The notes under the pieces were generated by a model. That model was not told where the DNA came from, searched no databases, and saw nothing but the letters and a program-made list of their open reading frames with translations. The position numbers and the translations under genes were made by a program. Positions 1-64,000 of a DNA stretch of 64,000 nt are shown one piece after another (within the stretch, counting starts at the first letter, position 1; each line of letters opens with the position of its first letter). This DNA is from Ferruginibacter sp. (lineage in GTDB: Bacteria > Bacteroidota > Bacteroidia > Chitinophagales > Chitinophagaceae). Location of the stretch: positions 2,716,647 to 2,780,646 of the forward strand of contig JABFRP010000002.1 of NCBI GenBank assembly GCA_013141115.1, given 5' to 3'.

Positions 1-32
1 ACCAATGCGAAAGTAATACTTGTAAATACCTG

Positions 33-63
33 TTTAAGGCAAAGTAGGTGAATGGTAGCTTTG
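33..63 (+). promoter_or_regulatory. putative promoter of the two-component operon
   Basis: A TAGCTTTG at 56-63 fits the Bacteroidota -7 box (TAnnTTTG). A TTTA lies 20 nt upstream as a weak -33 element. The start site would fall near 70, giving a leader of about 65 nt before the response regulator. Confidence 0.4.
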
Positions 64-136
64 CGTAGATGAATTGTCATTTTAAGTAGACAAAGGATGC
101 TGCACAATTTAAAAAGGGTTATTTTTAGTCCTGATT

Positions 137-880
137 ATGCCTTATCCACTTACTTATATACTTGCTGATGATGATGAATTGTACAGGGAATATACCCTGC
201 AACAACTGCATCTTATTACCGGATTACAATGCCTGTGTGTTTGTGAAAATGCAATTGCTACAAGGGAGCAATTGCAACATCATCAACCTGACTTATTAAT
301 ATTGGATGTAGAAATGCCTGGCCTTACCGGCATTCAGCTGGCAAAAAGTATCAGGCAATTGCCATTTACCATCTTCATCACTTCTCACCCAACTTATGCA
401 GCAGATGCTTTTGATCTGGATGCAGTGGATTACCTGGTAAAGCCGGTACAGCCCGAAAGATTACTTCGAGCTATTGATAAAGTAAGAGTGCTGGCCGATA
501 TAAAAGCAACCACATCTGCAGCCGAAGCCTTTCAGCAAAAAGATGATACCTCTTTTTTTATAAAAGATAAAAATGCTTTTTTTAAAATTAATTATGCTGA
601 TGTTTTATATGCAGAATCGCTGGGAGATTTTGTAAATATCTTTTTGCAAAACGGGGACAAAAAGATTGCATTGGTAAGTATGAAAAATCTGGAGCAACAA
701 CTGCCACACCATTTATTTATTCGCATCAGCCGCACCCATTTAATTAACATACAAAAAGTAACCGCTGTAGATACCGATGCAGTGCATGTTGAAAAAATAC
801 AATTGCTCATTGGTAAAACTTATGCAGATGCAGTGTTAAATGCCATTATAGGTAACCAGGCCATTAAACGTTTTATTTAA
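137..880 (+). CDS. LytTR-family response regulator
   Basis: This is a two-component response regulator that should bind DNA when phosphorylated. Residues 5-120 form a receiver domain with the acidic pocket ADDDE (10-14), a likely phosphoacceptor Asp57 in ILDVEMPG, and the conserved lysine in YLVKP. Residues ~140-245 form a LytTR DNA-binding domain (FIRISRTHLINIQKV). The length of 247 aa is normal for AgrA/LytR-type regulators. The stop is 19 bp before a histidine kinase on the same strand, so the pair is very probably one operon and one signalling system. The ATG has no strong Shine-Dalgarno sequence, which is common in Bacteroidota. The family assignment is firm; target genes are unknown. 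Confidence 0.93.
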   Translation: MPYPLTYILADDDELYREYTLQQLHLITGLQCLCVCENAIATREQLQHHQPDLLILDVEMPGLTGIQLAKSIRQLPFTIFITSHPTYAADAFDLDAVDYLVKPVQPERLLRAIDKVRVLADIKATTSAAEAFQQKDDTSFFIKDKNAFFKINYADVLYAESLGDFVNIFLQNGDKKIALVSMKNLEQQLPHHLFIRISRTHLINIQKVTAVDTDAVHVEKIQLLIGKTYADAVLNAIIGNQAIKRFI

Positions 881-899
881 TTTTTTTTCTTTTATAACG

Positions 900-2774
900 A
901 TGAAAAATGTTTTGCTTTTTGCAGCTTTGTTTTTTTATACTGCTTCTTTTGCACAGGTAAATAAAGAAGTAGACAGTTTGCTTAAAGTACTGGATACCGA
1001 AAAGCAGGACAGTAATATTTTAAAAACCCTTAGCCGGATCGGCAGTTATTATATAGATAACAATCCCACCAAAGCATTAGAGTATTTTGAAAGATCTGCA
1101 GAGTTGGCAAAAAAACTGGATGCCAAATTACGATTGGCAAATACGTATTACGATATGGGTTTTTGCTATTTGCTTAAAAGCGATTTTGATAAGTCATTGG
1201 ATTTTTATCAGCAGGCTGTAAAAATTTACGAAAACTTAAAAGATAACCGAAGGCTTACCAATGCTTACATGTCGATAGGCAATGTTTTTTTTCAAAATAA
1301 AGCATTAGGCAAAGCGAACGAATATTACGACAAGGCTGAAGCTATTGTAGCACAAACAAAAGATAGTGCACAACTCAGTTCTTTATATTCCGAAAGAGGT
1401 ATGGTATATGACCAGGTACAGCAATATGATTCCGCATTGGTACACCTGAAAAAATCACTGGAGGTAGCAAGGCTTATTAACGATGAGTATATGATTACAA
1501 GCGCACTTAGTAATATTGGCCTTACTTATAAACATATAAAAAACACCGCTCTTGCCCTGCAATATTTTGATACGGCATTAAGCAGGTACAATGCCATGGC
1601 AGAGCCGCCGCTGGATAACCTGGCAGCTATGTTCAATAATATTGGTGCTACACAATCGCAGGCAGGTAATTATACAAAAGCTGTTGAAGCATTTAATAAG
1701 AGTATTGATTATGCTGTGCAATCAAAATACCCTGGTATTGTATTAGAAAATTATCGCAACATGGCAGATATGTATGCAGATAGGAAGGATTACAAACAGC
1801 AAAGTATTTACCTGGTAAAATACCATCATCTTAAAGACAGTCTTTTTAATAACGATAACAAAAATCAGCTTACACAGCTGGAAGCCGATTACCAGTTAGA
1901 AAAGAAAAATATTAGTTTGGTAAAACAACAGGTCGAAACCGCAACCCAAAAAAATCAACGGAATATTTTTATCATCATCGCTATTGCTGCTGCATTGTTA
2001 CTGGCTGCTTTGGCTTTTTTTTACCGCAGGATAAAGCAAAATAATGTGCTGCTGCAGCAAAAAAATATACAGATCAATAAACAGAAAGATGAGTTGCAAA
2101 CATTGAATCATGTTAAGGATAGGTTATTCTCTGTAATCAGTCATGATCTGCGTAACCCGCTGGTAACACTTAAAACTTATCTTTCTCTTGCCGACAATCC
2201 GGCATTATCAATAGAGAAAAAAGAAAATTTTAAAAATCAAACACAGCAGGCCGTAAGCCAAACCAGTAACATGCTGGATAATTTACTGGTGTGGGCCAAC
2301 ATGCAAATTAAAAACACCCGTCCTGCCATTACCAATATTAATGTGGAAGATTGCATTGATGATGCCATTGGTGCTGCAAGGGCCCAGGCGCTGCAAAAAA
2401 ATATTCAGATATATAAAGACATTGCTGCTGCTATTGCCACTGCTGATAATAATATTTTAGAAATAGCCTTGCGCAATATTATTACCAATGCAGTAAAATA
2501 CAGCCATGCAGATAGCAACATTACTGTAAGCAGTTTTAATAAGAACCAGCATACCTATATTGCTGTAAAAGACGAAGGTGTTGGTATGAGTAAAGAAAGA
2601 ATAGAAGAGTTGCTGCAGAACGAAACAGAAAGCACTGCAGGCACAGCAGGTGAAAAGGGCAGTGGCCTGGGTTTGTTTTTAGTAAAAGAATTATTGCAAA
2701 AAATAAATGCCCGGTTGCTGATAGAAAGCGAAGAAGGTAAGGGCAGCAACTTTATTATTGAACTGGCTGCTTAA
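900..2774 (+). CDS. TPR-repeat sensor histidine kinase
   Basis: This is a membrane sensor kinase that probably phosphorylates the upstream LytTR regulator. Residues 1-19 are a signal peptide (ending SFAQ). Residues ~30-330 are TPR repeats that would lie in the periplasm. A transmembrane helix spans ~354-376 (FIIIAIAAALLLAALAFFY), followed by a coiled coil. The dimerisation/phosphoacceptor box is FSVISHDLRNPL near residue 415. The ATPase has an N box (NIITNAVKYSH), a G1 box (DEGVGMS) and a G2 box (GEKGSGLGLFLV). The kinase core is the HisKA type, whereas LytTR regulators are more often paired with LytS/HPK7-like kinases. The input signal cannot be read from the sequence. Confidence 0.93.
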   Translation: MKNVLLFAALFFYTASFAQVNKEVDSLLKVLDTEKQDSNILKTLSRIGSYYIDNNPTKALEYFERSAELAKKLDAKLRLANTYYDMGFCYLLKSDFDKSLDFYQQAVKIYENLKDNRRLTNAYMSIGNVFFQNKALGKANEYYDKAEAIVAQTKDSAQLSSLYSERGMVYDQVQQYDSALVHLKKSLEVARLINDEYMITSALSNIGLTYKHIKNTALALQYFDTALSRYNAMAEPPLDNLAAMFNNIGATQSQAGNYTKAVEAFNKSIDYAVQSKYPGIVLENYRNMADMYADRKDYKQQSIYLVKYHHLKDSLFNNDNKNQLTQLEADYQLEKKNISLVKQQVETATQKNQRNIFIIIAIAAALLLAALAFFYRRIKQNNVLLQQKNIQINKQKDELQTLNHVKDRLFSVISHDLRNPLVTLKTYLSLADNPALSIEKKENFKNQTQQAVSQTSNMLDNLLVWANMQIKNTRPAITNINVEDCIDDAIGAARAQALQKNIQIYKDIAAAIATADNNILEIALRNIITNAVKYSHADSNITVSSFNKNQHTYIAVKDEGVGMSKERIEELLQNETESTAGTAGEKGSGLGLFLVKELLQKINARLLIESEEGKGSNFIIELAA

Positions 2775-3008
2775 TGCTCATTCGTACTTTTACGATTATG
2801 AAATATTTTTTTTGAAATCTTAACAATTATATTATCTTCATAGCATCTTAATATCTCCCCAATATTTTATAGAATTGGCAATTTGTATTTTCTTGTACCC
2901 TTTCGTTTACAGGCCATAGGGCATTGTTCTATTTTCTATCCTAATAAAATAAAACTCTTTAACTGGTAATGATTGTATCAATCATGCTTACCTAAACTAT
3001 TGTTTAAT

Positions 3009-4868
3009 ATGGAACATGAAAAATTAAAAAGAAAAGATTTTTTTAAAACGCTTGCCGGGTTTACAAAAAAAGCAGCAGGCGCAACAGTGGATGTTTTACC
3101 CGGGGAACCGGATCCGTTATTTGAAAAATATGCCAGAAAAACTTTAGGCAACAGGCAATACAGCGAGCGGATAGAAGTGCCCAATGCTGACGGGCCGGTA
3201 TATGCAAGAGTGGGTAATATTACCAGCGGCCTAACACCTTATACAGGCGCATGGACGGAGTGGGAAGTGGCACACCTGTTACGGAGAACAGGTTTTGGAG
3301 TTAAGAAAACCGATCTTGATGCATTGCTGGCCTTAACACCTGCAGCAGCAGCAGATGCTTTATTAAATATCAGTGCACCAACTATTCCATCGACTACTCC
3401 TCTTAACTATTACCAAAACACCTTACCAGATAGCGGCGGTATTGCATTAGGTGCCAGCTGGACATCCAATAACCTTACTTATGTAAATGCAAATGATGAT
3501 ACCAATAATTATTACAGGCAATTAAGCCTTACCAGCTGGAGCTGGGGTTTATGCATTAATGATACTACTACCATTCGTGAAAAGATGACGCAATTCTGGT
3601 ATCACTTTATCCCCATAAATTTTGATGATTTAAGAGGGTTGCAAAATAACTCTGCTACCATGTGTAATGATTATATGAGTTTGCTGAGAGCTAATGCACT
3701 GGGTAATTTTAAAACGCTGATAAAAGCTATTGCAAAAATGCCAGCCATGCTGGTGTATTTGGGTAATCAATACAGCACAGCATCGGTACCCAACGAAAAT
3801 TTTGCACGGGAGCTGATGGAGCTATTTACATTAGGTAAAGTGCCCACACAAAATTATACAGAGCCTGATATTATAGCGGCATCAAAAGTTTTATCAGGAT
3901 GGCGTACACCCAGTTTTGTTACAGCATATCCATTTGCACCTGCTTTTAATGCCAGCTATCATAACCAAACCAATAAAGTGTTTTCTGCATTTTTTGGTAA
4001 TACAACTATCACTAATCAAGCCGGTGTAAACGGCGCTAATGAATTTGATATTTTCTTCGATCTGCTTTTTACTCAACAGCAAACTACTATTGCAAAATAT
4101 ATTTGCCGCAGGCTCTACCGCTTTTTTGTTTATTATGATATTGATGCCAATATTGAAGCCAATGTAATTGTTCCGCTATCTGCATTACTGGTAAGTAATA
4201 ACTGGAACATAACGCCGGTAGTAAGTACATTACTTAAAAGCGAACATTTTTTTGATGTAGCCAACAAAGGCGTGATGATAAAAAGCCCGGTAGATTTTAT
4301 TGCCGGCACTTTACGTACGTTAAATATTAATACCACTCCCGTAGCTGGTGCAACACAGGTGGTTAATCAATATACTATCTGGAATTATTTTCAAAACTAT
4401 GCTTTAAATAATATGGATCAGGGGCTGGGGCTTGTACCCAATGTATCCGGGTGGAAAGCCTATTACCAGAATCCTACGTATTATCAAAACTGGATCAACT
4501 CAAACTCCATACAAAAAAGGGCAGCTTTACTTACAAGTTTTGTAAACGGATTTACAACAGGCACACTTAGCATTAAAATAGACCCGATAGCTTTTGTGCA
4601 ACAATTTCCCAATGCAACCATACAGGATCCCGATCTTTTAATAAATGCTGTTGTACCTTATTTATTTACCATTGATTTACCGCCAACGTATAAAAATGAT
4701 ACCAAAGTGGCTACGCTTTTGGCCGGGCAGGTAACCAATAGTTATTGGACAACGGCATGGAATAATTATATCGCTTCGCCAACAACGGCCAATGCAAATA
4801 TTGTTAAAACAAGGCTCAATTCTTTATTAACCACTTTTCTGCAACTGGCAGAGTTTCAATTAATGTAG
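3009..4868 (+). CDS. DUF1800 family protein
   Basis: The protein shows family DUF1800 signatures: LLRRTGFGV near the N terminus, KMTQFWYHF, NENFARELMELFTLG, and YTEPDIIAASKVLSGW. The biochemical role of the family is not known; it is usually encoded next to a DUF1501 protein, as here (20 bp gap). I chose ATG 3009, giving 619 aa, over the TTG at 2973 used by the ORF track, because the extra twelve residues look non-coding. The N terminus (KRKDFFKTLAGFTKKAAG) resembles a degenerate Tat-type leader, so export is likely but not certain. The family call is solid; the function is unknown. Confidence 0.88.
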   Translation: MEHEKLKRKDFFKTLAGFTKKAAGATVDVLPGEPDPLFEKYARKTLGNRQYSERIEVPNADGPVYARVGNITSGLTPYTGAWTEWEVAHLLRRTGFGVKKTDLDALLALTPAAAADALLNISAPTIPSTTPLNYYQNTLPDSGGIALGASWTSNNLTYVNANDDTNNYYRQLSLTSWSWGLCINDTTTIREKMTQFWYHFIPINFDDLRGLQNNSATMCNDYMSLLRANALGNFKTLIKAIAKMPAMLVYLGNQYSTASVPNENFARELMELFTLGKVPTQNYTEPDIIAASKVLSGWRTPSFVTAYPFAPAFNASYHNQTNKVFSAFFGNTTITNQAGVNGANEFDIFFDLLFTQQQTTIAKYICRRLYRFFVYYDIDANIEANVIVPLSALLVSNNWNITPVVSTLLKSEHFFDVANKGVMIKSPVDFIAGTLRTLNINTTPVAGATQVVNQYTIWNYFQNYALNNMDQGLGLVPNVSGWKAYYQNPTYYQNWINSNSIQKRAALLTSFVNGFTTGTLSIKIDPIAFVQQFPNATIQDPDLLINAVVPYLFTIDLPPTYKNDTKVATLLAGQVTNSYWTTAWNNYIASPTTANANIVKTRLNSLLTTFLQLAEFQLM

Positions 4869-4888
4869 GCTTATAAAATTCAGCTATT

Positions 4889-6736
4889 ATGAACCGAAGA
4901 AAATTTTTAGGTAACACTGCACTTTTTAGTGTACCAATGATGATACAGGGCATTCCTGTTTTTGCAGGCGATGGAGCCTTACACCCTTTTTTACAGGCAC
5001 TTACTATGCCAACAGCCAATTGCGATAAAATATTAGTGGTAATACAAATGAATGGAGGTAACGATGGCTTAAATATGGTAATACCTTTAGACAGGTACAC
5101 CGAATTAAATAATGCCCGGCCCAATATTTTAATTCCTTCAGGATCTGTATTAGCACTTAATGGTACCACGGCTACCGGCCTGCATCCATCTATGACGGGG
5201 ATACGAGATTTATTTAATGATGGAAAAGTAAACCTGGTACAGGGTGTATCTTATCCTAATCCAAACTTCAGCCATTTTCAGGCACAGGATATTTGGTTTA
5301 CTGCCACCAGCACTTTACCATCTCCAGATACGGGATGGCTTGGCCGCCAGCTGGATACTTCTTATCCAGGCTTTCCGGTTGGTTATCCCAATGCTACCAA
5401 TCCTGATCCGCTGGCCATACAAATTGGCGGCGCATTACCATTGTCTTTACAAGGGCCCAATATTAATATGGGCTACAATGCACCTAACCCGGCAGCATTG
5501 GTAAACGTGGCCACCGCTACTCCGGCACCGGCACCGGTAAGTGATTATGGAACAGAGCTTACTTTTTTACGTATGATGAAAGACCAGAGTAATGCTTATG
5601 CAGCACGTATCACTGCATCGTACACTGCACAAACAACATTATCATCTATGTATGCTGCTTCGGGTAATAGTTTATCCGATCAGCTTAAAATAGTGGCACG
5701 GCTTATTGGAGGAGGATTGGCAACACCTGTTTACATTGTTAATCATCCGGATAGTTTTGATACACATGTGGACCAGGTGGTAGCAGGTAATACTGCAACA
5801 GGATCTCACGCTAATATTTTAGCAAAACTGTCTGTTGCCATTGCTGCTTTTCAAAACGACATAACGTTGATGGGTAAGGCTAGTAAAGTAACAGGGATGA
5901 CGTTTAGCGAATTTGGTCGCCGTGTAATTAATAACACCAGCATGGGTACCGATCATGGTTCGGGTGCGCCGGTAATTTTCTTTGGCGCAGGGCTAAATGG
6001 TGGTATTACCGGAACATCGCCGGTATTACCTGTTACACCTACTGCAAGTACACAGGTGCCATTGCAATATGATTTCAGGCAGCTGTATGCTACAGTAATG
6101 CAAAAGTGGTTGTGTATGACTTCAACAGAATCGCAAACCATTTTAAATGGCAGCTACACTACCGTTCCTATCTTTAATGAAATTGTATTGCCGCTTGATG
6201 GTATGGAGTTAAATGCTATCTGGGAAGGCGAATTTGCAAGGCTGGAATTTGAAGTGTTTGAAAACGACAGCTACGATAGCTTTATTGTAGAGAGAGCTGT
6301 TAATGGTATTGATTTTGAATTAGTACATAGTATTAAAAATGTAAGCAGCAGCGCACAGCAGAAATATATGTATAAAGATGCCCGTATAAATGCTCCTGTT
6401 GTTTATTATCGTATTAAAGGTATATCCAGGCAAGGTGCATTTTCTTATTCCAAAATTGAAAAATTGAAGAACAGTAATAAGCAGGAGTTAAGGGTATATC
6501 CAAATCCGGTAACCAACTTTACTATCAATATCGAATTTTTAAGCAGCGTAAATGAAACTGTAACCATAACATTATACGGCACTAGGGGCGAAAAATTATA
6601 TTATAACCAGGTTAACCCCAGAGGTAACAGGGTGCTAAGTTTTAAAGTATCCAACCTGTTTGATATAAAAACATTGTACATTTTAAATATTGCCTACAGC
6701 GGTACTGTGGTAAATGAAAAAATATTTTTTGAGTAG
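4889..6736 (+). CDS. DUF1501 family protein with T9SS C-terminal domain
   Basis: The N terminus MNRRKFLGNTALFSVP has a twin-arginine (Tat) leader pattern. The body carries DUF1501 motifs: MNGGNDGLNMVIPL, SHFQAQDIWF, FSEFGRRVINN and TDHGSGAPVIFFG. From about residue 533 a C-terminal sorting domain of the type IX secretion kind begins (LRVYPNPVTNF), preceded by a beta-rich segment from residue ~440. The protein is therefore probably exported and surface-attached or released, working with the DUF1800 partner upstream. DUF1501 proteins are distantly related to the alkaline phosphatase/sulfatase fold, but no activity can be claimed. The combination of a Tat leader and a T9SS tail is worth noting. 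Confidence 0.9.
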   Translation: MNRRKFLGNTALFSVPMMIQGIPVFAGDGALHPFLQALTMPTANCDKILVVIQMNGGNDGLNMVIPLDRYTELNNARPNILIPSGSVLALNGTTATGLHPSMTGIRDLFNDGKVNLVQGVSYPNPNFSHFQAQDIWFTATSTLPSPDTGWLGRQLDTSYPGFPVGYPNATNPDPLAIQIGGALPLSLQGPNINMGYNAPNPAALVNVATATPAPAPVSDYGTELTFLRMMKDQSNAYAARITASYTAQTTLSSMYAASGNSLSDQLKIVARLIGGGLATPVYIVNHPDSFDTHVDQVVAGNTATGSHANILAKLSVAIAAFQNDITLMGKASKVTGMTFSEFGRRVINNTSMGTDHGSGAPVIFFGAGLNGGITGTSPVLPVTPTASTQVPLQYDFRQLYATVMQKWLCMTSTESQTILNGSYTTVPIFNEIVLPLDGMELNAIWEGEFARLEFEVFENDSYDSFIVERAVNGIDFELVHSIKNVSSSAQQKYMYKDARINAPVVYYRIKGISRQGAFSYSKIEKLKNSNKQELRVYPNPVTNFTINIEFLSSVNETVTITLYGTRGEKLYYNQVNPRGNRVLSFKVSNLFDIKTLYILNIAYSGTVVNEKIFFE

Positions 6737-6768
6737 AAGATAATATTATTCCTGTGAAGAAAAGATAA

Positions 6769-6898
6769 GGGGCCCGGATGAAGATCCAGCCCCGTTTTTA
6801 AATCCAATATCCTATGAAAAACCGCTGTAAAGATAACCGGTTGGCATGGCTAATGAATTACATGATTTGTTGATTAAGTTGTATAATTCTCACATTTA
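6769..6898 (-). repeat. intergenic element E, copy 1
   Basis: First of four related ~130-165 bp intergenic elements (others at 10938, 11156 and 12217). On the minus strand each has an AATTAT-containing tail, then a TATCTTTA-like box, then GGTTTTTCATAGGATATTGG, then a hairpin (6769-6793: GGGGC/GCCCC with inner GGAT/ATCC). Here the plus side of the hairpin is followed by GTTTTT, so it may terminate the DUF1501 transcript. A second partial tail (TATATAATTCACATTT) lies near 6970. The rest of 6737-7209 shows no gene that I can support. Confidence 0.6.
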
Positions 6899-7209
6899 AA
6901 AAAATATTGCATGACAGCTTTAAGCTGACAACAGTAATTTGCCGGGTTACATAATTTTATAATTAAGTTATATAATTCACATTTTTAAATGGCTATTATT
7001 TTTTTTAGTATGCGGTAATTCATCTTGTTGTTCGTTTTTTGTTTTTTCGGTAAGTTAATAGCAGCAACACTTTCGAGGTAGTAAACTACATAGCAACGCT
7101 TCCTTTAATTCAAATTAGGATTTAAAATTTGTATGCCTGCCACAAACCCTGGCAAAAGGTACATGGCACAGATATTGACTATGCTGCTGTAACATAAACT
7201 TTATAAAAA

Positions 7210-7887
7210 ATGAAAAGAATTAATTTGATGCTTACTGCTGCAATTGTAGTAACTGCATTCAGCGCATGTAATAGTGCAACAACTGAAACCGCTAAACAGG
7301 ATGCGGCTAATTTAAATCAGTATGTAGATTCAGTGGAAAGTACACCGCCGGTTTATACAGTGGCCAACTGGTCGGCTATTGATAATGGCTACCAGGAAAG
7401 AGCATTAAAAGCTGAACAAAATGTTGCAACACTTGAGGCTGCAGATAAAGCTAAAGTAGAAGAAAGTAAAGTTAAGTATGCTGCTTTAAAAGCAAATTAT
7501 GAAGCTAAACTTAAAGAGCAGGAAGCAGCAGCTAAAATGGCGGCAGCAACACCCGATTACAGGCAGGTATTAAGAAACAGGTTATTTGGTGAAGGTAAAA
7601 TTGGTGCTGACATGAAATTTGAATTTGTAACAGCAGACAATATTTTAAGTGTATATAAAAACTTTGTAAACACAGTATCAGACAATAAGAATAATTATAC
7701 CAGGGAAGATTGGGATGAAATTAAAGTATTGTACGAAGCATTGGATACAAGAAAGAATACAGTTGAAAAAGACCTTGCTGGCGGTGATAATTTAAAAATA
7801 GCCGGTTTGAAAATTAAATTTGCTTCTATAAAAGCAACTAACAGGGGCGGTACAAAAGCAACTGAAAATGCAGAAGCAAAGCAATAA
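7210..7887 (+). CDS. predicted lipoprotein of unknown function
   Basis: This 225-aa protein starts with a lipoprotein signal peptide: a hydrophobic stretch followed by the lipobox TAFSAC, with lipidation expected at Cys20. The mature part is charged, rich in Lys, Glu and Ala, and probably helical with coiled-coil character (residues ~75-115). I see no catalytic motif and do not recognise the family. It stands alone, with a clear intrinsic terminator 33 bp after the stop. A structural or stress role in the envelope is possible but unsupported. Confidence 0.8.
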   Translation: MKRINLMLTAAIVVTAFSACNSATTETAKQDAANLNQYVDSVESTPPVYTVANWSAIDNGYQERALKAEQNVATLEAADKAKVEESKVKYAALKANYEAKLKEQEAAAKMAAATPDYRQVLRNRLFGEGKIGADMKFEFVTADNILSVYKNFVNTVSDNKNNYTREDWDEIKVLYEALDTRKNTVEKDLAGGDNLKIAGLKIKFASIKATNRGGTKATENAEAKQ

Positions 7888-7919
7888 GGTTTAGTTACAA
7901 GGATTATAATTTTAAAAGG

Positions 7920-7950
7920 AACGTTTCAGGCAACTGAAGCGTTTCTTTTT
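7920..7950 (+). terminator. intrinsic terminator of the lipoprotein gene
   Basis: A 10-bp stem (AACGTTTCAG/CTGAAGCGTT, one G-T pair) with a GCAA tetraloop is followed by TTCTTTTT. Confidence 0.85.
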
Positions 7951-7963
7951 ATACACTTATCTC

Positions 7964-7999
7964 AAAAAAACTGCACTGGCTTTATGTAAACCAGTGCAG
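7964..7999 (-). terminator. intrinsic terminator of ppdK
   Basis: On the minus strand, CTGCACTGG/CCAGTGCAG (9 bp, perfect) is followed by seven T residues. It sits 17 bp after the ppdK stop codon. Confidence 0.88.
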
Positions 8000-8015
8000 C
8001 ACAATTTTATTGATT

Positions 8016-10772
8016 TTACTTTCCTTTGCCAGATTCTATGGCAGCATGAGCAGCAGCTAATAATGCTATTGGCACCCTGAATGGGGAGCAGCTTACATAG
8101 TTCATGCCCACACGGTGGAAGAACTTAACGCTTTCTGCATCGCCGCCATGCTCTCCACAAATACCTACTTTTAAATTGGGTTTTGTTTTACGGCCACGGT
8201 CGGTACCCATTTTAACCAGTTCTCCCACACCATCCTGATCAATGGTTTGAAAAGGATCGTCGTGCAAAACTTTTAAGTCCATATACTTTGGTAAAAATCC
8301 GCCCACATCATCACGGCTAAAACCAAAACTCATTTGAGTTAAGTCATTTGTACCAAAGCTAAAGAAGTCGGCTATCTCTGCCATCTTATCTGCTTTAATG
8401 GCTGCTCTTGGTATTTCTATCATAGTGCCATACAGGTAAGGTATTTTTTTCATCTTCTTGCTTTCACATACTTCTTTATAAACCCTGTCCACAATTATTT
8501 TTTGATGTATCAGTTCGTTCTCTGTACAGGTAACCGGAACCATAATTTCGGGGAAGGCAGTTTTACCAGCTTTTGCCAGTTCGGCAGTGGCTTCAAATAT
8601 TGCTCTTACCTGCATTTCGGTAATTTCCGGATAGCTAACGCCTAACCGTACACCACGGTGCCCAAGCATGGGATTGTTTTCGTGCAATGCCAATACCCTG
8701 CGGCGCAGCATGCTCATGCTAATACCCAACTCTTTGCTTAAAGCTTGTAATTTAGATACATCATGCGGCACAAATTCGTGCAATGGCGGATCAAGCAACC
8801 GAATGGTAACAGGATAACCTTTCATTACTTCCATAGTATCCTTAATATCTTTCTTTACAAAAACAAAAAGATCATTCAAAGCTTTACGCCTTTCTGGTTC
8901 TGTTTTACTCATGATCATTTTACGTAGTAAGAACAAAGGTTGTTCGCTGCCTTCACCGTAAAACATATGTTCTGTACGAAACAGGCCAATACCCTCTGCA
9001 CCAAACTTCATAGCATGTGCAGCATCCTCTGGTGTTTCGGCATTGGTACGTACTTTTAATGTCCTGGTTTTATTTACCAGTTTCATCAGGTTTTTGTACG
9101 CCATGTTTTTATCAAGATCAATATCTACCAAAGCCATACTTCCTAAATAAACAAGGCCTTTAGTGCCATCCAAACTTAACCAATCCCCTTCTTTAATATA
9201 GGTGCCGTCGTTTGCTTTAAAAGATTTTGTTTCGCTATGTATTTCAATATCGGCGCAGCCAACAATACAGCATTTACCCCAGCCTCTTGCAACAAGAGCA
9301 GCATGAGATGTCATCCCACCTTTTGTGGTAAGTATCGCTTGCGATTTATGCATACCATCCACATCCTCCGGAGAAGTTTCTTCTCTTACTAAAATAACTT
9401 TTTCGCCACGGCTTGCCCATTCTACTGCATCATTGCTGGAAAATACCACACGGCCTTTTGCACCACCTGGGCCGGCTGGTAAACCTTTAGCAATGGGTTT
9501 GGTTGCAGCCTGTATTTTTGGATCCAACATTGGTAACAACAACTCCACTAATTGATTGGGTTGCACTCTCATGATCGCTGTTTTTGCATCAATCAGTTTT
9601 TCGTTGTACATATCACTGGCCATTCTTACAGCGGCTACGCCATTGCGTTTACCTACACGGCATTGCAACATAAAGAGTACACCTTTTTCAATGGTAAACT
9701 CAATATCCTGCATGTCTTTATAATGCTTCTCTAATCTTTTTTGTATATCAAATAATTGTTTATACGCAGCAGGCATTGTTTTTTCTAAAGTAGGCAGATG
9801 TTTACTCTGGTCGTTTTTAGAATATTCATTTACCGGTGCCGGAGTTCTGATGCCGGCTACCACATCTTCCCCTTGTGCATTCAATAAATATTCGCCATAA
9901 AATTTATTTTCACCATTACCAGGGTTTCTGGTAAAGGCAACACCGGTTGCACTGGTATCTCCCATATTACCAAATACCATGGCCTGTACGTTTACTGCAG
10001 TTCCCCATTCGTCAGGTATTTTTTCAATGCGGCGGTATTCGCAGGCACGTTTGCCCATCCAGCTGCTAAACACAGCGCCAATGCTGCCCCATAATTGTTC
10101 GTAAGGATCATCGGGAAATGGTTTGCCCAATACTTTTAATACTGTGGCTTTAAAATCTTTTACCAATGCTTTCAGTTCATTAACTGTAAGGTCAGTATCA
10201 AACTTATATCCTTGTTTATGTTTTATTTTTTCCAGTTTTTCGTCCAGCACTTTTCTTATGCCTTTGCCACCTTTTGGTTCTATACCACCAGCTTTTTCCA
10301 TCACCACATCGGCATACATCATAATTAAACGGCGGTAAGCATCATAAGCAAAACGGGCATCGCCGGATTGTTTAATTACACCTTCAATAGTTTTTTCGTT
10401 CAGGCCAATATCCAAAACAGTTTCCATCATGCCTGGCATCGATTTTCTGGCACCGGAACGTACAGATACCAACAAAGGATTGTTTACATCTCCAAATTTT
10501 TTGCCCATTTCTTTTTCTACAGCAGCCAATGCTTTTTTTACCTGTGCATCCAGTACAACAGGGTATTTCTTTTTATTGTTGTAATAAGCGGTACATACTT
10601 CTGTAGTGAGTGTAAACCCCGGAGGAACCGGCAACTTTAATTTTGGGTGACCGGCCATCTCTGCAAGATTGGCTCCTTTACCGCCCAGTAAATTTTTCAT
10701 GGATTCGTTTCCATCTGCTTTTCCGCCGCCAAAATAATAAACATACTTGGCTGCTTTTTTTACTTGTGCCAT
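8016..10772 (-). CDS. ppdK: pyruvate, phosphate dikinase
   Basis: PPDK interconverts pyruvate, ATP and phosphate with PEP, AMP and pyrophosphate in the cytoplasm, linking glycolysis and gluconeogenesis. The 918-aa length is close to the usual family length. The N-terminal ATP-grasp part shows GGKGANLAEM and TRNPGNGE. The phosphohistidine swivelling domain carries GGMTSHAA near residue 485, with the catalytic His. The C-terminal PEP-binding barrel shows FRTEHMF and GTNDLTQM. It is monocistronic, with its own terminator. The membrane pyrophosphatase at 51-53 kb could use the PPi that PPDK makes or needs; that link is inference. Confidence 0.97.
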   Translation of the reverse strand: MAQVKKAAKYVYYFGGGKADGNESMKNLLGGKGANLAEMAGHPKLKLPVPPGFTLTTEVCTAYYNNKKKYPVVLDAQVKKALAAVEKEMGKKFGDVNNPLLVSVRSGARKSMPGMMETVLDIGLNEKTIEGVIKQSGDARFAYDAYRRLIMMYADVVMEKAGGIEPKGGKGIRKVLDEKLEKIKHKQGYKFDTDLTVNELKALVKDFKATVLKVLGKPFPDDPYEQLWGSIGAVFSSWMGKRACEYRRIEKIPDEWGTAVNVQAMVFGNMGDTSATGVAFTRNPGNGENKFYGEYLLNAQGEDVVAGIRTPAPVNEYSKNDQSKHLPTLEKTMPAAYKQLFDIQKRLEKHYKDMQDIEFTIEKGVLFMLQCRVGKRNGVAAVRMASDMYNEKLIDAKTAIMRVQPNQLVELLLPMLDPKIQAATKPIAKGLPAGPGGAKGRVVFSSNDAVEWASRGEKVILVREETSPEDVDGMHKSQAILTTKGGMTSHAALVARGWGKCCIVGCADIEIHSETKSFKANDGTYIKEGDWLSLDGTKGLVYLGSMALVDIDLDKNMAYKNLMKLVNKTRTLKVRTNAETPEDAAHAMKFGAEGIGLFRTEHMFYGEGSEQPLFLLRKMIMSKTEPERRKALNDLFVFVKKDIKDTMEVMKGYPVTIRLLDPPLHEFVPHDVSKLQALSKELGISMSMLRRRVLALHENNPMLGHRGVRLGVSYPEITEMQVRAIFEATAELAKAGKTAFPEIMVPVTCTENELIHQKIIVDRVYKEVCESKKMKKIPYLYGTMIEIPRAAIKADKMAEIADFFSFGTNDLTQMSFGFSRDDVGGFLPKYMDLKVLHDDPFQTIDQDGVGELVKMGTDRGRKTKPNLKVGICGEHGGDAESVKFFHRVGMNYVSCSPFRVPIALLAAAHAAIESGKGK

Positions 10773-10937
10773 ATATAATTTTTTTAATTAAAACTTATGC
10801 ATATTACACAGGGTATTTTTTTCAAGTGCTTATCTTCATCATAAAAAAAGTTGATACTTATCAGTGTTTTTGGGCTTTTCTGATATTATTATATTTAGCA
10901 GTAACGAATAACGATGGGTAAGAATCGGGCAAAAAAA

Positions 10938-11082
10938 GGGGGCCTGGATAAAGATCCTGCCCCGTTTATAAATTCAATTCCTATAAAAAACCATTTCCCC
11001 TCGGAAACTGATACAAAGATACCAGCGAGGTATGCTTTTGGTATTACAGCATTAGACAAATACTTTACATAATTCACACATT
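10938..11082 (-). repeat. intergenic element E, copy 2
   Basis: Same architecture as copy 1. The hairpin at 10938-10963 has arms GGGGC/GCCCC and GGAT/ATCC and, read on the minus strand, is followed by a run of T. A TATCTTTG box on the minus strand lies at about 11015-11022, and the tail ends in AATTCACACATT. The element occupies the ppdK upstream region together with copy 3; 10773-10937 shows nothing else I can support. Confidence 0.65.
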
Positions 11083-11155
11083 AAAACCTGAAGTATTTGT
11101 TTTGCTCACCCAAAAAAATCAAAAAAGAGGAATATAAAATACCGCACAAAAAAAA

Positions 11156-11316
11156 GGGACCAGGATAAAAATCCAGCCCCGTATTGTTCCAATATCCTTA
11201 TAAAAATTCGATTCTATGAAAAATCGATTCCTATGAAAAACCAATGTAAAGGTAACTGCATGGTTAGCCGTAATTGTTACACTATTAAGTTATAATGTTG
11301 CATAATTCAAACAATA
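11156..11316 (-). repeat. intergenic element E, copy 3
   Basis: The hairpin at 11156-11180 (GGGAC/GCCCC with inner GGAT/ATCC) is followed by eight T on the minus strand. The segment carrying TTTTTCATAGGAATCGATTT is partly duplicated inside this copy. A TTACCTTTA box replaces TATCTTTG. It lies just after the 3' end of the EcsC-family gene, whose transcript it may terminate. Confidence 0.62.
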
Positions 11317-11353
11317 ACAGCTGTGATGTTTTGTTATTAAATTTTATTGCCAA

Positions 11354-12091
11354 TTACCCTTCAATAGATGTTCTTGCAAATAATCTCATCCGGTAGGCAT
11401 TCATTGCAGTAGTGCCCAATTTTTTTATTAAGCGATAATTTACCAGCACGCCAACCGGGGCGCCAATTACTGGTATTAACTGGGCCATTTTTGCAAGATC
11501 AATATAGTCACGGTATTCCTGTTGAAAATTTCTCCAGTCAAACTGGTTAATATCTTCGGGTAAGGTTTTGCGTTTATCTTCCCAATCCGTCATTTTTATA
11601 AAAATATTTTTCCGGTGAGCATCGCTGGAAAAAGCCAGTTCAAAAATATGCAGCAGGTACACTCTTTCTTTATAATCATTCATATCAAAACCATACAATG
11701 CAGCAATATCAAATAACAATTTTATTTTAAACCCAATCAGTATAGGAAAATCAGCCAAACCAAGCAATATGCCACCAGCGCCAGTTATGCCACCTTCCAC
11801 TGCGGCTGCATTTCTGTACCAGTCAATTTTTTTTTGTATCGCTTCTTCACGGGTTTGCAGGCTACCATGTTGCAGCAGATCGGGGCTGGTATGGGTTGCA
11901 CCAAATAAAACACCCCTTATCATTTGTTTAATGGCAACGGTTATTGCGTTATGTATTTTTTCCGGTATCCAGGTATTAATTTTTGTTTGAATTTTTTTAG
12001 AAAGATTATTTAATAGCGAAGGCTTGCTGAGCATTTTACTTTGCCATGCAGTAAATTCTTTATGCGCTTGCTGGTCGTACATATTCATCAT
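11354..12091 (-). CDS. EcsC family protein
   Basis: This 245-aa protein carries the EcsC-type glycine-rich hydrophobic segment (AAAVEGGITGAGGILLGLADFPILIGF) followed by LLFDIAALYGFDM, and a second Gly/Pro-rich hydrophobic stretch near the C terminus (LIPVIGAPVGVLVNY). EcsC was named from the Bacillus Ecs transporter cluster, but the molecular role of the wider family is not established. A membrane association is likely. It is encoded alone, between copies of element E. Confidence 0.82.
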   Translation of the reverse strand: MMNMYDQQAHKEFTAWQSKMLSKPSLLNNLSKKIQTKINTWIPEKIHNAITVAIKQMIRGVLFGATHTSPDLLQHGSLQTREEAIQKKIDWYRNAAAVEGGITGAGGILLGLADFPILIGFKIKLLFDIAALYGFDMNDYKERVYLLHIFELAFSSDAHRKNIFIKMTDWEDKRKTLPEDINQFDWRNFQQEYRDYIDLAKMAQLIPVIGAPVGVLVNYRLIKKLGTTAMNAYRMRLFARTSIEG

Positions 12092-12216
12092 ACAAAACCT
12101 TTTATACTTCTGAGTATGGGTAACCCAATATAGTTCATTTTTGTGCAGCTATACAGGTAACCCTGTTGTAAAATACATAGTGCATCAGGCGAAATGGAAA
12201 AATTGCTGAAACAGAA

Positions 12217-12355
12217 CAGGGCGGCATTATCATGCAGCCCTGTTACAATCCAATATCCTCAAGAAACCGATTCTAATATATTATTACAAAGATAACCGGG
12301 AGTTTAGCTGTAAGCGTTATATTATTTAATGTATAATTTGTATAATTCACACATT
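12217..12355 (-). repeat. intergenic element E, copy 4
   Basis: The hairpin at 12217-12242 has arms CAGGGC/GCCCTG and inner GCAT/ATGC, where the other copies have GGAT/ATCC. Both sides of the pair have changed together, which is compensatory. The minus strand shows TATCTTTG at about 12288-12295, and the tail is TATAATTCACACATT. It lies in the 3' region of the acyltransferase gene. The remainder of 12092-12425 holds no gene I can support. Confidence 0.65.
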
Positions 12356-12425
12356 GGCATGGCTACGTATGACGTATTAATAAATGCAGGATGATTGTGC
12401 TTTTTTATATGGTTGGAAAAAAATC

Positions 12426-12992
12426 TCAATTAAAATCTTTAAGATGCCGCAGGTCAAACCCGGGATTGGCACCTTTTATCTGTGCAAAAAAAGCGATGAT
12501 TTTTTTTAAGTCTGCTGCTTCATCTTCAGTTGTAAATAATGGTTGGCCTAATACCAATTGCTTATTCTCAAAATCAAGACCAACAGGTAAAATAGGTACT
12601 TGTGCCTGCTTTGCAATATGATAAAATCCGCTACGTAATTTATCTACCCGTTTGCGTGTGCCTTCGGGTGCCATAGCCAGCAAAAATGTTTCGTTGCTGG
12701 TGAATAATGCAGCAGCCTGATCTACCATGCCGTGGTTACTGGAACGGTCTACCGGTGTACCGCCTAACTTACGAAACAGCCAGCCAAAGGGGCCATCAAA
12801 TAATACCTTCTTACCTAAAAACTTTGCATGATAAATTTTTAATTGGTTGCGTGCTGCAAAACCAACCAGTATATCTTTCCAGCTGGTATGCGGTGCTACC
12901 AGTAGTATCATTTTTTTATAATGATGGGGAAACTCGCCGGCAACTTTCCAGCCGGATAATTTCCAGTATATTTTCCATAACAAGCCAAGCAT
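12426..12992 (-). CDS. PlsC-like 1-acyl-glycerol-3-phosphate acyltransferase family protein
   Basis: The protein shows an acyltransferase motif I variant (APHTSWKDI, matching HX4D) at residue ~34 and the motif III PEGTR near residue 110. Length (188 aa) fits the short soluble or peripheral members of the PlsC/LPLAT superfamily. Such enzymes transfer an acyl chain to lysophosphatidate or similar acceptors in membrane lipid synthesis. The exact acceptor is not readable from sequence, and acyl transfer to another lipid is equally possible. It is encoded alone on the minus strand. Confidence 0.85.
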   Translation of the reverse strand: MLGLLWKIYWKLSGWKVAGEFPHHYKKMILLVAPHTSWKDILVGFAARNQLKIYHAKFLGKKVLFDGPFGWLFRKLGGTPVDRSSNHGMVDQAAALFTSNETFLLAMAPEGTRKRVDKLRSGFYHIAKQAQVPILPVGLDFENKQLVLGQPLFTTEDEAADLKKIIAFFAQIKGANPGFDLRHLKDFN

Positions 12993-13173
12993 TACAGTAA
13001 GTTAATCCTTTTCTTTTGCTTTTTGTAAATACTGTGTTGGTAAAATGTAACCACCAGGTTAAACCGGTTAAAAGTGCCATGTAAACATTCTGCTTTTCTT
13101 AACAAACTTTAGCATCCACTGCAAGTCAATAGCACAGATTTTGTACTTGTTCCGTTAACTAAAATCATGTAAC

Positions 13174-14391
13174 ATGAAAAATTTTAAACGCTTGCTTTTA
13201 TTATTCATTACTGTTACCAGCTTGTTTGCTGTAACCGAAATAAAAGCACAATCCGTATCAGTAAACTTTTCTTTATTTCAAAGAGAATTGGGGCCGCATG
13301 GCCGGTGGATGAGTAATCCAAGGTATGGTGAAGTGTGGATCTACAACGATCCAGGATTTCAACCCTATTATTCCAACGGGCATTGGGAGTACACCAATTA
13401 CGGCTGGTCTTGGGTATCGGATTTTGATTGGGGCTGGGCGCCATTTCATTATGGCCGATGGGAGTATGATCCGCAGTTTGGCTGGATGTGGATACCAGGA
13501 TACGAATGGGGGGCTGCGTGGGTAAGCTGGAGCTCGTACGATGATTATTATGGGTGGGCGCCTTTAGGCTATGGCGTTAATATTAATGTTTCCTTTGGCT
13601 CAATACCTTACAACCGCTGGACGTTTATACCAAGAAGAAATATATGCGACCGTGATATTAACCGCTATTATATTTCGCCTGATAGAAACCGTGGTTTTAG
13701 AAATGCTGTAGTGATCAACAATTATTATGAAGGTAATGGAAGAGGCGGAAGATTTATGAGAGGGCCTGAAAGAAACGAAGTAGAACGCTACACTAATAAC
13801 CGGATAACAGAACGCCGCATTGATGACAGGGAAAGGCAGGGCAGATTTGACAGGAATGATAACAACCGTAATAATGATCGTACTGCCAATAATGATAACG
13901 GCAGAAGAAATAGCGGCCAGGCAAGAGTGGAAAATAATGACCAAAGAGGAAATGGTAATTGGAACCGACAAAGAGATGTTGCAGATAATAATAACAGGCA
14001 ACCTAACCGGGATGTAAATGTTAATCGTCAACCAAATGACAACAGGTTTCCGGATAATAACAGCCAGCCTAACCGGGATGTAAACGTTAACCGTCAACCA
14101 AACGATAACAGGTTTCCGGGAAACAACAGGCCGGATAATAACCGGCAAAATGATAACAGGCCAGATAGGAATAATGGTAACGGACAACAAAATAATTTTC
14201 CGCAGCGGCAGCAACAGGTAGAAAGGCCGCAACGCCAGCAGCAAATAGAAAGGCCACAAAGGCAACAACCTCCTGCACAGGAGCAAAGAAGAGCAGAGCG
14301 CAGAGACGATCAAAATAATGGTCAGGGCGGCCAGCAACAATCAAATGGTAATGGCAACCAGGGCAACAATGGCCGTGGAAGAAGAGGATAA
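13174..14391 (+). CDS. secreted DUF6600-like W/Y/G-rich protein with Asn/Arg/Gln-rich tail
   Basis: Residues 1-26 are a signal peptide (ending IKAQ). Residues ~35-170 hold repeated aromatic blocks (GWSWVSDFDWGWAPFHYGRW, GWMWIPGYEWG) as in DUF6600-type proteins. From about residue 190 the protein becomes low-complexity and rich in Asn, Arg, Gln and Pro. It includes a near-perfect tandem repeat of the block NRDVNVNRQPNDNRFP. The tail is probably disordered and positively charged. The long minus-strand ORF opposite it is a shadow of this biased composition. Function is unknown; an envelope location is likely. Confidence 0.82.
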   Translation: MKNFKRLLLLFITVTSLFAVTEIKAQSVSVNFSLFQRELGPHGRWMSNPRYGEVWIYNDPGFQPYYSNGHWEYTNYGWSWVSDFDWGWAPFHYGRWEYDPQFGWMWIPGYEWGAAWVSWSSYDDYYGWAPLGYGVNINVSFGSIPYNRWTFIPRRNICDRDINRYYISPDRNRGFRNAVVINNYYEGNGRGGRFMRGPERNEVERYTNNRITERRIDDRERQGRFDRNDNNRNNDRTANNDNGRRNSGQARVENNDQRGNGNWNRQRDVADNNNRQPNRDVNVNRQPNDNRFPDNNSQPNRDVNVNRQPNDNRFPGNNRPDNNRQNDNRPDRNNGNGQQNNFPQRQQQVERPQRQQQIERPQRQQPPAQEQRRAERRDDQNNGQGGQQQSNGNGNQGNNGRGRRG

Positions 14392-14417
14392 CATAATTGT
14401 GATTAAGCAGGAATAAT

Positions 14418-14466
14418 AAAATCCTTTGCTTTGGATAATGATCCGAGGCAAAGGATTTTATATTTT
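14418..14466 (+). terminator. intrinsic terminator-like hairpin
   Basis: A perfect 12-bp stem (AAAATCCTTTGC/GCAAAGGATTTT) with a GGAT/ATCC inner stem in the loop, followed by ATATTTT. Confidence 0.7.
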
Positions 14467-14561
14467 CAGCAGAATTTATGCTGTACCAAATAAAACACCG
14501 CAACCTTTTTATTACTTAAGATAAAAAAATGTTGCGGCGTAAAAAGTATAAAAAATGGTTA

Positions 14562-15392
14562 TTATAAACCTGCTATTAATTCAGTAGCCATTTTTACATA
14601 GTCATCATTTTTAGCTTTTGCAGCTAAATCTTTGCACATGGTTGCTGCAGCTTTACTGCCAGCTTTATCACCAGTTTTTTTAAGGATACGTGCTTTTAAC
14701 AGGTACATCCAAAAAGCTTCTTTATTAGTTTCTAATGCTTTGTTAACCCAGCCTAAAGCCTGCGTTAAATCTTTACCATTATCGTAGTAGTAAGATGCGG
14801 CATTAAAATAAGGTTTGTTATCCTTGTTCATTAAATTGTCTATCTGTGCCATCACTTTTGCATCGGTGCCGGTGGTTACAGGAAATTGTATATAAGTATT
14901 CTCCCACATTAATTCCACATTGCAGCTGCTGCCGGTAATATCAGCAAAACCAATGGTAAAATTTTCGATAGTAAACGGAGTGGTGATCACTTTAGCTTCT
15001 ACACGTACCACATCATTTTCTTGCTTGTACAATGATGGTTGGTTTACGTTAACATCTTTAGTAATAATGATGGTCCATTTATCAGCATCAGGAATAGATA
15101 ATAAACCATATTTGCCAGCTTTAACTTCTTTGCCGCCAATGGTTACATCTTCGCTAAAAGTTAATGTAGTAGCAGCGTTGGCGCCAGTACGCCATACTTT
15201 ACCAAAGGGTACCAGGTCGCCCATTATTTTCCTGTCTTTTTTTGCAGGGCGGCTATAGTTTAATTCAACAGTACCCACACCAAAATTTTGTTTTACAGTT
15301 TGTGTAGGCGATGGTTGCGGCGTAGTTAAGGTTTGTGCATTTGCAAATGATACTGCAAATACAGCGCTTGCAATCAATAATATTTTTTTCAT
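14562..15392 (-). CDS. DUF2911 family exported protein
   Basis: A signal peptide occupies residues 1-19 (ending ANAQ). The mature protein matches DUF2911, with motifs NYSRPAKKDRKIMG, LVPFGKVWRTGANAATTLTFS and AGKYGLLSIP. The C-terminal part (~200-275) looks helical and TPR-like. The family is widespread in Bacteroidota and has no known activity. The gene is monocistronic. A TACATTTG box on the minus strand lies 20 bp before the start. Confidence 0.88.
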   Translation of the reverse strand: MKKILLIASAVFAVSFANAQTLTTPQPSPTQTVKQNFGVGTVELNYSRPAKKDRKIMGDLVPFGKVWRTGANAATTLTFSEDVTIGGKEVKAGKYGLLSIPDADKWTIIITKDVNVNQPSLYKQENDVVRVEAKVITTPFTIENFTIGFADITGSSCNVELMWENTYIQFPVTTGTDAKVMAQIDNLMNKDNKPYFNAASYYYDNGKDLTQALGWVNKALETNKEAFWMYLLKARILKKTGDKAGSKAAATMCKDLAAKAKNDDYVKMATELIAGL

Positions 15393-15411
15393 GTTGTAAT
15401 TTTTTAGACAG

Positions 15412-15419
15412 CAAATGTA
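15412..15419 (-). promoter_or_regulatory. putative -7 box of the DUF2911 gene
   Basis: TACATTTG on the minus strand matches TAnnTTTG. No clear -33 TTG is seen at the expected distance, so support is partial. Confidence 0.35.
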
Positions 15420-15525
15420 AGTAATAAGAGGATGGGAATTTTAGTTAATTGGTTATTTCTTCGTCAATACAATTGTGGTGTTTTTACGCCGCAGTAACCT
15501 GCTTAATAATGATGACTATCATAAA

Positions 15526-15553
15526 TTGTATAAAAATACGGCCACTAATTTTG
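15526..15553 (+). promoter_or_regulatory. putative promoter of the 115-aa gene
   Basis: TAATTTTG at 15546-15553 fits the Bacteroidota -7 box. A TTG lies 17 nt upstream, slightly closer than usual. Confidence 0.45.
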
Positions 15554-15571
15554 CAGTAATATATTTATACC

Positions 15572-15919
15572 ATGCTACCCAAAGATGATAAGGAGCAATG
15601 CTGGCTTAATCTGCAAGTAAAGTTGGCGGAACGATTGGGAAAAACACCCGACCTGGATGAAGTGTTGCTTTTTATCGGCATCAGAGAATCGGGCATGCCA
15701 CCTAAAAAATTTACCGAAACAGAAATATTTAATTTAAAGGAAATGGCCATGCATACCATTTTGGTTCCGGCAAGGTATTACGAATTATTTTGGGTAGATG
15801 ATATTGGCTGGCCGCATTACCGCCAATTGCAGGCGGTACCAGTAATGAGCAGTGCCGAAAAGGAAATTTTTCTACTGCCTTTTGTAGTGTTGTATGCCGA
15901 AAAAAATAAGCTGCTTTAA
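15572..15919 (+). CDS. conserved-looking hypothetical protein
   Basis: This is a 115-aa soluble protein with no signal peptide or membrane segment. I do not recognise a family. The first 50 residues include KLAERLGKTPDLDEVLLFIGIRE, which looks helical and could mediate binding, and the middle is rich in aromatic residues (YYELFWVDDIGWPHY). A terminator overlaps the stop codon, so the gene is probably transcribed alone. It looks like a real gene because of its promoter, its terminator and the normal codon pattern. Confidence 0.7.
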   Translation: MLPKDDKEQCWLNLQVKLAERLGKTPDLDEVLLFIGIRESGMPPKKFTETEIFNLKEMAMHTILVPARYYELFWVDDIGWPHYRQLQAVPVMSSAEKEIFLLPFVVLYAEKNKLL

Positions 15920-15937
15920 ATGCGGCTTATTTTTTTG
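15901..15937 (+). terminator. intrinsic terminator overlapping a stop codon
   Basis: AATAAGC/GCTTATT, with further pairing inside, is followed by a T run. The left arm encodes the end of the 115-aa protein. Confidence 0.78.
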
Positions 15938-15988
15938 TACAAAGTAACCAATCAATTTATTGCATAATTTTATGGCAAAACAGCAGCA

Positions 15989-16327
15989 ATGAAAAAGAAA
16001 GACTATTTATACATTTTATCCAACGGAAGGGTAGCGGCCATTAATAAAAAAGACGGCAGCATTGTGTGGGAAGTAAAATTAAAAGCGTACCTGACCTCTG
16101 CAATGACACTTACTTACGGACAAATAACTGTAGAAGGTGATAAACTGTTTATCGGCTCTACCGGTATGTTGCTTTGCCTGAGTACTAAAGATGGTGCATT
16201 GATATGGAAAAACGAGCTGAAAGGCTGGGGCTATAATTTTGTAAGTATGGCCAATGTAAGCAATGAAGCCGTAGCAGCAAGTGCATCAGCAGCAGCTTCC
16301 GCAGCAGTTGTTGCTGCAACGGTGTAA
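15989..16327 (+). CDS. small PQQ-like beta-propeller repeat protein
   Basis: Residues 5-85 contain two blades of the PQQ-like propeller type: RVAAINKKDGSIVWEVKL and MLLCLSTKDGALIWKNEL. A full propeller needs seven or eight blades, so this 112-aa protein is either a minimal member that oligomerises or a remnant. The C terminus is an odd Ala/Ser/Val-rich run (about 20 residues). There is no signal peptide. It is encoded alone and its function is unknown. Confidence 0.75.
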   Translation: MKKKDYLYILSNGRVAAINKKDGSIVWEVKLKAYLTSAMTLTYGQITVEGDKLFIGSTGMLLCLSTKDGALIWKNELKGWGYNFVSMANVSNEAVAASASAAASAAVVAATV

Positions 16328-16339
16328 AGTATATTTTTT

Positions 16340-16380
16340 TAATTTTCAGTTGGTTGCAATTTGTATCCAACTGAAAATTA
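16340..16380. terminator. convergent-gene hairpin
   Basis: A perfect 14-bp inverted repeat (TAATTTTCAGTTGG and its complement) lies between two convergent genes. It lacks a T run on the downstream side in either direction, so termination is likely but not typical. Confidence 0.5.
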
Positions 16381-16389
16381 AAGGTATTA

Positions 16390-16851
16390 TCATTCGGTAT
16401 TAAAAATACTTTCCTCATTAATGTCAGCAATTATCCAACTGCCTTCTTCCACTTCTTCTTCCAGCTCGTTAGCATCCCAGCCGCAATAGCCAATAAATAC
16501 CTTAATATCTTTTTCGGTTATGGTTTTATTATTCAGTTGTGCTACCGCCTGTTTAAAATTACCGCTCAGGTAAATGGTATTGCAAATAAGTGTACCATCT
16601 TCTATCAGGCTGGGCTGGCGATGTATAAAATAAAGATGCTCCTTGTCCATAGGGCCGCCATCATACAATGGAAAAGCTATGCATTGCTTAAATTCTTCCA
16701 GCTCATTCAATGCCCTTGTAAATTTTTTATTGATCACAAAGCCCATGGCACCTTTTTCGTTATGTTCTGCTATTACAATAACTGCTTTATTAAAGTTGGG
16801 GTCATCTAAAGTGGGAGCGCTGATGAGTATGGTGCCTGCGGTAATTTGCAT
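16390..16851 (-). CDS. YqgE/AlgH family protein (UPF0301)
   Basis: This 153-aa protein matches the AlgH/YqgE family: AGTILISAPTLDDPNFNKAVI at the N terminus, GAMGFVINK, YDGGPM and the tail IGYCGWDANELEEEV. The length is slightly below the usual 180 aa. The family is broadly conserved, but its biochemical role is not settled. It is encoded alone, and repeat copy 1 of the element flanking the ORF6N gene begins 87 bp upstream of its start. Confidence 0.9.
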   Translation of the reverse strand: MQITAGTILISAPTLDDPNFNKAVIVIAEHNEKGAMGFVINKKFTRALNELEEFKQCIAFPLYDGGPMDKEHLYFIHRQPSLIEDGTLICNTIYLSGNFKQAVAQLNNKTITEKDIKVFIGYCGWDANELEEEVEEGSWIIADINEESIFNTE

Positions 16852-16937
16852 GGTTGATAAAAATAAGCTGCTTAAAATTAATGCATCTTTATTTAAAGGT
16901 TTTGTTGTGGCATATGATTGCGGTCATTGGATATTTA

Positions 16938-17085
16938 TTTGCAAATAATTTACGAACCCTTAGTTTATTTCTTAACGTTTATGCTGCGGTTAAAAACCGC
17001 TAGAACTATTAGACACCAGTGACCTTCCTGCGGAAGAACACTGGCTCCAGTGGGAATTGCGGAGGAACCAGTAGCTGTAAAGGTT
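16938..17085 (+). repeat. flanking direct repeat, left copy
   Basis: The segment from TTTGCAAATAATTTACGAAC through ATGCTGCGGTTAAAAACCGC to CACCAGT is repeated at 17794-17872 in the same orientation. It ends in a CACCAGTG...CACTGG hairpin. The two copies bracket the ORF6N gene. Confidence 0.72.
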
Positions 17086-17103
17086 AATCGTAATGCTTAA
17101 ATC

Positions 17104-17622
17104 CTATTTTATTGCGTGCAGCAGGTTTGGCATCTTTTCTATTAATTCCTTGAGGACGGCAAAAATATTTTCAATGTCTCTGCTATTACCTTTTACTTCC
17201 TTTTCAAATTTTGCAAGCTGTAATAAAATTTCTTTATGTGTGAGCGCATACGCTCTCAGCTTTACAAAAACTCTTACTACCCGGATATTTACTTGAATCG
17301 CCGTTTTACTGTTTAAAATGCATGACAGCATTGTTACGCCCTGCCCTGTAAAACAAAAAGGTGCCGCACCACCAAAATAACTTTTAGATGGTATCACATT
17401 TTGTGATACCATGCCATCGATCTCTTTACTTGTCATCCCAAACATAAAATCTTTAGGAAACCGTTCAATATTCCTTTTAACAGCCTGTTTCAGTACCCTG
17501 GTTTCGATGCCAAACAATTCTGCCAGGTCTCTGTCAAGCATTATCTTTTCGCCACGTACAACATAAATGCGGTTTAGTATTTTCTGCTCCATCACTAATG
17601 CCTGTAATTCTTTTTTAGCCAT
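17104..17622 (-). CDS. ORF6N domain protein
   Basis: The N-terminal ~90 residues match the ORF6N DNA-binding domain common in phage and mobile DNA: ILNRIYVVRGEKIMLDRDLAELFGIETRVLKQAVKRNIERFPKDFMF in content, then FGGAAPFCFTGQGVTMLSCIL. The C-terminal ~60 residues look like a coiled coil. Length is 172 aa. The gene lies between direct repeats and close to two palindromes that could be its own operators (17631-17645 and 17665-17685), with a third inside the coding region (17390-17410). It was probably acquired. ORF6N proteins are thought to act as regulators; that role here is inferred. Confidence 0.85.
   Translation of the reverse strand: MAKKELQALVMEQKILNRIYVVRGEKIMLDRDLAELFGIETRVLKQAVKRNIERFPKDFMFGMTSKEIDGMVSQNVIPSKSYFGGAAPFCFTGQGVTMLSCILNSKTAIQVNIRVVRVFVKLRAYALTHKEILLQLAKFEKEVKGNSRDIENIFAVLKELIEKMPNLLHAIK
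17390..17410. promoter_or_regulatory. intragenic palindrome in the ORF6N gene
   Basis: Arms GGTATCACA and TGTGATACC (9 bp, perfect) around a TTT centre. The same left arm occurs in the upstream palindrome at 17665. Confidence 0.5.
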
Positions 17623-17630
17623 TGTTGTAA

Positions 17631-17645
17631 ATTGTGAGTCACAAT
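17631..17645. promoter_or_regulatory. palindrome at the ORF6N start
   Basis: ATTGTGAGTCACAAT is a perfect 7-bp-arm palindrome placed 8 bp before the ATG, over the ribosome binding region. It is a candidate operator or translation-control site. Confidence 0.5.
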
Positions 17646-17664
17646 AATAAAGTTTATAAAATAG

Positions 17665-17685
17665 GGTATCACAATTTGTGACAGG
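17665..17685. promoter_or_regulatory. upstream palindrome of the ORF6N gene
   Basis: GGTATCACA, ATT, TGTGACAGG: the left arm is identical to the intragenic site and the core TCACA/TGTGA is shared. Candidate operator. Confidence 0.45.
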
Positions 17686-17793
17686 ATATTTTTCGCCGCA
17701 GTCTTGTTTTTTACAAACGGCGTAGGCGAGCTTGAAAATTAAATTTTAGCAAAGCAATAAGCCATAAAATAACTGATTTTGAAATTATTTTTC

Positions 17794-17890
17794 TTTGCAA
17801 ATAATTTACGAACCCTTTATTTCTTGATGTTTATGCTGCGGTTAAAAACCGCTAAATTTAGTAAACACCAGTCGCCCGCTAAAGCGGAAG
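17794..17890 (+). repeat. flanking direct repeat, right copy
   Basis: Second copy of the repeat at 16938, with the same order of blocks and a terminal hairpin (CACCAGT...CCAGTG) with different loop bases. The stretch 17686-17793 between the palindrome and this repeat holds nothing else I can support. Confidence 0.72.
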
Positions 17891-17914
17891 ACGCCAGTGT
17901 CAGGTATAACAAAA

Positions 17915-18001
17915 ATGTTTATGACTATTGAAGATATTGCCAACTTAGTGCCGGTTGAAGCCCCAAAGAAACGGGGAGCGTATAAAAAGAGAGCCGCTTA
18001 A
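17915..18001 (+). CDS. small basic ORF, 28 aa
   Basis: An ATG ORF encodes a 28-aa peptide ending in VEAPKKRGAYKKRAA. It is below the size limit of the ORF track. The stop codon lies in the loop region of a strong intrinsic terminator, which suggests a discrete transcript. The basic tail could bind nucleic acid. It may also be the 3' remnant of a longer gene. I do not recognise it. Confidence 0.35.
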   Translation: MFMTIEDIANLVPVEAPKKRGAYKKRAA

Positions 18002-18016
18002 TTGCGGCTTTTTTAT
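17992..18016 (+). terminator. intrinsic terminator after the 28-aa ORF
   Basis: AGCCGC/GCGGCT with a TTAATT loop, followed by six T residues. Confidence 0.82.
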
Positions 18017-18123
18017 GCTACTATTTAGGTAAATATTTGCTATTTATGCTATTGGTATTACCTTTTTATAGTAATATTGTGTTACGTTTTTAAATGTTGT
18101 TAACACCCTTTGCTTAATACAAA

Positions 18124-18840
18124 ATGAGTTATAGCACGAATTTCCTTAGTCAAGTAATATTTCAGGCAAACTTTCAGATAGCTTCTTTAGATAATGGCAT
18201 CCACCCAATATTAGCAGCTTTATGTAAAGAGAAGACCGGTGTTGATGTTACAAAGCAAAACAATAGAGCAATCAATATTTTACCTACTGGCGGAGCAGAG
18301 ACAAAATTGCATTCAAGATGGACTTTTCTTGGTAAGAAATTGCATATAGTTATTCAAAGCGATTTGCTACAAGTAATAACGCTTAAGTATACATCTTACG
18401 AGGACTACCATCCGATTATAAGTGATATTTTTAACAAGGTCAAAGAAATATACAACCCGATAGTTACAAGAATTGCGTTAAGGTATGTTAATAATATTTC
18501 GTTTGAAGATGGCAGTACATTTGAATTTGAGACCCTAATTAAACCAGTTCTTTTAAACGCCACATTAGAATATAAAGACTTTGGATTAACCCGTTCTATT
18601 GGGGTAATGAATATGTTCAATAGCACAGAAAACATAAATACAAATTTTACCTATGGATTTGTAAACCCACAATTTCCAAGTAAAATAACAAAGCGTCATT
18701 TTGTATTAGATTTTGACTGCTCTATGAATCTTAATGTGGTAATAGATTCTATCAAACCCTTGTTATTGAAGTTAAGAGAACAAGTAAACACGTTATTTGA
18801 AAAATCAATATTGGAAGATTTAAGAACAAAAATGAAATAA
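18124..18840 (+). CDS. TIGR04255 family protein
   Basis: This 238-aa protein resembles the sporadically distributed TIGR04255 family; the motif VTRIALRYVNNISF in the middle is typical. The family's function is unknown, and its patchy occurrence suggests horizontal transfer. The gene opens a three-gene cassette with 1- and 3-bp gaps to the next two genes, so they are co-transcribed and probably translationally coupled. The cassette lies between the ORF6N repeat unit and fusA, an accessory location. Its lower GC than fusA is visible by eye. A toxin, defence or regulatory role is possible; nothing in the sequence proves one. Confidence 0.72.
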   Translation: MSYSTNFLSQVIFQANFQIASLDNGIHPILAALCKEKTGVDVTKQNNRAINILPTGGAETKLHSRWTFLGKKLHIVIQSDLLQVITLKYTSYEDYHPIISDIFNKVKEIYNPIVTRIALRYVNNISFEDGSTFEFETLIKPVLLNATLEYKDFGLTRSIGVMNMFNSTENINTNFTYGFVNPQFPSKITKRHFVLDFDCSMNLNVVIDSIKPLLLKLREQVNTLFEKSILEDLRTKMK

Positions 18841-18841
18841 C

Positions 18842-19051
18842 ATGGAAAATATAGTGACAGTAATTAATGAATTAAATGAGGCAATAGAAATAAAGATACA
18901 AGAGTATCTTATATCCGGCGATGCACAAAATGCTCCCAGTTTTGAGCCTCCAGTTTACTCCCCATTAGAGGAGGATTTTTCTATTTATTACCCTAAGCCT
19001 AAACCTTTTCAGAGGGTAATAGGTACTATTAATTATATTAAACAACCTTAA
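18842..19051 (+). CDS. small acidic hypothetical protein of the TIGR04255 cassette
   Basis: This 69-aa protein has an N-terminal helix (NIVTVINELNEAIEIKIQEYLI) and a Pro/Tyr/Glu-rich middle (FEPPVYSPLEEDF). There are no membrane segments. It starts 1 bp after the TIGR04255 stop. Its size and position would fit an adaptor or a binding partner of one of its neighbours. I do not recognise the family. Confidence 0.68.
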   Translation: MENIVTVINELNEAIEIKIQEYLISGDAQNAPSFEPPVYSPLEEDFSIYYPKPKPFQRVIGTINYIKQP

Positions 19052-19054
19052 TTT

Positions 19055-19621
19055 GTGCAAAGTCAAGTAGTAAATCAATACACAAAGACAAAGGATAAAA
19101 AAAGATTTAACCAGGGAGATATTTTAAAAGATATTTCCCTTTTCGTTTTAACTGGTAGTGGTGAATTACAGGTGTCTGAAATAAATTTAGAATATGCTAT
19201 TGTCGTAAGTCAGGATTGTGATTTAGAGCATGATTACAACAATAGAAATAACCCTGCAAAGAAGGATGAAGATAAATTTTTGCCTAATATTCTATTACTA
19301 CCCGCTTATTTAGCCACAAAATTCAGAACTGGAGAACATAGGGGTGATGAGATTAAAGGATTAACATGGGGTTCTGATAAGTGGAAATTAATTTCACAGA
19401 ACAATGAAGCAAGATTTCATTTCATAAGTCAAAGCGAAGATTATCAAATACCAGAATTAGTTTTAGATTTTAAACATTTATATACTATTGATAGGGATAT
19501 GCTATATAACAAAATGGGTAACGTTTATTTAGCTTCTATTTGCGAACTTTATAGAGAACTTTTATCTCAACGTTATTCTAATTTTTTAGGTAGAATTGGA
19601 TTACCCGAAATAAGTTCATAA
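19055..19621 (+). CDS. hypothetical protein with a VVSQDCDL motif
   Basis: This 188-aa protein begins with GTG, 3 bp after the preceding stop, so translation is probably coupled. Visible blocks are NQGDILKDISLFVL, YAIVVSQDCDLEHDY and LPNILLLPAYLA. The S-Q-D/T-C-D-L pattern recurs, from memory, in uncharacterised proteins of genomic islands; the conserved Cys and Asp residues could bind a metal or act in catalysis. There is no signal peptide or membrane helix. The function is unknown. Confidence 0.68.
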   Translation: MQSQVVNQYTKTKDKKRFNQGDILKDISLFVLTGSGELQVSEINLEYAIVVSQDCDLEHDYNNRNNPAKKDEDKFLPNILLLPAYLATKFRTGEHRGDEIKGLTWGSDKWKLISQNNEARFHFISQSEDYQIPELVLDFKHLYTIDRDMLYNKMGNVYLASICELYRELLSQRYSNFLGRIGLPEISS

Positions 19622-19679
19622 CCGCATCTTAAAAAGGTGACTAATTTCAAAACAACTCATTACCTCCTTTCCCAACCCC

Positions 19680-19709
19680 TTGTTCATATACCAAAAATCC
19701 CTACCTTTG
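19680..19709 (+). promoter_or_regulatory. fusA promoter
   Basis: TTG (19680-19682), a 19-nt spacer and TACCTTTG (19702-19709) match the Bacteroidota consensus exactly. Transcription would start near 19716, leaving a leader of about 240 nt. Confidence 0.75.
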
Positions 19710-19715
19710 CGGCGC

Positions 19716-19956
19716 TAAAAAGTACAGTAGTAACAGGATGGCGCTGTATTTATTTAGCATACTATGAGAGTAAAGTAACATCATATCAAGCCCCGAATTG
19801 GCCAAAAAAGCCGGTTCTACTACGGGGAAAGTGTGCCGGGATGGACCGGACAGGGTTTAAAAGAAATATTCAATAATTAATGTTCAATATACAATAAAGA
19901 ACAGGGGTTACTCAAACAGAAACATTTAACAACAAAAACAATAAACAACAAATAAG
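19716..19956 (+). other. long structured 5' leader of fusA
   Basis: The leader can fold into a two-tier stem (outer CCCCG 19791-19795 with CGGGG 19823-19827; inner AATTGGC with GCCGGTT) and a second stem (TGT..CCGG with CCGG..ACA, 19832-19852). It also holds one copy of the TTCAATA-type repeat near 19865-19897. No ORF in it looks coding. A regulatory role is inferred. Confidence 0.5.
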
Positions 19957-22107
19957 ATGGCAGATTTACGTTATCAACGCAACTTTGGAATTGCCGCTCA
20001 TATTGATGCCGGTAAAACCACTACCACCGAACGTATATTATATTATACCGGGGTAAACCATAAAATAGGTGAGGTACACGATGGTGCCGCTACCATGGAC
20101 TGGATGGCACAGGAACAGGAAAGAGGTATCACTATTACCAGTGCTGCTACTACCTGCTTTTGGAACTTTCCAATGGTGCAAAACAAAAAAACACCGGATA
20201 CCAAGCAATACAAATTCAACATTATTGATACGCCCGGTCACGTGGATTTTACCGTAGAGGTAGAGCGTAGTTTACGTGTACTGGATGGTTTATTAGCATT
20301 GTTCTGCGCCGTATCTGGTGTAGAGCCACAAAGTGAAACTGTTTGGCGCCAGGCCAACCGTTACAAAGTACCACGTATTGGTTTTGTAAACAAAATGGAC
20401 CGCAGTGGTGCCGATTTTTTAAATGTGGTAAAACAAATTAAAGAAATGCTGGGTGCTAAAGCGGTGCCTTTACAATTACCTATTGGTGCCGAAGATAACT
20501 TTAAAGGTGTGGTAGATTTAATTACCATGAAAGGTATGGTGTGGGATGAAGCTGGACAAGGTATGACTTATAACGAAGTGCCTATTCCGGAAGATATGGT
20601 GGAAGAAGTGAACGAATGGAGACAACATTTAATTGAAGCCGTTGCCGATTACGATGATAAATTACTGGAAAAATTCTTTGAAGATCCTAACTCGATCACC
20701 GAAGATGAAATTCATGAAGCTATCCGTAAAGCAACTATCGATATTTCTATCATTCCGATGATGTGTGGTTCATCTTTTAAAAACAAAGGTGTGCAAACTG
20801 CATTGGATGCTATTGTTCGTTACCTGCCTGGTCCTTTGGATATTGAAGCGGTAAAAGGAATTAATCCTGATACTGGCGAAGAATTATTGCGTCATGCAGA
20901 TCCAAAAGAACCATTCAGTGCTTTGGCATTTAAAATTATGACCGATCCTTTTGTGGGTCGTTTAGCGTTCTTCCGGGCTTACTCTGGTCGTTTGGATTCT
21001 GGTAGTTATGTGCTTAATACCCGTACTGGTAAAAAAGAACGTATCAGCCGTATTATGCAGATGCATGCCAACAAACAAAACCCGGTTGATTTTATTGAAG
21101 CTGGTGATATTGGTGCTGCTGTAGGTTTTAAAGATATTAAAACCGGAGATACACTTTGTAATGAAGATAACCCGATAGTATTGGAAGCAATGACCTTTCC
21201 TGAACCGGTTATCTCTGTTGCGGTAGAACCAAAAACACAAGCCGACGTTGATAAAATGGGTATGGCTATTGCCAAACTGGTAGAAGAAGATCCTACGTTA
21301 CGTGTAAAAACCGACGAAGAAACCGGCCAAACCATTTTAAGTGGTATGGGTGAGTTGCACTTAGAGATCATCATCGACAGGATGAAGAGAGAATTTAAAG
21401 TAGAAATTAACCAAGGTGCACCAATGGTGGCTTATAAAGAAGCGTTCCATAACACTATCGATCACAGAGAGATCTTGAAAAAGCAATCGGGTGGTCGTGG
21501 TAAATTTGCCGATATCATTTTCACCATTGGCCCTGCCGATGAAGAATTTTTGAAATTGGATAAAGGTCGTTTTCAGTTTGTAAACAGTTTGTTTGGTGGT
21601 AGTATTCCAAAAGAATTTGTACCTGCTATTCAAAAAGGTTTTGAAAGTGCAATGACAACCGGTGTATTAGCTGGTTACCCAATGGAAAGTATGAGAGTGG
21701 AAGTAAAGGACGGATCTTTTCACCAGGTGGATAGTGATGCGATGAGCTTTGAACTTTGTGCTAAACAAGGATACCGTGAAGCTGGCCGTAAAGCTAAACC
21801 AGTATTGTTAGAGCCTATCATGAAAGTGGAAGTGTTAACACCAGACCAATACATGGGTGATGTTACGGGTGACCTTAACCGCCGCCGTGGTATGCTGGAA
21901 GGTATGGATAGCAAACATGGTGTACAGGTTATTAAAGCCAAAGTGCCATTAAGCGAAATGTTTGGTTATGTTACGCAATTGCGTTCATTATCTTCAGGTC
22001 GTGCTACCAGTACCATGGAGTTCAGTCACTACAACCCTGCACCAACCAACGTTGCAGAAGCAGTAATGGCTAAGCAAAAAGGTAAGCGCATTGGTGATGA
22101 AGGATAA
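19957..22107 (+). CDS. fusA: translation elongation factor G
   Basis: EF-G is the ribosomal translocase GTPase. At 716 aa it has full length. GTPase motifs are visible: G1 [12 protein letters not shown] (residues ~14-25), the switch region [11 protein letters not shown]3 DTPGHVDF and G4 NKMD. Domains II-V follow, ending [19 protein letters not shown]. Switch I is followed by an insertion ([12 protein letters not shown]) of a kind seen in Bacteroidota EF-G. It is not next to rpsL/rpsG here, so it is separately regulated. The long folded leader supports that. Confidence 0.97.
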
Positions 22108-22180
22108 TTAAAAGCCCAAAGCTCCTCCGCCCCTAAATGGGAACTTGAATAAGGAGGAGGTATAAAGCGATACATTTGAG

Positions 22181-22214
22181 AAGGCCCCATTCTGAAAAGA
22201 GTGGGGCTTTTTTG
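22181..22214 (+). terminator. intrinsic terminator of fusA
   Basis: GCCCCA/TGGGGC with two extra pairs, loop TGAAAA, followed by six T. A second GGAGGAG hairpin lies just upstream (22122-22160). Confidence 0.85.
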
Positions 22215-22270
22215 TGGCATTATTTTAATCAAAGTATTTATTAAATGTGATGCTGAATATTTCCGCGGAG

Positions 22271-22314
22271 AAATATTCAATGATCAATGCTCAACATTCA
22301 ATGTTCAATAAAAT
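22271..22314 (+). repeat. TTCAATG-type interspersed repeat, left of the S23 gene
   Basis: AATATTCAATGATCAATGCT and what follows match the copy at 22815-22855 in direct orientation and the copy at 22916-22957 in inverted orientation. Confidence 0.65.
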
Positions 22315-22357
22315 ACATCTTGTAATAATTTTTACAGTACTAGCTATTTAGGAATTC

Positions 22358-22726
22358 TTACAGGTTATTATTCTTCTTTGATGTTATAATACTCTTGGCA
22401 GTGATAGCTACCAGTTCTTCTGTTTCTTTATATACAGCATCCAGTTTTTTTGCCGGCTTTATCAATTCTTTTTTAATAATTACTTTTAATGCAGTTCTGC
22501 ATTCCTTTAATTCTTTTAAAATGATTCCCATTTTATGAACGAAATCTTTGGGAGATTCTGCAGCTTGTGCTTCGCCATAATTAAAAGTAGGAGAGTGGCA
22601 CGACCTGATCAATTGACCAGCAATATAATTTCCTGCTCTTGTATTAGGTAATGCCTCCACCACATCAATCATTCTGCAGGTATAATCCACCAACCTGTCT
22701 TCCAAGTCGAACTTTTTGTTTTGCAT
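22358..22726 (-). CDS. four-helix-bundle protein, S23/IVP type
   Basis: This 122-aa protein matches the four-helix-bundle (S23 ribosomal intervening-sequence) family: the start FDLEDRLVDYTCRMIDVVEALPNT, then IAGQLIRSCHSPTFNYGEAQAAES and ILKELKECRTALKVI. Such genes sit in rRNA intervening sequences or, as here, in intergenic repeats. Function is unknown. It is flanked by AT-rich TTCAATG repeats, so gene and repeats may have moved together. Confidence 0.9.
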   Translation of the reverse strand: MQNKKFDLEDRLVDYTCRMIDVVEALPNTRAGNYIAGQLIRSCHSPTFNYGEAQAAESPKDFVHKMGIILKELKECRTALKVIIKKELIKPAKKLDAVYKETEELVAITAKSIITSKKNNNL

Positions 22727-22814
22727 GAGTGTAGAATTTTATGCAACAAAATAATCAAAAGCCTTTAAAAATGAAAGTGTCTGTAACTATTTATGGTTAA
22801 GTCTTTACAAAAAC

Positions 22815-22957
22815 GTTCAATGCTCAACAACCAATATTCAATATTCAATAAAAATGCATTTCTTTTATAGCCAATGCTCTTGGCACGAATGCCAAAGTAT
22901 AACGGTATGCGTTTTTATTGAGCATTGTGTGTTGAACATTGATTATTGAATATTTGT
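22815..22957. repeat. TTCAATG-type repeats, right of the S23 gene
   Basis: A direct copy (22815-22855) is followed by an inverted copy (22916-22957, TTATTGAGCATTGTGTGTTG). The pair can form a long imperfect hairpin. Together with the left copy they bracket the S23 gene. Confidence 0.65.
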
Positions 22958-23020
22958 TATAAGGCTCAAAAGTAAAATAGTCTTTCATAAATCTTATTTT
23001 TACATCCTAAACAATTCCAT

Positions 23021-25216
23021 TTGAGCGCTTCCATCTTTTTATTTACACCACCTTTTACACAACTGAATACCCCGTATCCGGCAACGGCTTATTTAAAAGG
23101 ATTTTTAAATACAAAAAATATCAGCGCCTTTCAGGCCGACCTGGGCATAGAAGTTACTGTAGCATTATTTTCAAAAAGCGGATTACAACAATTGTTTGCC
23201 GCTATTGATACTAAAAAGGAATTATCTGCCAATACCAAACGCATTATTACATTGCAAAATGATTATGTAAATACTATTGATGCAGTAATATATTTTTTGC
23301 AGGGCAAAAATCCGGAGTTGTCTTCATTAATTAGTAAGAGAGATTTTTTACCCGAAGCCAGCCGTTTTGTACAAACCGATGATTTGGTATGGGCATTTGG
23401 CAGCATGGGCACGCAGGATAAAGCCAAGCACCTGGCCACTTTGTATTTAGAAGATCTGAGCGACCTGATAAAAGAATGCGTGGATGAACATTTTGGCTTT
23501 AGCCGCTATGCCGAAAAGTTAGGCCGCAGTGCCAACAGTTTTGATGAATTGTACAACGAGTTACAAAAAGAATACACTTACCTCGATAAAATATTAATTG
23601 ATATTTTAGAAAATCGGATGTTGGCAGTACAACCAAAAATGGCTTGTATTTCTGTTCCTTTTCCCGGTAATTTATATACTTCTTTGCGCTGCGGCCAATG
23701 GATAAAGAAAAATTACCCCGAAGTAAAAGTTTGCATGGGTGGTGGTTTTGCCAATACCGAATTACGATCGCTTACCGATAAAAGAGTGTTTGAGTTTTAC
23801 GATTTTATTACATTGGATGACGGCGAAGCACCAGTGGAAAATCTATTTTATTTTGTTGAGGGAAAAAAAAATATTGCTGAGCTGAAGCGAACTTTTACTT
23901 TAATTGATGGCGAAGTAAAGTATATCAACAACAGTACCTGCACCGATTATAAGCAAGGGCAGGTGGGCACACCAGACTACAGCGATTTTTTATTGGATCA
24001 ATATATTTCGGCAATAGAAGTGGTAAACCCCATGCACAGTTTATGGAGCGATGGCCGCTGGAATAAATTAACCATGGCGCATGGTTGTTATTGGGGTAAA
24101 TGCACTTTTTGCGATATCAGTTTAGATTATATAAAATTATACGAGCCCATTACGGCGGAATTGCTCTGCGACCGTATGGAAGAAATTATTGCACAAACAG
24201 GGCAAAATGGTTTTCACTTTGTAGATGAAGCGGCACCACCTGCATTGATGAGGGCATTAAGTGTAGAGATCATTAAAAGAAAATTAGTAGTAAGCTGGTG
24301 GGCCAATATTCGTTTTGAAAAAAGTTTTACCCGTGATTTGTGTTTGTTGCTGAAAGCTGCCGGCTGCATTGCTGTGTCGGGAGGATTAGAAGTAGCATCC
24401 GACAGGTTATTGCAATTGATAGATAAAGGTATTACTGTGGCGCAAGTGGCTAAAGTAAATAGACATTTTACTGAGGCTGGCATAATGGTACATGCGTATT
24501 TAATGTATGGCTTTCCTACACAAACCGCACAGGAAACTATCGACTCTTTAGAAATGGTACGCCAACTGTTTGAAGCAGGCGTTTTACAATCTGCCTTCTG
24601 GCATTTGTTTACCATGACGGCACACAGCCCCGTTGGATTAAATCCTGAAAAATATAAAGTACAAAAACTAACGGATACCATTGGCAGCTTTGCCAATAAT
24701 GATATTCAGCATATCGACCCAACAGGTGCCGATCATGAAAGTTTTAGTTTTGGGTTGAAAAAATCTTTACTCAATTATATGCATGGTGCCTGTTTTGATG
24801 TGCCATTGCATAAATGGTTTGATTTTAAAACTCCAAAAACAACGATTGCGCCTGATTATATTGCCAAGCTGTTAAACGAGGAAGAGTACAATGTTGTAAA
24901 ACCAAATACCAAAGTAATTTGGCTGGGTAATACTCCCGTAACAGAAATAACTACCAAATCAAAAAAAGGTAATCATTGGGAAGTATGTTCTTTAACCTTT
25001 GAAACGAAGAAAGAAACATTGAATATTAAAACAGATAAAGAAGAAGGTTTATGGCTTGCGGCTATATTAGAGCAAGTATCTGTACACAATATAAAAACCT
25101 TTACACTGCAGGAAGTAAAAGCTTCTTATGAAATGGCAGGCCTCGGCGATTTTGAATTATTTTGGGATAATAAACCGGTGAATACTTTGTATAAGGCGGG
25201 ATTGCTGCAGTTGTAA
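23021..25216 (+). CDS. B12-binding-domain radical SAM protein
   Basis: This 731-aa enzyme has an N-terminal cobalamin-binding-like region ending in VCMGGGFANTELRSL (~245) and a radical SAM core with GCYWGKCTFCDIS near residue 355. The cluster motif here reads C-X4-C-X2-C rather than the classic C-X3-C-X2-C. The glycine motif GGLEVASDRLL and the strand VHAYLMYGFPTQT support the TIM-barrel core. The substrate cannot be inferred. The start is a TTG at 23021; no in-frame ATG fits better because the hydrophobic N terminus is needed for the fold. The gene reads alone on the plus strand. Confidence 0.85.
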   Translation: MSASIFLFTPPFTQLNTPYPATAYLKGFLNTKNISAFQADLGIEVTVALFSKSGLQQLFAAIDTKKELSANTKRIITLQNDYVNTIDAVIYFLQGKNPELSSLISKRDFLPEASRFVQTDDLVWAFGSMGTQDKAKHLATLYLEDLSDLIKECVDEHFGFSRYAEKLGRSANSFDELYNELQKEYTYLDKILIDILENRMLAVQPKMACISVPFPGNLYTSLRCGQWIKKNYPEVKVCMGGGFANTELRSLTDKRVFEFYDFITLDDGEAPVENLFYFVEGKKNIAELKRTFTLIDGEVKYINNSTCTDYKQGQVGTPDYSDFLLDQYISAIEVVNPMHSLWSDGRWNKLTMAHGCYWGKCTFCDISLDYIKLYEPITAELLCDRMEEIIAQTGQNGFHFVDEAAPPALMRALSVEIIKRKLVVSWWANIRFEKSFTRDLCLLLKAAGCIAVSGGLEVASDRLLQLIDKGITVAQVAKVNRHFTEAGIMVHAYLMYGFPTQTAQETIDSLEMVRQLFEAGVLQSAFWHLFTMTAHSPVGLNPEKYKVQKLTDTIGSFANNDIQHIDPTGADHESFSFGLKKSLLNYMHGACFDVPLHKWFDFKTPKTTIAPDYIAKLLNEEEYNVVKPNTKVIWLGNTPVTEITTKSKKGNHWEVCSLTFETKKETLNIKTDKEEGLWLAAILEQVSVHNIKTFTLQEVKASYEMAGLGDFELFWDNKPVNTLYKAGLLQL

Positions 25217-25705
25217 TTATTTATTTACAACATGTTGTCTCATCTCCTCCAAACTTAATACAAGAGGGTTAAGTAAATTAAAACTTGTTATTACTTCATC
25301 TAGTAATGATTGCCGAACTACAATTATCAAAGTGTAATTAAAATCTGCTGCTATAATTTCTGTAAGAGATTGAAATAATCCCTGCTGTTGTCTTGTTTCC
25401 AATGGCCCAATCTCATCAATGATTAAATATTTAAGTTCAATACTTTTACTGGCATCCAATAAAATGGCATTGGCTTTTGTAAATGCTGCTGTAGAAAATA
25501 AATACTTGCCAATTGCCAATTGCTCTTCATTACCATGCGTTTCCATTGCAAAAAAATCTTTTTCTGCAATATTATAAAACATACGTTTTCCGTTTACAAT
25601 TGGCGTAAGTATGCCTGCGATATTATTTTGTTGTAAACAAAATTGTTGCAGCAGCGTGGTTTTGCCGGTTTGTATTTCGCCAGTTAAAATGATGATCTTA
25701 TTCAT
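25217..25705 (-). CDS. P-loop NTPase (THEP1/MobB-like)
   Basis: A small nucleoside triphosphatase. Walker A is GEIQTGKTT at the N terminus and Walker B is YLIIDEIGPLE. This matches the THEP1-type NTPase fold, which is close to MobB. I chose the ATG at 25705 (MNKIIILTG) over the upstream one; it overlaps the stop of the membrane-protein gene by 8 nt, indicating coupling. Because molybdenum cofactor genes follow nearby, a MobB-like role is possible, but nothing proves it. Confidence 0.78.
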   Translation of the reverse strand: MNKIIILTGEIQTGKTTLLQQFCLQQNNIAGILTPIVNGKRMFYNIAEKDFFAMETHGNEEQLAIGKYLFSTAAFTKANAILLDASKSIELKYLIIDEIGPLETRQQQGLFQSLTEIIAADFNYTLIIVVRQSLLDEVITSFNLLNPLVLSLEEMRQHVVNK

Positions 25706-26726
25706 GATGCACAATCAGCAAAACAGTGTTGTTGATAAAACTTTTAAAGTGCTGCCATTTTTTGGGTTGCTGAGAAAGTTGCCAGCTTTGCTGTACTACC
25801 GTTTTTATACCCGGCAGTAAAGCAATTACCTGTTGCAGAGCACTACTGTTTTTTTCTTTGTATTTAGTAACCCATTTTTTAATTTGCAATCGCAGCAGGG
25901 GAGTGATGAAATAGGTCCAAACTAAAATAATAATTACGGCCCTCATTACCAACTCCGCAATTTTTGATTTTGAAAATCCGGCATTGAGAAAAGGCAGATA
26001 AGAAAAAATAAGCAGCAGTAACATAAGGCCACCAAAAATTAAAGTGAAATACTGTTTTCTTTTTTTTGATGTATTGTTTAAAAAAATATCCTGCTCTTGC
26101 TGCGGCAAATTGTTTAATTGCTGTAATAGCGCATTGGTTTGGTTGCCTGCCTTAACGCTGGCAATAATTTTAATGTTTAAAAATCCACCGGCAATACCGG
26201 CCACAATATAACAGCCCACATAAAACAAAACAATGTATAAGGAGTAATGTACAGAATTGGTGATAAATGTTTGGGTGATTTTATTTAAAAAGATATCGAT
26301 GGCCTGCCAAAAGCCTTTACCAAAAATAATGGTGAGTACTAATAAATGCTGAAAGGCGGAATAGAGTAACGAAAACAGGGTGAGTATAAATGCTGCAGGT
26401 TTTAATGCTCTTTTGTTTACAAATAATAATTCGCCGGCGGCGCCTTGTATTAATACAGCTATGTAAGCCATAGGTGGTGTATGCGGACTTAAAATAAATT
26501 TTACTGCAATAACCAATAATGTGGCTTTTAATATTTCGCCTTTTTTATTATTGCCCAGCGCAATTAATGTGATGCATACCGATGCTACAAATGCAAGCAC
26601 CAGGCCTGCAAAAGGAATTTTTAAACCGTGTAAAATGCCGCCCATAAAAGCTTCGCTAAAAGCCCATAGTGCGGTAATGCGGAGTGTTACATTGGTTTTG
26701 TAAAAATCTTTATTGATAATGCTCAT
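25698..26726 (-). CDS. polytopic membrane protein of unknown function
   Basis: This 342-aa protein has about eight hydrophobic segments. The N-terminal half (ILHGLKIPFAGLVLAFVASV, FILSPHTPPMAYIAVLIQGAAGELLF) resembles integral substrate-binding components of vitamin or metal transporters. Helices near 225-245 and 255-275 follow a soluble Gln-rich segment (QLNNLPQQEQD). It overlaps the downstream NTPase, so an ATPase-membrane partnership is likely. The transported substrate, if any, is unknown. Confidence 0.6.
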   Translation of the reverse strand: MSIINKDFYKTNVTLRITALWAFSEAFMGGILHGLKIPFAGLVLAFVASVCITLIALGNNKKGEILKATLLVIAVKFILSPHTPPMAYIAVLIQGAAGELLFVNKRALKPAAFILTLFSLLYSAFQHLLVLTIIFGKGFWQAIDIFLNKITQTFITNSVHYSLYIVLFYVGCYIVAGIAGGFLNIKIIASVKAGNQTNALLQQLNNLPQQEQDIFLNNTSKKRKQYFTLIFGGLMLLLLIFSYLPFLNAGFSKSKIAELVMRAVIIILVWTYFITPLLRLQIKKWVTKYKEKNSSALQQVIALLPGIKTVVQQSWQLSQQPKKWQHFKSFINNTVLLIVHHE

Positions 26727-26809
26727 GAATAAATTTAAAGTTTGGTTGCCGCTGTCTGGTTTTTAACCAACAGCGTTTTTAGCAGCGGCAGGTAATGGCC
26801 TTTTTAATT

Positions 26810-27627
26810 TTAAATAAATACTTCCCGTTGTGTTATAATTTTTATTTCATCAGCAAGTGTAATAAAACCATTTTGCTGCTGCAATACATTTTGACCGAAA
26901 TAAATTTTATTGTTTTTCATACGGTATCCGGCTAGCGTTTTTAAAGGTTCTTTTCCGCTTGCAGCCGTTTGCTGATCAATGGTGGTCATTACACATCGGG
27001 CACAGGGCTTTACACCAAAAAAATTTAATTCTCCAATAGAAAATGCCGCCATCTCATCTTCAATATGTGCATGGCCGCCGGTAAAAACAATGTTGGGCCT
27101 GAAACGATTTATCGGTAATGCTTCAACTAATTTTTTATTCAGCTTATCTAAACTTTCCTGCCCTATCATGAGCATTGGATAGCCATCAGAAAAAGAAGTG
27201 ATCTCGTTATTGGTGGCATATTCTTTATCCACCAACCTTTTAGTACTATCGGGCATGTACACCAGTTTACAGTTAATGTGCAGCATATCGCTAAACCAGT
27301 TATTGGTCTCTTCATCAGCTTCCAATGCATCGCAAACATCATCCCAAACTGTTACGCTCAGTTTCTTTTTGTATTCAGTTGCAAAGGGCAGCAGTATCGA
27401 TTGCAACGGGTGTTGTTTATGAAATACAAAAAAGCCTTCTGTGTTTTCGCCAACTTGCAGTAAGGCCATTTGCGGATGGCTGCGTTGCGATAAAAAAATA
27501 TCGTTTTCATCCACCAGCATCCATCTTCTGTCGATTTAAAACCGGTACTGGTAATTTCAACAGCTTGCTTTGCAATGCCGCCTAATGATTTTATGGGATA
27601 AATAAATAACTGGCTTATCTGTAACAT
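26810..27627 (-). pseudogene. MOSC domain protein, frameshifted
   Basis: Two ORFs in different frames join into one MOSC protein. Frame one gives MLQISQLFIYPIKSLGGIAKQAVEITSTGFK, then needs a +1 shift near 27533-27537 to continue as DRRWMLVDENDIFLSQRSHP in the second frame. Restoring one base gives about 272 aa with an N-terminal beta-barrel and a MOSC core containing PCARCVMTT, which has the Cys expected for molybdenum-cofactor ligation in YcbX/mARC-like proteins. The break may be a real mutation or a sequencing error. The family fits the molybdenum-rich neighbourhood. Confidence 0.8.
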
Positions 27628-27692
27628 GGCACAAATTTATCTTTTTGGATTGGCATAGTTTATTGTATTTTTAAAAAATCAATTATTAAAAA

Positions 27693-27986
27693 ATGAAACC
27701 AACCATAACTATTGAATATTGCCCCAAATGCCACTGGCTTTTACGTGCCGCTTATATGGCACAGGAAATTTTAACCACTTTTGCTGATGAAGTGGGTGCA
27801 GTTACACTAAAACCCAGCGAAATAAATGGCCGGTACACTATTCATATTAGTGATGCCAAAGTATTTGACAGAAAAGAGTATGGCGGCTTTGCAGAAATTA
27901 AAGAAATAAAGCAACTCATCAGGGATGTGGTGGCACCTGGTAAAAGTTTAGGCCATACTGATACCCCTGCTCACCATCAAAGTTGA
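27693..27986 (+). CDS. SelW/Rdx-family thioredoxin-like protein
   Basis: This 97-aa protein matches the Rdx (SelT/SelW/SelH) family: ITIEYCPKCHW with a CPKC redox motif at residues 9-12 (Cys replacing Sec), then LKPSEINGRYTI and the tail IKEIKQLIRDVV. Proteins of this family have a thioredoxin-like fold and are proposed to be redox-active. The substrate is unknown. Confidence 0.88.
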   Translation: MKPTITIEYCPKCHWLLRAAYMAQEILTTFADEVGAVTLKPSEINGRYTIHISDAKVFDRKEYGGFAEIKEIKQLIRDVVAPGKSLGHTDTPAHHQS

Positions 27987-27989
27987 ATG

Positions 27990-28085
27990 TACCGGAATTA
28001 GGGATTTGGAATTAGTGAAAAGGAATGAAAGTGGCTCCCCAATTCCAAATTACTAATTACCAATTCCCAATCACTAATTACAAAC
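27990..28085. repeat. AATTAC-type intergenic palindromic repeat
   Basis: GGAATTAGGGATTTGGAATT is followed by its imperfect complement CCAATTCCAAATTACTAATT, with further AATTAC units. It resembles the simple intergenic repeats common in this group and probably folds as a hairpin before mobA. Confidence 0.5.
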
Positions 28086-28093
28086 TACAATAA

Positions 28094-28678
28094 ATGCTGG
28101 GTATAATACTTTGCGGAGGACAAAGCAGCCGGATGGGAAGTGATAAAGGGCTTTTAATGCATGAAGCAAAAACCTGGGCGCAAACTGCTTTGGAAAAACT
28201 GTCTGTATTAAATATTCCTATAAGACTTTCGGTAAATGAAATGCAACAAAGCGAATACGAAAAAGTATTTACACCCGAGTTACTGATCGTTGATAATCCT
28301 GCACTCAGCATCAAAGGTCCTTTGCTGGGTGTATTATCGGCACACTTGCAAAACCCGGCTAAAGACCTTTTTTTACTGGCTTGCGATCTGCCATTGATGG
28401 AACCAAACCTGCTCAAAGAACTATTTGCTTTGCATAAGCAAAGTAAAAAATATGATGTGTACATTTTTACTAACGATAGAGAACCGGAACCTTTGTGTGG
28501 TATCTATACTTCAAAAGCATTGAAAAAAATTATTGCGCTGCAACAGGATAATAAATTGATCCGGCACAGTATGAAATTTATTTTAAACCACCTGGTAGTT
28601 TGCCAAATTACTTTACAGGAAAACCAAAAAGTTTATTTTCGCAATTTTAATGCCCATGCCGATGTAAATGGCTTATAA
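28094..28678 (+). CDS. mobA: molybdenum cofactor guanylyltransferase
   Basis: MobA attaches GMP to molybdopterin, producing the MGD cofactor used by nitrate reductase. The N-terminal signature LCGGQSSRMGSDKGLL, the motif ACDLPLM and the central DNPALSIKGPLLGVLSA are characteristic. Length is 194 aa, as expected. The 3' ends of mobA and the rubredoxin gene overlap by 6 nt on opposite strands. The nearby nitrate reductase is the obvious client. Confidence 0.93.
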   Translation: MLGIILCGGQSSRMGSDKGLLMHEAKTWAQTALEKLSVLNIPIRLSVNEMQQSEYEKVFTPELLIVDNPALSIKGPLLGVLSAHLQNPAKDLFLLACDLPLMEPNLLKELFALHKQSKKYDVYIFTNDREPEPLCGIYTSKALKKIIALQQDNKLIRHSMKFILNHLVVCQITLQENQKVYFRNFNAHADVNGL

Positions 28679-30151
28679 ACCCAATGCCGATTTTTGTATT
28701 TTTCTGAAATTTTCTTTTTCTGCATCACAAAGCGGACAAACATATTCCTCCTGTAAATTATTGAATGCAGTGCCCGGTGTTATTCCATTACCAGGGTCGC
28801 CGGTTGTGGGATCATATACAGAAAGGCAATTGGTACACTGGTACACATATTCTTCCAGTTTTTTTTCAACACCCTGTTTTAATTGCGATGCAGCAACAGC
28901 TGTTTTTTGAGTAAGAGCAGCCCTGTAATTATAATATTTAATTACGGCCCTGCGCAACTGCTCTGCCAATACTACTTTGGGGTTACCGCTGCTGAAAATT
29001 TCTTCTGTTCTTTCATTGGGATTAAAATCTTTGGCACATAAAATATCATACACTTTTAAAAGTTTGATACCCGAAAAATCTATTAAATATCTTTTTCTTA
29101 CCAGTATGCTGCTGAAGATCTCACTCTTTGATCTTGTTTTAATGCCAATGCAAATACCAAAAGTTCGGGTATCATCAATACTCAGGTTTTTTACCAGGTA
29201 GCTTTTAAGTGCCAATGCTTCTGCACAATTATCTTCTACCTGAAAATTTAATTCATTGGCCGCATGGCGCATATTGATCTGAAATTTTTCCAGTAAAAGA
29301 TTCCAGCGTTCTTTATCTTTTTCTTCAATGCCTTTTATCATTATTGTTTTCCATGCAGTGCAGCAAAGCTGGCCCAGTTTGGTAGCTAAGCAAAGTTTGC
29401 AAATCTCCTTTAAAAAATCAATACTGAATAATTCATCCCTGCGGTAAATGCCCAGCCAGTATTTGTTTTCATATCGGTTAAGTCCTTCGTAATAAGGTAA
29501 ATTAAATAGTGGTAGTGCTGCCTTTTTTTCTGCAGGTTTAATGCTAAGTTCCTCTTTTGCTAATGCTGCAAATAATTGTTGCCCGTCTGCATTTTCATTA
29601 TCAATATAAGCTGCTGCATTTGCATTGATGATCTGCTCAATAGCCTTGGTTACTTTGGGTATATCGTTGGTGTAACACAGCTGATCCCACTCGTAAATAA
29701 CATTGGTTTTAGGAAAACGAATAATTAAATGCCAGTAATGCTGCGCTGTTGTTGATGCTACCCAGTTGATATTACCGGTAAGCATTGGGGTAAAACTTTG
29801 GTTGCTATCGCAAATATTTACTTTTAAAGTGGGCAGATAATCAATAGCGTCAAAAATGTCTTTATATACGCCTTCACTCAACCAGGTATTACGGATAAAA
29901 ATGTCTTCTGCCGGATAAGAACTGATGATGTTAGGAAATTTACTGTTGTCTATTTCGTAAGGGATATGCAGCTTTTCCAGTTCACCTGTAAATTCGGGAA
30001 TGCTGTAGCTTTCCATATCGATCAATAATTGCTGGCGTAAACCAAAACGAACATTAAGTACTTTTATTTTTTGCGCTGCCAGCAGAATGTTATACAGGTC
30101 GCCGGGAGAAATGATGCCTCCACGAAAATTGATGAAGATAGTGTTTGCCAT
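28673..30151 (-). CDS. rubredoxin-domain protein of the nitrate cluster
   Basis: A 492-aa protein. The C-terminal ~50 residues are a rubredoxin: YQCTNCLSVYDP...YVCPLCDAEKENF with two CxxC iron ligands. The N-terminal ~430 residues have no metal-binding cysteine motif I can identify; parts such as NFRGGIISPGDLY and the tandem alpha/beta layout recall nitrite/sulfite reductase half domains, but this is uncertain. It is the last gene of the nitrate operon and may pass electrons in that pathway. Confidence 0.7.
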   Translation of the reverse strand: MANTIFINFRGGIISPGDLYNILLAAQKIKVLNVRFGLRQQLLIDMESYSIPEFTGELEKLHIPYEIDNSKFPNIISSYPAEDIFIRNTWLSEGVYKDIFDAIDYLPTLKVNICDSNQSFTPMLTGNINWVASTTAQHYWHLIIRFPKTNVIYEWDQLCYTNDIPKVTKAIEQIINANAAAYIDNENADGQQLFAALAKEELSIKPAEKKAALPLFNLPYYEGLNRYENKYWLGIYRRDELFSIDFLKEICKLCLATKLGQLCCTAWKTIMIKGIEEKDKERWNLLLEKFQINMRHAANELNFQVEDNCAEALALKSYLVKNLSIDDTRTFGICIGIKTRSKSEIFSSILVRKRYLIDFSGIKLLKVYDILCAKDFNPNERTEEIFSSGNPKVVLAEQLRRAVIKYYNYRAALTQKTAVAASQLKQGVEKKLEEYVYQCTNCLSVYDPTTGDPGNGITPGTAFNNLQEEYVCPLCDAEKENFRKIQKSALGL

Positions 30152-30213
30152 ATAGTTTATCGTTAAGTATGAATGATCGGTCGGTCGTTATGTTATTCTT
30201 TTTGATTCTTTTA

Positions 30214-31149
30214 TTATATCAATCCAAATTCTTTGATTGCCTTAGGGAAATTTTTATTCTCGTGCCCGGGCCTGCATAATTTTAATAAGGCGAAGCGCTG
30301 CAGGTTAGTAAGACTTGACCATTTTTCCTTTGTTATTTCTAAATTAAATTCCTTTGCTTTTTCTGCAAGCATACCTGGTATGCTTTGTAAATTGCCCCAG
30401 TCAGGTTTTGTATTGATTGTTAATTCCGTTGCTTTATTGTTGGTGTATTTTTCTATTAATTGAGAGAGATAATTATTGTACAGTTTTGCTTCTTCACTGG
30501 TTGAAGCAGGCAGTACTGCCAGTTGTATTCTTTCATCTCTTTTAAATTTACTCCACTCTGTCAGTTTTAATTTAATGCCTGCCGCATCCATTTTAAAACG
30601 AACGATTATTGGAATACAACGCATATTTTCTTCAACGAAATCTTCTTCAAAATCAAAATATTCTATGCCTTGTAATTCCCTGAATTCAGAAGCAGTTAAA
30701 TCCTTTTTCATGCACACACTTTCTTCCAGTCCTTTGTACTGATCGTAATTAGGAATGATTGTGTAACCAGATTTTTTATATAAAGTAGTGGCAGGAATAA
30801 AATGAATACTGGTTTCTAAGAGGGCATATTTAAAACCTTGCTCCATTGCCCAGTCTTCCAACCCGGCTAAAATAGTTTTTGAAAGGCCCTTGCCACGATG
30901 TTCCTTAACTACAAACATTCTTTTTACTTCAACGGTATCAGCATTATATTTTTTAAAACAACCACTTGCTGCCGGTTGATCATTTACATAAACCAGCACT
31001 ACGGTATTAAGATCGGGTACTTTATTGTATTGATCGTACGTGGCCTGGTCTTCCTGTAATTCATTCCACAATTCATGATCCAGTTGCTTGATGAGTAACT
31101 GAAAATCTTTATCGTTTGAAGTGGTTCGTTTAATTGTTTGTTGTTCCAT
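30214..31149 (-). CDS. GNAT acetyltransferase fused to nitrate-reductase-associated domain
   Basis: The N-terminal half is a GNAT fold (VKRMFVVKEHRGKGLSKTIL binds acetyl-CoA; LLETSIHFIPATTLYKKSGY). The C-terminal half, from residue ~165, matches the nitrate-reductase-associated protein family: FDFEEDFVEENMRCIPIIVRFKMD in content, then LKLTEWSKFKRDER and LQRFALLKLCRPGHENKNF. I chose ATG 31149 (MEQQTIKR, 311 aa) over the GTG at 31191, which lies inside a palindromic repeat. The fusion suggests a regulatory or maturation role for nitrate reductase; that is inference. Confidence 0.82.
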   Translation of the reverse strand: MEQQTIKRTTSNDKDFQLLIKQLDHELWNELQEDQATYDQYNKVPDLNTVVLVYVNDQPAASGCFKKYNADTVEVKRMFVVKEHRGKGLSKTILAGLEDWAMEQGFKYALLETSIHFIPATTLYKKSGYTIIPNYDQYKGLEESVCMKKDLTASEFRELQGIEYFDFEEDFVEENMRCIPIIVRFKMDAAGIKLKLTEWSKFKRDERIQLAVLPASTSEEAKLYNNYLSQLIEKYTNNKATELTINTKPDWGNLQSIPGMLAEKAKEFNLEITKEKWSSLTNLQRFALLKLCRPGHENKNFPKAIKEFGLI

Positions 31150-31186
31150 AACTGCTAAATAGGATCTGCCTCCGGCAGAAATTTTT

Positions 31187-31265
31187 GCCACAGATTACAC
31201 AGATTTGCACGGATTTTTTTAGCGAATTTTTGTATTAATCCGTGAAAATTTGCGAAATCCGTGGC
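31187..31265. repeat. imperfect inverted repeat between nasA-like gene and GNAT fusion
   Basis: Two ~29-nt arms (GCCACAGATTACACAGATTT... and its near complement ...TGCGAAATCCGTGGC) form a hairpin in the intercistronic gap. The sequence type recurs in many Bacteroidota. Confidence 0.6.
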
Positions 31266-31281
31266 TACATTTTTGTTTTCT

Positions 31282-34200
31282 CTAAGTTACTAAAACCCCG
31301 TCTTCTTTTTTAATAACATTTACCTGGCTGTCTAAAATGGCTTTTACCTCGGGCCGGCAACTGCCGCAGCCCATGCCTGCACCGGTAAGCTGGCATAATT
31401 GTAAATGATCTTTACAACCTTCTTTTATTTTATTGATAAGATTGCCTACGCCTACATTGTTACAACTGCATACCAGTTTGCCAATTACAGGCTCGGCAGT
31501 TTTGCCGCTGCGTAATAATTGCAAACGTTTTTCACTCAGCTCCAGTTTGTTTTCAATTAAATTCCGGTATTCTAAAAATTCGCTCTTGTCTCCAATTAAA
31601 ATAGCCCCTACTAATTTATCATTGTGTACAATGCATTTTTTGTAATAACGTTTTGCCCTGTCCAAAAAAATAATTTCTTCATAGGTAGGATCGTTATTGG
31701 GTATTTCGGCAAGGCCCAATGAACAAAGATCGGTGCCATGCATTTTTAAAATATTCATCAGCAAACTGCCGCTGTAATATTTGGAAATATCGCCGCATAA
31801 AAAGCGGGCCACAATTTCTGCCTGCTGTTCTGCAGCAGCAGTAATACCATATAAAAATCCTTTGAACTCTGCAATTTCTCCAATGGCAAAAATATCTTTT
31901 TCGGTAGTGCGTAAATATTCATCAACTATCACACCTCTTTTACAATCGATGCCGGCTGCTTTTACTACTTCGGTATTTGGTACAGTGCCTATAGCAATTA
32001 CCAAAGCCTGGCAATCAATATGCAAACCGCTTTTTAAACGAACGGCAGAAATGTTTTTTTCTCCCAGGAAACGATCTATCTCATCGTTGTAAAAAATTTC
32101 AATGCCTTTGGCGGTTAATTCTTCATGCAGTAATTGACTGCCCAGTGGATCCAACTGGCGATCCATTAAACGGGAGATACGCTGGATGATGGTAACTTTT
32201 ACGCCTACTTCGGTAAGTGATGCTGCTAACTCAATGCCTAATAATCCTCCACCAACAATGATCACTTTGCCATTTGCAGGATTAACATGATTTTTAAAAT
32301 TATCAGCATCAGTACGGCTGCGCATGGTAAAAATTCCTTTAAGCGATGGAATATCCTTCAGCATAAAAGCTCGACTGCCGGTTGCAAGCAACAGCACATC
32401 ATAAAAATGAGTAATGCCATTACTATCGGTTACACTTTTGTTTTCTTTATCAATTTTTTCAATACTAACACCACGATGTAGTTTTATCCGATGATCGGCT
32501 TCTTCATCGTCACTCATCTTAATTAAATTATGCCAGGGTAATACACCGCTGATATAGTCGGGGAGCAGCACCCTGTTGTAAAATGGAAAATCTTCTTTGC
32601 TGAATACTTCAATATCATCTTCAGTATTTAAAGTGCGGTAGCTTTTTACAAAACCACAGGCGCCTGCACCTGCACCCACAACAATTATTTTTTGCTTAGC
32701 TTTTTTATACAACGATACCTGTACTGCACTAAATTTGAAATCGGGCTCTTTGCTTTTGGGGTCCACTAAATTATTAGTAAGATTATTAGCCCTGTTAAGA
32801 TCGCTGTTTAAAATTTTGCCCCAGTGCATGGGTAAAAAAACTACGCCGGGCTTTATATCGTCGCTGAATTTTGCTTTAACCCGAACGTTGCCACGGTTAT
32901 TAACCACCTCAATAATGTCGTTGTCTTTTATTTTTCTTTTGGCGGCATCAACAGGATTGATCTCTAAAAAAGCTTCACTGATATGCTGATTGAGTTTATT
33001 TACTTTGCCCGTCTTACTCATGGTATGCCACTGATCACGTATGCGGCCGGTAGTGAGTATCAGCGGATGTTCCGGGGTTAACGCTTCAGAATTATTTTCA
33101 TCACTAAAGGATTGTATGTTTGCCTTTTTATCTGGCGTAAAAAATTTATGATCAGTAAACAATCTTGGCGTACCATGGTATTGTTTTCCACTTTCAGCTT
33201 CCTGCTTTAAGCTTTCAGCTTTTTTATAGGGCCATTGTACTGCTCTCTTTTCCTTTAATATTTCATAACTCAATCCGCTGATATCAATGTTAGTGCCTTC
33301 GGTTAATCCAGCATGTTCGGCATATATCTCCCCAAAGTTTTTAAAATCAAAACCAGGGTAGCCCATTTTATTGGCAAAGCGGCAAATGATCTCCGCATCG
33401 GGTAAGGCTTCGCCAGGGGCATCCACAATTTTATTAAGATAAGCAATGTAGCGGCCTGCATTTGTCATGGTGCCTTCTTTTTCGGTCCACGACGCAGCAG
33501 GCAGTACTACATCAGCATATGGAAGCGTTTCTACTTTGTTACTGATATCCTGCACCACTACAAATTTTGCTTTCTTTAATCCGGCTTCAGCAACACGTAC
33601 ATCGGGCAAGCTGGTTAGTGGATTGGTACATAATATCCAGATGGCTTTTAGTTTACCCTCATTTAATGCATCAAACATTTCAGTAGCAGTTAAACCAGGT
33701 TTTGGTTGAATGGTGCCCAATGGAATCTGCCAAAACTTTTCTACTTCGTTGCGATGTGTTTCATTGGTAAGATCACGATGAGCAGGGAGTAAATTACTTA
33801 ATCCTCCTACTTCTCTGCCACCCATGGCATTTGGCTGGCCGGTTAATGAAAATGGCCCTGCACCGGGTTTACCAATTTGCCCGGTAATTAAATTTAAATT
33901 GATGAGCGACAAATTTTTATTAGTACCTACTACACTTTGATTTAATCCCATCGTCCACATGGTAATAAAACCTTTGGCATTACCAATGTACAATGCGGTT
34001 AAACGGATATCATTTTCACTAACGCCGCAAATATTTGCTGCTTCTTCAACAGTTCTTTCAAAAACTGTTTCCCGGTATTTTGAAAAGCCGTTGGTACTGT
34101 CGTTGATAAAATCAAAATCAATTTTTCCTTCTTCAATTAAACATCTGCCAATGGCATGGTGTAAAGTAATATCCGTACCCGGATTTAATTGCAAATGCAC

Positions 34201-34863
34201 ATTAGCTAAAGAACAGGTTTGTGTTTTGCGTGGGTCGCTTACAATTATTTTAAGATCAGGATTTATTTCTCTTGCAGCTTCAACTCTGCGCCATAAAATA
34301 GGATGGCACCAGGCAGGATTTGCCCCGGCTACAAAAATTACATCACACAATTCAAGGTCGTCATAACTCACCGGTACACTATCTTCTCCCAAACTTATTT
34401 TATAACCAACAACAGCGCTACTCATACATAAACGGCTGTTGGTATCAATATTATTACTACCGATAAAACCTTTGATGAGTTTATTAACTACATAATATTC
34501 TTCGGTTAAACATTGCCCGCTTGCATAAAATGCCACACTATCCGCCCCGTATTTATCTATGAAAGTTTTAAATACAGCTGCAGTTCTTTCTAACGCCACA
34601 TCCCAACTTACTCTTTGGCGGGGCATGTTTTTATTGTAGCGCATTTCAGGATATAATAACCTGTCGCTTTGATCATTTACGGTGTGATGCAAATTCAGGC
34701 CTTTACTGCAGAGCATGCCTTTATTCACCGGATGATTTTTATCACCTTCAACAGTGATTCTGTTATGGTCGTCTTTGTTTACAACGATACCACAACCCAC
34801 ACCACAGTAACAGCAGGTAGTGGTATTGTTTAACTCTGATTTTATTTTATTGATGCCATTCAT
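31282..34863 (-). CDS. assimilatory nitrate reductase fused to FAD/NAD oxidoreductase
   Basis: A 1193-aa fusion. Residues 1-~715 are a molybdopterin oxidoreductase of the NasA/NapA type: the [4Fe-4S] motif CCYCGVGC (17-24), FSLTGQPNAMGGREVGGLSN, and the MopB C-terminal domain (NRGNVRVKAK). Residues ~725-1115 are a NirB/NasC-like flavoprotein (IIVVGAGAGACGF; VIIVGGGLLGIELAASL; FAIGEIAEF). Residues ~1130-1180 hold a BFD-type [2Fe-2S] domain (CSCNNVG ... GCGSC). The single chain could therefore draw electrons from NAD(P)H for nitrate reduction in the cytoplasm. It lies in a seven-gene cluster with its transporter and nirBD. Confidence 0.93.
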   Translation of the reverse strand: MNGINKIKSELNNTTTCCYCGVGCGIVVNKDDHNRITVEGDKNHPVNKGMLCSKGLNLHHTVNDQSDRLLYPEMRYNKNMPRQRVSWDVALERTAAVFKTFIDKYGADSVAFYASGQCLTEEYYVVNKLIKGFIGSNNIDTNSRLCMSSAVVGYKISLGEDSVPVSYDDLELCDVIFVAGANPAWCHPILWRRVEAAREINPDLKIIVSDPRKTQTCSLANVHLQLNPGTDITLHHAIGRCLIEEGKIDFDFINDSTNGFSKYRETVFERTVEEAANICGVSENDIRLTALYIGNAKGFITMWTMGLNQSVVGTNKNLSLINLNLITGQIGKPGAGPFSLTGQPNAMGGREVGGLSNLLPAHRDLTNETHRNEVEKFWQIPLGTIQPKPGLTATEMFDALNEGKLKAIWILCTNPLTSLPDVRVAEAGLKKAKFVVVQDISNKVETLPYADVVLPAASWTEKEGTMTNAGRYIAYLNKIVDAPGEALPDAEIICRFANKMGYPGFDFKNFGEIYAEHAGLTEGTNIDISGLSYEILKEKRAVQWPYKKAESLKQEAESGKQYHGTPRLFTDHKFFTPDKKANIQSFSDENNSEALTPEHPLILTTGRIRDQWHTMSKTGKVNKLNQHISEAFLEINPVDAAKRKIKDNDIIEVVNNRGNVRVKAKFSDDIKPGVVFLPMHWGKILNSDLNRANNLTNNLVDPKSKEPDFKFSAVQVSLYKKAKQKIIVVGAGAGACGFVKSYRTLNTEDDIEVFSKEDFPFYNRVLLPDYISGVLPWHNLIKMSDDEEADHRIKLHRGVSIEKIDKENKSVTDSNGITHFYDVLLLATGSRAFMLKDIPSLKGIFTMRSRTDADNFKNHVNPANGKVIIVGGGLLGIELAASLTEVGVKVTIIQRISRLMDRQLDPLGSQLLHEELTAKGIEIFYNDEIDRFLGEKNISAVRLKSGLHIDCQALVIAIGTVPNTEVVKAAGIDCKRGVIVDEYLRTTEKDIFAIGEIAEFKGFLYGITAAAEQQAEIVARFLCGDISKYYSGSLLMNILKMHGTDLCSLGLAEIPNNDPTYEEIIFLDRAKRYYKKCIVHNDKLVGAILIGDKSEFLEYRNLIENKLELSEKRLQLLRSGKTAEPVIGKLVCSCNNVGVGNLINKIKEGCKDHLQLCQLTGAGMGCGSCRPEVKAILDSQVNVIKKEDGVLVT

Positions 34864-34881
34864 CTAATTTAGATCATTGTT

Positions 34882-36183
34882 TTATGCCAAAGCCGGGGCC
34901 GATTGGATTTCCATAACCTCCACTGATTTTGTAAATCTTGTAACCAAAATAATTAATGATACAGCAATAGCGATATAGCCGATATAGCTAAATGCATCTA
35001 TGTAAGTAATGTTTTTACTTTTAAATAAAAAGCCAAACATCATACCTCCTAAATTCCCACCTGCTCCTACTATACCAGCAACAAGTCCGCCATTTTTTTC
35101 ATTAATAAAAGGTGTAATGGCATAAGTTGTACCGTTAGCCATTTTTAAAAATAATGCAAACGATATCATAGAAAAAATAGCCATGGCAAATGATCCGGCT
35201 TGAGCAAACATCAGTAGCCCAAAACCTTCTAACAATAAAACTGCAGCCAGCAATAAACCCTTGCCTCTCATGCCAAATTTTTTGCCTACTTTATCGGCAA
35301 ATATGCCACCCAATGCACGGGCAAAAATGTTCATAAAACCAAACATGCCTGCCCAAAAACCGGCACTGCTTTGACTGAGTTTATACTCTTGTACAAAGTG
35401 TAGTGCGGCAACATTATCAAATGTGATTTCCATGCCAAAACATACAGCATAGGCAAGTGATAAGGCCCATATTCTCCAGTCTTTTAAAACACTGTAATCT
35501 GTTTTTTCTTTTATTGCTTTTAGTTTATTTAATTCATCATAATTTCCTGCCGGGGTATCTTTAGTAAAGCGGTAATAGAAAAATGCCATTACAAGCATCA
35601 TTATCCCGGGAACTATCATTGCGTAGCGCCATGCATCATGGGTAGTATAACCAAAGCCAACAATGGCAGCAAAAATTAAAGGCATTACCATATTAGTTAC
35701 TCCGCCACCTAAATTACCCCAGCCACCGGCAACTGCATTGGCTGTGCCTTTAATATTGGCGGCAAACATTTGCGAAGTATGAAATTGTGTGATAACAAAC
35801 GACGCTCCAATGATACTTATGGCCAAACGGAATAATAAAAAGGAAGTATAATCTTTTGCAAGGCCCACACACATTACCGGTATGGCACCAATGAGCAACA
35901 ACATTGTATAGGTTTTACGTGGCCCCCAGGTATCGCATAATTTTCCAATTAACAAACGGGCAATAATGGTGGCTGATACCGATGCGATTATGATATTGCC
36001 TATTTGTCCTTTATCCAGATGCAGATCTTCTTTAATAGTGGGCATTAGCGGAGCTAAACCAAACCATCCAAAGAAACAAACAAAAAAAGTTAGCCAGGTG
36101 ATATGAAAGGTTTTCATCTGAATACCTTTACCAGAGAAAATATTAAGTTTTGTGAGCGGTTGGTTACTTATTATTGATGACAT
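34882..36183 (-). CDS. NarK/NasA-type nitrate or nitrite transporter (MFS)
   Basis: This 433-aa protein has twelve predicted membrane helices. Family signatures are GWFGLAPLMPTI near the N terminus and the two nitrate-signature glycine runs GWGNLGGGVTN and GAGGNLGGMMFGF. It should import nitrate (or export nitrite) for the adjacent reductases. The ATG chosen adds ~22 residues before MKTFHITWLTFF; the downstream ATG is an equal alternative. The gap to the reductase gene is 18 bp. Confidence 0.92.
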   Translation of the reverse strand: MSSIISNQPLTKLNIFSGKGIQMKTFHITWLTFFVCFFGWFGLAPLMPTIKEDLHLDKGQIGNIIIASVSATIIARLLIGKLCDTWGPRKTYTMLLLIGAIPVMCVGLAKDYTSFLLFRLAISIIGASFVITQFHTSQMFAANIKGTANAVAGGWGNLGGGVTNMVMPLIFAAIVGFGYTTHDAWRYAMIVPGIMMLVMAFFYYRFTKDTPAGNYDELNKLKAIKEKTDYSVLKDWRIWALSLAYAVCFGMEITFDNVAALHFVQEYKLSQSSAGFWAGMFGFMNIFARALGGIFADKVGKKFGMRGKGLLLAAVLLLEGFGLLMFAQAGSFAMAIFSMISFALFLKMANGTTYAITPFINEKNGGLVAGIVGAGGNLGGMMFGFLFKSKNITYIDAFSYIGYIAIAVSLIILVTRFTKSVEVMEIQSAPALA

Positions 36184-36224
36184 GATTTTAATTTTTGATG
36201 ATAAATGATAACAGTAAGCGGTAA

Positions 36225-36626
36225 TTAAAACTTATATCCTATTCCTAATCCCACATTCCATTTGCCATCTGCCGTTGCTGTTTTAGTATTGTAATAAAAA
36301 GGGATCTGGGTTACAAAATGTTTGTAAATAAACGTAAATCCAAAACCGGCGGTAGGTGTTATTATCGAGTTTTTTTTTGCTCCGGCAGCTACTTTGTCTT
36401 CTTTAATGCGCATGGTGGGTAAAATGCCAAAGCCAAATACCCAGGGTTTTTTAATAAACTTTACGGTTGGCCCACCAAAGTTTACAAAACCACCATCATT
36501 TACATAACCGGCTATGGCCATGCCATCCCATACAGTTACAGATGTTTTTTTTGACTGTGGCCACACCGTGTTTAAAGTAAGCAGCAATAAAAAGCTGCAC
36601 ATGATTTTTTTACTTGTTTTAAGCAT
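36225..36626 (-). CDS. small exported protein of unknown function in the nitrate cluster
   Basis: A 133-aa protein with a signal peptide (MLKTSKKIMCSFLLLLTLNTVWPQ). The mature part is rich in alternating aromatic and glycine residues (FGFGILPTM, TAGFGFTFIYKHF, WNVGLGIGYKF) and ends in Phe, which is typical of small outer-membrane beta-barrels. It lies between the transporter and nirD genes, 42 bp before narK, and is probably in the same transcript. A porin-like role in nitrate uptake is speculative. The gap 36627-36815 holds no gene I can support. Confidence 0.65.
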   Translation of the reverse strand: MLKTSKKIMCSFLLLLTLNTVWPQSKKTSVTVWDGMAIAGYVNDGGFVNFGGPTVKFIKKPWVFGFGILPTMRIKEDKVAAGAKKNSIITPTAGFGFTFIYKHFVTQIPFYYNTKTATADGKWNVGLGIGYKF

Positions 36627-36815
36627 AATTTTGTTTTGGTTTTAAGTTGTTCGCAATTTGAGATCATTGTCCCGGTCTGAGCTTCCAATTCGTTCCGGGG
36701 CTTTTTCTTTTATGGCTTTCAGGGGATTTTGCCGGGTTTACTTTGTGCTTGCCATAATGTGTTTTTAATGATTAACAATGTTGTTTCGGTCATGATTCAT
36801 ACAGCATAATATTTT

Positions 36816-37163
36816 TTATTCTACTCCTATAAATACTTTTCCATCTTCTATTTTTACCGGATAGATTTTAATAGCACATTCATCACTATTTAAACATTCG
36901 CCGGTTTTTAAAGAGAAAGTTTTTTTGTGAAAAGGGCAGGCTACTTTTGGTTCTTCGCCCAGTGTGCCTATCATGCCCCGGCTTAATGCCATTTGCATAC
37001 GATGCGGACATTCATTTTGCGTAGCATACCATTCATTTCTTCTGCTGAAATGAAATAAGGCAATTTGTACATCATTATACTTTACACATACACCACCATT
37101 AAGAGGAACATCCTGAACATTGCAGGCGTAAAACCAGGTTGTTGTTGTTGCTTCTGCTATCAT
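36816..37163 (-). CDS. nirD: nitrite reductase small subunit (Rieske)
   Basis: This 115-aa protein carries both Rieske ligand boxes: CPHRMQMALS and CPFHKKTF. It pairs with NirB to reduce nitrite to ammonium with NADH. It follows nirB after 80 bp that contain a long hairpin. Confidence 0.9.
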   Translation of the reverse strand: MIAEATTTTWFYACNVQDVPLNGGVCVKYNDVQIALFHFSRRNEWYATQNECPHRMQMALSRGMIGTLGEEPKVACPFHKKTFSLKTGECLNSDECAIKIYPVKIEDGKVFIGVE

Positions 37164-37180
37164 GTTTTATAAGTTTAGAG

Positions 37181-37236
37181 GTTTAGGGGTTTAGAAAGTT
37201 TAGTTGGGTGTTTGCTAAACTTCTAAACTCCTAAAC
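37181..37236. repeat. intercistronic hairpin between nirB and nirD
   Basis: Arms GTTTAGGGGTTTAGAAAGTT... and CTAAACTTCTAAACTCCTAA... pair over about 22 bp with a ~11-nt loop. It starts just after the nirB stop and may adjust the nirB:nirD expression ratio or stabilise the nirB 3' end. Confidence 0.65.
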
Positions 37237-37243
37237 CAGTTTA

Positions 37244-39766
37244 CTATTTCCAGTCCTTTGCTTTTACCTGTTCTCTCATTGGTTCAAATTTTGCACTGGG
37301 ATCTTTTTCTTCGGGAGCATTTACAAAATGCGAAAAACGTTTGCGTAATTCCGGTGTTTCAATGGCTGCTTTCCATTCGCATTCATAAGTATCAACGTGA
37401 TTAGCCATGTCAGCTTCCCATTGTGTATTCATACCTAAAGCATCATCTATCACCACTGTTTTTAAATAGCCAATACCGCCTTCCATTTTATTTAACCAGG
37501 TGGCAGTACGGGTAAGAGGATCGGCAGTTTTTACATAAAACATTAAAAACCTGTCGAGGTATTTAATACAGGTTTCCTCATCAATATCGGTGGCTAATAA
37601 TAATGCATGTTGTGGTTTGCTGCCACCATTGCCACATACATAAAGGTTCCAGCCTTTTTCGGTAGCGATGATACCAAAATCTTTACTCTGTGCTTCGGCA
37701 CATTCTCTTATGCAGCCGCTAACACCGCCTTTTAATTTGTGTGGAGATCTCAAGCCTCTGTACCTTTCTTCTACTTTGATAGCAAAACTAACACTGTCGT
37801 GTAGCCCAAATCTGCACCAGGTACTACCCACACAACTTTTTACAGTACGTAAACTTTTTCCATAAGCATGGCCGCTTTCAAAACCGGCATCAATCAATTC
37901 TTCCCAGATATTAGGCAGGTCAGACAAGTGTGCGCCAAACAAATCGATGCGCTGACCACCGGTAATTTTTGTGTAGAGGTTATATTTTTTTGCTACCTGT
38001 CCAATCACAATTAATTTATCCGGCGTAATTTCTCCGCCAGGAATACGGGGTACAACAGAATACGTACCACCTTTTTGTATGTTGGCTAAAAAACGATCGT
38101 TACTGTCTTGTGCTGTATCATTGCCTTTCTTTAAAATAATTTCATTCCATAAACTTGCCAGGATAGAAGCAACAGGAGGTTTGCATAATTCGCAACCATC
38201 GCCTTTACCAAACATGTTCAGTACTTCGTCGTAGGTTTTTAGTTTGTTTATTTTTACCAGGTCAAATAATTCCTGGCGGCTGTAATTAAAATGTTCGCAT
38301 AATACATTGTGTACAATTTTTCCATTGGCTTTCAGTGTGTGTGTTACCAGGTCTTTTATCATTGGTACACAACCTCCGCAACCTGTTCCTGCTTTGGTAC
38401 ATTTTTTTATCGCATCTATAGTTTCGCAATTATTTTCTGTAACACTATTGCATATCATTCCTTTGGTAACAGCTTCGCAACTGCAGATCAATGCATCATC
38501 GGGTAAGCCTGTAATACCAGCACCCGCTACTTCTTCTCCACCACGGCTTCCTAAAATAATATCTTCCGGATTAGGAGGAAGTACCACTTTGTTTTTTACG
38601 GTTTGCAATAACATATTGTATTGCTCCGCATCACCTACTAATATGCCGCCCAATAATGTTTTGCCATCGGCACTGATATTAATTCTTTTGTAAACACCTT
38701 TGTTGGTATCATTGATGGCAACAGAAGTAATGCCTTCTCCATTAGCAAACGGATCGCCAAAGCTGGCTACATCAACACCAATCAGTTTTAATTTGGTACT
38801 CATATCGTAAGGAGAAAAACTTCTAACCCCTAAAGGAGAATTATTGATGTTTGCGATTAAATTGTCTGCAACAATTTGTGCCATTTCGTAACCTGGTGCC
38901 ACTAAACCATAGATCATACCTTCAAATAAAGCACATTCTCCAATGGCATAAATATTTTCATCGCTGGTTTGTAATTTTTGATTTACCACAATACCACCTC
39001 TTTGTCCAACTGTTAAGCCGCTTAATTTAGCCAGCTCGTCTCTTGGCTTAATACCTGCAGAAATCACCAGCATATCTACATCAATTTTACTGTCGTTGGC
39101 AAACTGCATTCCTGTTATCGCATCATCGCCTAAAATTTGTGAAGTATTAGTATTGGTAAGAATTTTTAAGCCCAGTGTTTCTAATTTTGTTTTTAATACA
39201 TTGCTGCCCACTTCATCAATCTGGCGTGGCATTAATCTTGGAGCAAATTCAATTACCGAAGTATCTGTAACACCCAGGTCTATCATTGCCTTGGCAGCTT
39301 CCAGACCTAAAAGGCCACCACCAATAACAGCGCCTTTTTTTGCTTTTTTGGCCCAGGCAGTCATCATTTCTAAATCTTCAATGGTTCTATATATAAATAC
39401 ACCATTTTTTTCGGTGCCGGGAATAGGAGGAACAAATGCTGCGGAGCCGGTAGCTAAAATCAATACATCATAAGGAACCGTAAGCCCTTTATGAGAGTCG
39501 ACTGTTTTTTCGGTTCTGTTGATTTGTGCAATGGGATCGCCAAGATGAAGGGTGATATTATTTTCGGCATACCAGCTGGCAGGCGCCATAGTTAGGTCTT
39601 CGGCAGATTTACCTGCAAAATATTCACTCAGGTGAACCCTGTCGTACGCCGGACGGATCTCTTCGCCAAAAACAGTAATGTTAAACTGATTAGAGTTGGA
39701 TTTAGCTACCAGTTTTTCGCAAAACTTGTAGCCAACCATGCCGTTGCCGATAATTAGTATATTCAT
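37244..39766 (-). CDS. nirB: NADH-dependent nitrite reductase large subunit
   Basis: NirB with NirD reduces nitrite to ammonium in the cytoplasm. The 840-aa chain has an N-terminal FAD/NAD module (IIGNGMVGYKFCEKL; AVIGGGLLGLEAAKAM; YAIGECALFEG), a BFD-like [2Fe-2S] region near residue 430 (CSCEAVTKGMIC ... CGGCVP), and a C-terminal sirohaem/[4Fe-4S] domain with CVGSTWCRFG (~640) and GCIRECAEA (~687). It is the first gene of the minus-strand nitrate cluster and diverges from the Crp/Fnr regulator. No sirohaem synthesis gene is in the window. Confidence 0.95.
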   Translation of the reverse strand: MNILIIGNGMVGYKFCEKLVAKSNSNQFNITVFGEEIRPAYDRVHLSEYFAGKSAEDLTMAPASWYAENNITLHLGDPIAQINRTEKTVDSHKGLTVPYDVLILATGSAAFVPPIPGTEKNGVFIYRTIEDLEMMTAWAKKAKKGAVIGGGLLGLEAAKAMIDLGVTDTSVIEFAPRLMPRQIDEVGSNVLKTKLETLGLKILTNTNTSQILGDDAITGMQFANDSKIDVDMLVISAGIKPRDELAKLSGLTVGQRGGIVVNQKLQTSDENIYAIGECALFEGMIYGLVAPGYEMAQIVADNLIANINNSPLGVRSFSPYDMSTKLKLIGVDVASFGDPFANGEGITSVAINDTNKGVYKRINISADGKTLLGGILVGDAEQYNMLLQTVKNKVVLPPNPEDIILGSRGGEEVAGAGITGLPDDALICSCEAVTKGMICNSVTENNCETIDAIKKCTKAGTGCGGCVPMIKDLVTHTLKANGKIVHNVLCEHFNYSRQELFDLVKINKLKTYDEVLNMFGKGDGCELCKPPVASILASLWNEIILKKGNDTAQDSNDRFLANIQKGGTYSVVPRIPGGEITPDKLIVIGQVAKKYNLYTKITGGQRIDLFGAHLSDLPNIWEELIDAGFESGHAYGKSLRTVKSCVGSTWCRFGLHDSVSFAIKVEERYRGLRSPHKLKGGVSGCIRECAEAQSKDFGIIATEKGWNLYVCGNGGSKPQHALLLATDIDEETCIKYLDRFLMFYVKTADPLTRTATWLNKMEGGIGYLKTVVIDDALGMNTQWEADMANHVDTYECEWKAAIETPELRKRFSHFVNAPEEKDPSAKFEPMREQVKAKDWK

Positions 39767-39893
39767 GCTGCAATTTTTAGTTTAACAAAATGCAGCAAGC
39801 AATCGTATTATTATAAAATATATCTAATTTATTTCGTGCGGTAGCGCAAAAAAATAACTTTTAATATGTTTTATATCATAAAAATAAGGTTAA

Positions 39894-39912
39894 ATATTTG
39901 TAAAGCAAATAT
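39894..39912. promoter_or_regulatory. palindrome in the nirB/crp intergenic region
   Basis: ATATTTG-TAAAG-CAAATAT, perfect 7-bp arms, in the gap between the divergent nirB and Crp/Fnr genes. A candidate operator for the adjacent regulator. Confidence 0.5.
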
Positions 39913-40006
39913 ATTTATAAATATTTATCATATAGATATAATTGCAATATCTTTTTTAATGTCAACATTGGTAATCATAAAATACTGACTGTAAATATTT
40001 TATTTA

Positions 40007-40014
40007 TAATTTTG
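40007..40014 (+). promoter_or_regulatory. putative -7 box of the Crp/Fnr gene
   Basis: TAATTTTG matches TAnnTTTG. No TTG lies at the usual -33 distance, which would fit an activator-dependent promoter. Confidence 0.4.
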
Positions 40015-40039
40015 AGGACGAAATACTAAAAAAGGTAAA

Positions 40040-40732
40040 ATGATATTAAAAAAATATAAATGTGATTTAAAGAGTTGTACGCTTTGTTTATCGTGCAGTA
40101 AAGAGTGGTTACCTGCAATTGATGCTAATAGAAAAGTGTTTCATCTTAAAAAAGGGGAGTTGTTGTTTAGAGAAGGGGATGAAGTAAAAGGGATGTTCTT
40201 TATTCACTCTGGTTTGATAAAAGTGCATAAGCGCTGGGACGAAGAAAAAGAAATGATTTTACGTTTTGCAAATAAGGGGGCAATTGTTGGGCATAGAGGA
40301 TTGGGGAGTGATACTATTTATCCTGTTTCGGGAACGGCATTGGCAAGTACTGAGGTATGTTTTGTGGATATGGATTTTTTTACGGCTACATTAAAAGTGA
40401 ACCCGGATTATATGTATCAGCTGTTGATGTTTTTTGCGGCTGAATTAAAAGAATCAGAAAAGCGTATGCGTAACCTGGCGCATATGAGTACCAAGGGAAG
40501 GATAGCTTATGCGTTAACTTCTCTGCATGAAAAATTTGGAGTGGATGCTGATGGCTATTTAAATATCGTTTTGTCACGGCAGGATCTGGCATCCTATACA
40601 GGCACTACTTACGAAACCTTGTTTAAAATGATGAATGAATTTTCGGCAGAAAATATTTTACGCTTTTTAGAAAAGAAGATCGCTATTGTTAACCTGGCCT
40701 TACTAAAACAGGTATACGAAGGGCAACAATAA
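40040..40732 (+). CDS. Crp/Fnr-family regulator with N-terminal cysteine cluster
   Basis: A 230-aa regulator with a cyclic-nucleotide-binding-like fold (residues ~30-130: LLFREGDEVKGMFFIHSGLIKV) and a C-terminal winged helix (LSRQDLASYTGTTYETLFKMM). The N terminus contains four cysteines in the pattern C-X4-C-X2-C-X2-C (CDLKSCTLCLSC, residues 8-19), which could hold an iron-sulfur cluster. It is divergent from nirB, with a palindrome between them, so it is the prime candidate for nitrate/nitrite or redox control of that cluster. AAAAAGG lies at the ribosome-binding position. Confidence 0.88.
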   Translation: MILKKYKCDLKSCTLCLSCSKEWLPAIDANRKVFHLKKGELLFREGDEVKGMFFIHSGLIKVHKRWDEEKEMILRFANKGAIVGHRGLGSDTIYPVSGTALASTEVCFVDMDFFTATLKVNPDYMYQLLMFFAAELKESEKRMRNLAHMSTKGRIAYALTSLHEKFGVDADGYLNIVLSRQDLASYTGTTYETLFKMMNEFSAENILRFLEKKIAIVNLALLKQVYEGQQ

Positions 40733-40733
40733 A

Positions 40734-40762
40734 AAACCGGCATATGAGTGAAATGCCGGTTT
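40734..40762 (-). terminator. terminator of the dihydrofolate-reductase-like gene
   Basis: AAACCGGCAT/ATGCCGGTTT (10 bp, perfect) is followed by T residues on the minus strand. It also lies directly after the Crp/Fnr stop and may act on that gene too. Confidence 0.75.
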
Positions 40763-40831
40763 ACCTAGGTTAAATTTCTTATGAGCTGTATTTTTTTTCT
40801 ACGGTATATGCATTTTGTTAGTTGTTTGCCT

Positions 40832-41425
40832 TTACTGTCTGTTCACTGTGTAACTGAGTTCAGTTACACCGCTGTTAAATTGCCGGGTAGTTAATAGTTT
40901 CAGGTTTATTTTATCTTTTATGCCTGCAAATAATGGAATACCTTGTCCAAGAATAACAGGATTAACAAATAGCCAGTAACCGTCAATTAAGTTCAGTTGC
41001 ATAAGTGAATGGGTTGCTGTCGGGCTACCAAAAAGCAGGATTTCTTCATTTTCGCTACCGCCTGATGCGGAACGTGATTGTTTTATTTCATTTATGCTAT
41101 CCGAAATATTGTTGCTAATAATTTTTGTGTTAGCCAAATTCGATTCTTTCAGAGATTTTGATAAAACAATTTTGTGAACTTTGCTATACCACTTTGAATG
41201 TTCAATGTCGTGCCTGGTTGCTGCCGACTTATTTGCGGCAGTGGGCCAGTAATTTTCCATCATCTCGTAAGTTGCCCGTCCGTATAATGCAGTGTCACCT
41301 TTGCTGATTCGCTTTTCAACATGGTTAAAAATCTCTTCATCAACTTTGATCCAGTCCATTTCTCCGTTTAGGCCTGCTACAAAACCATCAAGTGATATGT
41401 GCATAAATGAAATTATTTTTCTCAT
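40832..41425 (-). CDS. dihydrofolate reductase family (RibD C-terminal type) protein
   Basis: The N terminus RKIISFMHISLDGFVAG and the motifs ALYGRATYEMM and EEILLFGSPTATHSLMQLNLID in the second half match the DHFR-like/RibD C-terminal family. Length (197 aa) is normal for the stand-alone Bacteroidota form. These proteins probably reduce small heterocyclic substrates with NADPH, but the substrates are not known. It is the most promoter-distal gene of the run 46.3-40.8 kb on the minus strand. Confidence 0.87.
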   Translation of the reverse strand: MRKIISFMHISLDGFVAGLNGEMDWIKVDEEIFNHVEKRISKGDTALYGRATYEMMENYWPTAANKSAATRHDIEHSKWYSKVHKIVLSKSLKESNLANTKIISNNISDSINEIKQSRSASGGSENEEILLFGSPTATHSLMQLNLIDGYWLFVNPVILGQGIPLFAGIKDKINLKLLTTRQFNSGVTELSYTVNRQ

Positions 41426-41455
41426 ATTTTTTTATTTTCAAATGATTGTTAGTTT

Positions 41456-41697
41456 TTAATTTTCTACAAATTGTTTTAGTGATATACCGGTAATATGTGT
41501 TCAGCCTTCCATAAAATTTTCTTTTGCAAAAGCATTGTTGCTGGTTGCAGGAAAGGTTTCAAGACCGGCATGTGTTAATTTTAATTTTGTTTTTCTCCTT
41601 GGGCTGATAATTCAAATGTAACAAAGGAGTTACCTTTAAAGCCGTGGTACCGCCAGCTGTAAGTTATTATTTTTTCAAATTTATTTGTACCGTCTTT
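41456..41697 (-). pseudogene. SRPBCC (AHSA1-like) remnant
   Basis: Not in the ORF track. Reading the minus strand gives KFEKIITYSWRYHGFKGNSF, then after a one-base shift near 41590 LKLTHAGLETFPATSNNAFA, then a TGA where the family has Trp (41501-41503), and finally ISLKQFVEN before the stop. This is the C-terminal half of an SRPBCC/AHSA1-type protein, with the N-terminal half missing, a frameshift and a nonsense codon. It abuts the intact SRPBCC gene at 41699, suggesting an old tandem duplicate. Confidence 0.75.
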
Positions 41698-41698
41698 A

Positions 41699-42151
41699 TT
41701 ATTTTTCCGCAAGCTCCTTTAATCGTTGCAATGCAACGGGCCAGGTTTTTATAAAGTAGTCTTTATATTCGGCATCTATATCTAATTCCACTGCCACCAT
41801 GGTTTTTTCACCTGCTTCGGTAAGGGTATAATTTTCCATGGCACCGGCCCATGCTTTTACTTTATCACTGGTGGTATCTTCCACACCGTTTTTTACCACA
41901 CCCATGTGCTCAAAAGACATAAATTCGTTTGGCCTGTTTGCAGCAACCTTGCTTACCATACCGCCGCTGCCACCGCTGCCATCTGGACCAAGAAATAAAA
42001 CTTTGGTATCCACTTTCCAGTTATCGGTTTGGGCATAAGAGCCTTCATAAAATGCAGCGGTCCAGTTCCTGTAATTGGCATCTTCCCAAAGTGCATTCCA
42101 CACTTTTTCTTTGGGCGCATTAATACTGGTAGAGAAATTTAACTTTTCCAT
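41699..42151 (-). CDS. SRPBCC family protein
   Basis: This 150-aa protein begins with the typical KLNFSTSINAPKEKVWNALWEDANYRNWTAAF in content and ends in VALQRLKELAEK, an AHSA1/START-like ligand-binding fold. No catalytic residues are evident; the family binds hydrophobic ligands or client proteins. It belongs to the minus-strand run of small genes headed by the divergent AraC regulator, with 19 bp to the next upstream gene. Confidence 0.85.
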   Translation of the reverse strand: MEKLNFSTSINAPKEKVWNALWEDANYRNWTAAFYEGSYAQTDNWKVDTKVLFLGPDGSGGSGGMVSKVAANRPNEFMSFEHMGVVKNGVEDTTSDKVKAWAGAMENYTLTEAGEKTMVAVELDIDAEYKDYFIKTWPVALQRLKELAEK

Positions 42152-42170
42152 ATAAGTAAAGTTTTAATAA

Positions 42171-42950
42171 TTATTTTTTGTCAATCATTTTAATGATCTC
42201 ATTAATTATTCTCAACAGTTCTGTTTTATTTTTTTCTGCATCTGCTTTATCTTTAAAGTGTACCAGTCGCCTGTCTTTATATTCACCTTCTAATAAATTA
42301 CTTTTTACTTTTACCACTGCAGGGTGATGAAAGATGAGTAATAATTTGTGTGTTTTGTAAGGGCCAAACGTAAGTATGTCTTCTTTGTAATAGTAACTGG
42401 GGGCATTCCATTTTATCCGTTCACTAAGTTTTGTACTGCTGCTTTTAATAATTTTTTGTACTGCTTCTATTTCTTTTTTTGCTGCGGCGTCTAATTTATT
42501 TATCCATTCCTTCACCTGCTCTTCATCGGTAAGTTTTGCAGGCTTTGCTTTTTTTATTGCAGTTTTAACAGGTTTTTTAACTGTTGCTTTTTCGTTATTT
42601 TGTGCTACCCTGAATTTTACTATTTGCGTTATTAGTTTAAGCGGTAAAGGTTTACCCAAAGGAAATTGTACAGAACCTTTGCCACTTTTATAACCTGATA
42701 ATTCTTTCGCAAAAGCTTCATGCCCCAACGGCGTACCGTAAAAACCAATATGATTTTTATAGCCGGCAAAATATACCAGCACGCCATTTAGTTTATAAGC
42801 AGGCATCATATAACTTATCAATTCTTCTGCTTTTGGTGCAGCGGTTTTAATGATTTTACGTAAACTTTCTAAAGCAGCTTTTACATCCGGTGGAAACTGT
42901 GCTATATATTCATCTACATTTTTAGCTACTTTGTTTTTATTCATTGCCAT
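42171..42950 (-). CDS. tandem DUF1801 protein
   Basis: A 259-aa protein made of two DUF1801 (YdhG-like) domains. The first is at ~10-115 (LRKIIKTAAPKAEELISYMMPAYKLNGVLVYFAGYKNHIGFY in content). The second is at ~145-255 (VQKIIKSSSTKLSERIKWNAPSYYYKEDILTF). They are joined by a Lys/Ala-rich linker. Single-domain members are usual, so this is a fusion or internal duplication. Function is unknown. Confidence 0.86.
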   Translation of the reverse strand: MAMNKNKVAKNVDEYIAQFPPDVKAALESLRKIIKTAAPKAEELISYMMPAYKLNGVLVYFAGYKNHIGFYGTPLGHEAFAKELSGYKSGKGSVQFPLGKPLPLKLITQIVKFRVAQNNEKATVKKPVKTAIKKAKPAKLTDEEQVKEWINKLDAAAKKEIEAVQKIIKSSSTKLSERIKWNAPSYYYKEDILTFGPYKTHKLLLIFHHPAVVKVKSNLLEGEYKDRRLVHFKDKADAEKNKTELLRIINEIIKMIDKK

Positions 42951-42973
42951 AAACAGTATTTTAAAACGTAAAA

Positions 42974-43825
42974 TTATTCAGCCGCTTTTTCCAAAGCAGC
43001 AATGTCAAATTTTTTCATTTGCATAAATGCCTCCATTACTTTACCGGCTTTTGCAGGGTTGCTCATTAGCTTACCCAGTACCTTTGGTACAATTTGCCAT
43101 GATACGCCAAATTTATCTTTTAACCAGCCGCACATACTTTCTTTTCCACCGTCAGCAGTAAGTGTATTCCAGAAATAATCTATCTCTTGCTGATCTTTAC
43201 ATTCCACTACAAATGAAATGGCTTCATTAAAAGCAAAATTGTGATTGCCAAAACCATCCATCGCCATAAATACTTTTCCATCTGCAATAAACTGCGAATG
43301 TTTTACTTTACCGGCTTGTTCGGCTCCTTCATTTTCCTGGTATAGTAAAATGCCGCTGATTGATGATGCAGGAAATACTCCCGTATAATATTTTACAGCA
43401 GCTTCGGCCCTGCCATAATTATTGCCAACAAATAAAAAGGTGGGTGTTATTTTTTGATTTACATCGGTGTATTTTCCTTTCATAATTTGCCAGGAAAGAC
43501 CAAATTTATCCTGGCAAAAACCATATTTTTCACTCCAGTCGTATTTGTTGAGCGCCATCATTACCATACCGTTGTCAGTTAATTTTTCCCACAACATATT
43601 AATCTCTTCATCCGATTGGCAGATAACCATAAATGAAATGGAAGGATTGGTTTTAAACATGGGGCCACCGTTTAAACCCATAAACTTTTGTCCGTTTAAT
43701 TCAAAATTTACCACCATGGGTGTATCGGCGGTAATTTTAGAATCGGGAAAAAGGCCGCAATAAAATTCAGCAGCGGCTTTGGCATTGCCATCGTACCAGA
43801 TGCAGGGGTGAATATTGTTGTTCAT
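42974..43825 (-). CDS. tandem VOC/PhnB-like protein
   Basis: This 283-aa protein holds two copies of the PhnB/3-demethylubiquinone-methyltransferase-like VOC fold: residues 1-118 (HPCIWYDGNAKAAAEFYCGLFPDS ... DKFGLSWQIM) and ~123-270 (TPTFLFVGNNYGRAEAAVKYYTGVFP ... DKFGVSWQIVP). Despite the methyltransferase name the family's role is mostly unknown. The gene belongs to the small-protein run. Confidence 0.88.
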   Translation of the reverse strand: MNNNIHPCIWYDGNAKAAAEFYCGLFPDSKITADTPMVVNFELNGQKFMGLNGGPMFKTNPSISFMVICQSDEEINMLWEKLTDNGMVMMALNKYDWSEKYGFCQDKFGLSWQIMKGKYTDVNQKITPTFLFVGNNYGRAEAAVKYYTGVFPASSISGILLYQENEGAEQAGKVKHSQFIADGKVFMAMDGFGNHNFAFNEAISFVVECKDQQEIDYFWNTLTADGGKESMCGWLKDKFGVSWQIVPKVLGKLMSNPAKAGKVMEAFMQMKKFDIAALEKAAE

Positions 43826-43853
43826 GTCAATCGTTTTTTATTGTTGTTGAAAG

Positions 43854-44387
43854 TTAGTTTTCTAAATTAGTTTTCATGTTCACCAAATTTTGCAGCATGT
43901 CTTTACCTATTAATTTATCCATAAATAAGTTCATCACATTCAGCGGAAATTTTTGTTTGCCGGTGAATATATTGCTTACTTTAGTTTGAGTAGCAGAAAG
44001 TGCTGTTACATCAGTGTGGGCATAATTGGTAGCTTCAAAAGGTTTTTTAAATCGAACTTCCACATCCATACTTTCGCCTTCAGTCAATTTAATTATTTCC
44101 TGTGCGCCAATGCCCACATTTTTATCATCGCTCGTCCACGAAGAAATAAAACCAACAGTACCATCCGTACCGGTGTATACTATTTTTACGTTAGGGTCTT
44201 TCATTACCCAAACGCTGTATTTTTCCTGGTTCTTTATTAATTTAAGATAATTGAAAACCTCGGCTTTAGGTTTGTCAATGATGATCTGCTTCTCTAATCT
44301 GAAATCTTTTTTTGTTACCAATGCAAGAAGCAGAAACAATGCAATAATGGCGCCGATCACCGCCAGGGTGTACAATAAAATGGTCAT
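43854..44387 (-). CDS. membrane-anchored SRPBCC protein
   Basis: An N-terminal membrane helix (LLYTLAVIGAIIALFLLLALV, residues ~4-24) precedes an SRPBCC domain (IIIDKPKAEVFNYLKLIKNQ ... LFMDKLIGKDMLQNLVNMK). The protein is 177 aa and is probably anchored in the inner membrane with the ligand-binding domain in the cytoplasm. No activity is known. Confidence 0.83.
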   Translation of the reverse strand: MTILLYTLAVIGAIIALFLLLALVTKKDFRLEKQIIIDKPKAEVFNYLKLIKNQEKYSVWVMKDPNVKIVYTGTDGTVGFISSWTSDDKNVGIGAQEIIKLTEGESMDVEVRFKKPFEATNYAHTDVTALSATQTKVSNIFTGKQKFPLNVMNLFMDKLIGKDMLQNLVNMKTNLEN

Positions 44388-44428
44388 GTTGTGTTTTTTA
44401 GTATTGTTAAAAAGGCATGGTAAGATAT

Positions 44429-44647
44429 TTATTCTTTTTTTCCTTTAAAAGTTGCATAAACTGCCATCGCATGCCCTTGGCCTAAATCAAAATCTTTTTT
44501 TAGCCAGTCAACAATTTCGCCGGCTTTTACGCCTTCTTTAAGCAACCCGTCTTTAAGTAAGCCTTTTTTTGTGGCTAATTTTTTAAAATCTTCAGGTGTT
44601 TTACCTGTCTTTGTTTTTATATTATCGATATACGCCTGAAATGACAT
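44429..44647 (-). CDS. DUF4287 family protein
   Basis: This 72-aa protein matches DUF4287: YIDNIKTKTGKTPEDFKKLA and AGEIVDWLKKDFDLGQGHAMAVYA. The family is small, soluble and uncharacterised, and commonly found near VOC and SRPBCC genes in Bacteroidota. Confidence 0.85.
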   Translation of the reverse strand: MSFQAYIDNIKTKTGKTPEDFKKLATKKGLLKDGLLKEGVKAGEIVDWLKKDFDLGQGHAMAVYATFKGKKE

Positions 44648-44667
44648 AACTAAAGATTTAATGGCGA

Positions 44668-45039
44668 TTAGTTTTTAACTGCACTTAGTTTATGATAAAA
44701 TACATAAGATAAAATACCCAAGATAAACGGCAACAGCATAAACAACATTTGCGGATTAAAAGGCATTGCTGATAGCATGGAATATACTGCGCCGATCAAA
44801 TCAAAAAATAATCCTGCATAGGCCCATTCTTTTATTCTTGGGTATCCGGGTATCAATATGGCAATAACACCCAATGTTTTTGCAACGCCGATAAATACCG
44901 TAAAATAATTGGGATATCCCAATTGCTTCATAAAAGTTACAGCCTCGGCGGAAAGCATTATATCGGGTATTGAAGAAAATAACATGAATGCTCCAAACAG
45001 GCCGGTAAAAACCCAATACAAAGTTTTTGTCTTTTTCAT
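44668..45039 (-). CDS. DoxX-like membrane protein
   Basis: A 123-aa protein with four predicted membrane helices and the DoxX-like motif GYPNYFTVFIGVAKTLGVIAIL. DoxX-family proteins are often linked to redox stress but their mechanism is not known. Part of the minus-strand run. Confidence 0.83.
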   Translation of the reverse strand: MKKTKTLYWVFTGLFGAFMLFSSIPDIMLSAEAVTFMKQLGYPNYFTVFIGVAKTLGVIAILIPGYPRIKEWAYAGLFFDLIGAVYSMLSAMPFNPQMLFMLLPFILGILSYVFYHKLSAVKN

Positions 45040-45050
45040 TTTGTGCTATT

Positions 45051-45407
45051 TTAGTTTTTGTCTGTTACAATACAATAAGAAGTTATGTTTTTTAGTAAGC
45101 CATCTTTAAAATGATAAACATCACAGGAGGAAAGGTGAGTTGTTTTACTTTCTGTATTCACAAATTGAGCTGTACCATCTATTGCAACAGTGGAATTATC
45201 AGCAATTATATTGCTGATGGTAAATGTGGTGGTAACTGATGCAAAATAGGCTGCAGTATTATTACAGAATTTAATTACTGCGGCCTTTCCTTTTACCAGT
45301 TTATCGCCAACAATATTCCATTCAATATCTTCGGCAAGAAAGTGATAACTGAATTTAAAATTGCCGTTTGAAAAAGCCTCGCAGATTTGTTTGTAAGTGG
45401 GTTGCAT
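45051..45407 (-). CDS. SnoaL-like (NTF2-fold) protein
   Basis: This 118-aa protein has the layout of the SnoaL/NTF2 fold: FSNGNFKFSYHFLAEDIEWNIVGDKLVKGKAAVIKFC, then strands VAIDGTAQFV and CDVYHFKDGLLKNITSY. Such proteins are often isomerases or ligand binders, but no catalytic Asp/His pair can be assigned with confidence here. Confidence 0.78.
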   Translation of the reverse strand: MQPTYKQICEAFSNGNFKFSYHFLAEDIEWNIVGDKLVKGKAAVIKFCNNTAAYFASVTTTFTISNIIADNSTVAIDGTAQFVNTESKTTHLSSCDVYHFKDGLLKNITSYCIVTDKN

Positions 45408-45461
45408 ATGTTATGTGATACTATTTTTTAAATCATCATTCGCTTTGTGTCAAAGCAGTTT

Positions 45462-45617
45462 TTAATTTACTAATGCATTATTGCCAATGCCATTAAGTGC
45501 AGCAATTTCTTTTTCGCTGTATCTTGCAAGCTGCTGCAATGTAGTAATTTTTTTATTTGCCAATGCGCCCAATGCAGGGGCAGCTAATGGTACCGGAAAA
45601 TATTTTTTCTTTTCCAT
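45462..45617 (-). CDS. small helix-hairpin-helix-like protein, 51 aa
   Basis: Too short for the ORF track. The product begins MEKKKYFPVPLAAPALGALA and continues with TTLQQLARYSEKEIAALNGIG. The sequence APALGAL..KKITTLQQLARYSEKEIAALNGIG matches the helix-hairpin-helix pattern found in RNA polymerase alpha C-terminal domains and related small DNA-binding proteins. It lies between the SnoaL-like and VOC genes, in the same direction, and is very likely a real gene. Confidence 0.72.
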   Translation of the reverse strand: MEKKKYFPVPLAAPALGALANKKITTLQQLARYSEKEIAALNGIGNNALVN

Positions 45618-45623
45618 AAAATT

Positions 45624-46040
45624 TTATTGCTGAGTTTTATCAAAATGTAATAACCATTGATTGCCAAACTTATCTGTTAGGTCGCCAAATAAAGCGCCCC
45701 AGAAAGAAATTTCCAAAGGGTGCGTTGCCCTGCCGCCAGCAGATAATTTTTCATAAAAAGCCCTTGTCTCTTCTTCACTGCTGCAATTAAGCATTAATGA
45801 AACAGCATTGCCTTTTATTAATCCTTTATCGGCTACCATATCGGATGCCATAATGGTCAATGCGCCATTAGTTAATGTAGCATGCAGAATGCAATCTCTC
45901 ATTATAGGCGGCATCTTGTCTGCCAATGGCGATTCGCCAACGGTTTGAAAAGTTAATTCCCCTCTCAGGCAATTTTTATAAAATGTCATCGCTTCCCTGC
46001 AATTGCCATTAAAAGTTAAGTAAGTATTTATTTGTGTCAT
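45624..46040 (-). CDS. VOC/PhnB-like protein
   Basis: A single PhnB-like VOC domain in 138 aa: YLTFNGNCREAMTFYKNCL at the start and LFGDLTDKFGNQWLLHFDK at the end. It is the single-domain counterpart of the tandem protein at 42974. The stop is 6 bp from the start of the 51-aa gene. Confidence 0.87.
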   Translation of the reverse strand: MTQINTYLTFNGNCREAMTFYKNCLRGELTFQTVGESPLADKMPPIMRDCILHATLTNGALTIMASDMVADKGLIKGNAVSLMLNCSSEEETRAFYEKLSAGGRATHPLEISFWGALFGDLTDKFGNQWLLHFDKTQQ

Positions 46041-46054
46041 GTTTTTTATGGTAT

Positions 46055-46276
46055 TTAATTATCGGGTAAAATTGCTGCATGGCAGCCATTGTTTTTTAAC
46101 CAGCTGATAAAATGGGTAATTACAATATTGCCATTGTCTGCTACAATACGAAGTATTTTATCGCAATCATCCAGGTCGAAATTGGCTTTGTAACCGGCAA
46201 ATGTTTTATGTATTTGTTGTACCAGTTGTTTGGCCTGGTCCGGACAATTGATGTTCGTTTTAAAAACCGCTATCAT
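46055..46276 (-). CDS. small HMA-like hypothetical protein
   Basis: This 73-aa protein has the size and beta-alpha-beta pattern of HMA-fold proteins (MIAVFKTNINCPDQAKQLVQQI ... VITHFISWLKNNG) but has no CxxC metal site. It is the first gene of the minus-strand run, just after a good promoter. Function is unknown. Confidence 0.7.
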   Translation of the reverse strand: MIAVFKTNINCPDQAKQLVQQIHKTFAGYKANFDLDDCDKILRIVADNGNIVITHFISWLKNNGCHAAILPDN

Positions 46277-46298
46277 TACCGAATATTTAATTACAATA

Positions 46299-46329
46299 CA
46301 AACTTAGTTTTCTTAATTAGTAATTGCAA
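46299..46329 (-). promoter_or_regulatory. promoter of the small-protein run
   Basis: On the minus strand, TTG (46327-46329), a 20-nt spacer and TAAGTTTG (46299-46306) match the Bacteroidota consensus. The likely start is near 46292. Confidence 0.7.
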
Positions 46330-46338
46330 TGTGCAAAA

Positions 46339-46372
46339 ACGACAATCAAAGGGGTTGATTACGACAGTCAAC
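46339..46372. promoter_or_regulatory. candidate AraC-type operator (direct repeats)
   Basis: Two 12-nt direct repeats, ACGACAATCAAA and ACGACAGTCAAC, are 22 nt apart, about two helical turns, as AraC-family proteins prefer. They lie upstream of the minus-strand promoter and overlap the plus-strand -33 element. A small AATCAA/TTGATT palindrome sits between them. Confidence 0.55.
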
Positions 46373-46385
46373 TTCCTTACCTTTA
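46355..46385 (+). promoter_or_regulatory. promoter of the AraC-type regulator
   Basis: TTG (46355-46357), a 20-nt spacer and TACCTTTA (46378-46385). The -33 element lies between the two operator repeats, which would allow self-repression. Confidence 0.6.
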
Positions 46386-46421
46386 TTGCAGTAATTTCTT
46401 TAAGACAGAAAATTTTGAATA

Positions 46422-47405
46422 ATGAAACATGTATCAATATTAGTACCTGAATCTTCGGTAATAGAAGCCATTGCCGACCCCCGGTATATGTTTACCGCAG
46501 TAAACCAATTTTTGCAATCAGCAGGTAAACCGGCATTGTTTAATGTACAGTTGGTAGCAATAAAACCCGAAGTAAAATTAGATAACAGCGTATTTTCTGT
46601 TCATGCAGATGTGTTGCTGAAAAATGTAAAAAAGACCGACCTTATTTTTATTCCTGCTTTAACAGGCAACATAAAAAATGCATTGGAACTGAACAAAGAT
46701 TTGATTCCCTGGATACAGGAACAATATAAAAATGGGGCGGAAGTGGCATCACTTTGTTTGGGCGCTTTTTTATTAGCTGCTACAGGATTGTTAAAAGGAA
46801 AACAATGCAGCACCCATTGGTTATTTGCCAACGATTTTAGAAATATGTTTCCGGATGTGGAGCTTGTAGATGGCAGTATAATTACAGAAGAACAAGGTTT
46901 GTACAGCAGCGGCGGTGCTAATAGTTACTGGAATTTACTTTTATATCTTGTAGAAAAGTATACCAACAGAGATATTGCCATTTTAGCATCTAAATTTTTT
47001 GCAATAGAAATTGACCGCAGCAGCCAGAATGCTTTTATGATGTTTCAGGGACAAAAAGAGCATGAAGATGATGCCATAAAAAAAGCGCAGGAATTTATTG
47101 AAGACAATTATTGTGATAAAATTACTGTAGATAACCTGGCTGATAAATTTGCTATTGGCAGACGAAGTTTTGAACGGCGCTTTAAAAAAGCTACCAACAA
47201 TACCGTGGTGGAATATATGCAGCGTGTAAAAATTGAAGCAGCAAAAAGAAGTTTTGAAAGCAGCCGTAAAAATATTAATGAAGTAATGTTTGATGTGGGG
47301 TATACCGACACCAAAGCCTTTCGTACAATATTTAAAAAAATAACTGGTTTAACGCCGGTAGAATACCGGAATAAATATAATAAGCCAGCACTTGAGCTGG
47401 CTTAA
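46422..47405 (+). CDS. GlxA-type AraC-family regulator
   Basis: A 327-aa regulator. Residues 1-~190 form a DJ-1/PfpI (class I amidotransferase-like) domain with the nucleophile elbow ASLCLGAFLLAATGLL. Residues ~215-320 form the AraC helix-turn-helix pair (VDNLADKFAIGRRSFERRFK; VMFDVGYTDTKAFRTIFKKITG). It diverges from the minus-strand run of SRPBCC/VOC genes, with operator-like repeats between the two promoters, so it is the likely regulator of that run. The ligand is unknown. Confidence 0.92.
   Translation: MKHVSILVPESSVIEAIADPRYMFTAVNQFLQSAGKPALFNVQLVAIKPEVKLDNSVFSVHADVLLKNVKKTDLIFIPALTGNIKNALELNKDLIPWIQEQYKNGAEVASLCLGAFLLAATGLLKGKQCSTHWLFANDFRNMFPDVELVDGSIITEEQGLYSSGGANSYWNLLLYLVEKYTNRDIAILASKFFAIEIDRSSQNAFMMFQGQKEHEDDAIKKAQEFIEDNYCDKITVDNLADKFAIGRRSFERRFKKATNNTVVEYMQRVKIEAAKRSFESSRKNINEVMFDVGYTDTKAFRTIFKKITGLTPVEYRNKYNKPALELA
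47382..47402 (-). terminator. hairpin overlapping the AraC stop
   Basis: AAGCCAGC/GCTGGCTT, followed on the minus strand by an AT-rich TTATTATATTTATT. It may end the HPF-like transcript and/or the AraC transcript. Confidence 0.4.
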
Positions 47406-47430
47406 TGGAGATTATTTTAAAAAATGTGTT

Positions 47431-47745
47431 TTAATATGTGCTCAGTCGCCCCATTATTTTTTCCAACGCACTTTTTAATTTATCAATGGCACCGCTTACT
47501 GCCAGGTCGTGTGTGTTGGCCACATCTTTAACAGCAATGGGCTGTCTGCCTTCAATACGTGCCTCAATCATACAACGTTTATCATTCTGTCCGTCTTTGT
47601 GCCCGTTCTCATCAGAAAGATGCACTTCCAACCGGGTAATATTTTCACTAAACCTGCTTAATTCTTCTGAGAGTAAGCTGTGCAGCTTAGCGCCAAATGA
47701 TTCATGTACGGTTAAATTGTTATCGGTATTTATTTGAATGGTCAT
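47431..47745 (-). CDS. HPF/RaiA-like ribosome-associated protein
   Basis: This 104-aa protein resembles the hibernation-promoting-factor fold: alternation of a helix (FGAKLHSLLSEELSRF), strands with LEVHLSDENG and IEARIEG, and a C-terminal helix (SGAIDKLKSALEKIMGRL). Such proteins bind the small ribosomal subunit in slow growth. It lacks the usual length of long-form HPF. It is monocistronic. Confidence 0.75.
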   Translation of the reverse strand: MTIQINTDNNLTVHESFGAKLHSLLSEELSRFSENITRLEVHLSDENGHKDGQNDKRCMIEARIEGRQPIAVKDVANTHDLAVSGAIDKLKSALEKIMGRLSTY

Positions 47746-47817
47746 AAGGTTTTTTATGTGTGGTGTAATTATAAGATTGGGTAAATGTTCTTTGAAAGTT
47801 AACTATTCAATACTTAC

Positions 47818-48030
47818 TTATTCTAATTCTTTAATAGTATAATTGCCAACTTTACTCACTTGGTTTTGTAATTCATTTACTTTGATTGGCTTACTCATCG
47901 TAAGAAAAACTTTTGGAGGATCAAGGGATACTTCTGCTTTTTCAACCTGGAAAATCAGCAATAGCGCTCTTTTAACTTGAATAGCGCAATCCTCACCTCT
48001 CATCCCATCCAGGTAATAATTTTTTTCCAT
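47818..48030 (-). CDS. HMA-like small protein lacking the first metal Cys
   Basis: With the ATG at 48030 (MEKNYYLDGMRGEDCAIQVK) this is a 70-aa HMA-like protein. The classic GMxCxxC loop reads GMRGEDC, so one cysteine is replaced by glycine. It could bind metal weakly or serve another role. The longer ORF start (48093) adds residues unlike the family. Confidence 0.65.
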   Translation of the reverse strand: MEKNYYLDGMRGEDCAIQVKRALLLIFQVEKAEVSLDPPKVFLTMSKPIKVNELQNQVSKVGNYTIKELE

Positions 48031-48222
48031 AACAGTTTGTTTTCTAAAAATCATTTCAATGATATTTGTATACATACCTATGCGTAAACACACAAATACT
48101 GTTAATCGAAGTTCAGCTCTTTTTATGGAAATAGAGTTACAGAATTAGCCTTAAAAGTTACATTATTCACACATCTGAGAGTGCGAATTTAAATGGAGTA
48201 ATGTATTTTGGGATATTGTGGG

Positions 48223-49719
48223 TTATGTATTTGCCGCAGCCAGCAACTCATTAATTGATGCAGCACTTCTCCTTCCTTCGCCCATGGCAAGAATAACAGT
48301 GGCAGCACCCAATACAATATCGCCGCCGGCAAATATTTTTTTCATAGAAGTTTGCTGTGTTTCATCTACAACAATATTGCCTCTTTTATTTACATCCAAT
48401 TGTGGAGTGGTTTGGCTGATGAGTGGATTACTACCGTTGCCTACGGCAACAATTACAGTATCTACATCCAGTATAAATTCGCTGTTTTTAATTTCAACAG
48501 GCGATCTTCTGCCCGAAGCATCGGGCTCACCCAATTCATATTGTAAACATTCCATTCCTGTTACACGGCCATTTTCGTCACCCAATATTTTCCTGGCATT
48601 ACGAAGTAATAAAAACTCTATGCCTTCTTCTTTAGCATGTTCTACTTCTTCTTTACGTGCCGGCATTTCGTTCTCACTTCTTCTGTACACTACAAAAACT
48701 TTTTCAGCACCCAGGCGCTTTGCCATTCTTGCAGCATCCATAGCTACATTACCACCGCCAAGTACAGCTACATTTTTAGAAGGATAAACGGGGGTGCTTG
48801 CATCAGCATGAAATGCTTTCATAAGATTGATACGGGTAAGATATTCATTAGCGGCAAACACGCCAATCAAATTTTCTCCTTCAATACCCATAAAGATGGG
48901 AAGCCCTGCACCGGTGCCAATAAATACGGCATCATACCCATCCTTATCAATAAGGTCAGTTAGTTTTCTGGTACGGCCCACTACAAAATTTGTTTTTATT
49001 TCAACACCCATTGCGCTGAGTGTTTCAATTTCTTTATCAATAATATCATTGGGTAACCTGAATTCGGGTATGCCATAACGCAATACACCGCCCAGTTTAT
49101 GAAAGGCTTCAAAAATTGTTACATGATGACCTTCACGCCTGCAATCGGCAGCAACTACCAGGCCTGCAGGGCCACTGCCTACCACAGCCACTTTTTTTCC
49201 GGTGGCTGGTTTTACAGCCGGTATTACAATTTTATTATTAATTCTTTCCCAGTCGGCAACAAAACGTTCCAATCTTCCAATGGCAACAGAGCTGTCAATA
49301 TCTTTTAAGGATTTGCCTAATGTGCAATGTAACTGGCATTGTTTTTCCTGCGGGCAAACCCTGCCGCAAACTGCAGGTAATAAAGTAGTTTCTTTAACCA
49401 CTGCAATAGCCTGTTCGTATTCGCCTTTAGCAATATGATCGATAAAGCGGGGGATATCAATTTTTACCGGGCAGCCTTCCATACAATTTTTTTTGGCGCA
49501 TTGCAAACAGCGAAAGGCTTCTACCTGCGCCTGTTCAAAACTGTAACCCAGTGCTACTTCTTCCATATTATGAGAACGCAATTCCGGATCCTGCACCGGC
49601 ATTTCCTGTGCCGGAATCTTTTGCCTTTCTTTTACTTTTAATGAAGTAGCTTTTGGTGCAAATTCTTTTAATAAAATTTGTGCCTGGCGTTGTAATGCTG
49701 CTGTTGTTTTGTAACTCAT
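48223..49719 (-). CDS. NfnB/GltD-like NADPH-linked oxidoreductase large subunit
   Basis: A 498-aa flavoprotein with two N-terminal [4Fe-4S] motif sets (CLQCAKKNCMEGCP; CGRVCPQEKQCQLHC) and two Rossmann folds (VAVVGSGPAGLVVAADC for FAD; VAVLGGGNVAMDAARMA for NADPH). It ends in IFAGGDIVLGAATVILAMGEG. It overlaps the preceding gene by 4 nt (ATGA). The pair matches NfnAB-type ferredoxin:NADP oxidoreductases, though homologues also act as glutamate synthase small chains or sulfide dehydrogenases. Confidence 0.88.
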   Translation of the reverse strand: MSYKTTAALQRQAQILLKEFAPKATSLKVKERQKIPAQEMPVQDPELRSHNMEEVALGYSFEQAQVEAFRCLQCAKKNCMEGCPVKIDIPRFIDHIAKGEYEQAIAVVKETTLLPAVCGRVCPQEKQCQLHCTLGKSLKDIDSSVAIGRLERFVADWERINNKIVIPAVKPATGKKVAVVGSGPAGLVVAADCRREGHHVTIFEAFHKLGGVLRYGIPEFRLPNDIIDKEIETLSAMGVEIKTNFVVGRTRKLTDLIDKDGYDAVFIGTGAGLPIFMGIEGENLIGVFAANEYLTRINLMKAFHADASTPVYPSKNVAVLGGGNVAMDAARMAKRLGAEKVFVVYRRSENEMPARKEEVEHAKEEGIEFLLLRNARKILGDENGRVTGMECLQYELGEPDASGRRSPVEIKNSEFILDVDTVIVAVGNGSNPLISQTTPQLDVNKRGNIVVDETQQTSMKKIFAGGDIVLGAATVILAMGEGRRSAASINELLAAANT

Positions 49720-50576
49720 AACTGTACCTCTTTTACGTTTTTGTTAAAAGCTTTTTCAACAAAGCATTTGTAATGTGTTCTTTCAATTTCTTTATAAGCA
49801 TTCAATCGTGCTATCATGTTGTCGAAATCTACAAGGTGCCCGTCAAACTCAGGGCCATCTACACAAACAAATTTTACTTCTTTACCTACATTAACCCTGC
49901 AACCGCCGCACATACCGGTACCGTCTACCATTATTGTATTTAAGGATACTTGTGTAAATACTTTGTAAGGCCTGGTGGTTTCGGCACAAAACTTCATCAT
50001 CACCGGCGGACCAATGGCGATAACGATATCGGGTTTTAATTCCTGTTCGCATAATTCTTTCAGCGGTGCAGTTACCAATGCTTTTATACCGGCAGTGCCA
50101 TCATCAGTACAAATAATTAATTCATCTGCAATGGCACTCATTTCTTTTTGTAAAATGATCAGCTCTTCTGTTCTTGCACCAATGATAACCGTAACATGAT
50201 TGCCAGCATTTTTTAACGCCTGTGCAATGGGATGCATGGGAGCTACGCCAATGCCACCACAAACACAAACTGCTCTTCCAAAATTTTCAATGTGTGTAGG
50301 CTTGCCTAATGGGCCAAGCAGTGCCGGTAGTTTGTCACCTACATTAAAAGTGGCTAAATGTTTGGTGGTTTTACCTACCACCTGAAAGATGATGGTGATA
50401 GAGCCTTCTATTGTATCAGCATCTGCAATGGTAAGCGGAATGCGTTCGCCATAGTCATCATCGGTTTGTAAAATAATAAATTGCCCTGCCTGCCGCTCTT
50501 CTGCAATTAATGGTGCATGCAGGCGCATTAAAAATACATCCTGAGAAAGCTGTTGCTTATAAAGTATAGTGTTCAT
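49716..50576 (-). CDS. NfnA-like FAD/[2Fe-2S] oxidoreductase small subunit
   Basis: A 286-aa protein with a ferredoxin-reductase fold: RIPLTIADAD for FAD, CVCGGIGVAPMHPIAQAL for NAD, and a C-terminal [2Fe-2S] region (GTGMCGGCRVNVG ... FVCVDGPEFDGHLVDF). It is the first gene of a two-gene operon with the large subunit. In the NfnAB complex this subunit handles NADH while the partner handles NADPH and ferredoxin; function here is inferred from that family. Confidence 0.88.
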   Translation of the reverse strand: MNTILYKQQLSQDVFLMRLHAPLIAEERQAGQFIILQTDDDYGERIPLTIADADTIEGSITIIFQVVGKTTKHLATFNVGDKLPALLGPLGKPTHIENFGRAVCVCGGIGVAPMHPIAQALKNAGNHVTVIIGARTEELIILQKEMSAIADELIICTDDGTAGIKALVTAPLKELCEQELKPDIVIAIGPPVMMKFCAETTRPYKVFTQVSLNTIMVDGTGMCGGCRVNVGKEVKFVCVDGPEFDGHLVDFDNMIARLNAYKEIERTHYKCFVEKAFNKNVKEVQL

Positions 50577-50697
50577 GTGTTACAATAAATTTCCAGGCAA
50601 ACTTAAAAATTAAATATGCCCGTAAATATGATAAATATTGGTTTTCATAAAGACAAAAATCATGAATTCAACAACTCACGTTGCTGTTTATCAATTA

Positions 50698-53109
50698 TCA
50701 ATTATCAATTCTCATTTTGTAAAACGAACGCCATACAAAAACCAATGCAATAGCAAGAAATACCAAACCAAAGTAAGGTGCCATATCCCTAAAGCTTTCT
50801 GATATAGATATTTCCATAGCCAGTAAACCAAACAATGTGGTGAATTTGATGATGGGATTTAACGCAACTGATGAAGTATCTTTAAATGGATCACCTACGG
50901 TATCACCCACTACAGTTGCATCATGCAACGGTGTTCCTTTTTCTTTAAGATCAACTTCCACTACTTTTTTTGCATTATCCCATGCGCCACCGGCATTGGC
51001 CATAAACACTGCCTGAAACAAACCAAACACAGCAATTGCCAATAAATAACTTACAAATAAACTTACTGCATTTACGCCGCCTACGCTTGATGGTGAGGAT
51101 AAAAATGCAAAGGCCAGCGAGAAAAAGAACACCGCAATAAAAATATTGAACATTCCTTTTTGTGCATATTGTGTACAGATTTTCACTACATCTTTCGACA
51201 TTTGCAGGTCGGCTTTTTTAGGTGCATCGGGGTCGAGGTTGATATTATCTTTAATATATTTTACAGCCCTGTAAGCGCCTGTGGTAACGGCCTGTAGCGA
51301 TGCTCCGGTAAACCAGTAAATAACACCACCACCAATAATAACACCTAAAATAGTGTAAGGGTTTAAAAGGTTCAGCACTTTTTCCGGTTCAATATTAAGT
51401 GTTGTTTTTATCATCAGTATCAAAGAAAATATCATGGTGGTGGCACCGGCAACTGCCGTACCTATCAATACAGGTTTTGCTGTAGCTTTAAATGTATTGC
51501 CTGCCTCATCATTTTTTTCCAGGTAATATTTTGCCTTTTCCCAATCGGGTTTAAAGCCAAAATCTTTTTCAATTTCTGCATCAATATTGGGTACTTCTTC
51601 AATTAAGGATAATTCATAAATAGATTGTGCATTATCTGTAACAGGGCCATAACTGTCTACTGCAATAGTTACGGGTCCCATGCCCAGCATACCAAATGCC
51701 ACAAGACCAAAAGAAAAAATAGATGGGTAGATCATTATTTCATCCAAGCCGAAAGTGCTGATGAAATAAGCCATAAACATCAGTACAAAAAATACTGCAC
51801 CTTTCCAGAAGGCAGAAAAATTACCCGCTACTAATCCTGATAATAAAACTAATGAAGCACCACCTTCTCGGCCAGCCCGTACAATTTCTTTTACGTGTAA
51901 AGATTTTGGAGAGGTAAATATTTTGGTGAATTCCGGTATTAGTGCAGCACCAATTGTACCACAACTGATGATAGCAGAAAGTATCCACCACATTTCTGTA
52001 TTGCCATTTAGGTCGGGCAGTAATATCCAGCTTACAATAAAAGTAACAATGATGGAAAGTATAGAAGTGATCCATACCAGATTGGTCAATGGTCTTTCAA
52101 AATCAATATCTTCTTTTTTACTGTATAGCGCATTGCTGATAAAATTATTTATCCAGAAAGATAAAACAGAAGTGATCACCATCATTATCCGCATGGCAAA
52201 TATCCATATCAGTAATTCAGTTTGAATACCTGCACCGCTAACGGCTAATAAGATAAAGGAGATCAATGCCACACCTGTTACACCGTAAGTTTCAAAACCA
52301 TCGGCGGTAGGGCCAACAGAATCACCTGCATTATCACCGGTACAATCTGCAATTACGCCGGGGTTACGTGGATCATCTTCACCAATTTTAAAAACCACTT
52401 TCATCAGGTCGGAACCAATGTCGGCAATTTTTGTAAATATACCTCCGGCAATTCTTAACACTGATGCACCTAAAGATTCTCCAATGGCAAAACCTATAAA
52501 ACAAGCACCTGCAAGTTTGCCGGGCATCAGCAATAAAATAATTAACATCATCATCAGCTCCACACAAATCAGTACCACACCAATGCTCATACCAGAGTTT
52601 AACGGAATTTTTAAAAGGTTAAGTGGTTGCCTTTTTAATGATGCAAAGGCCATACGGGCATTGGCCAGTGTATTCATCCTTATACCAAATGCGGCAACAA
52701 TATAAGACCCCATCATGCCAATGATTGTCCAGGTGATGATTAACAACACACCACCAAATCCAAATAATGCTTTTCCTTCATGATCTTTGGCTAAAAAACC
52801 AAAATAAAATGTAACTACTGTACCAATAAAAACAAACAGTATGGCTAACAACTTGCCTTGTTGTTTTAAATAGGTGCTGCAGGTTTGATAAATAATTTCA
52901 GAAATCTCCAGCATGCTTTTGTGTGCAGGTAGTTTTCTTATTTTCATATAATGGTATAAACCAAATACAAGCCCAAGTGCGGTAACTAAAAACCCCCAGT
53001 ACAATGTTGGGTCGGCATGAATGGCATCGGGTATTTGTAAATCGGCTTCGCCTGCCTGAACAAGAAAAGGTACAAGAAGGCTACAAAGAAAAATGCTGAA
53101 CTTTTTCAT
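50698..53109 (-). CDS. hppA: membrane-bound ion-pumping pyrophosphatase
   Basis: This enzyme couples hydrolysis of PPi to pumping of H+ and/or Na+ across the inner membrane. Signature sites are DDPRNPGVIADCTGDNAGDSVG and, at the C terminus, GGAWDNAKK and HDATVVGDTVGDPFKDTSS. About sixteen hydrophobic segments are visible. I chose ATG 53109 (MKKFSIFLCSLLVPF, 803 aa) because it gives a signal-like first helix. The K+-dependence motif reads GNTFKATAK, with Lys at the position that is Ala in K+-dependent enzymes. Ion specificity is not certain. Confidence 0.94.
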   Translation of the reverse strand: MKKFSIFLCSLLVPFLVQAGEADLQIPDAIHADPTLYWGFLVTALGLVFGLYHYMKIRKLPAHKSMLEISEIIYQTCSTYLKQQGKLLAILFVFIGTVVTFYFGFLAKDHEGKALFGFGGVLLIITWTIIGMMGSYIVAAFGIRMNTLANARMAFASLKRQPLNLLKIPLNSGMSIGVVLICVELMMMLIILLLMPGKLAGACFIGFAIGESLGASVLRIAGGIFTKIADIGSDLMKVVFKIGEDDPRNPGVIADCTGDNAGDSVGPTADGFETYGVTGVALISFILLAVSGAGIQTELLIWIFAMRIMMVITSVLSFWINNFISNALYSKKEDIDFERPLTNLVWITSILSIIVTFIVSWILLPDLNGNTEMWWILSAIISCGTIGAALIPEFTKIFTSPKSLHVKEIVRAGREGGASLVLLSGLVAGNFSAFWKGAVFFVLMFMAYFISTFGLDEIMIYPSIFSFGLVAFGMLGMGPVTIAVDSYGPVTDNAQSIYELSLIEEVPNIDAEIEKDFGFKPDWEKAKYYLEKNDEAGNTFKATAKPVLIGTAVAGATTMIFSLILMIKTTLNIEPEKVLNLLNPYTILGVIIGGGVIYWFTGASLQAVTTGAYRAVKYIKDNINLDPDAPKKADLQMSKDVVKICTQYAQKGMFNIFIAVFFFSLAFAFLSSPSSVGGVNAVSLFVSYLLAIAVFGLFQAVFMANAGGAWDNAKKVVEVDLKEKGTPLHDATVVGDTVGDPFKDTSSVALNPIIKFTTLFGLLAMEISISESFRDMAPYFGLVFLAIALVFVWRSFYKMRIDN

Positions 53110-53200
53110 AATATATACATTTTGAAATTTGCGGAGAGCGTGGAAAGGATTTAGCACAACACATCGTAATCGGTAGTATTAAAACAAAAAATAGAATGAA

Positions 53201-53208
53201 CAAAGTTA
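53201..53208 (-). promoter_or_regulatory. putative -7 box of hppA
   Basis: TAACTTTG on the minus strand matches TAnnTTTG, about 90 bp before the chosen start. No good -33 TTG is seen. The stretch 53210-53460 contains only a small TTACTGAT/ATCAGTAA hairpin (near 53230) and no gene I can support. Confidence 0.35.
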
Positions 53209-53460
53209 GATGGGGTTATTGGGTGTTTACTGATGCTTATCAGTAAAAAAACAGTTTGTGGTCATTGCTTTTAGGCGTTTTGCGGAATATTTTTTTACGC
53301 AAACGTTGCCGGAGTTAGGAGTGGCTTAAGTGCTAAGTAATGAGTTGTTTTTGGGGACAAGTTGCGGTTCTCTCGGCAACATTATTGCACTGTTTATCCC
53401 GGGGAACAAGAGATACTTTTGTGCTGCGTATCGTTGGCGGACTTTTACCGAAGCATAAAT

Positions 53461-53494
53461 AAAAAAGCAAAATCCAACCTTAGCTGGATTTTGC
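53461..53494 (-). terminator. minus-strand terminator next to the CRISPR array
   Basis: GCAAAATCCA/TGGATTTTGC (10 bp, perfect) is followed on the minus strand by TTTTTTATTT. It would stop transcripts running leftward through the array and so shields hppA. Confidence 0.75.
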
Positions 53495-53546
53495 AAGGAG
53501 CAGATTGGCATAGCCGCTCTGCCTGATAAAGATAAATAAAACTATC
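53495..53546 (+). promoter_or_regulatory. putative CRISPR leader
   Basis: The ~50 bp between the minus-strand terminator and the first repeat is the only leader candidate on the upstream side of the plus-strand array. No consensus promoter is obvious in it. Confidence 0.35.
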
Positions 53547-56362
53547 GTTGTGATTTGCTTTCAAACATTTAACTAACTTAGTTCTTTAACAACTTCTTTT
53601 AAGGTCTATTAGTGGTGCGTTGGTTGTGATTTGCTTTCAAACATTTAACTAACTTAGTTCTTTAACAACAGAAGGTACCGAAATGATGGTAGATAAAAGG
53701 TTGTGATTTGCTTTCAAACATTTAACTAACTTAGTTCTTTAACAACAGTTACCGTTTTTAGATTTGGAAGTAGGGGGTTGTGATTTGCTTTCAAACATTT
53801 AACTAACTTAGTTCTTTAACAACGTATTCGTAAATTAATTGTATCTATCATTGTTGTGATTTGCTTTCAAACATTTAACTAACTTAGTTCTTTAACAACT
53901 AAAACAGGGCCGATTAAAGTACTGCTCTGTTGTGATTTGCTTTCAAACATTTAACTAACTTAGTTCTTTAACAACAGCAAACAAAGTCCAGTTCCTGAAA
54001 CGGATGTTGTGATTTGCTTTCAAACATTTAACTAACTTAGTTCTTTAACAACAAAAAATATTTGCTAAGTGCAATCAATTTTGTTGTGATTTGCTTTCAA
54101 ACATTTAACTAACTTAGTTCTTTAACAACGTTGCGGTAAGCATAGCGCAATAGTACAGGGTTGTGATTTGCTTTCAAACATTTAACTAACTTAGTTCTTT
54201 AACAACAACGGTATCGTTGAAGTGACTAAGGACGGTGTTGTGATTTGCTTTCAAACATTTAACTAACTTAGTTCTTTAACAACCATGTACATGTGGATGG
54301 TGTGTATAAGGTTGTTGTGATTTGCTTTCAAACATTTAACTAACTTAGTTCTTTAACAACCCGGCTGATGCTGTAGTGATTGCTGCTTCTGTTGTGATTT
54401 GCTTTCAAACATTTAACTAACTTAGTTCTTTAACAACAATGGTAGTGAAGCCAGGGAAATAAATGATAGTTGTGATTTGCTTTCAAACATTTAACTAACT
54501 TAGTTCTTTAACAACTGAAAAGTTTGAGGCTATAATGCAGCGTGTGTTGTGATTTGCTTTCAAACATTTAACTAACTTAGTTCTTTAACAACGCCAAAAG
54601 AATTTTTATACCCTTTTACCTGTTGTGATTTGCTTTCAAACATTTAACTAACTTAGTTCTTTAACAACTTAGTAAATCTACCATAAAAACAAGTATAAGT
54701 TGTGATTTGCTTTCAAACATTTAACTAACTTAGTTCTTTAACAACTGTAAGTACATTCAAAATTGTAAACACCCCGTTGTGATTTGCTTTCAAACATTTA
54801 ACTAACTTAGTTCTTTAACAACCTTTTAGCCGTAACCTTTGCGCCGTTATGTGTTGTGATTTGCTTTCAAACATTTAACTAACTTAGTTCTTTAACAACT
54901 TGTAATTATTAATTTTATTGTAAAGGCAAGTTGTGATTTGCTTTCAAACATTTAACTAACTTAGTTCTTTAACAACAAGGATTTAAATCTTCTTTACGTT
55001 CTAAAAGTTGTGATTTGCTTTCAAACATTTAACTAACTTAGTTCTTTAACAACCCTAAACGCTTAAACCATCAATTCGCCAATGTTGTGATTTGCTTTCA
55101 AACATTTAACTAACTTAGTTCTTTAACAACAAAGTTTAAACAATTGTCTGCTGGAATTAAGTTGTGATTTGCTTTCAAACATTTAACTAACTTAGTTCTT
55201 TAACAACGCCGGTGCCAAACAATTACGTGCCGAGTTAGTTGTGATTTGCTTTCAAACATTTAACTAACTTAGTTCTTTAACAACTGACGATGCATATGGC
55301 AATTTAACCATACAGTTGTGATTTGCTTTCAAACATTTAACTAACTTAGTTCTTTAACAACTCCATGGCAGTTTTTAATTGGTAAGGGTTGGTTGTGATT
55401 TGCTTTCAAACATTTAACTAACTTAGTTCTTTAACAACAGCGAAAGCCCAAACGAACATGGTTTTTATGTTGTGATTTGCTTTCAAACATTTAACTAACT
55501 TAGTTCTTTAACAACATCTTCTGAAGGAGTTATTTTATCATCAGAGTTGTGATTTGCTTTCAAACATTTAACTAACTTAGTTCTTTAACAACATGTTTGT
55601 AATATTTTTAGAAGTGTCTTTAGTTGTGATTTGCTTTCAAACATTTAACTAACTTAGTTCTTTAACAACTCTTTTTTGATTTCCTTAAAGAATATCTTGT
55701 TGTGATTTGCTTTCAAACATTTAACTAACTTAGTTCTTTAACAACTAACAACAATACAATGAATGTCTTCAACCAGTTGTGATTTGCTTTCAAACATTTA
55801 ACTAACTTAGTTCTTTAACAACTAATAGCATTTTGTAGCTGCACCAGCACCAGTTGTGATTTGCTTTCAAACATTTAACTAACTTAGTTCTTTAACAACT
55901 TCAGCGGTTTAATATTAGCAGCGGCACGGGTTGTGATTTGCTTTCAAACATTTAACTAACTTAGTTCTTTAACAACGCCGACTACGACAGCATAATGAAT
56001 TACATGTTGTGATTTGCTTTCAAACATTTAACTAACTTAGTTCTTTAACAACTCCGCTTTTATCATCGCAATAGTTTCTTCGGTTGTGATTTGCTTTCAA
56101 ACATTTAACTAACTTAGTTCTTTAACAACACCGCTATGTTTTTAAATGGTGAGTTTACCGTTGTGATTTGCTTTCAAACATTTAACTAACTTAGTTCTTT
56201 AACAACTTATTTATGATGATCATGTTTTTTTACCAGGTTGTGATTTGCTTTCAAACATTTAACTAACTTAGTTCTTTAACAACCATTGCTTATAATCAAA
56301 GTAGCTATTTTAGCTGTTGTGATTTGCTTTCAAACATTTAACTAACTTAGTTCTTTAACAAC
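53547..56362 (+). CRISPR. type II-C CRISPR array: 37 repeats, 36 spacers
   Basis: Repeats are 47 nt and, by eye, all identical, including the first and last. They start GTTGTGATTTGCTTTC and end TTCTTTAACAAC, with a 5-bp terminal inverted repeat GTTGT/ACAAC and an internal ACTAA/TTAGT palindrome. Spacers are mostly 30 nt (29-32). The repeat 5' end pairs with the tracrRNA anti-repeat, so crRNAs are read from the plus strand, convergent with the cas genes. The array is followed by a plus-strand terminator. No two spacers look alike. The uniform repeats suggest recent or ongoing activity. Confidence 0.98.
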
Positions 56363-56450
56363 AGGGTTTGCCGAAATGCTTACTGGTATTGGTTCTAAGT
56401 TGAATTTTAGGAATAAAAATCTGCCCTTCGGTTCATTTTTTTATTCCTGT
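56363..56450 (+). other. array trailer with possible degenerate terminal unit
   Basis: About 29 nt after the last perfect repeat, GTTCTAAGTTG at 56392 partly matches the repeat start. The intervening 29 nt could be a decayed spacer. An 11-bp hairpin (AGGAATAAAAA/TTTTTATTCCT) follows. Confidence 0.3.
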
Positions 56451-56482
56451 TTTGCTTAAAAAGTTGTTGTTAAAAATGATCA

Positions 56483-56518
56483 AAGCCTGCTGGTTTATTG
56501 GCCAGCAGGCTTTTTTTT
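56483..56518 (+). terminator. intrinsic terminator after the CRISPR array
   Basis: AAGCCTGCTGG/CCAGCAGGCTT (11 bp, perfect) followed by a T8 run, 120 bp past the last repeat on the plus strand. It supports plus-strand transcription of the array. Confidence 0.88.
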
Positions 56519-56536
56519 GGCAGTGGTGCAAATAAT

Positions 56537-56608
56537 GGGCAGATCCCTCGCTATGCTCGGGATGACAGCAAGGTTGGGCAGATCCTTCGCTACGCTCAGG
56601 ATGACAGC
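56537..56608. repeat. GGATGACA-type interspersed repeats, two units
   Basis: CAGATCCCTCGCTATGCTCG and CAGATCCTTCGCTACGCTCA, each continuing to GGATGACAGC. The same ~30-bp unit recurs at 56970-57050 (as an inverted pair) and in the tandem block 57411-58150. Confidence 0.75.
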
Positions 56609-56619
56609 CGCTTTCAACA

Positions 56620-57049
<430 letters not shown>

Positions 57050-57051
<2 letters not shown>

Positions 57052-57361
57052 ATATTTCATCATTTAAAAATTTCCATTCCGGGTTAAGTGTATTGATCAA
57101 CGCTTCTTTTTTACTTCGCCTCCAGCCTTTAATTTCTTTTTCTCTTGCAATAGCATTTTCTACCTGATGAAATCTTTCGTAATACAGTAAAAAATAAGCA
57201 TTGTATTGTCCTGCAAAAGATTTGTGCCTGAAGGGTATGGAGTTTTCTTCGTGTTCTTTTAGCCGTCTGTATAAGTCGTTGGTAATGCCGGTGTATAAAA
57301 CGGTTTTGTTTTTATTGGTAACAATGTAAATGTAATAATTATGGCCGCCAGATATTTTCAT
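57050..57361 (-). CDS. GIY-YIG nuclease family protein
   Basis: The product (103 aa from ATG 57361, MKISGGHNYYIYI) carries GIY-YIG family motifs: YYIYIVTNKNKTVLYTGITNDLYRRLKEH at the N terminus, then FLLYYERFHQVENAIAREKEIKGWRRSKK. It is of the short UPF0213-like kind, frequent and often multicopy in Bacteroidota. The upstream ATG (57388) lies in the tandem repeat. It sits between cas1 and cas2 on the same strand; a role in adaptation or crRNA biology is unlikely and unproven. Confidence 0.88.
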
Positions 57362-57377
57362 TACAGTCTGTATTTTA

Positions 57378-58165
57378 TAAATGCTCATTAATGCTTCGCT
57401 CTTTCAACCAAAGCTGTCATCCCGACGAAGGAGGGACCTGCTCATCCAAGCTGCCGGTTGCTATTGAGCAAAGACATACTCACTACACAAAGCCCACTCT
57501 GAATTTCACAAGTCCTCTGCAAATTATTCAAGCCTTTTTTGTTGGCACTCTTTAATGCTGGCCTGCAGCACCGCCGGGCAGATCCTTCGCTACGCTCTGG
57601 ACGACAGCTGCACTTGGACATTGGTGAAAAGCCTGCTATTTATCAATGCTCATGATTGCTTTTTTGTTCCAATCAAAGCTGTCTTCCCGACGAAGGAGGG
57701 ACCTGCTCATCCAAGCTGCCGGTTGCTATTGAGCAAAGACATACTCACTACACAAAGCCCACTCTGAATTTCACAAATTCTCTGCAAATTATTCAAGCCT
57801 TTTTTGTTGGCACTCTTTAATGCCGGCCTGCAGCACCGCCGGGCAGATCCTTCGCTACGCTCTGGACGACAGCTGTACTTGGAGCATTGGCGAAAAGCTT
57901 GCTATTTATCAATGCTCATGATTGCTTTTTTGTTCCAATCAAAGCTGTCATCCCGACGAAGGAGGGACCTGCTCATCCAAGCTGCCAGTTGCTATTCAGC
58001 AAAGACCTACTCACTACACAAAGCCCACTCTGAATTTCACAAGTCCTCTGCAAATTATTCAAGCCTTTTTTGTTGGCACTCTCTAATGCTGGCCCGCAGC
58101 ACCGCCGGGCAGATCCTTCGCTACGCTCTGGACGACAGCTGTACTTGGGCATTTGTACAAAGCCA
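57378..58165. repeat. ~265-bp tandem repeat, about 2.8 copies, between cas1 and the GIY-YIG gene
   Basis: Units begin AAGCTGTC at 57411, 57676 and 57942 (periods 265 and 266 bp). Each contains CGACGAAGGAGGGACCTGCT, TTGAGCAAAGACATACTCAC-like text, CCGCCGGGCAGATCCTTCGC and TTATCAATGCTCATGATTGC-like text. The last segment resembles the region at the GIY-YIG start. Units are nearly identical, so the duplication is recent. No gene is supported in this 780 bp; ORFs on it repeat with it. Confidence 0.85.
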
Positions 58166-58170
58166 TTCAT

Positions 58171-59091
58171 TTAATCTATCGACGGGTATAAAATTTTTCG
58201 TTGCGATCCTTCAAAACATTTACTTAATGATGCCGTTGTTTTTTGAACAGCCACCATTAACGGGCTTTTTTCATTATTAATTATTACATCCATTGCCGGA
58301 ATATTCAACAGGTCTTTTTTCATTGATGGTGTAAGCTCTAAAAATTTGCCATTAAGGTTTACAATGTTAACTACTACTTTATCTACAAAAGGCCGGTAAG
58401 GTTCCATAATATCATCTGCAAGGCAATAGGCATTATATTGATTTTTATGAAAAATACCCAGCGTGGGCAACATGCCACTGGCCACAATGCTACGGGCAAC
58501 CACAGCCCTTAAAATAGCGTAGCCATAATTTAATAAGTTATTAGGTGGCGCTCCTTCACGGTCTCTTTTAAAATCTAAAAAATCGGGAAAAATATTTTTC
58601 CAGTAATAAGCTGCCGCCACAGCTTCATGGTTATCGCCATCGCCGCTTTTTACTTCGTTGGCCCAGTTACGCATATTTTTAGCGGGTACTCGTATATTTT
58701 CCAACAAACCAGCCTGGTTATTTATTTTGCAGCTTACCGTTTGTTGCCATAATTGTTTTTTAAGCGGAATAGTAGCTTCTATCTGCGCCTGAAATTTGGC
58801 GCTTTGTAAACTATGCCCATCTAAATTTAATAACAGGCCGGTGGGGTGGTGGCGGTTATCGCAGGTAATAAAAGCCACATTATTATCCAATAGTTTTGCT
58901 ATTAATGCCTGGCTGATGGTTATTTGCTGATGATCTACTATCAACACACCAATATCTTCAATAGGTACCGTTTTAATTTCTTCGGGCAATGGCTGCCCGT
59001 TTACCATCTCTGTGGGCAATACAATAACCAACTGCTCATCTTTTGTTTTAAGATAAGCAGGATTGCCGAAGTAGAGGGTGCGTTTGATCAT
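58171..59091 (-). CDS. cas1: Cas1 (type II-C)
   Basis: Cas1 is the integrase of spacer acquisition. Start MIKRTLYFGNPAYL at 59091 (306 aa) is preferred; it lies 4 bp after the cas9 stop, so the genes are coupled. The core motif LLNYGYAILRAVVARSIVASGMLPTLGIFHKNQYNAYCLADDIMEPYRPFVD includes the conserved Glu/His/Asp metal ligands (in the usual places). The C terminus runs into the tandem repeats. The preceding cas9 frameshift does not affect cas1. Confidence 0.95.
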   Translation of the reverse strand: MIKRTLYFGNPAYLKTKDEQLVIVLPTEMVNGQPLPEEIKTVPIEDIGVLIVDHQQITISQALIAKLLDNNVAFITCDNRHHPTGLLLNLDGHSLQSAKFQAQIEATIPLKKQLWQQTVSCKINNQAGLLENIRVPAKNMRNWANEVKSGDGDNHEAVAAAYYWKNIFPDFLDFKRDREGAPPNNLLNYGYAILRAVVARSIVASGMLPTLGIFHKNQYNAYCLADDIMEPYRPFVDKVVVNIVNLNGKFLELTPSMKKDLLNIPAMDVIINNEKSPLMVAVQKTTASLSKCFEGSQRKILYPSID

Positions 59092-59095
59092 ATTA

Positions 59096-62000
59096 TCAAC
59101 TTGTAGGTGAAATATTACCCAACCTATCAACTTTTAGCTTAATAAAATTTTCTTTTATTAACTGCTTTTTATCACTAGTTTTTTCAGACTTATTCATGCT
59201 TTCAAATTCTCCTTTTTTTATTTTTGAATCATAAGGTTGTATTAAAGCACTAACATTTGCGGGTAAAAAGTGCACTGAATATTCTTGAGAACTTTTCATA
59301 ATGTAAGTTCTTTCTGCAATCTTTTTCTTATTACTCCAGTCTATTTGATTCATAATTTCTCCCTCTTCAGGTACATATACCAAATCTCCGGGAGAAAGGA
59401 CAATATATTTACTATTCGGGTCTTCATCATGAATCTGCAATCCTTTAGCTAAACGATTAATGCATTCTAAAAAATTAGGAGTACTATATTTTCGTACTAC
59501 TTTTTGTTCGCCATTTTTTTTGTCAATTTCATTTTTTATCTCTACTAAAAAATATTGATTAACACCAGCTACGCCTTCCAAAAGGTAATCACGTAAAGCA
59601 ATTTTGTTTTTTGCTTCACCATCAAGTACCGTTACTTTATTAATAGGATAGGGGGCTTTCTTATAGAGTTGCTCAAGCCCTTCACCTTTAAATGCAATAC
59701 TTGGGGACTTTTCATTCTCTTCTAAATGACTCTTTAATAATGTGGTTAACCAGTTCTTTTCTAAATCTGCATTTGGCATTTTCTTGATTACATCTAAAGT
59801 AAATTTATCATCAATTGTTCTGCGTTTCGAAGCGTATTTAACAAAGCGTAGCAAATCAATTTTATCTAAATTATTTCCTTGTTCATCTTTTATTGGGAAA
59901 TTGGAAAAATACTTAAGAACTTCTTTTTCGCTATTGTTAAACTGAAATAAAACCGTATTTATTTGCTTCCGTAAATCTTTTTTTGCAATTCTCCAATCTT
60001 CGGTATTCCACTCAAATTTTTCTCTTGTATTATAATAAATTTGTTTTTGAATAGCTTTTTTAAAATCAACATTTTTTTGATATTCAGGTTGTGTTACTGT
60101 TCCTAAAGGCAGTGCAAATAATGTTTGTCTTGCTGCAACCCAATATTTATCATCATCAAGTGGTGCTGTTTGGAAATGAATTTTCTTTTCCCACTTCCCT
60201 GGCTCTATTTCTTTCCATTTATAATATTTGTTAATAGCTTTTGAGATAAGTTTGGAAGTAGGCTTGTGAGATACAACTATTGCTTCTATAGCTTCTTTAG
60301 CATCTAAATAAAACCGTTCCCATGGCGTTCCAAACTCTGTCATACCATTTTCCTGATTTTCAAATTGCTTTCTCTTATTTAATAAATATTTCCATTTAGC
60401 CCATTCGCCATATTTAGCAATGTCTTTTTTATTATTGCTTAAAGAATTTAGGCTATTTAAATATTTAATATGGCTTCGGCTTGTACAGGCAATTACTAAA
60501 GCATCTAAAGCATGATGCCGATGGTCAATTCTCTTATAATTTTTGGCAAAATGATAATCACCCTCCTTGGTTTCGCTTGGAAGAATTAATGGTTCTCCTA
60601 AAATGCCTTCGAGCCTTTCAAAACGTGGTTTTAATACTTCTTTCCATAGTTTATTCAGACCCCATTTATTTTTTAAATCTGAGGTTATGCTGCCAGAAGA
60701 ATAAATAACTCCTTCATCGGTATCATTACCTACTGCAATAGGGCGTAAAAATTGTGCGACAGTCCTCGATATGTACTTTGTGTCATTCATTTGTCTTTCT
60801 ACAAAATCTTCGGGTACCTCATATAGCTTCAAGTGACGTTTTTTCTTTTTATTTGTAAATACATTATCAGCAAAGTATTTGTAGTCTTCTATTGATAATA
60901 CGGTTACTTTTTGACCGTTACTTAAATTTATTTCTTTGCCTTGTGAATCTTCTATAAACTGGATTGCCAATCTATTATCTTTTAAAGCGTTTACCTCAGC
61001 TTCAACTACAACCTTATTCCCAAAAGAGTCGTCATAGAATTTGGCTCTTGGGATAATGTGATCTATTTGGTATTTTTCAGTGAATAGTTCACTTAATGGG
61101 ATTGCTTTTCCTGTATACGGGGAACGGTAATTCTGTTCTGCCCAATGTCTGTATTTTTCAATATCTGCATCTTTTACAAATTCGGCATTATTCTTTTTAA
61201 ATAGACCATCAAAAGATTCTTCACCTTCTTTTCCTCCATTTTCTTTCCAGATTCTGAATTTGTCGACATCAGATAAAGAATTTTTATTGAAGTTGGGGTA
61301 TTTTAATTCTTTAAGAAGATTTGCTACTCTTTCCCTTTCTATTCTATTTTTAGAATTTGCTTCCGCTATTTTCTTTCGATCTTCATTATTATTCTTCATT
61401 TCTCTACCTAATTCAACATGTATGTAATCAGGCCTACCCAATTTTTCATTTGCCCATATATCTTTTACAAGGCTTAAGGTTTCTCGTATTATTTTTTCTA
61501 CAACAGGATTGCGAAGAGAATTATAGGGAATTATCTCTTTTATTTTAAAATCTTCTGTTGTTTCATATTTTCCCTCATTTGCCCTTTCACTATGGCGACC
61601 ATAAACCACATAAGAAGCAATATAAGTTGGGAGTTCTGCAAAATCAGTAATTGAGTTAAGGTTCAGTTTTTGTATTTCATCTCTTACTTTATCTGAAATT
61701 GTTTCATCAAACTCGCCATCAATTATTTTATTTATTCTTTCTAAAGTGTTTTTGTCAAAATCTTCACTCCAGTATTTTCCACAACGCAGTAAAGGCAATA
61801 ATTTATTAATTGCTTTTGCAGATAATGAAGCGTATTGGCTTTTAAATTCAGGGAGTTTTGAAATGTGATTTATAACCGCTTCTGGAAAATTAAAATATTT
61901 CTTATTCTTTAATGCAGATATAATTTCACTTTCTTCCGGCAGTGAATAAACAATATGCCATAGTTGATTGAATAGCTTTCTGTCTTTTAAATACAATTCG

Positions 62001-63615
62001 CCTTCCTCTATGCAAGAATGTTTCTTAAATACTTTTCTAAATAAAGCTTTGGTTTCATTGCCAATGAAACTTTTGTCATCAGGGTAATTAAGTTTATAAT
62101 TGTAAGTCTTTTCGCCATTTTCCACCTGGTTTTTTTTAAATCCTAATAATCTTAAAATACTATCATGGCTAACTTCTGAGGAATTATCAAATAATTCAAA
62201 AAGGTTTTCCTTATTTTCAAGAGTTAAATAAGTCTGGCTGACATCTATATTAATTTTTAATTTCCCATCAATTGTTTCTTCTTTTTGTATAATTTTTATG
62301 TTGTGAATAGTCTGCCATATTCTAAATTCTTGAAAGCAGGGATTGCTTCTGGAGGTAACTTTTACTCCTACAATTTTTGTTTCAGCATCTTTGGCTTTAT
62401 AAGCTTTGGTTTCATACTGGCAATTTGCTAATAATCCTTTTTGTGATTTTAATCCTCTTTGGTAATAAATAATATCGTTAAAAATATGTGGAATAAATCT
62501 TTACTTTTTAGTTCTTTGTTTTTTTCTTTGTTGTGGGTGTAAAAGCTATCCGATATTTCGGCTATTTTGTTTTTATCAGTAAATTCTTTTTCGAATGTAC
62601 TAGCTTGTGTTTCCCAGATTTGTTTTAGCTCTTCTTGATAAAATTTTCTATCAACAATTCTTTGTTTAATTGGATAGTTTCTGTCAGCTTTAATGTTTTT
62701 TAAATAGTATTCTGATATGGTTAAGTTTTCTTTAGCAATATCTTTTTCAAGTGCCAATTTTCTGCTTTCCCACGCATTGGGATCAACTTCAGATATTGTG
62801 TAAGTCGATTTAAGGTCTTTAGTCGTTTTCTTAGTTATTTCTACTTCAATATTTTTATTAAGCCAATCTAAGGGTTTTTGCCTTTTTTTTATTGCTGTGA
62901 ATTCTAGATCAGAGGTTGCACATGTTAGTTCATAAAATGTATAACCCCTATCCTTACCTTCCCCTTTCCCATTTTCTTTAATGGAAGTAATAATTACAAT
63001 TTCCACCCATTTCTCATAAAGTGGATATTTCGTTTCAGTAGTTTCAATTTCTATTTTGTTATCCTTCCTACTACTTTTAAATCCTCTTCGTTGATTATAA
63101 TGATAAAGAATTCTGGCAAGTTCGGTTAAACTAACCTGCGTATGTAATGCTTTTGTTTTAAGAAAGTAAATTATCCAATCTTCTGATATTTCATACTCTT
63201 CGCCTGTGGTAGTTTTCTTTCCAGATACTCCAAAAAAATCGGCCGCTTCTTTTTTTAAACTATTAGAAAAGGGTAGGAATTGGTTTATATTATGTTTGTC
63301 TAAATTCTTAAAATTTATTGGAAATTCTTTTGGTATCCATTCAAGAATTTTCAAGGCTTCAATAAGCCTTGTCCTTCTAAGTTTATAGCGTTGATTTAAT
63401 CTTCTGGCTCCTCTGACTTGTGTTCTTCCTGCTGCTTTTGATTCAGGTATACCAGTTTCAAATTTGTTCATTGCATCTGCGTCCATGGGTATAATTCGAC
63501 TACCTAATTGGATAATTTTGCCATTTAAAATTTCAGGATTTTCATAAGCATTACTTTCTATAAATGCCCACCCAATTGAGTTTGTTCCTATATCCAAACC
63601 TAGAATTTTTTTCAT
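59096..63615 (-). pseudogene. cas9: Cas9 (type II-C), single-base frameshift
   Basis: Two ORFs (388 aa and 1009 aa) are one Cas9 of about 1506 aa. Frame 1 holds RuvC-I (ILGLDIGTNSIGWAF, Asp8) and the Arg-rich bridge helix (RGARRLNQRYKLRRTRL) and ends falsely at 62449. A +1 shift near 62477-62484, at an A5 run on the plus strand, restores NDIIYYQRGLKSQKGLLANC and continues through 62126 into the second ORF. That part has RuvC-II (HVELGREM, ~735), HNH (QIDHIIPRAKFYDDSF, His ~853; later Asn present) and RuvC-III (DHRHHALDALVIAC, ~1033). All catalytic residues are intact. Whether the shift is real or a sequencing error is unknown. tracrRNA is just upstream. Confidence 0.95.
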
Positions 63616-63643
63616 TTCTGATTTATTTAGGGTTAAACGAAAA

Positions 63644-63672
63644 CAAAAAAATGCCCCGAAGTACGTCGAGGC
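63644..63672 (-). terminator. tracrRNA terminator
   Basis: GCCTCGA/TCGGGGC (7 bp, one G-T) followed by ATTTTTTTG on the minus strand, 29 bp upstream of the cas9 start codon. Confidence 0.8.
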
Positions 63673-63712
63673 TCGTGAAAATCATTGCGGAATGATCCTT
63701 ATTGTGATTTGC
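63650..63712 (-). ncRNA. tracrRNA
   Basis: Read on the minus strand: an anti-repeat with AGCAAATCACAA, complementary over 12 nt to the start of the CRISPR repeat; a nexus-like hairpin (ATCATT-CCGC-AATGAT, 63681-63696); and the terminator hairpin. A TATCTTTA box at 63718-63725 would start transcription near 63711. The RNA is about 65 nt, short but complete in architecture. Confidence 0.85.
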
Positions 63713-63754
63713 TACTTTAAAGATATAGGAATTATTTTAAATTAGAAAAATAAT

Positions 63755-63789
63755 AAATAAAAAATCCTAACTCATCAAGCCGGGATTTT
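63755..63789 (-). terminator. terminator of the LytTR gene
   Basis: AAAATCC/GGATTTT followed by a T run and TATTTATT on the minus strand, 34 bp after the LytTR stop. Confidence 0.65.
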
Positions 63790-63822
63790 ACAAAAAAATT
63801 AGATCAAACCTGCATTTTGCAC

Positions 63823-64000
63823 TTAATGCTGCTTTAGTGTGTTCATCACCATTTCCTTACGCCTTTTTGAAACGGTAAATTGTTTTCCATCACTCATCAG
63901 CAGCATACCTTCCCTGTCCACACTGGTAACATACTTAGTATTTACCAATGTGGATTTATGGATCCGCAAAAATCCATGATCCGCCAGCAGGTCTTCATAC
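63823..64000 (-). CDS. LytTR-family response regulator, 3' part
   Basis: The gene runs off the window. The visible 59 residues are a LytTR DNA-binding domain: LLADHGFLRIHKSTLVNTKY, then VTSVDREGMLLMSDGKQFTV and SKRRKEMVMNTL. It is not in the ORF track because it has no start in the window. The receiver domain would lie beyond 64000. It resembles the C terminus of the regulator at 137, but is a different sequence. Confidence 0.85.
   Translation of the reverse strand, partial: YEDLLADHGFLRIHKSTLVNTKYVTSVDREGMLLMSDGKQFTVSKRRKEMVMNTLKQH

Follow-up and report, generated by a model that had tools for sequence, protein, structure and literature searches.

A conserved three-gene unit headed by TIGR04255: a candidate modular toxin-antitoxin-like system with exchangeable parts

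Within a 64,000-nucleotide stretch of Ferruginibacter sp. DNA (the window), three genes at positions 18124-19621 belong to a unit that keeps its gene order and tight coupling, is inherited together, is widely and sporadically distributed, and exchanges its first and third parts. We lean, if only slightly, towards reading the trio as a modular three-component toxin-antitoxin-like system in which the third protein (P3) would be the effector, the TIGR04255 protein a sensor or stabiliser, and the short middle protein an antitoxin or linker. Toxicity of P3, its neutralisation, a sensing step, and a use against phages or in plasmid maintenance are what we infer. The unit provides a testable, defined operon context for TIGR04255, a family named solely after its sporadic distribution. 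The literature searched (with subscription journals and bioRxiv outside its scope) contains no description of a fixed operon layout for TIGR04255 and no mention of TIGR04255, of DUF6941, or of IPR026349, which we take to be the InterPro number of TIGR04255.

The Three Genes and Their Surroundings

The first gene (18124-18840, + strand) encodes a 238-aa protein that shares full-length, above-cut-off membership with the sporadically distributed NCBIfam family TIGR04255, matching it over residues 3-238 with E = 4.7e-26 and 92 bits (the curated NCBIfam threshold is 30 bits). After a gap of 1 bp, the second gene (18842-19051, + strand) encodes an acidic protein of 69 aa with a pI of 4.4, and a further 3 bp separate it from the third gene (19055-19621, + strand), which starts at a GTG and encodes the 188-aa P3, carrying the motif VVSQDCDL. 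The first-pass annotation had described three tightly packed genes including a TIGR04255 member, and the reading frames, strands, gaps, and family match were all verified. Searches of Pfam, NCBIfam, and PADLOC gave no family match for the middle protein and none above cut-off for P3, PADLOC matched none of the three proteins to known defence models, and the PDB yielded no sequence relatives. An anti-sigma-F Fin match among the second and third proteins was discarded, its E value of 0.1-0.2 lying far under the cut-off.

Directly 5' of the trio, at 17992-18009, lies an inverted repeat (AGCCGC-TTAATT-GCGGCT) between T runs, which is likely a terminator dividing the trio from the side of an ORF6N-domain gene. 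The latter (17104-17622, - strand; Pfam ORF6N E = 4e-28) stands outside the unit. The GC content of the trio is 31% against 37% for the window. The 8 other sampled genomes of the genus all lack TIGR04255, and at the level of the order 17 of 299 genomes have it. The region of the trio is therefore considered accessory, in keeping with the earlier description of accessory DNA beside an ORF6N gene. An empty-site comparison was tried through the neighbouring AlgH gene, which proved not to be syntenic across the genus.

Three minor features of the surroundings may be recorded. The ORF6N gene has a PADLOC match, with E 1e-51, to the candidate defence family PDC-S05. A 26-codon ORF at 17921-18001 (+ strand), MTIEDIANLVPVEAPKKRGAYKKRAA, ends inside the bidirectional terminator-like stem and resembles a gene remnant. 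Further downstream, at 22358-22726 (- strand), is a gene for a protein of the 23S rRNA intervening-sequence type (Pfam E 3e-10).

Conservation and Co-inheritance of the Unit

An alignment of P3 relatives was scanned against one genome per species (GTDB contigs), which returned 173 relatives, and the best 80 of these were taken for analysis of their loci. These 80 come from Proteobacteria, Bacteroidota, Omnitrophota, Planctomycetota, Patescibacteria, Chloroflexi, and several archaeal groups. A match to the TIGR04255 profile lies upstream of P3 in 64 of the best 80 loci, and both junctions, TIGR04255 to middle gene and middle gene to P3, measure 30 nt or less in 53 of the 60 loci that could be assessed. 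The P3 loci that lack TIGR04255 are mainly at contig edges, are Chlorobi copies, or have a different first gene. Across 50 loci, distances between TIGR04255 proteins track those between P3 proteins (r = 0.90 for the two matrices, where the maximum of 2000 permutations was 0.16), and within a single subfamily of 32 loci the correlation is r = 0.76 against 0.28 in permutations. Taken together, the shared occurrence, the coupling, and the correlated distances strongly support the proposal that the three families co-occur as a fixed unit. Among the best 80 of the 173, the closest relatives of the window's P3 are archaeal and Patescibacteria copies, which suggests that the cassette may have moved as a whole between distant lineages.

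In a plasmid collection, the one record with relatives of both outer genes is a plasmid of Methylocystis iwaonis. It carries the trio in identical order with overlapping genes, and an abortive infection gene of the AbiJ type and a recombinase gene lie close by. The P3 proteins of the two trios are 34% identical and the middle proteins 18% identical. No relatives were found in the phage records and E. coli genomes searched.

Conservation shows that the small middle ORF is a real gene: in 57 of the 60 assessable loci the gap between TIGR04255 and P3 contains an ORF, most often 54-153 aa long, and 105 of 2850 trials with shuffled gaps gave a comparable one. The middle protein is probably mostly disordered and ends in a C-terminal Y..KP..R.. 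strand. Among its counterparts in relatives, a C-terminal Y..K..R..strand motif is shared and is preceded by a variable stretch in which disorder-promoting residues abound, and the fraction of such residues is 0.67 in middle proteins against 0.59 in P3.

Predicted Folds of P3 and the TIGR04255 Protein

An AlphaFold2 model of P3 made from 67 sequences (pLDDT 92.2, pTM 0.86) predicts a MazF-like fold. When this model was compared with the PDB by Foldseek, the top 36 matches were all MazF-type toxins with a probability of 1.00. The best E was 1.5e-4, and TM by target reached about 0.69. Further MazF, CptN, and CcdB entries followed, with probabilities of 0.91-1.00 overall. In the viral library BFVD, the sole confident fold match is the PemK/MazF toxin of a phage record, again with a probability of 1.00. 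Over the MazF matches of the two libraries, TM by target is about 0.55-0.69. The order of elements in P3 also agrees with MazF, running from a GDI strand through a second strand ending in SQDC, an LLLP strand, and the VLDF and YTID strands to a final helix. The likeness to MazEF and PemK-Kid lies in the predicted fold and element order and in a small partner gene directly upstream. The differences are these: P3 has 188 aa against about 115 aa for MazF, its unit has one more conserved gene (TIGR04255), and there is no match at the sequence level, as Pfam finds no PF02452 (PemK_toxin) in P3 and the profile-profile probability is 1.9%.

P3 also has invariants of its own. In the alignment of relatives, Q53, C55, D56 (forming Q-x-C-D), F139, R180, and P184 are invariant, and G21, D22, D138, R167, and E168 are nearly so. 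The catalytic Arg and Thr of MazF, at what we presume to be their positions, seem to be out of register, falling in a low-confidence alignment on E46 and Y85 of P3, neither of which is conserved. Judged by sequence, both catalytic residues appear to be absent. With a MazF-like fold predicted but no sequence signal and a separate set of invariants, P3 is therefore best called a predicted MazF-fold protein and not a demonstrated MazF ribonuclease. The AlphaFold2 model of the TIGR04255 protein (pLDDT 95, pTM 0.89) shows weak similarity to the AdoMetDC-like fold, with E 2e-5 and a TM of about 0.33.

These features could also be accommodated by a regulatory or metabolic complex without toxicity, with the SH3-like barrel of P3 serving as a scaffold or as an RNA- or protein-binding domain. 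The apparent absence of the MazF catalytic residues, the weak AdoMetDC-like matches of TIGR04255, and the occurrence of P3-like domains behind receiver domains as an output module are all compatible with such a role, but sporadic spread, fast divergence, and partner swaps typify conflict systems and not housekeeping, and we regard it as quite improbable.

A Possible Mechanism and Its Relation to Known Systems

In the toxin-antitoxin-like reading that we prefer, P3 would be a MazF/CcdB-fold effector that harms the cell when unbound. The short and largely disordered middle protein would wrap P3, its conserved C-terminal strand bridging P3 to TIGR04255, the constant sensor or stabiliser. An invader or a stress might then displace TIGR04255, which would lead to loss of the middle protein and so set P3 free. 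The first-pass annotation had raised a toxin-antitoxin module as one option, to which the predicted fold of P3 and the Xre-like HTH middle genes found elsewhere lend indirect support. Most toxin-antitoxin operons differ in gene order from the trio, where the putative sensor gene comes first.

The logic proposed here resembles that of the TAC systems, where a constant partner shields the antitoxin until an invader displaces that partner. In CmdTAC, the antitoxin is protected by such a constant partner, which the invader displaces (PMC11618068), and in Mycobacterium tuberculosis HigBA-SecB a C-terminal chaperone-addiction sequence, ChAD, destabilises the antitoxin (PMC5105189). The trio shares with these systems the three genes and the pairing of a constant partner with varied effectors (PMC5105189, PMC11618068). 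Its middle protein is antitoxin-like, with a short conserved C-terminal segment that is comparable in logic to ChAD, although here only a motif is seen. The SecB feature of TAC finds no counterpart in TIGR04255 by profile or fold search: the SecB profile scores a probability of 0.1% against TIGR04255 in hhalign, and SecB is not among the 50 best fold matches of the TIGR04255 model. A SecB-like chaperone identity was dropped, as neither search gives a signal. We know of no chaperone activity in TIGR04255 proteins.

Exchange of Parts and Genomic Neighbours

About 40 other TIGR04255 loci were compared, taken from plasmids and from the class and the order. Where a TIGR04255 gene is detectable, a middle gene on the same strand follows it immediately in nearly all cases. 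Some of these middle genes encode an HTH like that of Xre antitoxins, mostly under Pfam cut-offs. The third genes make up at least 8 unrelated sequence groups, with distant P3 proteins among them (L004 and L021), and several of the alternatives are not recognisable as toxins. Unrelated third genes behind TIGR04255 are to be expected if the third position is an effector slot. The claim of a fixed unit is upheld with one amendment: TIGR04255 is not bound to P3, and P3 also occurs behind other first genes. Exchange of the first and third parts around a short, variable linker would be typical of conflict systems. It is possible, if doubtful, that three-gene immune systems of a large and so far undescribed class have TIGR04255 as their common sensor, which a disordered adaptor would couple to many exchangeable effectors. 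The one here would be a MazF-fold effector whose active site is new (Q-x-C-D, D-F, R) and replaces the ribonuclease site. The toxin-antitoxin-like reading predicts a new branch of MazF-fold effectors under the control of two partners, and if it is true, the third-gene swaps behind TIGR04255 would point the way to several toxins or immune effectors, bacterial and archaeal, that are so far unknown.

Third genes that appeared by eye to be PIN-like (L007) and HEPN-like (L005) were not counted as evidence because Pfam and PDB searches gave them no support. Uncharacterised third-gene families recur behind TIGR04255 with the motifs HxPxxxNYWHF and LSVD, at L125, L127, L128, L132, and L134 and at L006, L019, L121, L124, and L130. 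At the ends of Firmicutes-type prophages, behind the lysis genes, genes for DUF6941, a disordered-looking protein, and P3 are consecutive (L038 4058-5525; L039 4003-5564; L040 3999-5570). A further arrangement, found at L034 (1004-3094) and L035 (39-2231), is an operon that encodes a histidine-kinase-like ATPase, a fusion of a receiver domain with a P3-like domain, and a Vsr endonuclease.

Within two genes of 62 loci are found resolvases, integrases, restriction-modification and other defence-type matches, and also housekeeping enzymes, with no single family common among them. The nearest neighbours also include recombinases, AbiJ, and candidate defence genes. This mixed neighbourhood does not establish the defence role that the first-pass annotation had also raised. 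An anti-phage abortive infection system is an unlikely but respectable alternative. In it, TIGR04255 would bind a product of the phage, the middle protein would pass the signal on, and P3 would be an activated effector free of addiction and not a toxin restrained by an antitoxin. It would account for the exchangeable effectors and sensors (receiver fusions included), the sporadic occurrence on plasmids and prophages, and the AbiJ, ThiF/multiubiquitin, cas6, and VapBC genes beside some loci, yet many neighbours are housekeeping genes and no activation domain was seen. Location on plasmids and in prophages, together with the lack of TIGR04255 in the other sampled genomes of the genus, is what a mobile-element maintenance or superinfection module would show, that is, a selfish addiction unit without benefit to the host. 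Many loci lie on contigs with no obvious element nearby, however, and simple addiction needs fewer than three parts, so we hold this to be very improbable.

On a Rhizobium plasmid, a TIGR04255 operon is immediately preceded by genes for multiubiquitin, ThiF, and DUF6527 (L139 1177-3474).

Follow-up and report, generated by a model that had tools for sequence, protein, structure and literature searches.

The CRISPR locus

The window, by which we mean the whole 64,000-nt stretch of a Ferruginibacter sp. contig that was analysed, holds a CRISPR locus whose largest gene encodes a Cas9. The Cas9 coding region runs from 63615 to 59096 on the minus strand and is split over two frames. The first frame (62449–63615, minus strand, 388 aa) comprises RuvC-I, with the motif GLDIGTNS, the bridge helix and part of REC, and its final ~9 codons are out of frame. 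The remainder of the protein lies in a second frame (59096–62479, minus strand), which carries the rest of REC, RuvC-II, HNH, RuvC-III and the C-terminus, with family matches to HNH_4 and RuvC_III; it is open from stop to stop over 1134 aa, beginning just before the break and ending with the stop at 59096. The RuvC and HNH parts are thus all present, as a preliminary description of this DNA had claimed, RuvC-I in the first fragment and the others in the second.

Just upstream of cas9, a block at 63645–63713 on the minus strand is predicted to be a tracrRNA; an anti-repeat, a stem-loop and a hairpin resembling a terminator, with a T run, can be recognised in it. We read it in this way because a nearly identical block precedes cas9 in three relatives (L023, L024, and L025) and because the block in the window pairs with the CRISPR repeat at −17.7 kcal/mol. 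A search of positions 50000–64000 against Rfam gave no match, and the tracrRNA-like element belongs to no Rfam family at the gathering score. On the other side of cas9 lie a type II cas1 (58171–59130, minus strand; TIGR03639, 309 bits), whose open reading frame opens at a TTG and whose start is likely the ATG at 59094 (MIKRTLYF), an intact cas2 (56620–56955, minus strand; TIGR01573), and a CRISPR array (53547–56362) of 37 identical 47-nt repeats and 36 spacers of 29–32 nt.

The features expected of a type II system are therefore found together: a Cas9 with RuvC and HNH, though over two frames as assembled, a type II cas1 and a cas2 beside it, and a predicted tracrRNA that pairs with the repeat. 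The minus-strand open reading frames of at least 80 aa in the operon are those of cas9, cas1, a GIY-YIG gene and cas2 only, and neither csn2 nor cas4 is among them. The absence of csn2 and cas4 sets II-C systems apart from II-A and II-B, and the system would accordingly be a II-C-like one, an assignment made by gene content and not by phylogeny. Apart from the split in cas9, there is no sign of decay in the locus, and all other parts look intact.

No match to any of the 36 spacers was found in 1.56 Mb of the organism's own genome (29% of it) or in 1.2 Mb of another genome of the genus (G026), with up to six mismatches allowed in both cases. Phage records gave no match for 22 spacers searched as a joined query, and viral contigs gave no exact match for the two spacers searched.

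The frame break in cas9

The frame shifts by one at a run of five equal bases (62480–62484; A5 on the plus strand, T5 on the coding strand), and the first frame meets a stop about nine codons further on. A frameshift at a five-base homopolymer had been noted before at 62477–62484; the homopolymer is where it was said to be, while the exact A run is confined to 62480–62484. The further claim that a single base is missing is confirmed by alignment, in which the window's run lacks one base relative to L003/L022, L023 and L025. In the relative that matches best at the break site (L023), the sequence is CACATATTTTTTAATGAC, against CACATATTTTTAACGAT in the window, that is, T6 vs. T5, with the missing base falling within the run.

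Both fragments match one protein model and one solved chain, each in consecutive order. NCBIfam TIGR01865 is covered at positions 2–238 by the first fragment and 345–996 by the second, and the chain of CbCas9 (PDB 8iyq), the nearest solved relative, aligns with them at residues 3–376 and then 482–1144, the RuvC and HNH motifs being present. The break is therefore really there in the sequence file and is not caused by a chance overlap of open reading frames, and the protein belongs to a known kind, the long Bacteroidota Cas9 proteins related to CbCas9. It is the only lesion in the gene, which elsewhere contains 21 unbroken homopolymer runs of 6–8 bases, all longer than the T5 tract.

Four relatives have an unbroken Cas9 (1510 aa in L022, 1502 aa in L023, 1497 aa in L024, and 1582 aa in L025), which bears out the earlier description of an otherwise complete protein, with an expected full length here of about 1506 aa. 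In a genome of the same genus (G029/L003), the frame is likewise intact, at 1511 aa from stop to stop and with 80% identity over the second part; its gene is identical to that of L022, a Ferruginibacter MAG. The close Cas9 relatives examined thus have a single frame, whereas Cas9 here is split by one missing base in the assembly, and among the genomes examined this is the only assembly in which a split was seen. Relative to L022, dN/dS is 0.064 upstream of the break and 0.076 downstream of it, both rough ratios given that dS is near saturation. By this comparison of coding sequences, both halves appear to be under strong purifying selection to an equal degree. An established pseudogene, which would be expected to show several lesions and relaxed selection, does not agree with one lesion and these ratios.

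Several ways in which a cell might live with such a gene can be set against these observations. In a phase-variable switch, run length would change at a high rate and toggle Cas9 within the population, as happens in contingency genes, which also break at homopolymers in the coding sequence, and the position here is a suitable one, since a shift this early, in the first third of the gene, would turn Cas9 off completely. The tract, unlike those of contingency genes, is only 5–6 bases long in a gene whose 21 longer runs are unbroken, and its length and composition are not fixed among relatives (T8 in L022, T6 in L023, and interrupted in L025), so that no long hypermutable tract has been kept. Our literature search found nothing specific on natural phase variation or frameshifting of Cas9. 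We consider a switch of this kind very improbable, and just as improbable its consequence, a natural population in which immune and non-immune cells are mixed and have one array in common.

Alternatively, low-level full-length Cas9 could be made from the split gene by programmed −1 frameshifting or by transcriptional slippage. The shift required is indeed −1, and the site, A_UUU_UUA, is one base away from the slippery sequence U_UUU_UUA. The canonical slippery heptamer has the form X_XXY_YYZ, to which A_UUU_UUA does not conform, and no stimulatory structure lies downstream of the site (z = +1.09), so that neither the canonical heptamer nor the downstream structure of a programmed shift is found; in addition, no relative needs such a shift. 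A T5 run is short for transcriptional slippage. The chance that the gene is expressed in either of these ways is, we believe, very slight, and we find no support for phase variation or for programmed frameshifting. We also considered a split Cas9 produced by internal restart, and rejected it: in the second frame, translation could first resume at a GTG start codon at 62125, ~350 nt past the break, and a restart there would give a fragment without part of REC.

Frame breaks elsewhere in the assembly

The base rate of similar breaks was estimated by scanning 1.564 Mb of the same contig (G000 C1 1316647–2880874, window included) and, as a comparison set, 1.2 Mb of G026, for places where the hexamer coding signal switches frame without a nearby ATG; candidates were then judged by eye. 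Eight frame breaks were found in the 1.564 Mb, and seven of the eight lie in or beside runs of at least four equal bases. The same scan over the 1.2 Mb of G026 gave no convincing frame break. Under equal rates, the chance that all eight would fall in the assembly studied here is ~0.01, from (1.564/2.764)^8. Simulated one-base deletions were recovered in 134 of 300 cases (45% sensitivity), which brings the corrected rate to ~11 breaks per Mb; extrapolated from this figure, ~60 genes may be broken similarly genome-wide. No convincing nonsense lesion emerged from the scan, in which simulated stops were recovered in 113 of 300 cases (38%); the candidates for such lesions looked like gene ends or antisense frames when judged by eye. 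A comparison of orthologs with G026 alone, though a small set (83 proteins with at least 40% identity), already gave one break.

Besides the Cas9 break (G000 C1 2779142), seven others lie on the same contig outside the window. A PKD-domain protein (2616216) is whole in G026, a SusC-type receptor (2521085) and a heparinase-like lyase (2533134) are whole in relatives of the same genus, and a SusG-like amylase (2854182) and a DUF5682 protein (1389476) each have their family model split over two frames. Nearly all genomes of the genus have an unbroken copy of the genus core gene affected at 2041192, and the break in a gene without a name (2397377) comes from the frame reading alone. Further breaks at homopolymers in the same assembly are what a homopolymer error in cas9 would lead one to expect, and these seven suggest assembly indels. 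For the frame breaks of the contig, we infer base-calling or consensus errors rather than mutations.

Origin of the break

Taken together, breaks that favour homopolymers, the lack of nonsense lesions and a core gene among those reached argue that Cas9 is probably intact in the organism and that the sequence file is wrong. We are fairly confident that the break is a residual homopolymer indel of sequencing or assembly, and most likely it reflects nothing biological. Of the three options offered by the preliminary description, sequencing error is the one favoured by the base rate, the phase-variable switch is not supported, given the short and unconserved tract, and recent inactivation ranks second. 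Gene-breaking homopolymer indels are a known residual error in long-read assemblies (PMC9262707, PMC12007338), and the breaks found here resemble them in being small, mostly at short homopolymers, and in causing frameshifts rather than nonsense; the uncorrected long-read draft in PMC12007338 has an error rate far above the ~11 per Mb seen here. If the break is such an error, the real run would be one base longer than the assembled five, and the organism would have an ordinary, intact II-C-like Cas9 of about 1506 aa, which would work with the tracrRNA, cas1, cas2, and the 36-spacer array. Annotation from this assembly would then mislabel the CRISPR system as defective, and the case serves as a warning.

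Some observations do not sit easily with an assembly error. Slippage at homopolymers is the commonest real indel too, and since the cell could do without most of the other genes that are broken, some of the breaks may be real. A/T runs of up to eight bases are not depleted in the assembly relative to G026. In addition, what changed in the core gene seems to be two bases and not the length of a homopolymer, and the break at 2397377 was recognised on frame reading only.

The main competing explanation is that slippage truly removed one base and inactivated Cas9 not long ago, with the deletion now fixed or gaining in frequency in the lineage. A very recent loss would be expected to leave a lone lesion in a gene that is intact elsewhere, homopolymer runs are slippage hot spots and fit a real deletion, and, as no second or backup Cas9 was found in this genome, the system would be put out of action by a genuine break. 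The cell would be left with a 388-aa stub that lacks HNH, and the rest of the gene would go untranslated; interference would be lost, and probably spacer acquisition too, while the array would persist. On the other hand, with ~11 breaks per Mb in the assembly, any 4.5-kb gene has a ~5% chance of being hit by error alone, and the gene shows neither a second lesion nor relaxed selection, although a recent loss would equally leave one lesion and an unchanged dN/dS. Self-targeting, which we considered as a driver of Cas9 loss, was set aside as a motive given that no spacer matched the 29% of the genome searched. We regard a real inactivation as unlikely, though well ahead of the switch or the programmed shift. 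A real break would add one more example of a CRISPR effector that is silenced while its array is preserved.

Extra genes in the cas operon

Between cas2 and cas1, at 56500–58170 of the window, lies a small GIY-YIG gene (57050–57388) flanked by repeated segments (GGGCAGATCCTTCGCTACGCTC...GGATGACA). In L022 to L025, cas1 directly adjoins cas2, unlike in the window, and for this reason the GIY-YIG region has the look of a repeat-rich insertion in the operon. The relatives have an extra gene of their own between cas9 and cas1. In L022 (4955–5437) and L025 (13248–13730), this gene (LIGGYAVNYYGYNRVTGDMDIW) reads as nucleotidyltransferase-like, and in L023 (5981–6601), it looks like a REP-associated transposase, both names coming from our reading of the sequences.
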